Part shown: in pieces, positions 1 through 64,000 of the stretch
How positions within the stretch are numbered: position 1 is the first letter of the stretch
How the letters are laid out: each line of letters opens with the position of its first letter
NCBI GenBank assembly: GCA_024138025.1
Contig: JAMXBD010000024.1
Location: 248,001-312,000 of the forward strand
Length of the DNA: 64,000 bases
Direction: 5' to 3'
Origin: Combretum micranthum
Taxonomy: Eukaryota > Streptophyta > Magnoliopsida > Myrtales > Combretaceae
Translations under genes and position numbers: made by a program
Notes under the pieces: generated by a model
The model's database searches: none
Seen by the model: the letters and a program-made list of their open reading frames with translations, nothing else
What the model was told of the DNA's origin: nothing

Positions 1-241
1 TTATTCTTGCATATGAAATTCCTGTATTATTATCTTGTTATTATGCTTATATATATGTGGTTATTAGTGTTATTATTATTATTACCTTGTTGTTATTATG
101 CTTCTAACATAACTACATATATATTATTATCTATACATATATCTATATATTTCTTAGAGCCTAAATGCTCACTAACTTTTACTAACTTGCTTCTATTACT
201 ATTATTGCTTTTCTTTTCCTTCTTGGGACTTAGTCCTGGGA

Positions 242-356
242 TGCCTTGATGAAGCTAAAGCTCCCAATACTTGATTGGGTTGCCTTGACAAAGCTAAGGC
301 TCCCAATGCTTGATCGGGTTACCTTGATAAAGCTAAGGTTCCCAATACTTGATATT
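242..356 (+). repeat. 39-bp leader minisatellite, three units
   Basis: Three head-to-tail units start at 242, 281 and 320, exactly 39 bp apart. Each has a GCCTTGAT...AAGCTAAGGC core whose ends GCCTT and AAGGC can pair. The same repeat occurs as two units in S5 (34462, 34501) and S3 (minus strand, 8105, 8144) and as one unit in S4 (about 14400), always in the region after the TATA box. Confidence 0.85.
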
Positions 357-1952
357 ATTATCTTGCTTATTATTATTTTGCTCCTTATATATTTTCCCAT
401 ATTTTCATCATTTTTCTCATACTGAATACTCATGTACATACATCAACATAATGTTATTGTCTCAGTAAAATCTAAAAATAGACTTTTCTTTAATAAAGAA
501 AAATGAAACTAAACTCTTTTAATATACAACATTATCTCTAAATCAAGATTTTGTTACCAATCGCATGGGAAAATTATTTTTCAACTTCTTTTCAAACTCA
601 ACAGGATTCTTCTTAAATAACAATAAAAATGATTTCATAAAAGAAATTTAACCAACAAAATAAACATTTTCTTTTATAGTAAAATACATAAAGTTTATCA
701 AAACTTAGCATAAATATTTCCTTGACAAACAAATTTTTCATAAAATCATACCTATAGGATTTATACTAACCCCATAATAACAATTAAGAACAAGGCTAGT
801 TTTCGAAGTAAGAATCACCTCACTAATTTATAACCCATATAGAAAAATAAAAGATTTCCAAGTTGTAAATGATAAACCCATTTTCAAAAGAAATAGAAAG
901 AATATAAGTATGGTGATTTCAAAAACAAGGAATTTTATCAACAATTTAAAAAGAATAATTTCTTTCCAAAGTAAAATGGGTAAAAGACTTAAAGAACCAA
1001 GTTTTAGGAATAAAATTTATTTTTGATGAAGTTAGGAGATGAAAATATAAGGATAAGAAGACTTGTTTAACAAAACCATTTTTCTTTAAAAGGAAATATA
1101 TACAAGTCAAAATTACCATAGGTTATCAACAACTTAATAAAAACTTTTGAAAACTTTGTTCTTTTATCACTAAAGGTAAAATTGTAAAAGACCAAAGTTA
1201 GAGGAAAAATTTATTTGTCCTAGAAAAGAAATGAGAAAACAAAATAAGAATATACTCATTTATAATAACCTAAGAAAATATAAAGTTTCTTCAAAATACT
1301 TTGAAAGCAATTTGTCAAGTTTAAGTTTTAACACCTTCGGATGAATTGTTTTGCAAAAAACAATCGTTGAGACAATACCATTTGAATTTTGCATATAAAA
1401 TGAGTTTATATATATACTCAAAGGATTTTTCACTCATATACATATCTATATTTTTTCCAAAGGATTTTTTTGAATAAAGTTGAGTTAAATTGTTTCGCAA
1501 AATCTGGGAATTTTCGTTTTGATTCTGATGCGGATCTGGATATGCTCTGATGCACAAACTTGATAAAGATGTAAACTTTCTTTTTAGGGTTTTTCTTTCC
1601 AATAATATGAAACTAGCAAAAACAAGATGGATATGAATAAGTATATTGTTCGATAGATGCCACGAACAATAAAACCTAAACTAGTTTGTGTTTGGATTCG
1701 AGATTGATAGATGCCACAACCTAGAAAACTAACACGGAGTCAATGAAACAATATGTTCAATGACAATATTTGCCACAACACGATATAATTCACGAATTGA
1801 TAAGAATATGTCTGATCCAAAGAGAAAAAACAATCTCAATAAAATCAATTCAACCTTAAATAGGTTTCCACACTCAAAGTGTTCTAATAAAAATACTCCA
1901 AAATCTTATTTCTATATTTCTTACTAGCCTTAATATATAGGCTATTACTAGG

Positions 1953-2055
1953 CAGTTACGTAACTGAAAAATCATAATTGTGGCAGTTACGTAACTGATA
2001 ACGTAACTGAAGAAAAAACATAATTACGGCAGTTACGTAACCAATAACGTAACTG
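1953..2055. repeat. Short array built on a 14-bp palindrome
   Basis: CAGTTACGTAACTG, a perfect palindrome, occurs at 1953-1966 and 1984-1997, with a variant at 2030-2042. Half-copies (TAACGTAACTG) follow at about 1999 and 2045. The later units are spaced about 46 bp apart and separated by A-rich spacers containing CATAATT. Confidence 0.8.
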
Positions 2056-2173
2056 AAAAACATAACTGTAATTAATCCTTATATCAATTAAAAATAAAAA
2101 AATTCAAAAAGACACAAAAACTAAAAAAAATCGAAACCCTAATAAAAATAAATAAAATATTTGGGCTAGCTAT

Positions 2174-2243
2174 GTGAGCCGGCGGCTCACCCATCTGCGC
2201 CGGCGGCGCAAGCCCTTAGGCCGGCGGCTTAGTAGCCGGCTTA
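2174..2243. repeat. Cluster of GC-rich hairpins with GCCGGCGGC cores
   Basis: In otherwise AT-rich DNA there are three consecutive stem-loops: GTGAGCC-GGC-GGCTCAC (2174-2190), TGCGCC-GGC-GGCGCA (2196-2210) and TAGGCC-GGC-GGCTTA (2217-2231, one G-T pair). A partial fourth GCCGGC lies at 2235-2240. The core is shared but the outer arms differ and still pair within each unit. Confidence 0.85.
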
Positions 2244-2459
2244 CTTTTTCTGGACACCCCAATTCACCCCGTTTTGTGCCTTGAACTTACACCATGTTGC
2301 TCGGACCTTTGGTACTCCTTTTCCATGACTTCGGATGCCCGGATTCCTATCAGATTCTGTACCGAAACTTTTAGAAACCCAAACGACCTTTTATGTAGAA
2401 AATAACCTTAAAAATAGATAGATCTTTTTTATTAGGTAGAAATCGGTATATTATATGTG

Positions 2460-2508
2460 AAATTCCGAGTTAAAATGAGCAAGTTATGGCCATTTTAAGT
2501 TGGAATTT
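2460..2508 (+). other. H1 conserved stem-loop (S1 copy)
   Basis: Arm 1 AAATTCCGAGTTAAAATG (2460-2477), a 13-nt loop, and arm 2 CATTTTAAGTTGGAATTT (2491-2508). Seventeen of 18 positions can pair, one as G-T. The block recurs in all seven S copies about 1.18-1.35 kb before the 3' terminus (S7 counted without its tandem duplication). The other copies are at 6791-6838 (-), 10719-10767, 15358-15404, 35631-35680, 40288-40337 and 47763-47811 (-). Confidence 0.85.
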
Positions 2509-3243
2509 CCCCCTATACGAATTTTGACGAACCTAGTAAAATAGAGTTACAAGTTTAACTAGAACTTCCAAGAAATACTCATTTGGGTATTTTTCTTATT
2601 TAGATGACATGGAGGCCAAATTCCCGTGTCCCAAGGATTTCCTTAACTAGAAGTGTCCACAGGAATGATCGAGTGAGTTTATTTCTTATATATTTGCACT
2701 TATGATTTTGCTTGTAAAATAGTGGTATTAGAATTAAGGAAAAGATAAAATAGAAAATGCTTGTACTTTACATACTTGGTTGAAATTACGATTAAATATA
2801 TCGAGACAGGAATTGTTTATAATGAATACTTGATCTAGTGTAAGAATTATTGTCTGCAAATTCTATAATCACCCGCAAAATATTTAATTATGCCATGAGT
2901 ACTTAATTAAATTTATTCATGCATATCATCGGGTGAGTTCATTGCATTTATTATTATACCTTTGGTAGGACAAAGGCTTACTAAGGAGATTCATAGAGTC
3001 CATAAATTCTATAAAGCGACGAGGCATTGTTCAAATCAGCTAGCGATGAGAAAACATATGAATAAAACATACCTAGCAGCCATGTAGTGGCTCGAAAATA
3101 AACTACAAATAAGTTGGTTTATATATATTTTTTAAAGCAAGGAAGTCATTAAAAAAAGAACTTCCGTGGAACTACGTTGTATGATAGCGGCCTATACAGT
3201 TTGGAACACCTAACCACTGAATGGAGGGGTAAATCCATTTAAA

Positions 3244-3268
3244 CATATGATTCTCGAAAAATCATATG
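3244..3268 (+). other. H2 conserved, covarying stem-loop (S1 copy)
   Basis: CATATGATT (3244-3252), loop CTCGAAA, and AATCATATG (3260-3268) form a perfect 9-bp stem just after the conserved 'TAAATCCATT' box. All S copies have a stem-loop at this place, 538-576 bp from the 3' terminus. The other copies are at 6100-6124 (-), about 11467-11491, 15971-15994, 36323-36347, 41006-41030 and 47049-47065 (-). Confidence 0.85.
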
Positions 3269-3802
3269 TATGTGCATCTTGTATGGTTGCTTAAATAAAC
3301 TTGTCTTGATGATTGAATATCAAGTGTTTATTTGTGGAAATAAGTCTCACTAAGTTAGTAGCTTATACCATCTTAGATATCTTTTGTAGCTCCATACCTT
3401 TGGTTGGAACTAAGAGGTTATTTTACCTAGGTAATGCCTTGAGCCGAGATCTTATGGATAGAAGTACAAGATAGAAGTAGATATGGATTCCAAGAGCAGT
3501 TTCAAAAGTGTAAATCATTTTATGTTAGACTTAATTATCTTTAATAGGGGAATGCCCTTTAATGTTGTAAAGACTCCTTAATAGTTTTATGAACCTTGAT
3601 TTTATTGTTATGATTTAGTTTCTTAATTGCTATTGTGCATAACTGCTTAAATGGAATGATCCAAAGTTTGGTCCACTACGATCGTGAAGGTATGCCTTAC
3701 ACTCGGTATCGAGACTTTCAGGATGACTAAAGTTGTCATACTTAAGCCTCAATATTGAGCCTGGCGGACTGTCGTGTTTAGGATACCTGTTGGGGCGTGA
3801 CA

Positions 3803-3856
3803 CCAAATATATTGTATATATATATATACCCCTAGTTTATGTGATCTTACAAATAA
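3803..3856. other. Short spacer between S1 and S2
   Basis: Fifty-four bases between the end of S1 and the inferred start of S2, including a short TA run at about 3815-3830. Nothing else is visible. Confidence 0.5.
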
Positions 3857-4479
3857 ATCACAAAGCCGAAAATTGAAATCGGATCCCTAAGAGTCAACTT
3901 AGGTTTACCCTAAGATTAAAAGTGATTAGATCCTGTAATCCCGTGCTTGAAACCCTAGAACAATAAAAACGAGATAACCATAGATTATAGTTTGGAATAA
4001 TGTCTTATAGCTTAAAAAGATCAGATTGAAAATTTTCTCATTTCAAACCCAAATGAGATCAATTTTCGAAAACACTGTCCTAACATGCGAAACAGTAAAA
4101 ATATTTCAATAACGTATCTAAACTCGTAATAATATGATGATTTATAAAATATCATTTTTGTAATTTTATGGCTTCTAAAAACATCATATATAGCTCTTTT
4201 ACGCGTATTTTCATTACTACCAGTATTTTATTTTCCTAGTCTACTGTTCATTACCATTCATTTATCTCTAATTTTTCTTACACCTACCTCTTACATCTCT
4301 TACAATTATCTTTTCCCATAAAACTTTTACTATACTTTTTAATTAACTTCTCTTATACTTTTCTACTAAAATTAATTTTTTTCCTCTCTACCCCTTTTAA
4401 AAAAATGGCTGCAAGCTGCCCCCTCTTTCCCTCTATAATTTACTTTTCTTTTCATTCTTCAATTCATACATTTTTTCCC

Positions 4480-4487
4480 TATAAATA
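4480..4487 (+). promoter_or_regulatory. LTR TATA box of S2
   Basis: TATAAATA followed by a CT-rich stretch, about 620 bp from the LTR start. Equivalent boxes are at 13820-13827 (S4), 33951-33958 (S5), 38630-38637 (S6, TATATAAA) and 8764-8771 on the minus strand (S3). The position suits an LTR promoter driving a long leader. Activity is not shown by the sequence. Confidence 0.6.
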
Positions 4488-5534
4488 CCACCACATCCTC
4501 TTCACGTTTTCACACTTTTTCTTTACCATAAGAATACTCTACTAAACTTAAAAATCCCATCCCTTATTTTCGGAAAATTCTAAAACCCCCTCTTTAGTTT
4601 ATGTTAACAAAACATGAACAACATATATGTTATGATTTCAAACAAAATTCCCATGGGCTTATGCTAGGGAATGAAATCATAGAAATAACATCTTGTTTAT
4701 GTCTTGTTCAACTCTATGTTTGAATTTATATTTATGTTATGTTCCTAATTCTAACATAACTTTCTATATGTTAGTATGTATAAGTAATGTATATTTATTC
4801 TAGAGCCTAAAGCTTCCTAATCTAATTCTTTCTATTTCATGCTTTTATTCCATGCTCTTATTTATTTCATGCTAAATAAAATAAGACTAGTCAAATTTTA
4901 GTCTTACACTTATCTTGAATCAAGTCAAAACAAAAAGGGACTTGTATATCCATAATCTAAGTCCTAGGGAGCCTTGAAAAATAAATCTAAGACTCCCATG
5001 ATTTTTTTTATTTATTTGCTTTGCTTAATTAATGATACTAGTTATATCCAAGTCTCGGGGAGCCTTGCTAAAGTCGAAGACTCTCATAATTATTTTCTTG
5101 CTTTTGTTATTTTATATATGAGACTTGTCCACTTTTAAGTCTTGGGAAGACTTGAGTAAAAATCTAAAACTTCCATAATTTTCTTTTTTTTCTTTTTCGT
5201 AAGCTTTCTTATTGTTTTCTTTTTTTATGGAACTTGTCCATTTCTAAGTTTCGGGAAGTCTTGATATCTTAATATTAAGCTAAGATTTCCATATCTTTAT
5301 TTTCTCTATAATTACTTATTTGAAATTTTCTATCCTTTATTTCTATATAAGCTTATGTCAATAAGTTATATCGTAGTATAATTACTAGATTTAGATGCAT
5401 GCATGGTCATAAAGTGATGTTGTTGTCCTAATTAAAATTTTAAAATGAAAATATATATTATTTCTTATCTCATAAAATGAGACTTATCTTTCAAGAGAGT
5501 TAATTTTCAACTCTTAGAAAAAATTTTCTTAAGG

Positions 5535-5539
5535 ATAAG
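5535..5539. repeat. TSD ATAAG left of S3
   Basis: ATAAG at 5535-5539 matches ATAAG at 9678-9682 exactly and brackets S3. Removing S3 and one copy rejoins S2. Confidence 0.9.
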
Positions 5540-8500
5540 TGTCATGCCCTAAAGGGTATCCTAAACGTGGCAGTCCACCACATACAGTATTAAAACTTAA
5601 AAATGACTTCTCGAAGTAATGCGAAAGTTTTCAACACCATAGGTAAGGCGTCTATCACAACAATAGGAGACACCGGTAGGATGTATAGTTCGAGATAGTA
5701 AATACAGCATACAAAAATTCTAGATAACCATCTCATTTCAACATTATAAGAACATAATCCTTACATTATCATAGGGGCTTTTCCCCTATAAATCTCCAAA
5801 TAATCATAATATCATCTTAGTCTTTCACACAAGGAAACAATACTAACACCAAAAGATATTAAAGGATATTTAACCTAAGATCTTCAAAAGATTTCTAGAA
5901 GCTTTCCAAAACACAATCCCACTCAAGTATATGTAGTCCTCGGCATGAAAGATATTGGTCCTCATACAACAAAAGTCTATCGGAGTATAAGCATAACTAG
6001 CTTAGTGAGAATATTCCTGAATCAACGTCCTTGTATAAATAATTTCAAACAAGTTATTAAACAAGGATATGAATGCATCAAGCACTTGATCAAGCAATAC
6101 ATATGATCTACCGGAAATCATATGTTTGAATGGATTTACCCCTCCATTTATGGTTAAGTGTTTCAGGCTCTTTAAAACCCATCTTTAAAATCCAACTCAT
6201 GTACTTTATTTCAGGCGCCTACTCGCCCATCTTAAAAGAGTTCTTTCAGGCTCCTAATCGCCTATCTCACAGATTTATGACTCCTGCAAACCCGGCTACT
6301 ATACTCTTGTCCCATCGAGTATAGCAGCTCATGCAATGAAACTAACTACGTGATATGCATGAATCAATTAATATAACTCATAGTATATGATTAGAGTAAT
6401 TTAAAGGTGATCACAGAATTTGCACACACTCCAATAGAATAATAGTAAAACATAAGTTAATTAACAACGATTCATGCCTCAATATGCTTAGCATTCTTTC
6501 AACCAATATTATCATACATAATTCATTTTTATCTTTTCCTACTTCTAGTGTCTCTAGCTACAAGCACAACCAAGTACGAAAAAGGTAGGAAATAAACTCA
6601 CTTAGCTATGAGGATCTATCTTATGGATGAGTCGATCGGTAAATCCACTAATCAAAATAATCCTCAGGGTATGAATACTCCACCTCGGGATTATCTAATC
6701 AAGAAGAATACCCATAATGAGTATTTCTTATTGATTCTATGGTACTTATAAAAAACTATGTTATAAGATCGTTAAAATTCATATAGAAAGTAATTCCAAC
6801 TTGAAATAGCCATAACTTAGTCATTTTAACTCGAAATTGTGCAAATAATATACCGTTTTCTACCTACTTGAAAAGATCTATCCATTTCTAAGATTATTTT
6901 TGTCATAAAAAGCCATTTGGGTTGGAAAATACTACGGTACATAATAGTTACGAATTTATAGTTCACAAAATATGATTTTTTCCAAACTTCTCTTTACTCA
7001 AAAATCTTTGAGCAAAATATATAGATATATATGTATATAGTTGAAAAATCCTTTGAACATATGTAGGCACTGATATTGTATACATGATTTTTGTAGTGTT
7101 GTCTCAATATTGATATTTCATAAACAATTTATTTTTTATGGTTTTAAAAGATAAAACTTTTGAGAATTTCTCCTTTTTGAATTTGTTAGAAGAAAAAAAA
7201 TATATATTTGAGTTGTTATGAGTGAATTTTTTCTATTATAATTTCATTTTCTCCCTTTTCAAAAGTAAATTCATTTTCAAAAATTTTGGTTCTTTAAGTT
7301 ATCTGCTAACTTTATTTCTAGTGATTGAAAATAAGCTTTTCGAAATATCTTTTAAGTTTTTGATGTGGTCAAATATTTGAAGTTGTATTAAATGTATGTT
7401 TTCCTTTCATTTTTATACCCTTTTTCTTCTTTAGAAAATAGATGTACCTTTAAAACTTTACTTTCTTGGCAAATTTTATTTTTCTAAGTTGGTTTTCAAA
7501 ATAGTGAGTTGACTTTATCTTGGTTTGAAAAACTTGTTTTATTCTTAATATTTTTTAAATGGTAGAATAATTCCCTTAGACAAGTTTATAAGAAAAGCTT
7601 TCTGAATAAAGAATTTTTAACATTAGAACTTAACAAAAATTTCATTTTAATTTAGAAAAGAATAACAACATATAAAAATTAAATTAATATGTAATTTTCA
7701 AAGTCTATAATGAACCTATTTAAGTCTTATAAAAGATGTGGTTGAGTTAAAGGCTTTATTTCAAGGCTAAAAATTCTATCTTTTTGGAGTATTTAGTTTT
7801 GATTTATAAAAGAAATGATTTTCTTTCATTTGAAGAAATCTTAGGTACTAATACTTCAAAACTTATGATTAACTTACTTAAGCTTTTAAAAACAACATTT
7901 AGACTTCTTTGTTGAAAACTCCTCTATTGAGAAATCTAGTTCACTTTTCCTTTCTAAGAAAGAATCCGTTTTTATTTTTACTTAAGACAACAACATTATA
8001 ATCATGCATGAATATGATTATGTAGCAATGTAAAAGTAAAGATAATACATAATAAGATAGAAATAAATACTTGTAAGTAAATAAACATAATAAAATAGTC
8101 AAGCATTGGGAACATTAGCTTCATTAAGGTATCCCAATCATGTATTGGGAGCCTTAGCTTCATTAAGACAACCCAAGACTAAGAATAGATTAGTCCCAAA
8201 AGAAAAGAAAAGAAAGAAAATTATTTTCACTTGATTGGACAAGTCTAAGACTAGAAAGACTAGTCTTAATAGATTGCATAATATAAGTAAATAAATAAAT
8301 TGCAAGACATGAAAGTAAATAAATAACAAATGAGCTTATATACTCTAAATAAATAATATATACATAGTATACATAATACTATATAGAAGTTAGATTAGAG
8401 CAAAAATAATAATAACAATAATAATAACAACATAATAAGATAATGTAAAATAGGAACATGAACAAAAACAAAACATAAACATATTGTTGCTTTTTTAACT

Positions 8501-9677
8501 CATATGAGTCTAAGAAATATACACTAAGCTCATGCTAAGTTGTATGAACATGATGAAGAAATATAAGTAAGATTTTACCTAAGGTTTAATGGGAGATTTG
8601 GAAAGAGATGGATGAGTAGTGTGTTTTTGTCACTTTTCTTGAAGAGTAGAAATTAGTAGAGAGTGTTTTGAGAGAGATTTGTTAGAGAGAGGTTTTGAGA
8701 GGAAATTTTGGTAGAGTTTTGTTATGTAAAATGAATGTGTGAAAGAATGAAGGAGGAATAGAGTATTTATAGAATTTTTGGAGTGAATTTTTTATGTAAT
8801 AAAATAAATTGAAAAAGAAAAATAATTGAGAATAAGAGAGAGAAAGTGGCGCCGGTTTGGTGTGTAGAGGGGGAGGAATTGATTTGTTTTGTAATTTTTT
8901 GTAAGAAAAGAAATAATGTGTAAAGTTTGATGTGATTAAAATTGTATTGGAAATGTAAAAAGTAATAGAATAAGTATGTAGGTAGCAAAAAATAGGTATA
9001 AGAAACAATAGAGATAGTGAAATAGTAATGAATAGTAGGAATAGTACTATGAATAGTATACTAGACATATAAAATACTGCTAGTAATAAACATACGAGTA
9101 ATCGAGCTATATCTGTTATTTTTAGTTACCGAAAAATTGTGAAACTGATAATTTTGAAATCCTTGTTTAATTACGAGTCTTTTTGTATTATTGAAATATT
9201 TTTATTATTCCGATCTTCGGGACACGCTTTTCGAGAACTAATCCCGTTTGAGTCCAAAGGACACTCGAAATTCACGAATCTGATGTTTTTGTATTACCCT
9301 ATATTATTACGAACTATTATAAGCCATTAACTTAATTTCGTTTTCTAGGGTTTTGAGATCATGGGATTGCCGGAGTTAAAATTGTTTGATTGTCTTGATC
9401 TTTGTTGACTTTTAAAACTCCGGTTTGATTAGGGTTAGGGTTTAATCCAACTTTACCCTAGAAATTAAGGGGTTTATCTCAGGGATCGGTTAGATAGACT
9501 TTCTCATGTTCGGGTTTTCGAATCGAACGTTTATTGAACTTTCTATTCTTGTTTTTGAAGATTCTCTTATGAAATCCCGTGATCGAAATTGATTAAAATT
9601 CATTTTCAACTTGGGTTGGACTTTAGGGTTTCGATTCGGTATTCCAAAACCATTCTCGAAAAATTCGGGGGCTTACA
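5540..9677 (-). mobile_element. S3: complete large solo LTR nested in S2
   Basis: A 4138-bp unit on the minus strand. On the plus strand it begins TGTCATGCCCTAAAGGGT and ends ...GGGGGCTTACA, so it has TG...CA ends in both readings, and it is flanked by a perfect 5-bp TSD (ATAAG). In the sense direction it starts at 9677, has its TATA box at 8771-8764, two 39-bp leader repeats (8104-8180), H1 at 6791-6838 and H2 at 6100-6124. No coding domain is present. Open frames at 8138-9068 and 6130-6324 are chance. It is younger than S2. Confidence 0.9.
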
Positions 9678-9682
9678 ATAAG
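9678..9682. repeat. TSD ATAAG right of S3
   Basis: Exact partner of 5535-5539. Confidence 0.9.
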
Positions 9683-12050
9683 AATAGTTGACCAATAACA
9701 CTTTCTCTTAAAATGTTTAAAGTGAAATAATATGAAAAGGTTTTCCAAAAATTTAAATATCAATAATTCTTTGTGATGCAAAATATTTTACGAAAATCTT
9801 ATAAATGTTGACCTTAAAAGGAAATACCCAAGTATGTTTTTCAAAATGAATTTCTCAAATATAAATGTTGATAATTCTTTGTTATATAAAATCTTCTAAA
9901 AATCTTTTTTATAATACATAAACAAACTTTATTATTAAAAATAAGAAATTAGAGCAAGTCATCTACATAAAATTTCTCTCATAATCAAAACTTAGAAACA
10001 TGTTAAAGATGATACTACTTAATGATTTTCTTCACAAACACATAAAGATTCATGTTTTAAAAAATAATTAGCTAAAACAAGTTTAATATGAAAATGAAAT
10101 ATTCATGAACTCAAAATATATATAAAATCATGATTTTCTTTAATTGAGTTTCACATTTGCAAATTCTAAGAATTAAAGATTTGTTCAAGAGTCAAACTCA
10201 AGAAAATTTCAAAAGGAAATACACTTAGAGTTTTATGTCACCAATAAAAAAAATCATGTTTTATGAAATAAATTATTAAATAAAAATTTTGAAAAAATAT
10301 TAGACCTTTGAAATTTCAATATATATATATATATATATATAGAATTATGATTTTTAGTCACAAGTTTACAAAATAGCAAATTTTATCACAAGTCAGGAAA
10401 ATAATTTTTGATAAAACCCAAAATTACTTTCCACAAAAGATTGTTTATAAAGTTTTATTTTGGAACAACATCACTGGGATTATATATATAATATGATTCA
10501 TGTCAATACTAAATGATTTTTCAAAGGTAGAAATATTTATACGTTTGTTATAAAGTATATAAGTGAACTAAAATTTTGGAAAATGAAAATTTGAGGGCTG
10601 GAACTTATAGGTCATATCTGTACTGATCCTTTTTGAAACCCAATTGGCTTTAAATGTTAAAAATAACATAAAAAATAGATAGATTTTTTAGTAGATAGAA
10701 AAGGACTACTAATATTCAAAATTCCGAGTTAAAATGAACAAGTTATGACTGTTTTAAGTTGGAATTTCTCTTAGTACGAATTTTGATGAGACTAACAATA
10801 TAGAACTATAAAGTTTAAGTAAAATATCTATGAAATACCCACTTTGGGTATTTCTTTTGTTTAGGTGATGAGGAGTTCAATGTGCCATTTTTGGAGGATT
10901 ATTACGATTAGGAATTGCACTAATGGATGAGTGGATTTTTCCCTATAATTTTGTTATTTTGGTTGTGTTTGTAAAATAGTGGCACTAGTATACTAAGAAA
11001 AGATAAAAAAAAAAAAAAGGATATGTATGGGGAATTCATGGGTTATTTATGTGATTCTATGCTTCTATGATGAAATGAGAAGCTAAGCATATCGCAACTT
11101 TGAATTGTTTGCTTAAGTGTTTTGCTTACTTACTTATATGATTGCCGAGTGTTTGTGGAAATCGTTTGATCACCCCTAAAGAACCTTAATAAGGTTTGGC
11201 TCAAGAAAATAAAACGTTTATGCATTTAATATTATCGAGTCACATTCAGAAGGCTACTACTCTTATGCGAGTGATAGGATGGATTGGCGAACTCGAATGC
11301 AATCCTACTCCAAGCATGAGGTTTGAAACGTTTGGGAATACGAACTCACAGAAGAGCCGCTATACCAATTGCTGAGGGCGTATGTCCAGGGGATTAGTAG
11401 AGGAGGTCATGGAGAATTGCCACAGCTATTCCTAACCCTTGTTACTGAGGGTGTAAATATGTTCTATATATGGTTTCCGAATAATCATATGTAGTTGTGT
11501 AGTCATGTGGTTGTTGTATAGCATGCGCAGCATACGTTTGAACTTAATAACCTTGTTTGTCCATGATTGTTGGTGCGAATGTTGGGAAATATCTTACTAA
11601 GCATGTTATATCTTACACCCCACGGATTCTTGTTGAAGCAGGTCAAGACATTAAAGAAACCACAGATGGACTTTAAGCTTATCTGGGAGAATTAGGAGCA
11701 TAGGATGAAGTTCAAAATTTTAACCCTCTTTATGAGCAATATATGTTGCATTCATATTTTGGAGATTTCTAGGAAACATTAATATGTTTTGATCCATTTG
11801 AGAAAATTAGCTAGGATATACCCCTAAGAATTGTAATGGACCTTATTAATGTTTTATACTAGGTATTTCTCTTGTCTTGTTACTTTAATTGTTATCGATA
11901 CAAATGGTGTTACTTCAACGTGTTCTCTTGAATGTGATGTACGACTTATGCACGATATAGAAGTCTTTGCATGATTAAAGTAGTCTTTCCTAGGCTTTAA
12001 TAGTGTGTACGGCGAGCTATCACGTTTAGGATATCCATTTGGGGGTTACA
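9683..12050 (+). mobile_element. S2 right part
   Basis: Continues S2 after the S3 insertion. It holds H1 (10719-10767), the 'access' box around 11445-11460 and H2 (about 11467-11491, with a G-T pair), and ends at 12050 in ...GGGGGTTACA. A (TA)n run at 10319-10341 lies inside. No coding potential. Confidence 0.8.
10319..10341. repeat. (TA)n microsatellite
   Basis: About 11 TA units inside S2, flanked by ordinary leader sequence. Confidence 0.9.
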
Positions 12051-13146
12051 TAAACCTTAAAATAAGTATATTACACTATTATTTAAGCTAAGATAAACTA
12101 GCAATAATGAAGAAAAAGAATAGAAATGTGCTTACTTTAATGGTTTGATGCTCAAAATATCAAGGTTAGTGAGAGCTTCTGTTGGGTTTGTAAGCGTTTT
12201 TAATGCAATAATGAAAAAGATGGAAAGAACAGTATTTATATTTTTATATTAGCACGGGTCATTGGTTCAATTTTGGACTCGAATTTAGGTCATGGTTATA
12301 TTTACTAAAGAACAAAAGGAATTAAAGAATCAAGACTTTAATAGAAGTCATGGCCTATTAAAAGAATAAAGAATTAATGAATCGATGCCTAAATTTAGGC
12401 CTTTATTTAAAAACCTACAAAAAGAATAAAGAATTAGGATAAACAAGGCCACAAGTTCAGGGCTCGATGCAAGCCTCGATTAAAGCTATGAATGAAAATT
12501 ATTCAGCTTTGATGTCGCAGGTTTTGGCTTGAGGCCAAACTTATCATATGGACCCCCTAGAAAATACTTAAAACAGCTTTAAAATGTGAATTGAACCACA
12601 AGCTCAATCATATCCCTATCATTCATCCATACAAACAAAAAATTCTATGAAAAACAACATTCATATATTTCAAAATCATCATCCATATATTAATCACAAC
12701 ATCAAATCAGGCTTTCAACAGAACCTGATTAAAGTCTTTACAAAGCATAATTCAACAAATACAAATTCTTCCAAGGATAACACTTGTCCTTCTTCAAGCA
12801 TTCAACATCAACAATCATAAGTCTTTGTAAAAGAAAACAAACATCTAACATATTCCTTAACTTAGAAAAAAGAAAGGTAGGATGAATCATCATAAGAGTC
12901 TTTCTCATTCTCAATTATTGGATTGCTCCCTTAGACTGGGTTCTATGTTAGTAGGTAATTATCCTTGAAGTCTTTTTGAGAGGAGTTTAGAAATCTAGCC
13001 CAACTATGTCTCCAAATTGTGAATAGTAGTAAATGATTTCTCAATGCAATATCAATGATTTGCTGCTTTGCCTCAGAGGCCTTGATGAACTTAGGAATAA
13101 GTTCCTCCGAACACACTGATTTTTAATTTGACATAGATGATCCTTG
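12051..13146. other. Unassigned interval between S2 and S4
   Basis: No convincing gene. Parts at 12280-12550 contain 'gggctcgat'-type and 'aagaataaagaatta' strings that resemble the central zone of minus-strand T LTRs. The rest is AT-rich without recognised repeat ends. Two 'aaagaataaagaatta' strings lie at about 12360 and 12420. It is probably old retroelement sequence. Confidence 0.4.
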
Positions 13147-13151
13147 ACTTT

Positions 13152-16100
13152 TGTAAACCCCCAAGTTTTATGTTATCTCTAACCTGAAACCAGAAGTCAA
13201 TCGAAAACCTTACGGTCAACAAAACCCTTATAGGACCTAGCAGTTTAAGTCCAACAATCCCGCACTTCTGACTTGTGTAGAGTAGATGTAAGCTTAGAAT
13301 GTAGAATAGTTTGTAATTATACAAGGATGTTTAAAAATATCAGATTGGTTAGAATTTGATCCATCTTGAGCCCGAACGGATATTAGTTTTGAAAAACGTG
13401 TCATGGGGTCTGGAATATTAAAAATATTCCATTGACGTTGTTACTCGTAAAAATATAAGGTTTTCAAAAATATTAATTTTATAATTTTTCGGTAACTAAA
13501 AATATCAGATATCGCACTTTTACATGTATTTTTCTTACTACCGGTATATTTATGTACAACTCTATACTATTCATACTATCTCTATTTTTTTACTATTTAC
13601 TCTTACACACTAGCATACCTATACCACTAATTTTTTTCATTTCCAATATACTTTTATCACATCTATCTTACATATTATTACTTTTAATACATAAAATTAT
13701 AAAAAAATAAAATCTCTCCCTCTCTTTCACTCATGACCGACGCCCCCTACCCCTCTCTTTCTCTATTTTTCTCAATTTTTAATCTAATTAATTCACTCAA
13801 AATCCTCTCCTCATTTTTCTATAAATACCCTCCTCTTCTTTCATTTCTTTCACACTTCATCCACTCACAAATTTACTACCAAAACTCTCTAAAAATTTTC
13901 TCTCAAAACTCTCTCTCAAATTTCCTCTCTACATACTCTCAAAATCCTCGCAAGTTCTTACCAACACCATCACTTTTCTTCACTACCATTTATCTTTTAG
14001 GTAATAAACCTCTTCATATTACTTCTACCATGTTATGTAACTTTACATGATCATGGTATGAGTTTCCTAAACTTATTGTTATGGAAGCTACACTATGTTC
14101 ATGTATTGTTCTTATTCATGAACATCCATGACTATATTTTTATGTTGTTATTATACTTTGCTTATATTATTGTTGTTATTATACTAACTTCTATTTATAT
14201 ACAACTAAATATATTTATGTATCTATATATATTCTTTAGAGCATATAAGCTCACTTGTTATTTATTTATTTTCATGCTTTGCAATTTATTCACTTATTTC
14301 ATGCTATTTTAAGACTAGTCTTTCTAGTCTTAGACTTGTCCTCATCAAGTCAAAACAATTTTCTTTTCTTTTTAGGGCTAGTCCATTTCTTAGTCCAAGA
14401 GCCTTGATTCAAAGCTAAGACTCTCAATACTTGACTTATATTATCTTGCTTATTATTTTGTTGCTATAATTTTGCTTGTTATTGTTCTTATATTCATGCA
14501 AAATAAAGATTGTTGTCTAAACCGCAAAGTTTGAATTATACTTTTTGCAAAAGAGATTTTTGTCACCAAAGAAGAGTTCTATTGAAATTTAAAGTTTTTA
14601 AATTAAAAGGAATCCATTTTTTTTTTCTCAAAGCCTTAGGAAGAACTCACTATAATTTTGGAAATACCACTATTTTGAAAAGCTTTTTCTAAAACCATAA
14701 TTATAGTAATAATAGAGTCGTTTTCTAAAATTGAAGAAGACAATTATTTGTTACAAAAATATTTTCCTTGAAAACATAATGTAAAGGAAACTCCATAAAA
14801 AGGAAATGTGAGTTTTCAAACCAAGATTTAAAAAGAAAAAAAAAATAATAGTCAAAGGAAATACATAGGAAACTAATAAGAAAGTGACACTAGTGTTAGA
14901 AGTTTCAAAAAGAAAAAATAGAGAAATTCATTTTTATGGAAAAGTCATGAAGGAAATTAGTAAGATAAACATAAAATACTCTTTGAAAACAAAAGAATCA
15001 AAAGCTTCATTTTTAAAGAATTTACAAAAAGGATTTCTTGTAAATTATGATTTTCCAAACTTCTAATTAACATTGTTTTTACTAAAGAAATTTGTTTAGA
15101 CATCAAATACTTGAACATGTACAAAATATGAGCTATAAATCTATAAAAAGGAATTTTTCAACTATATGGAGAACTAAGTATTTATCAAAGTAATTTTTAG
15201 ATGATTTGATGTTTGATACAAATGCCTTCGGGATGGGAAATTTCGGGGTGAATCTGATCGCCACTGTTTTGGAGCTCAAAAGACATTGTTTAATAGAAAT
15301 AACCTTAGAAATGAATAGATCTTTTCGAATAGGTAGAAAACGGTACATAATATGCGCAATTCCGAGTTAAAATGAGCAAGTTATGGCCATTTTAAGTTGA
15401 AATTATCTTCCGTACGAATTTTGACGAACTTAATGACATAGTTTTGTCAAATTTCTATAGAACTATCAAGAAATACTCATTATGTGTATTTTCTTGTTTA
15501 GGTGATTGTGAGGAGGATCTCCTGTATCTAGAAGACTACTTTGACTGAAGACCGGTGAACCCATGGCCAAGCAAGTTTTATTTCCATAAGTTATCTTACT
15601 TGATTGTGCTTGTATTCTAAAAGCACTAGATTTAAGGAAAAGATTAAATGATATGTGTATAATATTGTTTGAATGAATGATAAGAATATTGAGATAAGAA
15701 TTGATTATAATCAATGCTTGATTTAGTTTAGAACTTGATTTGTCTGAAATTCTATAGTCACCTTAAATTGGCAATAATTGTGCTATGAGCCTTTAATTAA
15801 ACTAAAATCATGCATATCATTTGTTAGTCACATTGCATGGGATCACTACCCTTGTGGGGGAAAGGGGTAGTGGTATAATCGTTGGATCTTAATTAAAGCT
15901 TCGGGACGTTTAGTTAGAAGCATATATATTGCCGCCCCTAACCCCGAATAGAAGGCGTAAATCCATTTAACATATGATTACCAAAAATGATATGTCTTGT
16001 ATGCTCATGTGATTGTTGCATTTCACTTGGTTGATTAAATAACTTGTTTGATTATTGCTATTCAAGTATACTTATCTTTGGAAATAATTCTCACTAAGCT

Positions 16101-16536
16101 AGTAGCTTAAACCCTTATAGCTATATGATATAGTTTCCTTACCTTTGGTTGAAGCCACATGGGCCATGTACTCAAGTACACCCACCCACACACCCCCTCC
16201 CCTCTTTTTGTTAAGAAGTTTTTGGATGAATTCCAACACTAATATAGATATAGACTTTTAGGAAAAATTTCTTATATATGATATAGCTTTGTTAGTGTAC
16301 TTTTGGTGGGGGAATACCCTCAAGATCCTTGTAAGACTTTATATTTATGATTTCCATTTCTTAATTGTTACTGTATCTCTTAAGCTTCATATTTCAAAGC
16401 ATGGTCCACTAAAATTATAAGAGCACGCCTTACATTTAATATATAAGCTTTTGGAAATGACTTAGGTTGTCATACTTAAGTTTTAATATTGAATGTGGCG
16501 GACTGTTACGTTTAGAGTACCCCTTGGGCCGTGACA
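13152..16536 (+). mobile_element. S4: complete large solo LTR
   Basis: A 3385-bp unit that starts TGTAAACCCCCAAG and ends CCTTGGGCCGTGACA, flanked by a perfect TSD ACTTT (13147-13151 and 16537-16541). The TATA box is at 13820-13827 with a CT-rich start region downstream, one leader repeat at about 14400, H1 at 15358-15404 and H2 at 15971-15994 (one mismatch). It is the shortest S copy. The open frames inside (13733-14050, 14058-14312) are low-complexity and not genes. Confidence 0.92.
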
Positions 16537-16599
16537 ACTTTGTTTTTGAAAATTTTGTGGAGGAGAATTAGGATTTTGAAAATTATTGTTGTTGCTCCG

Positions 16600-16686
16600 C
16601 TTGAAATTTAGGTGGTTTCATTGAGTTCGTCAAGGTCTCGAATGTTGGCCTCAACAAGACTTATTCATTGAAGTACGAAGTGCTGA
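16600..16686 (-). mobile_element. T1 LTR, first fragment
   Basis: The 'gagttcgtcaaggtctcgaatgttgg' zone matches the equivalent part of T3 (about 29245-29275) and T6 (about 52000-52030). It belongs to a minus-strand Athila-like LTR that is interrupted by a MITE and then by a solo LTR, and that ends at 19160. The 16542-16600 stretch just before it is unassigned. Confidence 0.6.
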
Positions 16687-17411
16687 TAGGGGTATTCATG
16701 GTTCGGTTAACTGGTTCGTGGCCCTATTTTTTTATCCTAACCGTAATAATCGGATTTTTAATATCTTGATCCTAAACCGATCCATTATGAACGGTTAACC
16801 GCCTTAATGGTTAACTATTTTTTTGGGTTAATTTTTTCGGTTTTCAGTTTTTAACCGTTAACATAATGGTTGTGCAAATTTTACAATCAACCATATTTTT
16901 CAATATGTCTGTAAAAAAATTAGATTTTTTTTTATATAATTATATTAAAAACTATAAATTAAGAATGTAAGACATGTAAAATAGTTATTAATATATATTT
17001 GTGCCATCAAGATAATCATCATAATAGCCTTTTACTCATGTGTTCTTATCAACCTTGATCAATTGAGCTCAATACAAAATCTCAATCAAACACCACCATT
17101 CCAATTTTCAAACATATTTGCATTTGTTTCTTCTTATATGAATCATTCATTTTAACATAATTTATATTGATAATACTAAAAAAATAATTATATGGGTATA
17201 TTATAAATTATATATTATTTATAATTATGGATCGATTAATCAAAACCATCGGTTTCTAGAATCTAAAAATCGAAACCGAAATCGAAAACCGAAAAAATTA
17301 AAAATACTAATCCTAAACAAAAATCGATGGATCTGTTAACCTTTTTTTCGAATTGGTTTCTTGGTTTCGGTTCGATTATCCTAAACATTCGGTTTTTTTT
17401 GCACACCCCTA
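16687..17411. mobile_element. hAT-type MITE (non-autonomous)
   Basis: About 725 bp that starts TAGGGGTATTCATGG and ends ...TTTGCACACCCCTA, so its ends are inverted (TAGGGGTGTGCA read from the right). The inner arms are also complementary: blocks with GGTTCGGTTAAC and TCCTAAACC near the left return in inverted form near the right. TAGGGGTGTNCA-like ends and Ac-like 8-bp duplications are typical of hAT elements. Here the candidate 8-bp flanks (GTGCTGAT and GGGCTCAA) match only partly. No transposase frame is present. Confidence 0.75.
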
Positions 17412-17471
17412 GGGCTCAACTTGGGTTTCGCCCTTATTTTAGGTTGTTGTTTTGTTCTTGTTGGGTCTTTT
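17412..17471 (-). mobile_element. T1 LTR, second fragment
   Basis: The 'gggctcaacttggg...ttgttgggtctttt' stretch matches the T3 zone at about 29425-29500. It is cut by the solo LTR starting at 17472. Confidence 0.6.
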
Positions 17472-18946
17472 TGTTTGTGTGAAAACACTAAGTTTATAAT
17501 TTGTAAATCCTATTAATTCTAATTTCACACAAAGGCAGAGTACCTATCATGTAGTATAGGAATTAAATCGGAATCGTCCTCAGGGAATAAGTAAATACTA
17601 GTAATTACTTTAATTTTTACTATCTAACTAATTAACTTGATTGATTTTATACTAATTTTCTATTGATTAATTATTATTATGTAAAACAAAATAAATAAAC
17701 AAATTCTAACTATGAACAAGATTCAATCAAGACTGACAACCTAGATTTCATTTACTTCCTAATTATTATATGAATCATTGGTACTCAATTCTAAATTTTG
17801 GATTGAATTCTTTAAGCTGTAGAGTTCCTCAATTAAACAGATAATTCTTTCAAATTTATCTATTTATCTAAACTTAAGCTAATCAATTAGAATGTCTTCT
17901 AAATTAATAGAAACTCAAGTTTGTTATGAAGATCATGACTCCTTCTAATTTATTATTCACAGAAAATTCTTGTAATTCTATGTCTAGAATTACAAACGAA
18001 TCTCACCAATTTCATAAATCTAATCATGAAAGTAACCTTTCGGTTAACTAAAATGAAAATCAAAATTAACGTTGTACTCCGGAAATACAAAGTTAAACAT
18101 ATGTAAGAACATGAAATTGAACAAAAATACTTCAATCCTTCATTATGAGTCAATTTCTACACATAATAACGTTGGAAATAAACAAAACCCAGATTATACA
18201 AATTTACTCAAACATAGTCATAGATGATAACAAGTGAAATCTGACAAAAGAAGTAGAAATCATGATATCACCCTTTGAGAAATGAAGCTAAATCTTGCGA
18301 TTCTTTCCTCTGAGTAGTCTTGACTTGTTGTTGTAAATAGGTCTTCAAGAATCTTGCCCTTCGTTGTGTTTCTTCTCTTGAATCTCTCTCTTTCTATTCT
18401 GATATTGCGTTCTGCTTGTATGGTATGGTATGTGTGTGTCGTGATTCTCTCCCTTCTCTTCAATTTATAAAGAAATTTTGAGGTAGAAGAGTTGTAATAC
18501 TTCATGAAGCTACGGGTCTTTTGGCTCCCAAATGGTCTCTTTGTAATGCCCAACCATTGTGTTTTTAAGAAGCAAGAAGTCACCATCCTTCGTAAAAATC
18601 GTGTCTTTTAAGGATAAAAATTCTGTCAAAAAGACAGAGCAAAAAGTCAGGGCGTGTCAATATGTGTTGTCCCTCCTGCACTCCTCTTCAAACGACAGTG
18701 TGAATTGACAGGGTGTGTCTTTCTGGTGTGTCCTTCTGATGTATCTTTTCCTTGCTATTTTGAACACTTTTGGTCTTCCATCTTTGTATTCTTGACCCGT
18801 TTTGCTTTCTTTTATAAATTTTCTCCATTAATATCCTGAAAGCTAAATTAAATAATTTTAAGTGCAAAATTCATAATATTAATCAATAAAATGATTATTA
18901 AAATATAATTAAGCACTTATAATTTAGGAATAAATTTGGTTTATCA
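17472..18946 (-). mobile_element. T2: solo LTR nested in T1
   Basis: A 1475-bp unit that starts TGTTTGTGTGAAAAC and ends GGTTTATCA, flanked by a perfect TSD CTTTT (17467-17471 and 18947-18951). Read on the minus strand it begins TGATAAACC, like other Athila-type LTRs here. It contains the 'gtacctatcatgtagtatagg...cgtcctcagggaat' zone common to this LTR class. The flanks rejoin to continuous T1 sequence (...GGGTCTTTT/GCAAACC...). Confidence 0.9.
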
Positions 18947-18951
18947 CTTTT

Positions 18952-19160
18952 GCAAACCTCAATTAAGTTCTATTGTGCACTATTGTTGTTGTTTTGCACC
19001 AAATCTAATTCAAATCACTTTTTTTCTTCTTCTTTTTGATTCTGGAAGCTGAAAAACAATATTTGAGCAATAAAATACAAGATTCATAGGAACTTACCTA
19101 AAAGTGTATCAGATTAAGCCCAAATTCCCATGAATGCAATAGAGTAAAATAGACTTATCA
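18952..19160 (-). mobile_element. T1 LTR, terminal fragment
   Basis: Continues T1 after the solo LTR and ends ...AGACTTATCA at 19160, which is the minus-strand start TGATAAGTCT of family T. It matches 29510-29700, 52290-52479 and 31860-32032. Confidence 0.8.
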
Positions 19161-20764
19161 TGTATTTTGGTTTTTTTTTTTAATCAACTTTATATTAGTA
19201 AATATTTTTTATACAAAGGATAAACATGTGTTTCACCCTAGTGAAATCTTTATAAATCACATGTCATCTTTCCATCCCTACATTTCATGATCAATTGTGT
19301 TTCTATTCTACCATAACTCATGCTTTAATCACTTTAAATCCTTAAAAAGGTAGTGTCTAGTTTTTAAAAGAAAATTGAGGGGGGTTGTTTGAATTCTCCC
19401 AAGGTTTGATTTTCTTCTTCTTCTTTTTTTTTTTTTTTTTAAATTTGAGTGGGTAAATGTTAAGAATTTTTATTTTTTACTTTTCTTAGAGGAAGAAGGG
19501 AAAACCTACTGAATTAAAAATAAAACTAGTAAAGCGAAATGTCTCAAAATGAAGTCTAAAATACCAAGAATCTTAGTTTGTAAATAAGTGGTTTTTGTAG
19601 ATATTATGGAGACACAATACATTAAGCATCGATCCCTTTACTCGCCAAGGTCAAGTATGGATACAGACATGCATATAGACCAGAAAAGGATTTTGCTTAT
19701 AAAAATAAACCCATTGACCCGATTTCACAACTCAGCTCGCGTTAAAACATTAAGTCAGGCCCAGCCCGAGCCTCGAATCTAGGCATGGGGATGTCTATTT
19801 CGCATTCCTTCGGCCCCAAAATCAGCAAATTTGGATCGCTCTGGGTGGGTCATTAGACACACACCCTTGACCCTTCTTTTCAAGACTTAAGTTCAAGTTT
19901 AAGGTCGATTTTTAGGTTATTCGGGTTCTTATTTCTCTTATAGTTAAGATTTTAATTGTAGTGGTTTATATTCAATGGTCAGTGGTTATTGATTTTGAAC
20001 CCATTCTTCATAAGACTATTGGATATCATATACTATACAGACACACATATATATATTATATGTTAATAATTGGTAAATTTTAAATAAATTTAGTTACATG
20101 GTAATCATAATAACGGGTGGTTTCACTGAAGTCATATTTGACATACATTACCAAATATAAGAATTTAATTGAAATATACCCACAGCCCGTACATGGAGAA
20201 TTTTATTGAAATTATCATTAGTTTGGTTGGTGTTGACGAGCTAAACTTTCAAGCGAATACTATATCAATTGCAAATTCATTTTCTTTAATAATAAATTCT
20301 TATCTTGTCATTTTATTAGAAGAGAAATTCATTTTTATTTCCTCAAAACTTTGGCAAATTGACTTTTGTACAGTGACTTTTCGCTGTCAATGGCTACATC
20401 AACAAACATTATTTTTACACAACTTGTGCTGTTACGACCTAAAAAAAGAAATGCTTTTTCAAGTGGGCACTACTGAATTGGCCATATCGACCATATAGAT
20501 AATTGGCCAAGAACAAACTTAGTTTACGCGACCCCAGCCCATATAACTTACGATTCTAAATGGTCCATATACCCTGACACATCTCTATCAAATATACGTG
20601 AAGCTCCACTTAGTGTGGTCCACCCGATGTTGGCGATGGGATTTGGATAGGCATTTAAAGAAATTCAAACTTTTTCTATTATAATCTAGGTGTAGCTTAG
20701 TAACCTTGTGAATTTAATGGATTATTTTGCCATTTATATCCACTGCAGGATGCTTTTCTTTTCT

Positions 20765-20788
20765 TTATTATTATTATTATTATTATTA
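20765..20788. repeat. (TTA)n microsatellite
   Basis: About eight TTA units in unassigned DNA. Confidence 0.85.
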
Positions 20789-21007
20789 GAGGAAAGGATC
20801 GTTTTTTCTTTATATAGTGCATATAGTACATGACGGATTGTGTGAGTTATTTTCATATAGTGGTAATATTATTGCATTTCTTAGTTTTATAACAGAAAAT
20901 ACATCGTCATATGCATGTATTAAAATATTTATTAATATAAATGTTTTCGAATCTCTTATACAAAATTAATACTGTTAAAAGATTGCACAATGGAATCGAC
21001 TTAATAT

Positions 21008-21027
21008 AAAAAAAAAAAAAAAAAAAA
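21008..21027. repeat. Poly-A tract
   Basis: Twenty consecutive A residues. It may mark an old retroposon tail, but no target duplication was identified. Confidence 0.7.
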
Positions 21028-22807
21028 TTCAATTCAAACTAGCTTCTCATGCAACGGAAAGAAAGAACCACTTTATTTTCTGGTAAGCTAGAGAACCAAG
21101 GATGTTCACTTGTGGGCAGGGCGTCGGTTCATGATGTTAGGAGAAGGAGCCGTAATTTTTTTGGAACAACGGATCAATGTAATAAATTGCGGTGTTGTAT
21201 TTTATGGAAAACAAGATCACTGCTCTTTCATTAAGGTGGATATATATTCGTCTGCACTCTGCACATAGATATATCCTTCATGTTATAGAAAAATAATTTT
21301 ATGCTCCTTTTCCCCTTTAATTTAATCAAGATAATTCAGCTTTTTTGTATCATTGTTTTGTATTACTCGCATACGACACAAAAAAACTTTTCAACCATTA
21401 GAGAACACCTTTTATTGAAAAGTGTCAGTAAGGGGGAAAAAATATAAAATAAAATAAAATTCCATCTAAAACCAATTAATCTTTTACGACAAATAGAACC
21501 CAAAATCCAAGGAAGTTGGATAGTAATAAGTGATAAATGTCACATTTGATTTGGATGAAATACAAGAGAATTTTCAATTTCAAATTACAAAATACACCAT
21601 GTTTATAAAATCAATATTTGTTGTAAACGTTTGAAACATATTTAGGAGGGGAAAAAAGGCCATTATTTGTAAGCTTTAGATTGACCATTTTGTATAATTA
21701 GAGTATTAATAACATTATATTTATGGTATTGGAGTCAAACCCTACCTATAACTAGGGTTGCATAACTGCAAGAAGAAGGGAGATCCATTAGGGTTTTGAC
21801 ATAGATATAGAGTTGAAAGCATATTCTCCAATCAGTCATTTAGGATTTGTTTGAATTCAACCTTTCCAATACATTATGCAGCATTAATAGGCCAAACGAT
21901 AGTAAAAAAAAACTTGGTCAGCAATAACTCACAAAATAGTCTAATTTGGATAAATCACGACATTTTGGTGACCAAAGCACCTTTCCTTCAAAGTGAATTA
22001 TTATTTTTATGTTTTCACACCACACACACAAATATGGATTGAATATTCATATCAATTACCTCATACCTAAGTTTATTAAACTCACAATTTTATCTAGAAT
22101 CATGAAACGGTCTATATAACTTGAACATAGAATCAAAATGCAAAAATGTAACTTTTTATAACCTATTTAAAATAGTTTAAAAAAAACATAAATATATTTG
22201 TAGAAGTCATAAAAAACTTGAAATATATAATAGCTATACAAAAAATAAAAAAATTAAGTTTTCTTTTTCATATTAACTCATAATCCATAATATAACATAC
22301 ATCAAAATATTAGCAAGTAGAGTCAATTTAAGTTCTTTTCTATTATATTGCTCCAAAAAAGTTATTAATTGAATGCAAATAAAACATTTCAACTTATCTT
22401 ATGAAATTCTTAATCATATAATAAAATAAATAGGTTTCTATAAGCCTTAAAATTATAACTTGACTTAAATAAATTATATAAATGTAGAGTAGGGGAAAGT
22501 AAAAGAAAGAAACAGATAGAGTGTATGAAAATAAAATTAAAATGCGATAAGAAAAATGTATCATCATAATAATTGATAAACTTATAGAAACACGGCTGTA
22601 TTTTTTATATTTTAGCTTATTTAACTTAAATAGATAAAATTGGTAAACTTAGTTAAAATCTTAATATTCTATTAGGTTTACATGTAAACTCGGTTGAAAT
22701 CATAAGATTATAAAAAAATAATGGTTTTGTACATGAGTCAACTCGGAAAGGCCTCCTAAAATAGTAAACTTGTTGAATTGTATGGGTAAAATCACGATTT
22801 TGACAAT

Positions 22808-24597
22808 TGTAATATAAAGATAAATATTTTATAATAAAGGGCAAATGTGTCATTTGTTATAAAATAAGAGGGTTCTAAGGTCAACCCTAATAAATGAGAT
22901 ATTATTATCAACCCTCACATTAATAATGGTAAACAAAATTTTTAAAGATTGTGGGGTTGCGTTTTTCTTAAGCTAATCTTGTCTTATAAATAGACCCCTT
23001 TAGCCTAGTTTTGCCTTGTCTTTTCCTAAGTAAAAACCCTAGGTAAGTGGGTCTCTCTCTAGTCTTTTTTCGATTAATCATCTAGGGTTATCTTTCTTAT
23101 AAGGTTCTTTTCATATGTTTGAAGGAGATTTAAAATCTAGTGATGAAACCCTAAAGTGGATTTGGAGATTTGTGGTTTCGATTCAAAATAAAGGTATGAT
23201 CTTTATTATAGTTTTCTGATTTTTAAGATTTATAGATTATAGGAATATGATTATGCCGATTAAGAATAGTTAATTGATCAATTTAAGGTTTTTGTTTAAA
23301 ATCAAGATTTGCAAGTTCTAGGTAAGTAAGGATCCATCCAATCTTGTCGTTAAATGAAATTTTATTTGTTGTTGTAAATCGAATTGTTAATTGGAGATTT
23401 TATATATATATTGAAGGAATTGTGGAGAAATTAGAAATTGAGGAGAAAGCTGAGTTTGAAGGTTTCATTGAATTATAAACAAAGGAGATAGGTGTGTTGA
23501 CTTCTTTTCGTGGATCAATGATTAGGATTATAGATCCTTTGAGTAAGGTTATGAAATTAAGGATTAGGACTTAATTATGTGTTGCAATTGGAATTGATTA
23601 AGATATGTTGTTGATCAGGAATATTTGTAGGATTAGGGTTCTATTCTTTTAAGAAGATCTGTTGGTGGATTAGAGTTTGGAAGATAATCCAGGTATGACC
23701 ATATCTTGTTTGTTGTTTGTGCTTGTAGGATTAGACATGCATATAAACTAAACTAACCCTTGCAAGATCTTAAAAATTGTATGCTGCCTGTGTTTGGCTA
23801 CGGTTAATAAAGACTACGACAGAAGTGTGATACTAACGCTGGCAACCTAATGATCCTTATGTGGCGGTGTCCCGAGTGGAGTTGCACATTGAAATGATTT
23901 CTGTAGATTAGGAGTCGTTATCAGCTTAATTGTGGAACGCAACTATATTATATATATATATATAATTTTATACTATAGTTTTCATCGAGGTCATGAGTTA
24001 CTCCGGGTTTAGGATTAGTCTTGAATAGTCCTAAACTGTGCTGCTTGTTGGTTAATCAAAAGATAATAAACCTATGGATGTTGTATAAGCATATGATGCA
24101 TGTGAATTTGCTTTATGTGTGTTCATGCGTATGGATGTGTGGTATGTCGTACTGGACGTTTTCGCTTAATCCTTTATTTTTTACGTGCAGGAGAAGATGA
24201 TGTTGGTTGAGAATTATCTGGATATGACTTTTATGTTGACCATGGGGGATGACGTTAGTTGATTTGAATTTCCTACTGGTGACTAACAGATTCTGAATAA
24301 AGAAGAATAGGAGAAAAGATCTTTGAAGACCATACAAAGTATATAGAGTTTGTTTAGATTATTATTGAAGATGTTTATAAGATAAGTTGTTATGTTTTGG
24401 ATTTTATATAAGTACTTTAAGATAATATCAGTTTATGTTTCTAAGAGATGAATTGCAGTAATGATAAATTCAAGTAACCTTTTATGTAGATTTTAAAGAT
24501 AATTGTATTTGTGGTTTAGTATTTTATAGCCTTAGCGTGTCCTTTTCAAGAGAATAACACGTGGCGAGTTGTAATATCGTTAAGTTAGGGCGTTACA
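22808..24597 (+). mobile_element. D1: 1.79-kb solo LTR of a separate family
   Basis: It starts TGTAATATAAAG and ends TTAGGGCGTTACA, with a perfect TSD ACAAT (22803-22807 and 24598-24602). A TATA box (TATAAATAG, 22985-22993) lies 180 bp in and is followed by a pyrimidine-rich stretch and 'aaaccctaggtaag', which fits an LTR promoter and leader. No coding domain. The 3' end (AGGGCGTTACA) resembles the S-family end (GGGGCGTGACA), but the bodies do not visibly align. Confidence 0.88.
22985..22993 (+). promoter_or_regulatory. TATA box in D1
   Basis: TATAAATAG within the first 200 bp of a TG...CA unit, followed by CT-rich sequence. Confidence 0.55.
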
Positions 24598-24602
24598 ACA
24601 AT

Positions 24603-25579
24603 TATGCGCATGCCCTCTCTTACATTTGTATCCACATATACTTCTAATCAAACTTCATGAAATTCAAAATGTAATCAAACATTTAACAAGGAAGTAAGTA
24701 ATTTCTTTTCATTTTCCGAGGAGCAATTAAATAATTCTTAAGAAATTATTTGTCATCATTCTATGTAAAATGTTTTTTAGTGTGTTAGGGAGGGCCATTA
24801 AAACTCCTTGCCTCTCAAGACTTTTTACTTAATCTTAATTGAAACATACTTGAGAGACGAGTCATTAGACCATCTCAAGATTAGGATAAGATTTATTTCT
24901 AACTAATGATTTAATAAACTCAACGTAAAGTTAATATAACTTTTAAACAGTTCAAAGTCTATTCATAACTTCTAACTTTTAGCATCTTAGTGAACCTGGT
25001 ACTCACATATCACCACAATGTGAGTTTAGAATTTAAATCCATACACTTAAATTGTAACTCAAATAACATAATACGACATCTCTTTAAGCACCGCGTCTAA
25101 ACATAAATAATAAAAGCTAACCATGACTCACATTAGCTATCCTAACTTTCAGGCCTGTCGCATTCCATCTTTTGGACCTGAAGTTATACGATCCCTAAGG
25201 TATTGAGTAGAATTTTGAGTACATATAGCGAGACATTATACATTATACACATATAATAAATGATAAACAAGCATAGTAACTAAAACGTGTACCATCCTAC
25301 TGCATGTGATGAGTGATGCTTACTAGCTCAATAGGAATATAATCGACAGAAAATAAAGTTGAAGACCGAGAGTGCAATCCTTGTATTGTAAAACCAAATT
25401 ATTGAACCCTTGAAACATTTTTGCTTACTAAGAATCAAGCACCTAAAGAATATGTCCCCTAGGTCCTTCATGGTGTGTCATGAATATAATCTAGTAGGTT
25501 TTTTAGCATTTATTCAAGATAGCCCAAACGATAACATAACATATATCCAGGCAATCAATTCTATAGTCACAACATGCTA
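24603..25579. other. Unassigned interval
   Basis: AT-rich, with no recognisable frame, RNA gene or repeat terminus. Confidence 0.4.
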
Positions 25580-26770
25580 GTTTAGAAATTTACTCGACTA
25601 AGATGTGGTGACAATTGTATTGATTATGAGGCTAGTGCACCTATATATATATATATATATATATATATAGGAGTATAGCAAACCCAATTAAGTGTCAACC
25701 CCACAAAAATCACAAGTACTAGTACTACTTTTAACCCTATTACTTTCGAGTAATCAAGAATCAATAAATTCAATGTAGAAGTCTATTAAGCTAAAGTAAT
25801 TATCAAGAGCATTTGAGGGCAATTATCAGTGTTTACCAAACAATTCATAGACATTGAATCCTCATAAGGATTATTTATGCAATCTTAAAATAACATCAAA
25901 TTTTTTATCAATTTATTGAACCATGGGAATTTCTAATCTAGGTTAACATCTTTCTCGAGATCATTAATCTCTAACCTTAGGCTGATTAATTGGAATCCCA
26001 ACCTAAATTAAATCCCTAAGACTTGATTACATTTAATATCACTATATGAATTTCTCTATTAGGTTTGGTCTTACTCCAACAAATTCATGTCATCTTATCT
26101 TTACGATTACATGCTACTCCATCTAATTATTCAAACACATATATCTCGATCTATACGAATGAAGCCGGATGATAAATCCTACACTAGCAATAAAGATTCA
26201 AAGAGCAATTAAGCACACGTGATTAAATTAAAAACAACAACTCTATAAAAAAAATAATCATGTAGCTCTCTTACGGTTCATCAAATCTAGGCATTACGGA
26301 TTTGCCCCTCTATAAACATTATCATGTAAACAAAGCAAAGAGTATAATCTCAAAAGCTCATGAATAAATCCCCTTGCTTATCTTAAATCTTTGAGTATTA
26401 AGTGACAAACATTTCCTTGCTTCTTATTTCTTGCATCCTTTATCTCTCTCTCTCTATATATATGTATATATATATACTCTCCAAAAAGTCTCCATTGCCA
26501 TAAAAGAAATATATGATAGGGAAAAATTCATGATTTGTCATGCATAGACAAGGTTCATTGTCATGTTCTTCAATTATTTGATCAACCTGTTGTATAAACT
26601 TTGACAACAAAATTAGCTGCAAAAGAGAAGACAATACAAGAGCCATCACAAATGCATAAAATAGGAGAAGAAACATAGCTTGAAATTGAAAATATTCAAT
26701 TGTAGAAGGTAAAAGAACATAAAACATAATTCCCTTATCCCACAAGACTAAGGAAGAAATATTAGAATGA
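25580..26770 (-). mobile_element. U1: worn LTR-like copy, pair with U2
   Basis: Shares an ordered set of blocks with 55840-56890: 'gcgcacctata', 'gacattgaatcctcataaggatt', 'ctcgagatcattaatc', 'attaggtttgg', 'ggattcaaagaacaatta' and a downstream '...gtgataaacatt...ctctctc'. The general form matches the LTR zone just inside family T ends. No terminal TG/CA pair can be fixed. A (TA)n tract at 25642-25669 and a (TC)n run at about 26443-26453 are internal. It is probably a third Ty3/gypsy LTR group. Confidence 0.5.
25642..25669. repeat. (TA)n microsatellite
   Basis: Fourteen TA units inside U1. Confidence 0.9.
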
Positions 26771-26825
26771 GAAACAATATGGTAAGTTTCCTATAAATTT
26801 TTAGGAAATTATATATTAACTTACC

Positions 26826-27945
26826 TCTTGTAGAAGCTTTAGTGCAAATGCTAAAGTATGCAAAATTCATGAAGGATTTGCTCTCAAATAAGAAGTAACA
26901 GGAAGAAGTTTCCATGATTATTTTGAACGAAGAATTTCCAACATTCCTATAGAGTAAGATACCAAAAAAGCTAAAGGATCGAGGGAGTTTCTCTTTCTTT
27001 TGCATTATTGATGACTTGCATGTAGAAAATTCATAGCTAATCAACAAGCTAATATAAATTTTATGCCATATAGTATGCTTAAAAGATTATATTAGGATTA
27101 GAAGAGCCTAGCTTAACATAAATGAATTTACGATTAGTTGATGGGTCTATTAAATACCTCAAAGGGATCATTGAAGATGTTTTATTAAAGTAGGTTAACA
27201 CCTAATTGACTTTGTCATAGTAGATATAGAAAAAGACAATGAAGTGCCTTTAGTTCTAGGATGACCAGTCCTAGCAAATGCTAAAGCAGTCATAATGTTA
27301 ATGATGGAACCCTTATACTGAGAGTAGAGGACATGGACATAACTTTTAAAGTACCCTAAATAGTTGAACACCTTAAGAAAGAATATGATTTGTGTTTCTT
27401 TTCAGATGCTTTTGACTTTTCAATTTACACACAGGAGGTGTTATATGAGGATCTACCAATGAAATACTTAGATCAAGAAGACCTAGAAGCTATAGTATAA
27501 TAATTGAATGTCAATGAGCCATCTACAAAAGATCTATAAGTTAAGGAAATTGATAAGACTAGAACAATTAAACTGAAACCATCAATTGAAATTCCATTAA
27601 TCTTTAAGTTAAAACAACTACCCAATTATTTAAATGCTTTTTTATAAGTGAAATGCAAGTTGTTAGTGATTATTTCAACCAACCTTAATTTAGACTAGAA
27701 GAGTAACTTATTAAAGGTCTTAAGGAGGCATAAACGAGAAATAGTCTAAAAGATATAAGATATTATAGGAATATATCCTTCATTCTGTACATATAGGATT
27801 TAGATGGACAATGATTTTAAATTATTATACAATCTTAGAGAAGGTTAAACTCTTTTATGAAAGAAGCAGTTATCTCAGAAGTGATTGAACTTCGAGATGT
27901 GGGTCTGATTTACATAATGTATGATAGTTTATGTAAGTGTCGTAT
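26826..27945 (+). pseudogene. Athila-like gag/protease/RT-start remnant
   Basis: Conceptual translation matches the C-terminal gag to RT-start part of Athila-type Ty3/gypsy polyproteins. In order: 'EALVQMLKYAKFMKDLLSNKK' (about 26835), a 'KIPKKLKDRGSFS' block (about 26960), a protease-side 'NEVPLVLG' block (about 27240), 'PSIEIPLIFKLKQLP' (about 27575) and a connection block ending at the RT start 'VGLIYIMYDS' (about 27900). Frames change repeatedly and many stops interrupt, so it cannot code. It parallels 43600-44680. Upstream gag and the RT core are absent. It is followed by a T LTR in the opposite orientation, so the arrangement is composite. Confidence 0.75.
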
Positions 27946-27954
27946 GGTTAGTTC

Positions 27955-29703
27955 ATTGGGTTAAAAAGCAAACACTAAGAACATGAAGCTGAATTTTTCA
28001 AAAATTTGTAAAAATATGATAATAAATTCTATTCAACTTTGGTCGTAACTACCAACATTAGGCAAGCGTACCTATTGAAATAGAATTAAAATATTAGGTC
28101 GTATTCCTTAGAGATTGTTAGCATCTACCTTACTTTCTTATCATCTATTATCTAGCTAAGGAAAATTTAGCAAAAAATAATAAAAGCAGAAGTTATACCA
28201 GGGTTAAGGCTAAGAATGTACATGTTTTCAAGGTAAAGTGTAAGATAAGTTTGTTAATGCAAGAAAAAGCCTTAGAGATTGCTTTACCAACTCTTTATCA
28301 TGTGATTTCTTAATAAACTCATAGAGTTGTTTACTGATATATTTGCACCATTGAATTCACTAGGATAAGTTAAAGCCTTTCTCAAGATTAGTAGTTTTAG
28401 ATCTAGGTTAGACTATTGAAATCTCTTCTCAAACTATTAACAACCTAGATCTACATAAAGCTTAAGAATCCTTTATTTCAAAACCAACCTAATAAATCTA
28501 AAAAACAAGTGGCATAAAGTCTCACCATCCCTCTTTCAAGGAGATTATGAGTAACTTCATTAGCAGCCCATATATATTCAAAAGAATGATCTCCTAATCT
28601 ATTTAGTTGAAATCAGACATGAATCTAAAAGGCACACCATTCATTTAGACCCACAAAAATAAGTTTTAGCTACTAATTACAAATACCTTATCGATATTCA
28701 TTAAAATACTTTGAAATCATAGGAATCAAGTCTTGGATTCACAAACCCTAAGTTAAATGATTATTTCTCCATGGATGTAGTCATTAAGCATACATTCTAA
28801 AAAAATAATATGGATTTAAAGATGAAAATACAAATTAAGCACAAAGTCTTACAAAAATAAATGTTAAGTTTACAATAAATTTACCTAGAAAACTTTGAGA
28901 TCTCTTAGCAAGAAGAAACAGTTCTTTTGCCTAAGAATCCTCTCTCTATTTTATGTTAGAAATATGTTACATATAGTACTAGTACATTATTGGGCATCTG
29001 TGTACGTTTATTTATAGACTACAAGCATAGAAAAACATGAAGATCTTATTTGCTGAAGTGGCAGATTCTTTATAACCGAATCTGTCATTATTCTCACGTG
29101 CAAATCTTGGATGCCAGTTCATGGGGTCACTTTTCGTTGATTAGATTAAGAGCTTGAAGGTTACTCAAATATTAGGGCTTGATCTAATATGTGGCCTTCT
29201 TCTCAAAAAGCTTGACTTCTTGTTTGAATTCAACCATCGGTATCATCAAGTTCATCGAGGCCTTGAATGTTGGCCTTGATCTAAGCTATGCTTTTCTAAA
29301 CAAAGGCATTAATTTTTGCTAGCTTCAATCGCAGGTTGAATCTAGGGCTTGACAGTATGGTATGATTAAAGTTGTATCATGAAGTCTGGGGCTTAATCAC
29401 CTCAATGCAAATCAAGGGTCATATTAAGGGCTCACTTTTGGGGCACGACTAGTCATTTTACCTTTTTTACCTTGCTATTTTGCCCTCGATGGGTCTTTTA
29501 TAGGCCTCAGTTAAGTTTTGTTTTCATAGTTGTTGTTGTTTTGCTCCAATCCAATTCAAGTCACTTCATTTCTTGTTTTCTGATCTTAAGAGTGTAAAAA
29601 CAACATTTGAGCAATAAAAGCACAAAATCCAAAGGAATTTATTAGAAATTGAGGAAACAAAGCTTAAATTTCGATGAATAGGATAGAATAAAACAAAATA
29701 TCA
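27955..29703 (-). mobile_element. T3: Athila-like LTR (probable 3' LTR, minus strand)
   Basis: It ends AAAATATCA at 29703, the minus-strand start of the family. It aligns over its length with T4, T6 and, inverted, with T5. The shared landmarks are 'ggcaagcgtacctattg', 'tttctccatgga' (about 28760-28775), a minus-strand TATA (about 29010) and 'ttgttgttgttttgctcc'. Adjacent bases 29704-29723 read on the minus strand as TTTAAGTATGGGGCAATT, a purine-rich tract placed as a polypurine tract would be next to a 3' LTR. The other end is worn. Its uninterrupted 'atttagacccacaaaaataag' (about 28652) is the paralogous empty site for S7. Confidence 0.75.
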
Positions 29704-30284
29704 AATTGCCCCATACTTAAACCTTTGCTTGTCTACAAGTAAACATCAATTTCGCACAACACAGAAAGGCTTTTTGAATAGGAAAACAAATTATAAATGG
29801 AAATTTGACCAAGCCAATTAGGCTCAAATCACCTATTAAACTCAACACTTTAAATATTTAATCAATTTCCACTAAATTGTACTAAAGTTACTTATGCTAA
29901 AATCACAGAACTTATCTTAATAGATCAACTTTTATCTTTATTGTTTAATTACAAATTTTAAAGCAAAAATTATTTAAAAGATTAAACAAAGTAAGAGGAA
30001 CTCAATCAACTTTATTCCCTTATACATATAGGTATGTAGTTGATAAACCATCTCTCTAAGCATCATACTAAAAAATGAAAGTATATATATTAGTTCATCC
30101 CCTGGATCTCTTTCTTTATTTGTGCTTTTGATTTCGTTCTTATTGATTATTTATATATTTCAAAGCTGTAGAGGGGAAGGTTTTTGCCTTTTTCTTTACT
30201 TATTCTTCTGGAGGGGTTTTTGCCCCTTTCTTTTAGCATTTTTTTTATTCATATCTTATTTAACATTGAAAGGTGGTGGGTGGG
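29704..30284 (-). mobile_element. Internal remnant between T3 and T4
   Basis: About 0.58 kb with the polypurine-like tract at its left edge, AT-rich, with G-rich 'ggtggtgggtggggggtagggg' at about 30272-30292. If T4 and T3 are the 5' and 3' LTRs of one minus-strand element, its interior has been almost wholly deleted. The divergence between the two LTRs leaves open that they come from different insertions. Confidence 0.45.
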
Positions 30285-32032
30285 GGGTAGGGGTCAAGAA
30301 ATTGCTACAACTCGAAGTTGAAGTTTTCAAAATTTATAAAATTAATTGGTTCTTTTCAACTTTGGTTTAACAACTTCTAACATCCATGGCAAGCGCACAT
30401 ACTAAAGTAGTATAGAAAGAATTAGGTCAAATCCTAAGGAATCGGTGGCAGCTATTATACTCACATTCCATCCATTATCTAGCCAAAGAAATACTTAGAA
30501 ACTCATAACTGAAGAAAAAAAAAAAACAGAAGCTAAGCTGGGTTAATGGAAATTTTCACAAATGTCTACTGGGTAAAATTGAGAAAAATGGGTTTGTAAT
30601 TTTTGCAAAACAGCAACCCATGTTTTACTACACCAACTCCTTATCATGTGATTCCATAAGAAAAATTACTTCGAGAGAGTTGTTTGATTGGGATATTTGT
30701 ACTGTCAGATTCACTGAGTTAAATAAAGTTTTTCTTGAAGTTAGTAATTCTAAATCTAGATGCTAGACCCACATAAAGAAAAAGAACCTTTTATTCAAAA
30801 AACCAACTCATAGAATTTTAAAAACAAGTGACAGAAAGTTTTCACCCATTCTCTCTCGACGAAAATAGAATTAACTCCATTAATAGCCACAGATCTATTC
30901 AAGAAAATGACTTCTCGGCCTATTCAATTGAAATCAACGCATGAATCTAACACGGTGCACCACATAGTTAGACCTACAAAGACAAATCAAGCTACTAATT
31001 ACAAATACCCAATCAATTAGACTTGAAAGCGAATTTGAAATCTCATGAATCAGGAATTGGATTCGTAAACTCTAAGCTATAGGAGATTATTTCTCCATGG
31101 ATTTAAACATTAAAGCACAAGACTAAGAAGAAATAAAAGTAGATTGAAGAATAATTCAATTAAAGCTCATAATCTTGCAAACATTACAAACATCAGGTTT
31201 AAAATGATTTTACCCAAAAAAACAACGAGTCATCTAAAGCTAGAAGAAATGGGTTTCTTTTACCTTAGAATTCTCTTTCCTAAGTTATGCTAGGGTCATT
31301 TACAAAAAAAAAAAAAATGTACAATGTTTTTTACAACGCATGCTTGCCCCTTTATTTATAGGCTCAAGTCATAGAAAGCACGATGGATTTATTGCTGACA
31401 TAGCATATTCTTTATAATGGAATTCTTTCTTCTTCCTACGCATGCCTTTGATCGTGTACTTAATTATCGCGGGTCACATTGTTGCTTGGTCAAGTGCTCA
31501 AGATGACAAAAAGTGAGGCTCATAGTTTAAAACACTCAAAGTACTTGCGTTTTTGTCTATCCATCTATCAATGATGAATTTGAGTACCTCGAGGGCTTCA
31601 AGACTTGAGGCTCGGCATTGATCTAGCAAAAATTGGTCTTCAAATAGCAACTATCGAGAGTCAAAATATGAGATTTTACATTGAGGCCCGATAGAAGCTT
31701 TTTTGCAAGTTGAGACTTGATCACCTAAGGACACTTGTTAAGGGTCATGTGGAAGGCTTGAAATTGAGGCACAACAGGTTATTTTTCCTTGTTTTACTTC
31801 ATCTTTTGACCTCAATGAGGATTTTGGCAGGGCTTGACTTTGTCTAACTTTGACTTTGTTTGCTTTTCGCTTGAAGTCTAATAAAAACACTTCATTTCTT
31901 CTTCTTTAGATTCGATGAGCTACAAAACAACAATTAATATCAAGAGCACGAGATTCAGGGGAATTTAATCAAAATTTCACCAAAAACGAACTCAAATTCC
32001 CATGAAAAATATAGAGTAAAAAAGACTTATCA
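30285..32032 (-). mobile_element. T4: Athila-like LTR, minus strand
   Basis: About 1.75 kb that ends GACTTATCA at 32032, aligned with T3 and T6 (the 'catggcaagcgcacatac' zone at 30390, 'ttatttctccatgga' at about 31090, minus-strand TATA at about 31350). A poly-A tract occurs at about 31303-31316. No tRNA-Asp primer site lies next to its left end. A flanking duplication was not found. Confidence 0.7.
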
Positions 32033-33257
32033 ACTATTCTGAGGAACCAACCCTTGTCCATTTCAGCTCTAAGCACATGTCTTTTTTTTTTTTTTTCATT
32101 TTGGTTTTTTATTTTAATGTTTAGATTAAATGTAAGGAAAAATCATCAAGTTATGATCATCATTTAAACCTTCATAAGAGATTACAAAGCTCTCAAAATG
32201 ACTAAATTGAAAAACATACAAATCATTTAAGCTTTTACAAATTAATTGAGTAAACTTACTATAGACCTTAAGCTAATTCTAGCTTTAAATTTCTAGATTA
32301 AATAACAAGTAAAATTACTCCACATGGATATTTGTAAAGTGATTTACATAGAGTAAAACTAACTCAATCATATGGTGATATTCATTATTTGCTTTATTGA
32401 GTTAATTAGTGATTTTGTTTCAATTTTTTGAAAAATTTTGGTCAATTTTAACCATTTGATTAATTTCCTATGATTTGTTTGGAAAAATGATCATTCAAAA
32501 CAAATGTACTCTATTCTTTATCACAACTTCAACTTTAACCCAATTCTGCTAATTTCTCTTCCTCCACACTTAATCTAAGCATTGTCCTCAATGTTTAAAA
32601 ATATGATAAATAGATAGGGGATTACCAATAAATAATTGTAGAGCAAGATTTAAAATTAGAAGTTTTGAGAAAACTTCTCTGTTTCGATCACAGGTTAAGT
32701 TTTTTATGTAGTTATGTACTCGATTGCCTTCTTGATTTTGTTTTTAAAACTAAAACATGGCAAAACATTAGTAACTACCATAGGCTCTATCAAAGCCATG
32801 GTTGAATTGTGGATAAAAATTTCCTAAGTTAACCACTATGACGTATTAAAACTAAACTTTATTTAGCCAGAAAATAATCCTGCATAAAAATAGTCTTAGT
32901 TTGCCACAAAGAATAATATTTATTAACAAAGAACAAAGAATAAAGAATAAAAACTTAGTTCTTGAAAAAATTAATTAACAAAAGTATTCATGAATAAAGG
33001 AAATTAAAGAAAAGTTAAGAAAGGTATATGTTCAAAGAACACAAAATTCAAATAAAGAAAGTAGAATTTTTGTGAGTAAGGGAGTTAGAAGGGTTATTCT
33101 TCTTCTCTTATCCAGTATCTCTAACTCCTACTCCTTTTATTTCTTCTCTTTACACCATTACCAAACTCTACCACCAGCTTCTCTACCAGACCGAATGCCT
33201 TTACTACTACCACCACCACCACCCCCCCTGGGTGCATTAATTCTTCTACTAGGTTGG
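32033..33257 (-). mobile_element. Probable 3' internal region of an Athila-like element
   Basis: The string 'cctccacacttaatctaagcattgtcctcaatg' (about 32563-32596) read on the minus strand (...GAGGACAATGCTTAG...) resembles the non-coding 3' interior of Athila elements, which supports a minus-strand element upstream of a T LTR. A (CCA)n-like run lies at about 33200-33220. No intact frame. S5 is inserted at its right side, and 36917-37185 may be its continuation. Confidence 0.4.
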
Positions 33258-33262
33258 CATCT

Positions 33263-34533
33263 TATAAATCCCTCAATTTCTAAAGTAAAGTTGGAATATA
33301 CCATAACCCTAGTCAAACCAGAATTTCAAAAATCAACTATGATCAAGATAATCTAGTAGTTTTAACTTTGGCAATCCCGCGCTTGAAACCTAAGAACAAT
33401 AGAAATAAATTAATGGTGGATTATAGTTTGGAATAATATAAGATAGCTTAAAAAGATCAGATTTGTCAAATTCGATTTGTTTTGAACCCGAACGGGATCA
33501 GTTTTTGAGAAACGTGCCCTAATGCTTGGAATAGTAAAAATATTCCGATAACACCAAAGGACTCGTAATTATGCAAGGATTTAAAAAATATTAGTTTTGT
33601 AATTTTTCGATAAGTAAAAATATCATATATAATATATTACGTGTATTTTCTTTACTATCGGTAATTTAATTGTCTAGTCTATTATTCATTATATAATTTT
33701 TACTATTAATTACTATTCACCTATTTCTACTTTTCCTTACAACCTACTTCTTACTACCTATACATATATTTCTTACATTTTTCATTTTCAATACAACTTT
33801 ATATTACTCTCATCTCACATCTTAATTACTTTTCACTACAAAAATACAAAACAAATCAATTCCTCTCCCTTTTTCTCCTCAAGGCTAGCACTACCCCCTC
33901 CTTTCTCTCTTCAATTTATTTTGTTGCATCTAATTTTCACTCTAAAATTCTATAAATACCTCGTCCCTTATTCATTCTTTTCCCACACTTTCTTACCTTA
34001 ACAAAACTCTACCAAATTCTCTCCTCAAAATCTCTCTCCAAATTTTTCTTCTAAAATCTCGTTTCTCTCTGCAAAACTACTACCCACATATTGTAACAAC
34101 TACCTTTCTTCTTCTTCAATAAATACACAACCTTAGATAAAATTTATAATATTTATCCTTCATGTCATATAACTTAATATGACTATAGTGTATGTTTCCT
34201 TAACCTATAAGGTTATGGAAACAATAATATGTTCATGTTTTTTTCTTGTTCATGCCTAAACTCCCATTATATTATTGTTATTATTTTACTATATTATTAT
34301 TGTTCTAATCTAACTTTATATATATTATTATGTATATATATATATATATTTCTTAGAGCCTAAATTGCTCATTAACTTCTCATCAACATGCTCTTATTAT
34401 TATTTTTTTTCTTTTCTTTCTTTTCTTTTCATTTTGGGACTGGTCTCTTCTTAGTCCTAGGAAGCCTTGATGAAACTAATGCTTCCAATACTTGACCGAG
34501 AAGCCTTTATGAAGCTAAGGCTCCCAATACTTC

Positions 34534-34572
<39 letters not shown>

Positions 34573-36911
34573 TTACTTCTTATATCTCTATCTTTCTTTA
34601 CATGAATTTTTCTCATCTTTCTTATAGCTACTTAATCATATTCATGCATGACCATAATGATGTTGTCACAATAAAGATTTCTTCAAATAATAAAAGGAAT
34701 TCATTCTTTTATAAATTGGAACTAAATACTCCATAAAAATATAATTTTTAGCATTAAACTTAAGATTTTAAGCTAACCACATCTTTTATAACACTTAAAT
34801 AGGTTTATCATAGACTTTGAAAATCACTTATTAAGTAAGATTCTACAAGACTTAATTTTTAGTGTTATTATTCTCTTTTCAAAGCTAAAATGAAATTTTT
34901 GCTAAGTTCTATTGTTGATAATTCTTTGTTATGATATCTTTTTTTATAAACTTATCTAAAGGATTATGCCACCACTTGATAAATATTAAGAATAAAACAA
35001 TTTTTTCAAATCAAGATAAAATAAACTCACTATTTTAGAAACCAACATAGAGAAATAAAATTGCTAAGAAAGTAAAGTTTTAAAATGGTAAACTTATTTT
35101 CTAAAGGAGTAGAAGAATATAAAAATGAGGAGAAAACATACATTTAACACAACTCCAAATATAAGACAACACCAGCGACTTAAGAAAAATTTTGAAAACC
35201 TTATTCTTCAATCACTAGAAATAAAATTGATAGATAATAGGACCAAATTTTTGGAAATTAATTTATCTTTGAAGAGTTAAGAAATAAAAAATATAAAAGG
35301 AAAAAACTTATTTATAATAACCCAAAGATTTGTAACTTCTTTCAAATTACTAAAAAAGAAAAATTTCAAAGTCTAATTTTTCAAACCCATAAGACAAGTT
35401 TTTTTGCGAAAAATAATTATTGAGACAATACCAATAGAATCATGCATAAAATATGTTTTTCAGAATTTTTGGGTGAAGAAAAGTTTGGAAAATCATATTT
35501 TTAAAGGCTGAAAATTTCGTAGCTATTTTGTACCGTGATATTTTGGAACCTAAATGGCTTTTTATAACAAAAATAACCTTAAAAATGGATAGATCTTTTT
35601 GAATAGATAAAAAACGACATATAGTATGCGAAATTTTGAGTAAAAATGAGCAACTTATGACCATTTTTAAGTTGGAATTTCCTTCTATCCAAATTTTAAT
35701 GCAAATACTAGAATAAAATTAGAAGATTCAAGTAGAACTTCCACAAAATACTCATTATGGGTATTTCTTTCGTTTAAGTAACGAAGCTTGGGAGGATCTG
35801 TATTCAAAGGACTATTATGAGTAAAGAATTTTGGCAAGGATGGCCGAGTAAGTTTATCTCCTACTTTTATATACTCATTTGTGTTTGTAGCTAGAGGCAC
35901 TAGAAGTAGGAAAAAAAAAGAAAACAAAATATGCATGTTAATATTGGTTGAAAGTATATTAAGTATATCGAGATATGAATTGTTGTGAATTAAATTTTTT
36001 TTACTATTATAATGAGTGTCTGCAAATTCTATAATCACCTTTAAATTACCTTAATCACGTATTAAGAGTTATATGAATTGATTCATGCATACCACGTAGT
36101 AAGTCACATTTCATTTGCTACTAAGCTCCATGGGACAAGATTATAATAGTGGGGTTCACGGGAACCCGCAAGTCTGCAAAGATAAGCGAATAGGAGGCCA
36201 AAAAAACTATTTTAGGATGGAGCAAGTAGGAGCCCGAAATAAACTACATCATCAGATTTCAAAGAAGGGTTTTAAAGAGCTCGAAACACATAACCCCAAA
36301 TGGAGGGGTAAATCCATTCAAGCATATGGTTTTTAGTGGATCATACGTATTACTTGCTCACTTGCTTGATGCATTTCATATGCTTGTTTAATAACTTATT
36401 TGAATTTGTTGATACGAGTACGCTAATTCGAGAATATTCTCACTAAGCCAGTTGAGCTTACACCCCAATAGACTTTTGTTGAAACAGGATCAATATCTCT
36501 TTTGCCCAAGGACTCCATATATCCAGATGGACTTATGATTCAAAAAGCTTTTAGGAGAAATTCTTTTGAAGATCTTAGAATAGATTTCTTTTAAAAACTT
36601 TTGGTTCTAATACTGTTTCTTCTTATGTAAGACTATGGTTATATTATGATCTTTAGAGATTTATCAAAGGGAATGCCCCCACGATGATGTAAAGACCATA
36701 TTCCTATAGTTTTGAAGTTAAATATTTATGTCGATTTCTTGTATGCTATACTTGTTTTTTTAAACTACTCATCCTACAAGTGTCTCCTACTACTGTGATA
36801 GACGCCTTACATATGGTGTCGAAGCTGTCGCATGACTTTGGGAAGTCATTCTTGAGTTTTAATAATGTATGTAGCGGACTGCCATGTTAGAATACCATTT
36901 AGGGCATGACA
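33263..36911 (+). mobile_element. S5: complete large solo LTR
   Basis: A 3649-bp unit that starts TATAAATCCCTCAATTTC (family TGTAAGCCCC...) and ends TTTAGGGCATGACA. The TSD is CATCT at 33258-33262 against CGTCT at 36912-36916, with one difference. The TATA box is at 33951-33958, two 39-bp leader repeats are at 34462 and 34501, a (TA)n tract at 34538-34568, H1 at 35631-35680 and H2 at 36323-36347. No coding domain. Confidence 0.85.
34538..34568. repeat. (TA)n microsatellite
   Basis: About 15 TA units directly after the leader repeats of S5. Confidence 0.9.
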
Positions 36912-36916
36912 CGTCT

Positions 36917-37185
36917 ACTAAGGGGCAGTGTCTTCTTTTAGTAGGTTGGGGTCTATTATGCTCTTCTTAGGGTGCCTCTATTATTTAAATACCACCTATT
37001 GGTATGTTTTATGTGGTCTTGGTTTTCACCCTTCTCTTAGGTGCCTCTTCGGAGGTACTAGCTCCTTTTTATCTTTTGGCCGATTCTATTCTTTGGATCA
37101 GGCTTTCCCTATCATTAACTCATTCATTCAGCTGCTTTTGCACTTATTACGCGTAAAGAAAATCATTCTTTTCTTGCTTAGTCAT
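36917..37185. other. Flank between S5 and T5
   Basis: Rejoins the sequence left of S5. It contains 'ctttagtaggttggggtct', similar to 'cttctactaggttggcatct' just before S5. The frame 36928-37188 is hydrophobic and not recognised. It is treated as retroelement interior. Confidence 0.35.
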
Positions 37186-37875
37186 TGATAACTCCTTTTT
37201 GCTCTATTTTTTCATAAGAATTTGGTCTTAATTTGATGTATTCTTGAATAAATTCCTTTGAAACTAGTGCTTTTAATGTTTAAATGTTGTTTCTTAGCTC
37301 TTAGAATCAAAGGATGATGAATTAAAGTGTTTGGAATCAGATTTGGAGGAAAACAACAACAAAACTCAACAACAAATCTCTATCGAGCCCTATAAACGTG
37401 CTTGTTGAGGCCTAAACATCAAGACAAAATAAGCCAAATTGGTCTATCATTCCTTGAATCAAGCCCTCGACATGACCCTTGATGTATGTTTTGAGGCGAT
37501 TGAGCCTTAGAATGAAGAACAGCTTATGTCACGCTTTGTTGTTGAGCCTTAGACTTAACTAGTGACAAATGCTGGATGAAGATTAGACATTCGCTTAGAA
37601 TTATGGCTTGATTCGAGCTCATATGTTGAGCCTTCAACATACTCAAATTACCTATCAGTCGAAGAATGGACAAAAACTCGAGCATTATAGCATAATACCA
37701 CAGATTAGGTCGAGCCCTGACTTTTATGTAATATTCGAGCACTCGACCTACCACGTGACAAGTGACCTTATGAGCTAGCATCGTATGACGTACACGTGGA
37801 AATAAAAGACGATTTCTGTTATAAAGAATCTGCCACGTCAGTGAATAAAATCATCATGACTTCTATGTCCGAGCC

Positions 37876-37883
37876 TATAAATA
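37876..37883 (+). promoter_or_regulatory. TATA box of T5 LTR
   Basis: TATAAATA about 690 bp into the LTR. The equivalent minus-strand TTTATTTATAG is present in T3 and T4. Confidence 0.6.
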
Positions 37884-37917
37884 AAGGTGCATAGGCATGC
37901 GATCAGTATGTTGTAAT

Positions 37918-40900
37918 TGTAAGCCTTCATTCTCTTAGCAACCTAAATTCGGTTTCGAAGATTGGTACCAGAAACCGAACCCTAAAAGAATACTCTAGGA
38001 CTAGCTAGACCTGGAAACTCTAAGTTCAGCAATCCCGAGAACGAAACCCTAGAACAATAGAAATGAGTGAACTCCATAATATAGCCCTAAATAATTTATC
38101 AAAACATGAAAAGATTAGATTTCAAAGCAATTCATTCGTTTAGGACCCGATCGGGATCTGTTCTCGAAAACCGGTCCCTGGGACTCGGAAATAGAAAAAT
38201 AATATATAGGACTCTTTGGAACCGAAATTTAATAAGGAATTAAAAAATATAATTATAATAATTTTTCGAGTTATAAAAATTACAGTTATAGCTTTTTATC
38301 GTATTTTCATTACTACCGGTAATTTAATTGTCTAATCAACTTTTTTATTTCTATCATACTATTCACCAAGTACAACTACTCATACCTTATTCTTACATCC
38401 TTAATACCTATTCTTACAATTTTACATCATTTTTCTTACATTTTCTTTTCCAATACAACTGTTACTACCTAAATTACTTATTAAATTTGAATTTTATTAC
38501 ACAAAACAAATCACATAACACTCTCTCTCCCCACTCTTCTAAAACCGGCGTGATCCCCCTTCCACAAGCCCACAAATTGTTTCATTTTTCTTCATTTTAT
38601 TAATCACACAAAAACCCTAATCGATTTCCTATATAAACTCTCTTTTACCTTTTACTTTTTCATTTTCTCTCATTTCTTACAAATCACAATTTTGGAAAAA
38701 GTTTTCTCTCCTCTCTCTCCCTCTCCTTTGCCGTGAGCTTCCTCTCCCTCACACACACACAATTTTTCTTCAATTTTTTTTTACTCCATACATCTAATAG
38801 GTAATAGATCTACATCTTACCACATTAAAACATGTAATGGCAAGATCATACATGTGTGGTTCCACCAAAAATTCCCATGAGCTTTATGCTAGGGATGTGG
38901 AAACACTAAAGCATGATATTCTTGCCATCAGAATGTGTAGATCTTGTTATTTAAGTTGTTTTATCAGTATTTTGCTATATTATTGTTATATATTGCTATT
39001 ATGGATATTTTGTACATATACTCTTTCATTAAACTCATCTACATATTGTTTATATTGCATTTGCAACCATGACATGAGTAATATAGTAGATCTATTTGTT
39101 TAGAGTATATAAATGCCATAGATATTTGTCTTATATACATAAAAGATATGCAATATGATAATCTTAATGAAAGTGTTGCCAAAGCTCAAGATCTATTTTG
39201 TTTCTATTGAAAAAATAATTTTTGAAATTCGGATCTTGAGACATAATCATTTAGAAAACCTACTTACCAACTCCAAAATGAAGATCTTATATATAAAATG
39301 AAGGGATTAGGTGATAGGTATCATAAAGGAATGATTTTTATAAGTTGAGTTTAGTTTTACTAAGAGAAATTTTCAAAACAAGAAAAGGATTACAAAAGTT
39401 AATTTAGAGCTATGTCTCAATACCAACAAAAACTTAAAAATTCGTAACTAGGGTGAAATGCTAAGTAAACACCTATTTTCCAATCCTAAAACAAGAGTTT
39501 TATTAAATAAATAGGGGCCCTAGGGAGTAGGTTTGGTTAGGACTTAATTTTAGAAAGATTAAATAAGTTTTTCACAAGAAATAATCTTAAAAACAAGTTT
39601 CAAAATTCGGATCTAAAAATGACTCCCATTTAAACACCTATTTCCAAATGTCAAAATGAGGATTTTAATAAAAAAATAGAAGCTTTAGGGAATATATGTA
39701 ATAAAGACCTGATTTTGATAAGAGTAAATGGATTTTATCAAAGTATAAACCTAAAACAAAGGAAAGGTTTCCAAACATGGATCAAGCAATATTTTCATTT
39801 CCTAAAATGGTGTAAAATTTGTCACTAGGAAAAACCCATATTTAAACAACTATTTTCCAACTCTTAAATGAAGAATTTTATTAAGATAATGAAGGTATTA
39901 GATATATAGGTCATCAAGGCTTTATCTTTATAAAAATATGAATGATTTTCAAAGAGATAAAGCTAGTTTTTCTCAACCAAGTGTTCTTGATATTGGTACA
40001 ACGTAAAGTTATTCCAAAAATTCTTTTTAACCAAAAATCATTAAGGATATACATGTAGATAGCTCATATCATGTTATTCATGATAATAACTTGTAGATAT
40101 TGTATGCACATATAATATAATTAGTAGAAATAATGCAAATTTCACAAAACAATTTTGGAAATGCAATTTTTAGCTACTGATCAGATGTGATCCAAGCTTT
40201 CCAAGACTAAAAGTTTTCAAAACTTAAGAGTAACATAATGAATAGATAGATCTTTCAAAGTAGATAGAAATCTATAGCTTATTTGCGAAATTCCGAGTTT
40301 AAATGACCAAGTTGTAGCCGATTTTAAGTTAGAATTTCCATCTACCACGAAAATTACGAACTTAAGAGTTTTTATTTAAGAGGTTGGAATTAGTTATGGT
40401 TTGAAATACTCATTTGGGTATTTCTAAGGAATTCTTGTTTCTGGATTGCTACCATTAGAGACCGGTGTCCATGGTCGAGTGAGTTCACTTTCCTTAAATT
40501 TTATGCTTATGATTGTTTTTGTAATAATAGTGGCATTAGAACTAGGACAAGATACAATTGGAATATGCATGTGAATTTTGCTTGGTTGAAACGATGATAA
40601 GAATATCGAAATGGGGATTGTTATATATATATATATATGTATGATTTAGTATAGAATTAAAGTGCCTGAAATCTCTATGATCACCTATAAATTCATTTAA
40701 ATAATATGCCATGACCATATGACTAAATTGTTCATGCATAACATATGTGAGTCACATTTCATTTGTTATCATACATTTGTGGGAAAAAGGCATTATAGTT
40801 AGGCAATGGGTAGGCCTGAAAACTAGGCTAATGGCGCCGGGTCACCTGAAATAAAATGGAAGTAGAGTAGGCACTTGAATCAACTACATAAACAGTGAGT

Positions 40901-41572
40901 GGCTGAGTACCTAAATCAACCACTATATAAATGAGGAAAATTGAAATATATGATCGTATGGGCCTGAAACACCTAACCTCGATTGGAGGGCGTAAATCCA
41001 TTCAACATAGGACTCTCGAAAAGTCTTATGTATCATATGTTTACATGCTTGTGCATTTTCATATGATTGTCTGATATAATTTGTTTGCCCCCTTGATGAT
41101 GGAGTGTGTAATTTTGGAAGTGAAACGCACTAAGCTAGTGTAGCTTATACCCCCTATAGCTTCTTTTTTTATGTAGTTCCCGTACGTATGGTTGCATCCC
41201 CCGACTTGGCCAAATCAGGTAAATGTGAAGTTAGGAGTCTTCCGTTAGCAATTTATGATTAACTTTGCATAGGCTTTCGTAGGAAACCTTAAACGCTCGG
41301 GTTGTTATTAAAAGCTAATATATGGACTTTTTGTTTAATAGGGGAATGTCCATTAGTCCCTTGTAACTGATCCTGAGATATCTATGGTTTATGTTTTTAT
41401 GCTTACTCTATCAAGTTGAACTATCTATCTCTAATTGCATATGTATTCTATTGTCGTAACGGAATGCCTTGCATCTAATACAAGACTTTTGGAATGACTA
41501 TGGTAGTGATTCTTAAGTCTCGTTTAGTATGCGCCGAACTGTTACGTATAGGGCACCCTTTGGGGCGTGACA
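37918..41572 (+). mobile_element. S6: complete large solo LTR nested in T5
   Basis: A 3655-bp unit that starts TGTAAGCCTTCATTC and ends CCCTTTGGGGCGTGACA. The TSD is GTAAT (37913-37917) against GTAAC (41573-41577), with one difference. The TATA box is at 38630-38637, H1 at 40288-40337 and H2 at 41006-41030. The leader lacks the 39-bp repeats of S1, S3 and S5. It has instead four spaced copies of an 'ttttccaa..(c)aaaatgaagattttatta' block at about 39262, 39478, 39643 and 39848, as in S7. S6 and S7 thus form a subfamily. Confidence 0.9.
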
Positions 41573-42629
41573 GTAACAAAGTGTAAATTTCCCAATGTAG
41601 TATACAGAGAGAATTTTGAGGTAAAAGAATTATTTCTTTTTGTTTAGAAATCTCCATTTTTTTTAGGTAAAATCATTTTAACCCATTGTTTGTAATTTCT
41701 TTTTTTCAGATTTTGAACTTCAATTTTAATATTATTTGTTAATTCCTTTTTTATTTCTTCAAAATCCGTGCTTATTGTTTGCATCCATGGAGAAATAATC
41801 TCTTATAGCTTAGGGTTTGTGAACTTAAATCCTGATTCATGTGATTTCAAATGCGCTTTCAAGTAATTATTGACAGGGTATTTATAAGTAGTAGCTTGAA
41901 CTTATTTTTGTGGGTCTAAATGTGTGATGCACCTTTTAGATTCATGTTAGATTTCAACTGAATAGATTGAGAGATCATTCTTTTGAATAAATGTGTGACT
42001 ACTAATAGAGTTGCTCATAATCACCTTGAAAGAGGGATGGTAAAACTTGCTGTTGCTTGTTTTGAAATTCATTAGGTTGGTTTTAAAAAATAAAGGATTC
42101 TTGAGCTTTATGCAGGTCTAAACCACTAACAACTTATGAAGAGATTTCGGTGGTTTGGTTTAGACCTAAAGCTACTAATCTTGAGATAGGCTTTAGCTTA
42201 CTTCAATGAATACGACAGTGCAAATACACCAACATGCAACTCTCTCTATGAGTTTTTCAAGAAATCATATGATAAGGAATTGGTGAAACAAACTGTAGGC
42301 TTCCATCTTGCATTTTCACAAACCTATCTTTAATTTTTCCTTGAAAATATTTGTAAATTTTCACTAATCTTAGGATAACTTCTATTTTTATCATGACATT
42401 CTAAATTTTCTTTTGCTAGATAATAGATGAGAAGTGGGTAAGATAGACGCCAACGATTCCTTGTAATATGACCTAATATTTTCTATGCTACTCAGTAGGT
42501 GCGCTTACCTAATGTTGGTGGTTGCTTCCGAATTTGAACAGAACCTATGAGTTTTATAAATTTTCAAAAACTTTAACTTTACGGTTTTTAAAAAAGTTTT
42601 CAATCCAACAGACCCACAAACAAGTTTTC

Positions 42630-42647
42630 TGGTGCCGTTGTTAGGGA
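42630..42647 (+). other. Primer-binding site, tRNA-Asp type (mutated)
   Basis: TGGTGCCGTTGTTAGGGA. The usual Athila/Tat-type site is TGGCGCCGTTGCCGGGGA, complementary to the 3' end of tRNA-Asp. Three positions differ. It lies seven bases after the 5' LTR and before gag, which fixes the orientation of the element. Confidence 0.8.
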
Positions 42648-42808
42648 TTGGTGTTGGATTCATGTACATGAAGCTCAATAAGGCACTATTTGAAAGCTTT
42701 GACTCTATTATTCTAGCCGCCTTTGCATGTAATCTCTTAGCTTACTTTAGATTTGCTTGTTTCCCTATGATTTGCGTTTTTGTTTTTGTTTTTGTTCATT
42801 TTAGCTAG

Positions 42809-43662
42809 AATGGAACAAGAAGTCCACTGGATAGCTTAGTAAATTGAGGAGATGCTAGAGAACGGTGTTCAAGAAGGGGACCCTTTTCCTTTTACCAACC
42901 CCCAATTGCACACCCTTGGAGATGTTTAGTCAGAACTCTTTGGAAATTCACCCTAAAGCATATTGGAGCCAACAACAATAGTGGAGTCATTACCATCCGT
43001 GTTAGAGTGTGTAACAAGGATACTTCTAGCCTAATGCTTATCAATAGAACTCCCGTGCGAAGGAGTTACTCCTGTCCTTCATCTAAAGCTCTAAGTGCCA
43101 CTATCAATAGACCGAACTAGTGATGCAAAGTCACACCAAATCACTCCAGAACCTAAAGACACAGATGAACAATGTTGTTGACATGTTTAGAGAAAGAATT
43201 CGAGAAGGAGTGCATCTATTATGTTGAGGAGTGGGAAAGAGTTGCAGAAAAAAGAGAAAGAAGAAAGAAACAAAAGAGAGAAAGAACAAAAGATAAAAGA
43301 AATTGAGAGTGAAAAATTGAATGAAAAAGAAAATTGTGAGAAAGAAAATCAGTTTGAAAAACAAGAGAAGAGTAAAAAAAGAAAACGAGAGTGAAAAAGA
43401 AAATTTTGAGGAGAAAAATCAAGTCAAAAAGAAAAAGGAAATTGAGAAAAAGAAAGAGAATGGAATGACTGAAGAAAAGGAGGAAGAAGAAGTGATGGAG
43501 GCACCACCTATGCAACCCTATAAACCACCATTGCCTTATCCAAGCAGGGCCAGAAGAAGAAGGGATGAGGAATGGTTCAATAAATTTCTTGAACTATTCA
43601 AACAGTTACACATCAATTTACCCTTAGTGGATGTACTTTCCCAAATACTAAATTTTTGAAGG
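42809..43662 (+). pseudogene. Athila-like gag remnant
   Basis: gag would make the capsid/nucleocapsid part of a Ty3/gypsy polyprotein. The first ATG after the primer site (42809, MEQEV) is followed by a stop within ten codons. The best frame, 43321-43659, is a Lys/Glu-rich stretch (about residues 1-60) and then 'YKPPLPYPSRARRRR' and 'FLELFKQLHINLPLVD', which match the conserved gag end of Athila elements. Only about 0.85 kb separates the primer site from protease, so much of gag is lost. The Lys/Glu-rich part could be mistaken for a host nuclear protein, but its context and the conserved tail argue against that. Confidence 0.75.
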
Positions 43663-44230
43663 AACTGCTCTCAAATAAGAGAAAGCTGGAAGAAATATCC
43701 ATGGTTACTTTAGGAAAAGAGTGTTAAGTTGTTCTTCTCAATCAACTCCTTAGAAAGAGTAAGGATCCAATTAGTGTCACTATACCTTATCTGATAGGGG
43801 ACTCACCTATTGAAAAAGCTTTGGCAAATTTAGGAGCTAACATAAACTTGATGCCTATAACATGTTTAAAAGGTTATGATTGGGTTAACCAAAGGCTACT
43901 AGAATGAGTCTACAATTAGCTGATAGATCCACTAGATATCTTAGAGGAATTGTTGAAGTTATGTTGGTAAAAATAAAGGATTTCATATTTTCTGCTGATT
44001 TTTTCATTATAGATATGGATGAGAATGTAGAGGTTCCTCTTATTTCTTAGCAATTGTAGGAGCAATTATAGATGTGAAAGATAGAAAATTAGCATTAAGG
44101 GTGGGGGATGAAATGATCATTAAGATATCCCAGAGTACCAAACAGAGAAAGAATAATGATGATGATGATTGTTGTTATGCTATAGGATACCTAGATGTGG
44201 AGTTAATTAAAATGATGAAAGATTCAACTT
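43663..44230 (+). pseudogene. Athila-like protease remnant, active site lost
   Basis: The retroviral-type aspartic protease would process the polyprotein. Translation from about 43720 gives 'SVTIPYLIGDSPIEKALAN' and then 'LGANINLMP' (43827-43850), aligning with the family motif DLGASINLMP. The catalytic Asp is Asn (codon 43827-43829) and Ser is Asn. A stop follows at about 43904, and the flap region continues in shifted frames. It parallels 26950-27300. Inactive. Confidence 0.8.
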
Positions 44231-44329
44231 AGGAGAATTAAATGAATAGATTGTTAAAGATAAGAGGAAGGAGGAGACGAATAGAAATGGTATTGAGAGA
44301 TTGACACCTTCTGTTAAAGAACCACCTGA

Positions 44330-45235
44330 GTTGGATCTAAAAGAATTGTTAGACCATATGAAATATGCTTTCCTTGAGGAAAATTTTAAATTATCTATCA
44401 TAATATCCTCAAACTTGATAGTGGATAAAAGGAAAAGCTGTTGAAGCTCATGAAGGAGCATAAGAGAGTAATAGCTTGCAAAGTTGCTGATATGAAGGGA
44501 ATAAGCCCTTTGCATTACACTCATAAAAATCTTGATGGAAGATGATTTCAAACCAATCGTGCAACTACATAGACAACTAAACTCGAACATAAAAGAAGTA
44601 ATGAAGAAAGAGGTGGTGAAATCACTGGATGCTGGAATCATCTACTTAATCTCTAACAGTGCCTAGGTCAGCCCAACCCAGGTAGTTCCAATGAAAGGTA
44701 GGATGACCATTGTTCCAAATGAAAAGAATGATCTAATTCCAATGCGTAAAGTTACTGGTTGGCAAGTTTGCATTGACTATCGAAAGCTTAATGACGCCAC
44801 CAAAAGGGATCATTTTTCGTTGCCTTTAATTGATCAAATGATTGAAAGGTTATTTGGTCATAACTATTATTGCTTTCGTGATGGGATGTCTGTCTATTTC
44901 CAAATTCCCATAGCTTCTAAGGACCAAGAAAAGACAACTTTCACATGCCTATATGGACATTTTCCCACAGGATGATGCCTTTTGGCCTTTGTAATGCCCT
45001 GGTAACTTCCCAAAGATGTATGATGGCCTTTTTTTATGAGTATATTGAGGATATTATGCAGGTATTCATGGTTGGTTTCTCTGTTTTTAGAGACTCACAT
45101 ATGCAATGTCTCCAAAATTTGGGAAAGGTTCTTCAAAGATGTTATGACACGAACTTGGTATTGAGCTAGCAAAAGTGTCACTTCATGGTTCAAGAAGGAA
45201 TTGTTATGGGACAAAAAATTAAAAAAAAAAAAAAG
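44330..45235 (+). pseudogene. Athila-like reverse transcriptase remnant
   Basis: RT would copy the element RNA into DNA. Frame 44691-44975 shows the fingers/palm start: 'GWQVCIDYRKLNDA' (about 44759-44800), 'LIDQMIERL' and 'FQIPIASKDQEKTTF'. A frameshift near 44970 moves to the frame with 'MPFGLCNALVTSQRCMMAF' (about 44970-45030). The catalytic [YF]-x-D-D motif is FMVG (45065-45076), so both metal-binding Asp are gone. A stop replaces a residue before the 'KCHFMVQEGIV' thumb block (about 45173). A stop also occurs at about 44664. Inactive. Confidence 0.88.
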
Positions 45236-45880
45236 GAATAAGGTGGATTTAGCCAAGATCGATGTCATTTCAAAACTTCCACCACCAATAACAGTTAAAG
45301 TAATAAGGAATTTTCTTGGCCATGAAGGTTTTATAGGAGTTTTATCAAAGATTTCTCAAAAATAGCTAGGACTCTAACCAAACTCCTATAGAAGGACACT
45401 TCGTTTAATTTTGAAGAAGAGTGCCTTATGGCTTTTAATTTATTGAAGGAAAGGCTCACAAAAGCTCCAATTATGGTTAGACTTGATTGGGATTTACCTT
45501 TTGAATTGATGTGTGATGCTAGTAATTCGGCCGTGGGAGTTGTTTTGGGACAAAGGAGAAATCACCACTTCCAGCCAATCCATTATGCTAGAAAGAATCT
45601 AATAACTACTTAAGCAAACTACAATATAATGGAGAAAGGGTTGAGAGCTATTGTTTTTGCCTTCAACAAATTCAAGCATATCTAATCCTTTCCAAAGTCA
45701 TAGTTTATATGGATCATTTTGCTCTAAAGTATTTATTTGCAAAAACTAATATTAAACTATGTTTGATTCGATGCGTTTTACTGCTTCAAGAATTTGACTT
45801 AGAAATTAAGGATAAGAAAGGCTATGAAAATTTAGCTGTTGATCACTTGACTAGGCTTAATAACCCATGTTTGAATTAAA
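45236..45880 (+). pseudogene. Athila-like RNase H remnant
   Basis: It continues pol with 'KIDVISKLPPP' (about 45258), the connection, and frame 45428-45613 with 'APIMVRLDWDLPFELMCDAS', where the Asp of CDAS is the expected catalytic residue and is kept. After a stop at 45613, '[20 protein letters not shown]' and, in another frame, '[15 protein letters not shown]' (about 45815-45860) follow. Several stops and shifts make it non-coding. Confidence 0.82.
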
Positions 45881-46109
45881 TGAAAGAGGAAATTGATGAT
45901 GCTTTCCCTGATGAAAAGTTATGTTCCGTTTGCACTATAAATGATGAAATTGATCCTTGGTTTGAAAACATCACTAACTATTTAGTCAACAAAGGGCTTC
46001 CCACTAATTATAATCAAAAGAAAAAGTTCTTTGCAAATTTAAAACATTACTTCTAGGAAGATCCATTTCTTTTCCAGATCTACTTTGACCAAATAATTAG
46101 GCATCGTGT
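45881..46109 (+). pseudogene. Start of integrase region, truncated
   Basis: A nearly open frame reads 'EEIDDAFPDEKLCSVC', 'WFENITNYLVNKGLPT', 'KKKFFANLKHYF', stop, 'EDPFLFQIYFDQIIRH', matching the spacer between RNase H and the zinc-binding domain of Athila integrase. Similarity stops at about 46109, where a minus-strand LTR fragment begins. The catalytic integrase core of this element is missing. Confidence 0.8.
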
Positions 46110-46239
46110 TTGATCATCCCTCTCTCAAAGTGATTATGAGCAACTTCATTAGTAGCCCAGATCTATTCAAAAGAATGATCTCTCAATCTATTCAGTCAAA
46201 ATCAAACATGCATCTAAAAGGTGGACCACATATTTAGAC
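46110..46239 (-). mobile_element. T6 LTR, first fragment
   Basis: It begins abruptly in mid-LTR ('catccctctctcaaagtgattatgagcaac', equal to T3 at about 28528) and is cut by S7 at 46239. Its last five bases TAGAC are the S7 target duplication. Confidence 0.8.
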
Positions 46240-46370
46240 TGTCACACCCCGAAGGGTACCCTAAATGTGGCAGTCCACCGTACACAATATTAATGCCTAA
46301 GAATGACCACCTCAGTCACGTGAAGGCTTCCATACTATGTACAAGGCGTCTAAAACATAAAGGAGATACA

Positions 46371-46928
46371 TCAGAATGATACATTTTATGTTGATACAAT
46401 TGAGTAACAATGTAAAGGAAATACAATTTACTATACTTCAGATACAAATCACTATACTTCAAAATACAATCATTCAACTTCGATTACATTCATCCACAGA
46501 CTTCCTTACATAAACTATTACAAGACAAATCATAAACTAGCTAATAACTTCAAACATTCGTATTCTTTGCTAAAGTCCTGGAGTCGTTCCCGGCTCCACT
46601 CAATTCAGTCCCCACTTTGCATTCTTGAGATAACCTGTTCATTTAAACATCAGAATGATACATTTTATGTTGATACAATTGAGTAACAATGTAAAAGAAA
46701 TACAATTTACTATACTTCAGATACAAATCACTATACTTCAAAATACAATTATTCAACTTCGATTACATTCATCCACAGACTTCCCTACATAAACTATTAC
46801 AAGACAAATCATAAACTAGCTAATAACTTCAAACATTCGTATTCTTTGCCAAAGTCCTAGAGTCGTTCCCGGCTCCACTCAATTCAGTCCCCACTTTGCA
46901 TTCTTGAGATAACCTGTTCATTTAAACA
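46371..46928. repeat. 279-bp tandem duplication in S7
   Basis: Copy 1 is 46371-46649 and copy 2 is 46650-46928. Only about five substitutions are visible, so the duplication is far younger than the differences between S copies. It lies between the sense 3' end and H2. Confidence 0.95.
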
Positions 46929-48379
46929 ACTATAGGGGTATAAGCTACACTAGCTTAGTGAGAATTCCCTTAATTCTGTACCATAACAAACAAGTTATAA
47001 TCATTCATATGCTATGCATGAACAAACACGTAAGCAAGCAATTATGCATGGGTATCCGGAACCCACACACAGAATGGATTTACGCCCTCCATATCTTGGG
47101 TTAGGAATGGTATTGAGTCTACACGACCGCATCTAGTCCCCAAGCCCTCGGCTCTTAGCACTCGACTCGGCTAGGCTCATCCAAGAATGCATCCACATGC
47201 GCCTTAGTACCCTTAAATGAGCTCTGGCACTGGGTTCGTTATCCAAACGAATCATCCAGGGACCATACCGATCGACCTGCGTAGGAGTAGCATGCTACCA
47301 AATGCAATATGTCCAATGCGATGCATGACCAATTTAAGTTTTTCTTAGGTCACAAATATTTATACATTCTTTAGAATGACCAACCAATATCACACATATA
47401 ACAGAAATAATATGAACGGTGTAGTTATTCAATCAAATCGTGGTTTCGATATGCTTTAGTATTCTTTGGCATACATTCATCACAGTCTCATCATATCTCC
47501 CATCCCCATTCATATCGATTTTTATCTTGTTCCTATAATTCTAATGCAACTAACTGCAAGCACAATCACGGTAACAAAACAAGGAGAAAACTCACTCGGC
47601 AATTGGATCACCGGTCTTCTAGTAATAATCATCCGGTGGTAGGGAATCGTCGATCTCGGGATCTCCTAAAAAGGAAGAAATACTCTAATAAGTATTTCAT
47701 CACTTAACTAATCCAAACTATCTCATTCATACTATCAAATTTGCAATTCGCGTCCTAAGAGGAAATTCCAACTTAAAACGGCCATAACTTGGTCATTTTA
47801 ACTCGGAATCTCGCAAATTATATATCGATTTCTATCTACTTTAAAAGATCTATCTATTTCTAATATTATTTTCAAGTTTTGAAAATGTTGAAGCTTCGAA
47901 AAGGTCGGATCAGATTAGGGCAGCAACAATTTCAATTTCCGAAAATAGCTTTGTAAATGGTTGTAATGTTCCTACTATATAAATTAGCTATACATGCAAT
48001 ATGAGTGATTTCCTAACATGAATGGCATGAATTTAGTTTCATGTATGTATGATCCTGATGATTTTTGGTAAGAGAAAATTTTGGAACTCTTTATTTTGCA
48101 AGACTTCAACTATAACTACTTTTTGAAAAATCTAGTTTTCTAACTTTGATCATTTCCATTTGTTTTAGATTTATTACTTAAGAAAATATAATTATTTTTG
48201 TTAAAATTGAGTCTTCATTATATATATTACTTATGACCTTCATTTCTACATAAAAATTTCCATTTTACACTTTGTAAATATGTTTTCCAATATGATTTAC
48301 TCAAAATTCTGAATTTTATAAAATCCACTTTTTGAATGATTCATTTGGGGAAAACTTGTTTAAAACATTAAAATTTAAG

Positions 48380-49230
48380 GCTTTACTATATCAATTACCT
48401 AAGGACTTCATTTAACACATAAAACTTGCAATTTGAGCTCAAGTACTAAGTGATTACTTATGCATCATCTCAAATTACGAATTTGACAATTTGATTACTA
48501 TCTCAAAATTTTCCATTTTAATTCCACTACTTGTTTTACACATTGCTCATGCCTAAACTCATTTTAACTTGTAAAAATCATTGCTGAATGATATCTACCA
48601 CCTATATACTTCATTTTTCATATAAAACATGAGTTTTGGAGTTGATACATGGGTTCTAAAAATTGGTCTTGGTTGGGATCCGAATTTACAAAATTTATTT
48701 TTTGGTTATATCTTTTGATAAAATCTATCTAAGCTCATGAAAATCCATTCCTTACATATCCTATCCTAAGAGCCTTTCATTTCTTAAATAAAAACTTCAT
48801 TTTTGAGTTGGAAAACATGTTTTTAAAATAGGCCTTGGCCAAAATCCGAAAATAGAATTTTTATTTTGAAAATAACTTTTGGAAATCACTTTTGATTCTT
48901 GTAAAAAGAAGTCTTGATGATATACACATATTAAGCCTTCATTTTCTTAAGTAAAAATTATATTTTGACACTTGGAAAATGGTTTTTAAATATTGTCTTG
49001 CCAAAATACGAATTTCACAAATTTTGTTCAAGTTCAAATCTAAGATCTACACATAATATGAACATGCACCTAGATGAAACCCATGAAAACAAACTTTAAA
49101 ACATAGATCTAAACTTTGCTCATCAAAATTACTCATTTATGTATCTATACCCTAAGCCCTTCATTTTAAATGAAAAATACACATTTTGAAGTTGAAAAAT
49201 CACTTTTCTAACTATGTTCCATTTTCATCC
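48380..49230 (-). repeat. Spaced leader repeats of S7
   Basis: Blocks of the form 'cttcatttt..taaataaaaactt.attttgagttggaaaa' recur at about 48410, 48610, 48778, 48945 and 49157, often followed by 'ggtcttggccaaaatccgaa'. Spacing is about 165-215 bp. They match the inverted blocks of S6. Confidence 0.7.
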
Positions 49231-50164
49231 CAATTTTTAAAATTGATTTTTGTTAAAAACAAAAAGATCTTGGGTTTCCTACAACTTTCCACCATCATCA
49301 AGCTATAGCAAGTTGTTCATGAACATAAACAAAATCTAATGCATCTATGAACTCAAAACTTTAGATCTAGTTTTCTAAACTAGTTTTACATGCATGAATC
49401 ACTAAGATAGACATGTGGATGCTAGATCTATGCATAAATCATAAGGAATAACAAAAATAACAACTTAAATACAAGATCTATGGCATAAACAAAAATCAAA
49501 GCTATAAAAAGTTAGATCTACAATATATATCAACTTTAAACAAGAAAATAATTGAAATACAAGATAATAAAAGTAGAGAAAAGGAGAGTTTCATTTTTGG
49601 CATCATCATCCTAAGCTTTTAAGCTTATGGAAGGTCATTTGATGCATGAAACCTTCATTACACTTTACCTATATCACCTATGGAGCTTTGGGAAGAAGAT
49701 TTGCTTAGAAATCTTTAGAAATAGGTGTGGAAGCTAATGGAAGGTGTGGGGGCAGCTTGTTTTTCATAGAAGAACAAGAGAAAAAGAGAAGAAGAGAGGA
49801 AAAATGAGAGAGAAAGACTAAAGAATGAAAGAGGGAAAGAGTAAATGAAGGAGAGAGAGAAATGAGTGTTTAATGAATGAAAGAGAGAAAAAATAAAACA
49901 AAGGCAGCAATTAGAGGGGTTCACGTGAATTGGGAGAGAGAGAGAGAGGTTTTGTTGAATTTTGACTTGAAATTAATTGTGTAATAAATGTGTATGTGTA
50001 GCTTCTTTAAGAAGGAGTAGAATTTATTTAATTTAGTCAAAATAGGAGTAAATAAAGGACAATGGCAGCCATAAAGAAGGAAAAATCTGCCATGAAGTGT
50101 GGGATTATGTGTAGAAAGATTGAAGTGAAAAGGAAGTGATATGTGTAAGGTGTACTTGAAGTAT

Positions 50165-50212
50165 GGGTTGTAAAAGTACTTTAAAGTATGGGTTGTAAAA
50201 GTACTTTATTAA
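50165..50212. repeat. 26-bp tandem duplication in S7
   Basis: 'agtatgggttgtaaaagtac' occurs twice in direct succession with a period of about 26 bp. Confidence 0.8.
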
Positions 50213-50319
50213 TAAAATAAAACAAAATAAAATAAAATTATAAAATTTATTCAAAATATTTGTAGCAGATTTTTCATATTCAAAATTAAATAATTATTTG
50301 AATTATTTTAGTAATTTAA

Positions 50320-50710
50320 CAAATATGTTACCGGTACGATCAAAATACGCGAATATGGGCTATAACTAATATTTTTATAACCCGAAAAATTATAAAAAAA
50401 TTATTTTATGAAAATAAAAATATTTTTCAAATATTTTTCAGTTATTAAATTATTTTATTTTATTTTTAGTATCGGGTCTTAAACAGAATCTGATCCCGTA
50501 AAGACCCAAAACGAACTAAATTTTAGAAAAACAAAATTTTCTGTAACATATAAAATATTTATCTAAAAATATAAGACTTTATAAGAATAATAAAATTTTT
50601 TAATAAAATAAAAATGAATAGTGCAAAAGACTAATCAATTACCGGTAATAATGGAAATACGATAAAAAGGTTATAACTGTCACTTTTATAACCCGAAAAA
50701 TTATATAACT
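50320..50710 (-). repeat. Duplicated U3 segment in S7
   Basis: 'ttaccggta' plus 'ttataacccgaaaaattata' occurs at 50327-50395 and again at 50639-50705, about 310 bp apart. S6 has a single copy (38225-38330, opposite strand). These are conserved blocks upstream of the expected promoter. Confidence 0.7.
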
Positions 50711-51416
50711 GATATATTTAGAAATCTTATGAAATTACGAGTCTAACGGTACTATTGGTATATTTTTGATATCTCGAGCCCCGGGACACGCTTTTCGAAG
50801 TCTGTATCCGAACGGGTTCGAAATAGGTCAAAAATTTACCAATCTGATATTTTTAAGCAAACTCATATTACTATGAGCTATTCTACATATTTAAACTACA
50901 TCCCGGCCTCTAGGGTTAGGGGCGCTAGATTGCCGGACTTACGCTATTGTATTCCGGTTAGGGTTTCCGGGTGATTTTCCGGTTTAGACCTTTGCCAATT
51001 TGGAAACTGATATTTATGTTTATACAACATATTTAATTTGAGAAATTTATTTTAAATTTTATTTTTGTTAGTATTTAATATCTCTTAATGTTTTCGGAAT
51101 TCTTGAATTGAGTTATATTTTCGAAAGTCAATTGTTATTTGCTTTTTAATAATTTGTTTTTGAGCTTTATATTACCTGATTTTATAAGTCGGAGTTAAAT
51201 ATGGAAATTTTTGTACGTCGTGGTTTTGAATTTGAAGACCACTGTGTTCTTATTTTATTTTTAAAGATTATCATTTTCTCAAGATTAAGAAGTTTCCGAA
51301 TTCGTTCGTGTTTTTGGACTAGTTGAAATTCGGTTTTAATTTGGAGTGATTTTTAGGGTTTATTTTCGAAGTTCATCTTGAAATTATTTATTGAAATTTT
51401 CCGGGCTTACATAGAC

Positions 51417-52479
51417 ACATAAAAATAAGTTTTAGCTACTAATTATAAATACCTAGTCAATATTCTTTAAAATACTTTGAAATCATATGAATCAGGTCTT
51501 GGATTCATAAACCCTAAGTTAAATGATTATTTCTCCATGGATACATTCATTAAGCACAAATTCTAAAGAAATAATATGGAATTAAAGATGAAAATACAAA
51601 TTAAGTATAGAGTCCTGCAAAAACATACGTCAGGTTTACAATGAATTTACCCATAAAACTTCAAACTTAGCAAGAAGAAATAGTTCTTTTGCCCAAGAAC
51701 TCTCTCTCTATTTTGTGTTAGAAATATGATACATATGGTACTGGTACATTATTGGGCATCTGTGCACATTTATTTACATGCTACAAGCATAGAAAATCAT
51801 GAAGATTCTATTTGCTGATGTAGCAAATTCTTTATAATTGAATTCGTCCTTATTCTCACACACACGTCTTGGATGCTAGCTCATTGGGTCAGTTTTCGCG
51901 AGTTAGATCAAGTGCTCAAAGGTTGCTTAAATGTTAGGGCTTGATCTAATCTATGTCCTTCTTCTCAAAACGCTCAACTTCTTATCTAGATTTAACCGCA
52001 AGTGTCATCGAGTTTGTCAAGGGCTCGAATGTTAGCCTTGATCTAAGTTGTGCTTTTCTAAACAAAGGCGTGATTTTTGACCAGCTTCAATTACGAGTTG
52101 AATCTAGGGCTTGATACTATAGTGTGATTGAAGTTGTATCATGAATTCAAGGGCTTGATCAACTCAATGCAAATCAGTGCAAATTGAGGGTCATATCGAG
52201 GGCTTGACTTTGGGGCATGACTAGTTGTTTTGCCTTCTTTTGCCTTGTTGTTTTGCTATCGATGGGTCTTTTGTAGGCCTTTGATAAGTTCTATTTTACA
52301 TTATTGTTGTTGTTTTGCTCAAATCTAGTTTAAGTCACTTCATTTCTTGTTTTTCTGATTTTAAGAGTTAAAAAATAACATTTGAGCAATAAAAGCACAA
52401 AATCTATAGGAATTTATCATAAATGGAGCAAATCAAGCCTAAATTCCTATGAATGGAATAGAATAAAATAGACTTATCA
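51417..52479 (-). mobile_element. T6 LTR, second fragment
   Basis: It continues T6 directly after the S7 target duplication ('acataaaaataagttttagctac', equal to T3 at about 28659) and ends GACTTATCA at 52479. It lies between two plus-strand pol fragments, so it is not their own LTR. Confidence 0.85.
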
Positions 52480-52481
52480 TT

Positions 52482-52630
52482 GTACAAGTAAGACCTAAGA
52501 AGGGGGGAATGGCAATGGCAGTGGTCCTTCATGAGATGAACGAGTCAATTCCAATGAGAATAATAACCAAGTGTAGAGTCTACATAGATTATAGGAAATT
52601 AAATGATGTAACCTATGAAGATCATTTTTA
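52482..52630 (+). pseudogene. Athila-like RT fragment
   Basis: One frame reads 'VQVRPKKGGMA', 'IPMRIITKCRVYIDYRKLND' and 'YEDHF' before a stop at 52628. This is the RT N-terminal zone also seen at 44680-44815. It begins immediately after T6. The remaining RT and all RNase H are deleted before integrase sequence starts. Confidence 0.82.
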
Positions 52631-52654
52631 GAGTATATATAGATCAAGTAATCA

Positions 52655-53335
52655 GGAGTTGGAACTCCTAAAGTGATAGTTAATGATAGAGGTACTCACT
52701 TTTGTAATGTACCATTTGAAAATATTTTAAAATGATATAGGGTAACCCACAGAGTTACAACGCCTTACCACTGCAAAACAAGTGGTCAAGTTGAATTATC
52801 AAATATGCTGCTTAAAAGATTTCTAGAATAAATAGTAGATTATATTGGTTTGAATGTTTAGATGATGTTCTCTAGGTAATTCACATAATATATAAAACAC
52901 TCATTAGCATAACCCTACATAAATATGTGTATGGAAAATCGTTTCATTTGCTTGTTAAGCTTAAACATAAAGCTTATAGGGCCATTGAACATATGAACTT
53001 TTATTTTAAACTTGTAGAAGTATATAGAAAACTTCTTCTCAACATGCTTGATTGATGGAAGCTAGAGGCGTATGAGAATGCTAGAATACTCAAGGAGTAC
53101 ACAAAGAAGTATCATGATATACGTGTCCAACAAGACAAGCAAATACAAAGAAGAGATCATGTTTTTCTCTATAACTCTTAGCTAAAATTATTTCTTGAGA
53201 AATTAAAATCTAGATGTTTAAGATCCTATGTTATGACTAAAGTCTTTCCATATGGAGGGTTCAAGCTATTTGACTCATGTGAGGGAAGTTTTAAAGTTAA
53301 TGTTCATAAAGAGCAGCAATACTTAGGAGTAATGT
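52655..53335 (+). pseudogene. Athila-like integrase remnant
   Basis: Integrase would insert the DNA copy into chromosomes. 'GTPKVIVNDRGTHFCN' from 52661 carries the second catalytic Asp (codon 52685-52687). 'SGQVELSN' carries the Glu (52793-52795), exactly 36 codons later, giving the D-35-E spacing. One in-frame TGA lies between. Further on come worn C-terminal blocks ('YVSNKTSK', a 'LPYGG'-like block at about 53245-53265) in changing frames. The first Asp and the zinc-binding domain are absent. Not coding. Confidence 0.82.
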
Positions 53336-53389
53336 AGCAAGCTTAAACTAGGCGTCAGAATAAAGACTTAAATAGTCACTTATTAAAAG

Positions 53390-54723
53390 GTAGCCTGGTA
53401 GTGCCAGATCGAGTTTTAAAATTGTATTTTCTTTTCTAAATCTTTGTTTAACTACGGTCTCAACAAAAGGAAAGTGCACCAATCAAAGCAACATAGTAGA
53501 AAGATCTAGGTCGTATTCCAAAGAAAAGTTGGTGATTACTTCTACTCACTCTTTTCTTGTTATCTAGCCTAAACAAAATAGGGAAGAATTTACCAACTAG
53601 GAACTAAACTAAGCCTAATCTAACAAACACTAGCAAGAATCAACAACAGGTTTCATAGCAAGCATGCAAGAATTAAGATAGATCAATTTACAAGGTAGCT
53701 TAAGTCATGCTTCACCTTAGGTCTATTCACGTAACTCAAGAATTTCTCAGAAAAAAGTTGTGTTGATTATTGAATTGTCGAATTCACTAAATGATGCTAG
53801 AGCTTTCTCAAAATCAAAAGCTCCTAACCTAAGCCAAATAGCCAGAATCTCTTTCTGAATATTAGCAACTTAGATTAGCATAAAGAACTAGAATCTTATT
53901 TTTTAGAAGCCAACCTAATGAATTTCAAAACAAGTGATAGAAGATCTCACTACCCCTCTCTCTAGGCAATTATGAGCAACCTCATCAATAGCTTATATTT
54001 ATTCATTAAAATGACCTCTCAGCCAATTTTAATAAAATCAAACATGAAATCATATCGTGCACTATACAGATTCAAGATCTATTAAGCTCAAGTTATTGAA
54101 TTCAATAAATCAACACTTATTCAAAATAAGCACAGTAAAGTTACATGAAATTAACACAAGGATCCACAAACCCAAGCAAAATCAACTACTCCTCCATAAA
54201 TATAGTAATACAAATCAATGATTCAAAGAAATAGTTAAAACCCATAATAAGATAAAGCAATAAAAATAGTAATCCTTGATAAATTGATGCAATGAAGCAC
54301 AAAGCTGCAATGAAACCCTAAAAATTTGTTAAGTTCTCTCTCTATAAGGAAATATTTCTCTATATGATTTTTCCCTTTCTTCCATGTCTATCTTCCTATG
54401 TTTCTGTATCTAAATCTATACATACACTGCTCTTAAAATGAAAACAAGTGGGGTATTTATAGTCTTATTGTAGCCTCAAGTTTGCAGGGCATCCTATAGG
54501 GCTATGCTGAAGGGAAGGTTAAAACAAAAGCCCTGTTTCTGCATAAACTGGCCCAAACTTGCTTCGTTTGCTTTCATTTCTCTTAAATTATCATAATGAG
54601 CTTTTCAAGGCATGAAGTGAATATTCAACAAAATAAATGTCTTTTTCTTGATTAAATCACAAAAATTACATAATAAATATATCCAAATAAGCACAAAATA
54701 TAAGGGTCTTTTGACACTTATCA
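53390..54723 (-). mobile_element. T7: worn LTR of a T subfamily
   Basis: It ends GACACTTATCA at 54723 (sense start TGATAAGTGTCAAAAGACCC) and contains the 'aagtgcaccaatcaaagcaacatag...ggtcgtattcc' zone (about 53468-53520) and 'tctctctaggcaattatgagcaacctca' (about 53960). The left edge is fuzzy and no TSD is seen. Confidence 0.65.
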
Positions 54724-55839
54724 CAACCTAATTATAAACTAGTAGTTTTGCTTATAGGTAAATAAGATACATAATCAAATCATCTATTCAAGGAGCCAAA
54801 CAATAACCATAAACCAATTGTGTAATCTAAAGGAGAAATTAGAATCATAAGAGTGAAAAAAAAAATCTATGCTTTATAGAATTAATTTTAACAACAAAAT
54901 TTTGAAGAACTATAGTTTTGACAAGAACACAGTTATATAAATGCTCATGTACAAAATCGTGTTTTGTAACTTTAAACACAAATCATGTGTTTTTCTTAAA
55001 TAAACATGACATTGAACTTGTTCATGCTCTTGGTCATATGCATCTTGGACAAACTGTGAAAAATAAAATTGCAACAATAAGACTTATATCATGGAGTACA
55101 CAGGTAGAAGCAACCCATATTTACCATATTTAAAGCTGTGTTCTCCACTGGCACTTATAAATAGTAAAAACATTAAATCTCTCACATTCACTCCAAGTAT
55201 ATACCACATCTCTCTCTGACAAAAAGTTCTTGCAATCTTAAAGATCAATCCTAGCAATATTACCCATGCATAAATGTAGTTTCTCTACTCATTAATGTAT
55301 GTTTCTATACTATTATCATTACTATGCATCTCACATTTTAAAATTACAAGGGTATGCGATATAAAAGGTCAAGAATGTGCATTAGGTGATTGTTGTTTAT
55401 AATTCTCTAGGTTATTTGCTAAAATGATGATATCTATGATGAGAATTATTAATACTTTTATTGAGAAAGATTATTATGTTTATACACTAGGATGCATGAT
55501 ATTCACTATAGAAAATCTTGAAATGAAAGACTAATATTTGATCATGTACCATTAAAGAAGAAATCAAGAATTATTCTTTTTGATATATACTTACCATGCT
55601 TGTTTGCATTCCTTTTATATCATAAGAGGAGACACAAGCATTTACTATACAAAAAATTTTTGGTTAGCTATGGTATAGATTGGATGTTTGTATAGACTAC
55701 AAGTTATAAAGATTGAACTAAATAAGTGATCAAATTTTAGAAATGGGACAAATCACTTTAGATCAATGAGTCTAACATTTGGAACTCACAATGGGATGAA
55801 ATTCCATAAGAATATTTAAATTAACATGGTAATTAGCAT
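54724..55839. other. Unassigned interval
   Basis: A TATA-like CTTATAAATAG lies at about 55154-55164, but no downstream frame or other LTR mark supports a promoter. The frame 54918-55133 is unrecognised and AT-rich. Nothing else is supported. Confidence 0.35.
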
Positions 55840-56890
55840 TCTAATATTGTGATCTCCAGCAATGACGCTAGATTGTAGGTTAAGCGCATCTATAATATAT
55901 AGAAGCATAATGAACACAATCAAGTGTCATTCCTATAAACATCAAAAGTATTAGTTTTAACTTTAGCATTATGATTCAATAGGTGATTCAAATGATCAAG
56001 AATTAATAATATTAATATGGAATTTTAAAGAAAGTAAAGTAATTATTGAGAGTACACAAGAGAAATTATTAAAGTTCACCAAAAAGGCAAGAATAATACC
56101 TTGACATTGAATCCCCATGAGGATTGCCTATATGATCGTAAAATAGAATCAACATTTCTATTGAATTCTTGAATTGTAGAGATTCATAATTTAAATTAAT
56201 GTTTCGCTCAAGATCACTAATCCTTAGCCCAAAGTTGATTAATTTAAGTCTTATTTTAATTAAAACCCCTAAGATTGCATTACTTTTAATATTGCTATGC
56301 AAATTCCTCTATTAGATCAGATATAAATCTAATTAATTTATGTTGTTTTATATCTAGGATTGCATCCAAATCCTTCTAATAATTTAGATCCGACCGAAAT
56401 ACATGATCTTTCCATTTGTATGAACAAAATCAAACATTGAATTTTATCCTACCAATAAGGATTCAAAGAACAATTATGCACACATGATTAGATTTTTTTT
56501 TAAATTTAAATCCATTGAAAAAGAAACAAACTTTGGTCACATAGTTCTCCAAGGGTTCACCAAATATGGTATTATGGATTTAATCCTCCATAAAGATTAT
56601 AATGGAAAGAAAGGAAAGGGTAAAATCTGAAGCACTCATGAATGAATCCCTTTGTCAATCTTAAATCTTACAATCTCGAGTGATAAACATTGTTCTCTAC
56701 CTTTCTCTTTCTATTCTTCTCTCTCATTTAGTAGGAAATATTGTCTCCACAAAGTCTCCCTTCATTCGTCTCACAATATATATATATATATACACACATA
56801 TAATAAGGCAAAATTCGCAATAATTTATCATGTGGATGTGTGGGGTACACATCAATTTTCTTCAACCGTGCACCTCTAGCTTTAAAAATA
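55840..56890 (-). mobile_element. U2: worn LTR-like copy, pair with U1
   Basis: Collinear with 25580-26770 over about 1 kb ('ttgacattgaatccccatgaggatt', 'ctcaagatcactaatcc', 'ggattcaaagaacaattatgcacacatgatta', 'ggttcaccaaatatgg'). A (TA)n-type tract lies at about 56777-56805. Terminal bases are not identifiable. Confidence 0.5.
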
Positions 56891-58079
56891 AGTGAATGGA
56901 GCATTCATGGAGTGTATGGGGAAGTGCATGGATGTGTTCCTGAGAGTGCTTCATATGGGTCACTTGAATTCAACAATTTAATAGCATAAGGTACACAAGT
57001 GAAATACATTGTTGTGTTATTTACTGTGTATTTTTCTAGACTTCATATTTTCATCAATTGAGCTCTAAATCCTATAAAACTTGTTCAAAATCCTTTCATT
57101 ATATTCAAATTAGCCTATCAACTTCTAAAATCAAAATATAAACTGCTTAAGCTCCAAAATCACTTAAAATACCCATAAAACTCATAAGAATACTGTGAAA
57201 ATTTACTTATAAAATGGGCATAATTAAGCTCCATCACGTATGATACAATTATCCTTTCACATATACATGAACACGTAAACTTCCTTACCACCATTCATTC
57301 TCAAGAAATCACCAAGCCACTCACAATCTTCAATGGATTGAAAATTGTTCACATACATCGGCATATTATAAGTTTAATAATAGTAAGGGATCAAATATCA
57401 ATGAAATGAAAAACCTTAAATACTCACATAATATAGACCACTTCATTTCCTAATGTATTACAGTTCACCTTGAAGTATAACTGAATACTCTAGGGGAATA
57501 GGAGGTAAGGGTTTGTTGCTCGGATTGAGTAATTATAATGTTTTAACTAAATTTTTAGCTTTTTTAGTTAATTAAAATACATTGAGTATATGAATGATTA
57601 TCACAACAAATATAAAGTGTTAGAATTAAAAAATAAAAAATAGCAATAGCAGGGGTAAGAAGATTAAGCCTAGATTTTTAATGAGGATTTTGATATCCTC
57701 TTAGTATCCGCAATCACCTAATGCCTCTAGTGAGAACTTCATTTTACACTATATTAATCACTTACACCAAAATTAATGATCAAATGAGCTACAACAAGTG
57801 TTTCACTTGACAATTGCAAGTGTTGTACTCTTTACAACAAACTACAAATAAGGAACAAAGCATTGCACTCTCTCAATCATTAATTTGAGCTAATATAATG
57901 CACAAGTAAACCAATAGTGAGAACACTTAGCAATTTTGTTAGATAGTAAATTAAAGCTAAAAAATTTCTATTGAAATCTATCCTTTACCTCTTATATATG
58001 GATGCACAAAAAAGTAAATGTTGCACATAATTTCCCTAAGCTCAAACTTGCATTAGTTGTGCTTCAATGAATAGTAAAA
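56891..58079. other. Unassigned interval
   Basis: AT-rich. No reading frame, RNA gene or repeat end could be supported. Confidence 0.35.
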
Positions 58080-58370
58080 ACATGATAGGTCCAAACCACT
58101 TGCAATTGGTTCGGACTACTTGGAGTCCCCTAAAACCAATAGGCAATCTGTTCTTTAGGTGGTTTGTACTTTTGTGTAGTGGTCTCTAAACCTTTTGAGA
58201 TCTTGACCATTTTGCTTGCTAAGTGTTTTAAACTTCTTGAGCATTAGTCTGGACCTTTTGAGCTTGCATGATTATCTACCACTCTATTCTCTAAGTGGTC
58301 CAGACTCCTTGTTCAATAATTTGAACCACTAGGGACTTCATGTTTAAAGAAGCTTCATGATAGGGATCAA

Positions 58371-58688
58371 CTTCCAATAGGGCCAATTACAAGAGCAAGA
58401 GTTAAAGGATTACAAAACTTAGTTTTAAGAATTTTGTTGAATCAACCTTAAGAAGATGAGTATGATTTCTTACATGGTTATAGAATACATCATACCAATG
58501 ATCATGCATCAATTTATAAGAAATCAGAAGGAAAACATGAAGAAAATAAAGGAAACAAGCCAATCACAGCTGTGATCCAACCCGTAACTTCACATGGAGG
58601 AAATAAGGGAGATGATGGTGAGGATCATGCCTATGATTTTAGCTGCAATAAGGACCAAAGTCCACTAAAGGCATGGTTACTCCCATGA
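58371..58688 (+). pseudogene. 3' end of a gypsy-type polyprotein frame
   Basis: A frame of 106 codons, including one internal stop (TAA at about 58437) and the final TGA. It starts 'LPIGPITRARVKGLQ'. G-P-[IMT]-T-R-[AS]-[KR]-A-like basic motifs occur near the polyprotein C-terminus of some plant Ty3/gypsy elements, shortly before the 3' LTR. The rest is hydrophilic (Lys, Asn, Asp, His-rich) and unrecognised. The position directly ahead of LTR-like sequence fits. Identity of the element is uncertain. Confidence 0.5.
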
Positions 58689-58808
58689 TTTGTCAAGAAG
58701 TGAAAACTAAAGGCCACTAAGGGCATGAGTACACCCATGATTTGTCAAAAAGCGAAGACTAGAGGCCTCTAAGGGCATAATTACACTTGTGATTCTTGCA
58801 ATCACACC
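58657..58808 (+). repeat. 52-bp tandem repeat, about 2.9 units
   Basis: Units start at 58657, 58709 and 58761 (period exactly 52). They share 'ggcc.ctaagggcat...tac.cc.tgatttgtcaa'. The first two are close and the third is diverged. Confidence 0.88.
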
Positions 58809-59150
58809 AAAATCATGTCTATGATTTATTGCTCTGTTCTTCCACAAATTTTCTTTTTATGATGTTGTGTTATTTACCATTTTGCCATTAATGAGGGTTA
58901 TATAAATACTCTTCTTATTGTAAACCCTAGAATCAAGACATTATTATTCTAAACCCACATTTATTTTGTCTTTCCTTTAAGAGCAAAATATTGAGTTCTT
59001 ATCAATTTATCTAGTATTATGATGAACGACCATTCGATCTAGCTTGTATCAAGTATGAAAGAGTATAACTCAGGCTGCTATCGGTGCGTAACATCCGATA
59101 ATAACGCTGCTCATATTCTTTATTTTACATTGCAAATCAAGCTTTTAGTT
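58809..59150 (+). mobile_element. LTR-like promoter segment
   Basis: TATAAATA at 58901-58908 is followed by CT-rich sequence, 'aaaccctagaatcaagacattattatt' and a less AT-rich end zone ('gctgctatcggtgcgtaac', about 59081-59100). This fits the U3/R/U5 order of a gypsy 3' LTR next to the pol end above. Terminal bases and a TSD were not found. Confidence 0.45.
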
Positions 59151-59365
59151 CTACAACACCTAAACTGAGCCTAGTGCATATCACTTCAAGTAGTATGGAT
59201 TCTTTCCAGTTAGTTTAGACTATTGGGCACTTGTTAGTTCATCTCTCCAATTGGTTTGGACTTGTTTCAACTAGTCTGGACCTGTTATAAAGCTCTGGCA
59301 GAAAAATAAAGAACAAGCATGCATAGGTTTGGATCATTACAAAATGATTTGGACTACTATGCTCA

Positions 59366-61220
59366 TATGCTTAACAAATAACATGATAAGATCAAGGCAT
59401 TTTATTATGAGTTCATGGCTTGAAAACATCAAAATGGTTTACTAAAGTGTGCCAATTTGCTCATATAGAATTAACTTGATTTATAATTTTTTCTCATCAA
59501 AATAGAGTGTAAATCTTTAGGTTCAACACACCTATCATATGTAGATACTTCTATAACACAGCATATCCAATATATCATTTCTTGCAACTAAGCTTATTGT
59601 ATGTCATTGTTGATTTATGTTAATAACTTCTAATAGCCATAAGATTCTTCCTTTCTTACCCAATCTTAAAGTTCTTTACATTGTTAGGACCATTATTTTG
59701 AGAATTACTTAATACAACAAGAGATCTTAACTACTAGTCTTATAATATTACAAAAATAACCTTTTCAACAACTTCTCTTCAACTTTAAATCATTTTAACA
59801 ACATAATTAGTTCAAATTATATAGATATCTAATTATTTTTACATTTACCTTAAAGTTAGATCTAGTCATTCTATATTTCCTATTAATGCAATTATTAAGA
59901 TTATGAAAATGCCACAACTTATTAATATTACTTCCTATTTCTTCCTACAAATGAATTTACTCAACATCTTTGAAGCTAATGCATGAACCTTAAAGTGCTC
60001 AGCAAGTTCTTTCACCAACATATCATCTCAAGCAAGTAACAAGGATAGGTACCATCCACACTCATCCTCATCCAACAATGGATTAATAAAATGCTATAAG
60101 ACTAATGTGTCCCGCTCTTGAGGTCAATACCCTTGTTTAGAGCCATTCACGGGTTTCAAGATAAACATCCAAGAATCAAATTCACTTAAGATGATGCAAA
60201 TCTATGTCTATGTTTGCATGGAGTCTTATGCAATCTCCAAAGCCTCCCCACTTATGCCACGTGTGCAAGAGACGTTAAATGCTCTCTAGTGTATGTGAAA
60301 TAAAGAGCATAATACCTTTCCCAAAAGACTTTTAGAATTTTAAAATGTTGGAGTGATAGTATCTAGGAGACTAATTGTGACCTCAAACCTTACTCGACAT
60401 ACTTTCCCTACTCCATCAGTCAAAGGGGTATGGAAGTTGCCTAATCCAGCACATTGACTTACATTAGAATGAGGTAATGGCATCATCTAACTCAACTTTC
60501 CTTCTGGTCAATCTCCTCCCAACAAGATTGTAAACTGTATGTAAACTAGTATTATTTGGCTTGCCACAACAAGCCTCCTTCCCCTATACAACTAATAAAG
60601 ATGACCTAATAAGATCTAACTTACTACAACAAGCCTCCATTAACTTTGAATGGCTTGGTGAACACCTAATACAATCAAACTTGCTAGGATGAGTCGTTCT
60701 AATTCAGTTATTGATCAATAAAGCCCTAGCATAGTCTAACTTGCCTTAATAAGAATTTATAACTTTGCACAGCTCTGCATAGATCTAACATGTTCAAACT
60801 TCTTAGAATGTGCCCCCTCTTAACTTAACTATAAAGTAGTGAAGACTTAACTCATAAGGGCAAATCCAAGGAAGGTTGACAGCGACACACCAAAACACGT
60901 GGCCCCCTAACCCTCCTCCTAAAAAAAAAAAAAAAATTGCAAGACTTCAAAAATGTGTTTTTTCTTTTAAGAATTTCATGAGTGTATTTTTACTTTCTAT
61001 AGCATGCATTTATTATATTATCTCCCTATCTCTCTCTCTTTAACTTTTTTCCTTTCACAATAACTAATAAAATTGAATTCATTTATCATAAAATTATATT
61101 TTAACAAAATAAATTCTTGTGAACAACTATTGTTTATTCGTATTACACCACATATAATAATTATATTGCATTACAAATATTCACATCTTATTGCATAAAG
61201 TATTTCTAAATAACACTAAT
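59366..61220. other. Unassigned interval with weak internal repetition
   Basis: No frame or RNA gene. At 60540-60760 the string 'aactt(a/g)c(c/t)acaacaagcctcc' and variants recur (about 60556, 60630, 60685, 60740) with 'taata.gatctaac' spacers, giving a degenerate array with a period of roughly 55-80 bp. A poly-A tract lies at about 60920-60935. Confidence 0.45.
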
Positions 61221-61230
61221 TATATAATTC

Positions 61231-61655
61231 GAGATTTCATGGATTAACTCTATTTTTTAATTGACAATTAATTTTCAAGTAACATATAAAGGATATCATA
61301 CCAATTGCAATGAATACTCTTAATTATGACAAATGTTTTTTTTTTCATACTTATGAAGTTAGAAAATTTTGCTATGAAATTATCAATGTAATTCTTCTAC
61401 ATATGTAAGATGCAATGAAACTATAATTCTAATGGGACATAATTTGAGATTTCATGTATTAACTCTATTTTTTAAATTGATAATTAATTTCTAAATGATA
61501 TATAAATAGTATCTTACCAATTGCAGTGAATACCCTTAATTATGACTTGAATTTTTTTTTTTCCATACTTATGAAGTTAGAAAATTTCATGGTTAAATTA
61601 TTAATATAATTCCTTTACACATGTAAGATGCGAAATAATTATAATAGCAAGTGAA
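61231..61655. repeat. 214-bp diverged tandem duplication
   Basis: Unit 1 starts at 61231 and unit 2 at 61445, both with 'gagatttcatg.attaactctatttttt', 'ccaattgca.tgaatac.cttaattatgac', a poly-T tract and 'catacttatgaagttagaaaattt'. Many substitutions separate them, so the event is old. Confidence 0.85.
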
Positions 61656-62890
61656 TACAAGCTACCCTCATTCATGCAACACATGTGCCTCTCAAGATTG
61701 GTCTACTTCTTTTATAATCTCATAATCTAGACTAGTCTCATAGTGTACAAAATAAGGAATAGACTCCTTGTACTCAATACAAGCATAACCCCATTCTCAT
61801 TGACTAAACTCTTAGGCTAGGTAATGGAGACAACTCTACTCTTTTGTACCCTCTTTTCCTCAATTTTGACGTACTTTTTACTTCTCAAAATTCTTCATTG
61901 ACTTAAACATTAGAGTATTTGTATTAGAGTTACCATTACGGTCTTTTAATTCATTTTTGCTATTTATGTAAGCATACTCCATCCATAGTAACAAAGAAAC
62001 CATTGGGGTAAGTGCAAGGGACCACCTAACACAATATAACACGGATAACCTTAAAATTAGTCGCTTAAGTACTCAAGACATCATAGCTACAAACAAAAAT
62101 GTGATGGATTCAAACTTGAAATGACTATTAATGATGACAAAGAATTCTTATCAGAGCAAAGTGCCGAAATGAGTTTAAAAAAAAAAAAAAAAAAGTAAGT
62201 AACATATCTTCAGATGCTTCAAATGATGGCCACCTACCTGAAGATGGTTCACCAAGGTTATCTTCGTATAAATTTTTATTTCCTTATTATATAACATCAT
62301 TTAATGTTTTCAATAATTTCAGAAGTGTTTTTTAGACCATAATAATTTAATAGTTGAGACACATCAAATGACTATGGATTGGTGTCGATGAAAATTGGGT
62401 TTTCTTTTCTTTTATTTTATTCTTTTCAAAGTTCGGAAGTCTTTTTAATGGAAAACTCTAAAACTGTTGAAGACTCAAGTAGAAAAAACTAGCACACAAA
62501 AAATTTTAGTTTTAGAAATAGAAGATTCTATTACTATAAGTCAAAAATCAATCTTAGAAGACTTTTAGAGATAGAAATTTTATCATAAATTTTTATCTCT
62601 AAAATCATTATCGCTAATTTTTATAGAGATAAATTTATTATTCATTGCAAATTTGCAACATAATTTCAATCGCTAATAATAGTAAAATTTGTCTCTGGTT
62701 CATTGTAAATTATAAAAATGTATATATAAATAAAAAAATTTCTATCGCAAATATATTTCTACTTTAAGATTAATTATTCGTAAATACTCATTTAAAATAT
62801 AATAAATAAAATTACTTCATTGCAAATATGTATGTGATTTTAATATTAATTATAATAAATTTCCATTTGCCTCCTTACACTTAGTCCTTC
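61656..62890. other. Unassigned interval, possible MITE debris
   Basis: A poly-A tract at 62177-62194. The 62480-62780 stretch is rich in 'atctctaaa', 'agagataaa' and 'tcgctaat' strings in both orientations, as in some non-autonomous DNA transposons, but no matching ends were found. Confidence 0.35.
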
Positions 62891-62975
62891 TCATGAGGTC
62901 ACCCATCATGGAATGCTCTACACTAAGCGCACTTAATCGTGATGTTTTGACAAGCTCTAAACCAATGCTCTAATT
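62891..62975 (-). ncRNA. Diverged 5S-rRNA-like fragment
   Basis: The plus-strand blocks 'gaggtcacccatc' (62897), 'ctctacactaagcgcactta' (62918) and 'atgttttgac' match, in order and spacing, the reverse complement of plant 5S rRNA (GAGGTCACCCATC, CTC...CCAAGCACGCTTAA, AGTTCTGA). It is clearly decayed and not a functional gene. 5S-derived sequence outside rDNA arrays is known in Cassandra TRIM LTRs and 5S-derived SINEs. I could not identify LTR ends here. Confidence 0.5.
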
Positions 62976-63660
62976 TATATCTTTATGATTAAAGTTCCAC
63001 TATTATTTATTTAAAAGATACTACAATTACGTATCCCTAATGAATAATTGCTAACTTAATTTACTAATATTAATTTTATAAGTTTCATTTTACCCATTTT
63101 TTAATGATTTTCATCGATGTTTTATTAAAATAATAATTAATGTTTATATATTTTTATTTGACAAGTTTACATTGTATACTAATTATTTTATATTGTATAT
63201 TTTATACTGTATTTTTAACTAGTATATTATAATTTTTTTACCTAATAAGTTATTATTAAAAAAATATTATATATTATGTAAATATAAATATGATTATAAA
63301 GATAAATTTGTATATATATTTAATGATATATGTAACAATTACACCTTTTACAATACTTATTTTATGTCCTATATTATATTTTTACGAAATATATATTATT
63401 TTTTAAATAGTTTGTTGTTAGTTGTTACACTTAAGATATTATATAAAACTTATGAATATATAGTTTGTTTAATATATATAATAAATATAAAAAATTGAAA
63501 ACTGAGAAGCAAAACTTATTTTCCCCTTTAATACATCACTGTTATAAATTTCGAATGTTCTCAAATTTTCATATGAAGATTGGCAACACACGTTATATTA
63601 ATTATATATATTAATCTCTATGGTATATTATTTTAGTTTATAATTGAATATATATAAATC
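62976..63660. other. Very AT-rich interval
   Basis: Long TA-rich runs (about 63120-63480). No gene or defined repeat seen. Confidence 0.5.
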
Positions 63661-63673
63661 CGTCTAGATAAAT

Positions 63674-63910
63674 ATGTTAAAGACAATGGACGAGGTTCAA
63701 TTAGAAAAATCAATCGTCCAGTACCCATCATCGTGCCTTCCCCAGCAGGCAAGAAGAATCCCCATGACAAGAGGTTGCTTGTACGACAGAAAGATAGAAG
63801 ATCCACCTCTGCCATGGCCGAAACACCACCATGCACTGTTCCTCCTAATTGCCTTTTTATTTTATTATATTTCTTCCTTTTTGAAACAGGTGAATGTGAC
63901 ACTACTCTAA
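63674..63910 (+). CDS. Small open frame with a hydrophobic segment, unrecognised
   Basis: A 78-codon ATG frame in a locally less AT-rich patch (about 63660-63860), unlike its surroundings. The N-terminal half is hydrophilic with several Pro, Arg and Cys. Residues about 51-69 (LFLLIAFLFYYISSF-like) could span a membrane. The sequence after codon 72 is CAG/GTGAAT, which could be a splice donor, so this could be a first exon running out of the window. Overlapping frames on both strands (63633-63902 minus, 63733-63918 plus) show that open length here is weak evidence. I recognise no family. Confidence 0.2.
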   Translation: MLKTMDEVQLEKSIVQYPSSCLPQQARRIPMTRGCLYDRKIEDPPLPWPKHHHALFLLIAFLFYYISSFLKQVNVTLL

Positions 63911-64000
63911 CTTTATGATCAATTATTATGAATTAGAATCTCAAACTACTATCTTTTGTATATCACAAGCTTCTCTAGTTTTATATACCGCGTGTGTTCC

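Follow-up and report, generated by a model that had tools for sequence, protein, structure and literature searches.

A conserved stem-loop in the long terminal repeats of an abundant plant retrotransposon, a candidate cis-acting RNA signal

To our knowledge, little is known of the RNA signals that act in cis in plant LTR retrotransposons with giant LTRs. Hairpins in the retroviral R region shape poly(A) site use or first strand transfer. Among plant LTR retrotransposons, a cis-acting RNA dimerisation signal has been proposed for BARE of barley, which belongs to the Copia superfamily, as does Ty1. In yeast Ty1, two hairpins with complementary apical motifs are reported with experimental proof, and compensatory changes show that pairing matters there (PMC5454406). 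A study of retroviral LTRs describes the LTRs of plant Metaviridae as left unmodelled owing to their great variation in length (PMC3601003).

Here we describe H2, a stem-loop shared by seven related segments (S1 to S7) of the window, a 64,000-nucleotide stretch of the Combretum micranthum genome, and by many further copies in the same genome. H2 is probably an RNA stem-loop that acts in cis, is under selection and lies within the LTR portion that is transcribed.

Long terminal repeats and the position of H2

The S copies correspond to the 3' part of an LTR of about 3.9–4.1 kb in an abundant plant retrotransposon (Table 1), as seen when the segments were extended by means of twenty 10-kb genomic stretches around matches to the S1 query. 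Inspection of 16 LTR copies gave defined ends of the TG...CA type, TGTAAACCCCTAG at the 5' end and GGGGCGTGACA at the 3' end, each with variants and several of them mutated. Target-site duplications of 5 bp flank L023 (AAAAG), L016 (ATATA) and L018 (ATTAG), the three copies scored by eye. Polypurine tract (PPT)-like sequences, also recognized by eye, precede L019 and L027 (AAGGGGGGTAGG and AAGAGGGGTAGA), and the sense strand is therefore the + strand of S; a similar tract precedes L009, whose upstream LTR end, the sole such end inspected, has no recognisable primer-binding site. An open frame upstream of the L019 LTR encodes a zinc knuckle (E 1.7e-6), while seven other pieces of L019 and L027 gave no match above the curated cut-off. 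The regions upstream of the LTR, L019 1–2434 and L027 1–1860, have decayed pieces in common and contain no long open pol frame, the zinc-knuckle frame being present in L019 only; the internal region is decayed, no RT scored in it, and no intact element was found among the loci inspected. We take the element to be most likely Ty3/Gypsy, a superfamily assignment made from the end motifs.

L020, L021 and L024, and likewise L013 and L014, have the same flanks on different contigs, and could be uncollapsed haplotypes or segmental duplications. Profile coordinates place a minus-strand LTR copy at L025 1593–2113 and 5685–5779 that is apparently interrupted by another member of the family lying on the plus strand. 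Within the window, positions 1–1527 match a further part of the S1 LTR, whose 5' end precedes the window, and the approximately 830 bp at 1527–2353 are absent from relatives and are probably an insertion into the LTR. The segment 3803–5539 resembles the 5' part of another LTR copy, with the D9 block at 3937 and CTATAAATACC at 4479–4489 as landmarks, and is cut by the inverted copy at 5540. The tandem duplication of S7 (46368–46925) has units that are 98% identical. A separate repeat family is represented by 28646–29693 and 51412–52468, which are 84–88% identical in three blocks (D3, D6 and D8).

Table 1. Positions in the window of the LTR copies and of the hairpins H1 and H2
Feature	Position	Strand	Remarks
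S1	2354–3802	+	LTR 3' part ending GGGGCGTGACA; LTR about 3.9 kb
CCTAACCACTG of S1	3209–3219	+	Upstream of H1
H1 of S1	3220–3239	+	AATGGA/TCCATT around GGGGTAAA; conserved hairpin immediately upstream of H2
H2 of S1	3243–3269	+	10 pairs, 7-nt loop
S2	5540–6945	-	LTR 3' part
H1-H2 of S2	6095–6158	-	H2 arms 6099–6125
S3	10617–12050	+	LTR 3' part
H1-H2 of S3	11431–11497	+	H2 11466–11492, all paired, two G-T; H1 pairs poorly
S4	15224–16536	+	LTR 3' part
H1-H2 of S4	15937–15999	+	H2 15970–15995, single G-G mismatch
S5	33373–36911	+	Most of LTR, D9 block to 3' end
H1-H2 of S5	36289–36352	+	H2 36322–36348, single A-C mismatch
S6	40217–41572	+	LTR 3' part
H1-H2 of S6	40972–41035	+	H2 41005–41031, GACT/AGTC arms, one G-T
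S7	46240–47923	-	LTR 3' part with 279-bp tandem duplication
H1-H2 of S7	47039–47105	-	H2 47044–47070, arms GTGTGTGGGT/ACCCATGCAT

The initial annotation had placed a short stem-loop in every S copy, and the hairpin is indeed present at that site in all seven, with midpoints 538–576 bp from the 3' terminus (measured in S7 by omitting one 279-bp repeat unit). In S1 the arms CATATGATT (3244–3252) and AATCATATG (3260–3268) enclose the loop CTCGAAA (3253–3259), and A3243-T3269 forms the tenth pair. The arms given for S6 (CATAGGACT/AGTCTTATG) are exactly those found, and the G-T pair reported for S2 is an inner T-G pair. The S7 arms had been described as TGGGT/ACCCA; these are present, but are merely the core of the ten-pair helix GTGTGTGGGT/ACCCATGCAT, which includes three G-T pairs. 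Nor is S4 the lone exception to full pairing, as S5 too has one mismatch, at the third pair; thus all 10 pairs form in five window copies and 9 of 10 in S4 and S5. The loop is 6 nt long in S4 and 7 nt in the other window copies. Arm sequences differ among lineages: GATT/AATC has become GACT/AGTC in the S6 group, ATGATT/AATCAT has become ATAGTT/AACTAT at L025:9213–9276 (together with two outer mismatches), and S7 has four double changes. Ten-pair stems with a 7-nt loop and at least nine standard pairs occur at 134 places in 13 LTRs, 7–14 in each, in a count that includes overlapping registers; such geometry is common in the AT-rich LTR, and a hairpin in a single copy is therefore uninformative. 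What is out of the ordinary is the retention of one hairpin at one site with altered arms.

Conservation along an alignment of 13 LTR sequences (S5 and 12 fetched LTRs) is highest, among 30-bp windows, in one that begins within H1 and extends into the 5' arm of H2 (0.967). Consensus folds were computed with RNAalifold in 60-nt windows at steps of 10 on both strands, and among the 788 folds ranked by energy the H1-H2 window on the sense strand is first, at -15.6 kcal/mol (mean -1.2, SD 2.1). When applied to 34 hand-picked copies, RNAalifold predicts H2 unprompted, with a pairing of the CC tract upstream of H1 in place of H1 itself. A covariance model of H1-H2 run over the window and L009–L028 returned 35 strong matches, every one already known, and weak matches that lie mostly on the opposite strand of known sites. 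No Rfam family matches the window at the gathering threshold, and a search of 36250–36911 at E values up to 5 gave one weak match, at 36753–36851, away from H2. A second conserved inverted repeat, at window positions 2460–2508 (AAATTCCGAGTTAAAATG ... CATTTTAAGTTGGAATTT), has the second-best consensus fold. This fold, near LTR position 2741, was rejected, as 35 rows and 18 column pairs gave no helix-wide covariation support; its outermost pair alone reaches p 0.007 (27 of 31 cells paired), and the next 0.153.

The support for H1 is weaker than that for H2: across the 95 copies described below the p values are 0.033 for pairing and 0.36 for double changes, and in the untargeted copies 0.024 and 0.013 respectively. 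The tract upstream of H1 resembles CCTAACCCCG in most aligned copies and could possibly pair with GGGGT of the H1 loop as a candidate pseudoknot. This pairing was not upheld: over its five pairs 89.9% of cells remain paired, yet covariation is not above that of shuffles.

By our own reading of the alignment, a TATA box (CTATAAATA) lies near LTR position 695–770 in 10 of 13 sequences, the box being absent at this position from L009, L027 and L028; in L016 it is about 2.8 kb upstream of H2. Transcription would start just after the TATA box, and H2 would therefore fall within the R-U5 leader of the genomic RNA, on which selection would then act in active lineages. The likeliest role of H2, which we put forward tentatively, is to let Gag recognise this RNA, whether for packaging or for dimerisation. 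A kissing-loop dimerisation signal would require a self-complementary loop, and this version of the role was rejected because the loop shows no conserved self-complementarity. Of 12 untargeted loops, 9 contain a palindrome of at least 4 nt (mean of shuffles 0.27, p 0.0005), as do 3 of 19, 2 of 19 and 10 of 36 loops of the targeted subfamilies; a full 7-nt loop is present in 86 of the 95 copies, and loop positions 2 and 5 show no association (p 0.82).

Our next guess, competing with the packaging role only and a less likely one, is that H2 would lie close to where R ends and influence the choice of poly(A) site or first strand transfer. An AATAAA-like motif about 70–90 nt downstream of H2 in L016 (GAAATAAATCTCACTAAGC) and S1 (GAAATAAGTCTCACTAAG), within a block that belongs to the conserved windows of the LTR, is in keeping with this suggestion, as is the tie between residual conservation in long R regions and stem-loops described in the retroviral study (PMC3601003). 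Against it, AATAAA is not universal among the copies, and S6 has GGAAGTGAAACGCACTAAG at this site.

Pairing and change in the H2 arms among genomic copies

The genome (1.86 Gb in 5442 contigs) was searched with a 301-base query around H2 of S1 and with queries from S5 and S6 taken downstream of H2, which gave 3902, 6801 and 4535 first-look candidates respectively, and 40 of each were scored. Outside the window, 21 of 39 scored places were used for the S1 query, which contained H2, and 20 of 39 and 39 of 39 for the downstream queries. The resulting 95 rows comprise 21 S1-like, 20 S35-like and 39 S40-like copies, the latter two groups having been located by sequence downstream of H2, and 15 untargeted copies, namely the seven window copies and eight caught along in fetched stretches. 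The sample thus covers few lineages, with the S3, S4 and S7 subfamilies represented by the window copies and a few neighbours. All rows were excised by means of a sequence profile built from the window copies, H2 included, and strongly diverged stems may therefore be missed.

L088, a further place from the S1 query that was cut beside H2, gave no row, and L001–L005, L007 and L008 were excluded as the same copies in the window or the 10-kb loci. L025_2113m, a partial match above the E cut of 1e-6 that was present in an initial listing of 57, is by its coordinates the downstream remainder of the interrupted copy L025_5779m. The set retains truncated copies, two of them without any remaining pair, and same-site copies (L013/L014 and L020/L021/L024) were kept in tree-aware tests, the second of L013/L014 being omitted from the 14-copy tests of arm swapping and of G-T against A-C. 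The null model, a method of our own, re-places the numbers and kinds of parsimony changes of each column on a tree built without H2.

The helix as a whole is paired well beyond this null. In the 95 copies 93.7% of H2 cells are paired, against a null mean of 65.9% and maximum of 90.5% (0 of 2000 simulations), and 82 cells are canonical with both sides changed, against 15.6 (0 of 2000); control helices slid along the alignment have 21–59% of cells paired. The 15 untargeted copies behave similarly, with 92.0% of cells paired against 72.7% (0 of 1000) and 12 double-changed cells against 5.5 (p 0.018), and in 14 of them pairing within a copy is better than pairing after arms are exchanged between copies (p 0.0008, from 200000 permutations that ignore relatedness). 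The modal states of all three targeted subfamilies form all 10 pairs. Smaller samples gave comparable results: of 34 copies hand-picked for diversity, 95% of cells are paired and 6 of 10 H2 pairs have changes on both sides, with 23 both-side-changed cells over 11 pairs against 5.9 in shuffles (0 of 500), although the number of pairs with such changes is reached in 29 of 500 shuffles, which ignore relatedness. In a first test of 76 copies, 3 of 11 pairs singly reached p ≤0.05 (0.010, 0.050 and 0 of 300).

The proposal that the arms have changed while pairing was kept is thus borne out helix-wide, above a phylogeny-aware null, but not in every respect. Without the S40-like copies the pairing excess persists (0 of 1000, the same as for the full set), whereas the excess of double changes is lost (p 0.25, and 0.38 when S6 is also omitted). 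Covariation of individual pairs in a larger alignment, which the initial annotation had proposed as a check, did not reach significance: an R-scape-like, tree-aware scan of all pairs in the 95 copies, in our own implementation with an APC-corrected G statistic against tree simulations, found no significant pair, the best H2 pairs having E values of 3.4 and 9.5, and equally high scores are reached by non-pair columns that set the same subfamilies apart. Within subfamilies, no pairing excess was detected in the S1-like copies alone (p 0.50, with little power as the null is already at 96%) or the S35-like alone (p 0.19). The S40-like copies alone show some excess (p 0.022), a point against our reading and one not predicted by neutral decay alone. 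Internal branches kept or restored 13 pairs and broke 8, and terminal branches 43 and 47, with no difference between them (p 0.33); the kept double changes that parsimony assigns to one branch number four, all terminal.

That a few lineages came by chance to differ in both arms, their descendants then being counted repeatedly, would fit with the failure of any single pair in the all-pairs test, with the dependence of the double-change excess on the S40-like clade and with the likeness of internal and terminal branches. Such a founder effect seems improbable to us, as the null preserves the tree and the helix-wide excess persists both without the S40-like copies and in the untargeted set. G-T cells outnumber A-C cells, which favours the sense RNA: the counts are 16 and 6 for the 14 untargeted copies (p 0.052) and 86 and 27 for all copies, although branch changes to the two kinds, 29 and 21 on terminal and 6 and 4 on internal branches, show no clear difference. 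A palindrome kept at the DNA level with no role in RNA, whether to form a cruciform or to bind a protein at a dyad, might be read into the S1 arms, whose inverted repeat is perfect and has CATATG at its core, and into the - strand of the H1-H2 site, which folds nearly as well as the sense strand (third of 788, -12.2 kcal/mol). This is a little less probable still, as two subfamilies have G-T among their modal pairs and the arm letters differ in S6, S7 and L025:9213–9276, which a sequence-specific site would forbid. Least probable of all is an origin without selection, in which the synthesis of DNA or cDNA switches template from one imperfect arm to the other, so that the arms come to match again and covariation is imitated. 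Such re-matching of quasi-palindromes is known and retroelements copy themselves via cDNA, but it predicts perfect Watson–Crick arms, yet G-T is modal in subfamilies, and the S1-like and S35-like copies are without excess.

Comparison with known structured elements

Selection on an RNA stem-loop is the reading that we prefer. Arms that change together between lineages suggest that the element needs the hairpin shape in its RNA, and the fact that the hairpin is retained between lineages but often broken on terminal branches suggests a step in the RNA phase of the element. More doubtfully, H1 (perhaps with the CC-tract pseudoknot) and H2 could make up a putative lineage-wide domain in the R-U5 leader, approximately 3.3 kb long, of plant Ty3/Gypsy elements with giant LTRs, a signal for recognition of genomic RNA that would also recruit Gag for non-autonomous derivatives.

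A conserved hairpin whose arms change together offers a small, testable target for how giant-LTR elements mark their RNA, and a large, mostly dead family can be treated as an archive of the selection that acted on lineages formerly live. In the literature searched, mostly open-access, a covarying stem-loop was nowhere reported for an LTR of a plant Gypsy element.

Among known systems, retrozymes are likewise structured RNAs in plant non-autonomous retrotransposons, but they are reported to carry hammerhead ribozymes (PMC4918200), whereas the window has no Rfam family at the gathering threshold. The packaging and dimerisation domain of the LTR retrotransposon Ty1 likewise has hairpins close to the 5' end of the element's RNA (PMC5454406); it differs in its experimental proof and in its two hairpins with complementary apical motifs, the H2 loop being not consistently self-complementary. 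The stem-loops of the retroviral LTR R region likewise have conserved hairpin arms in the transcribed LTR (PMC3601003), and the present case differs from them in covering a plant LTR of about 4 kb and in including a test of covariation.
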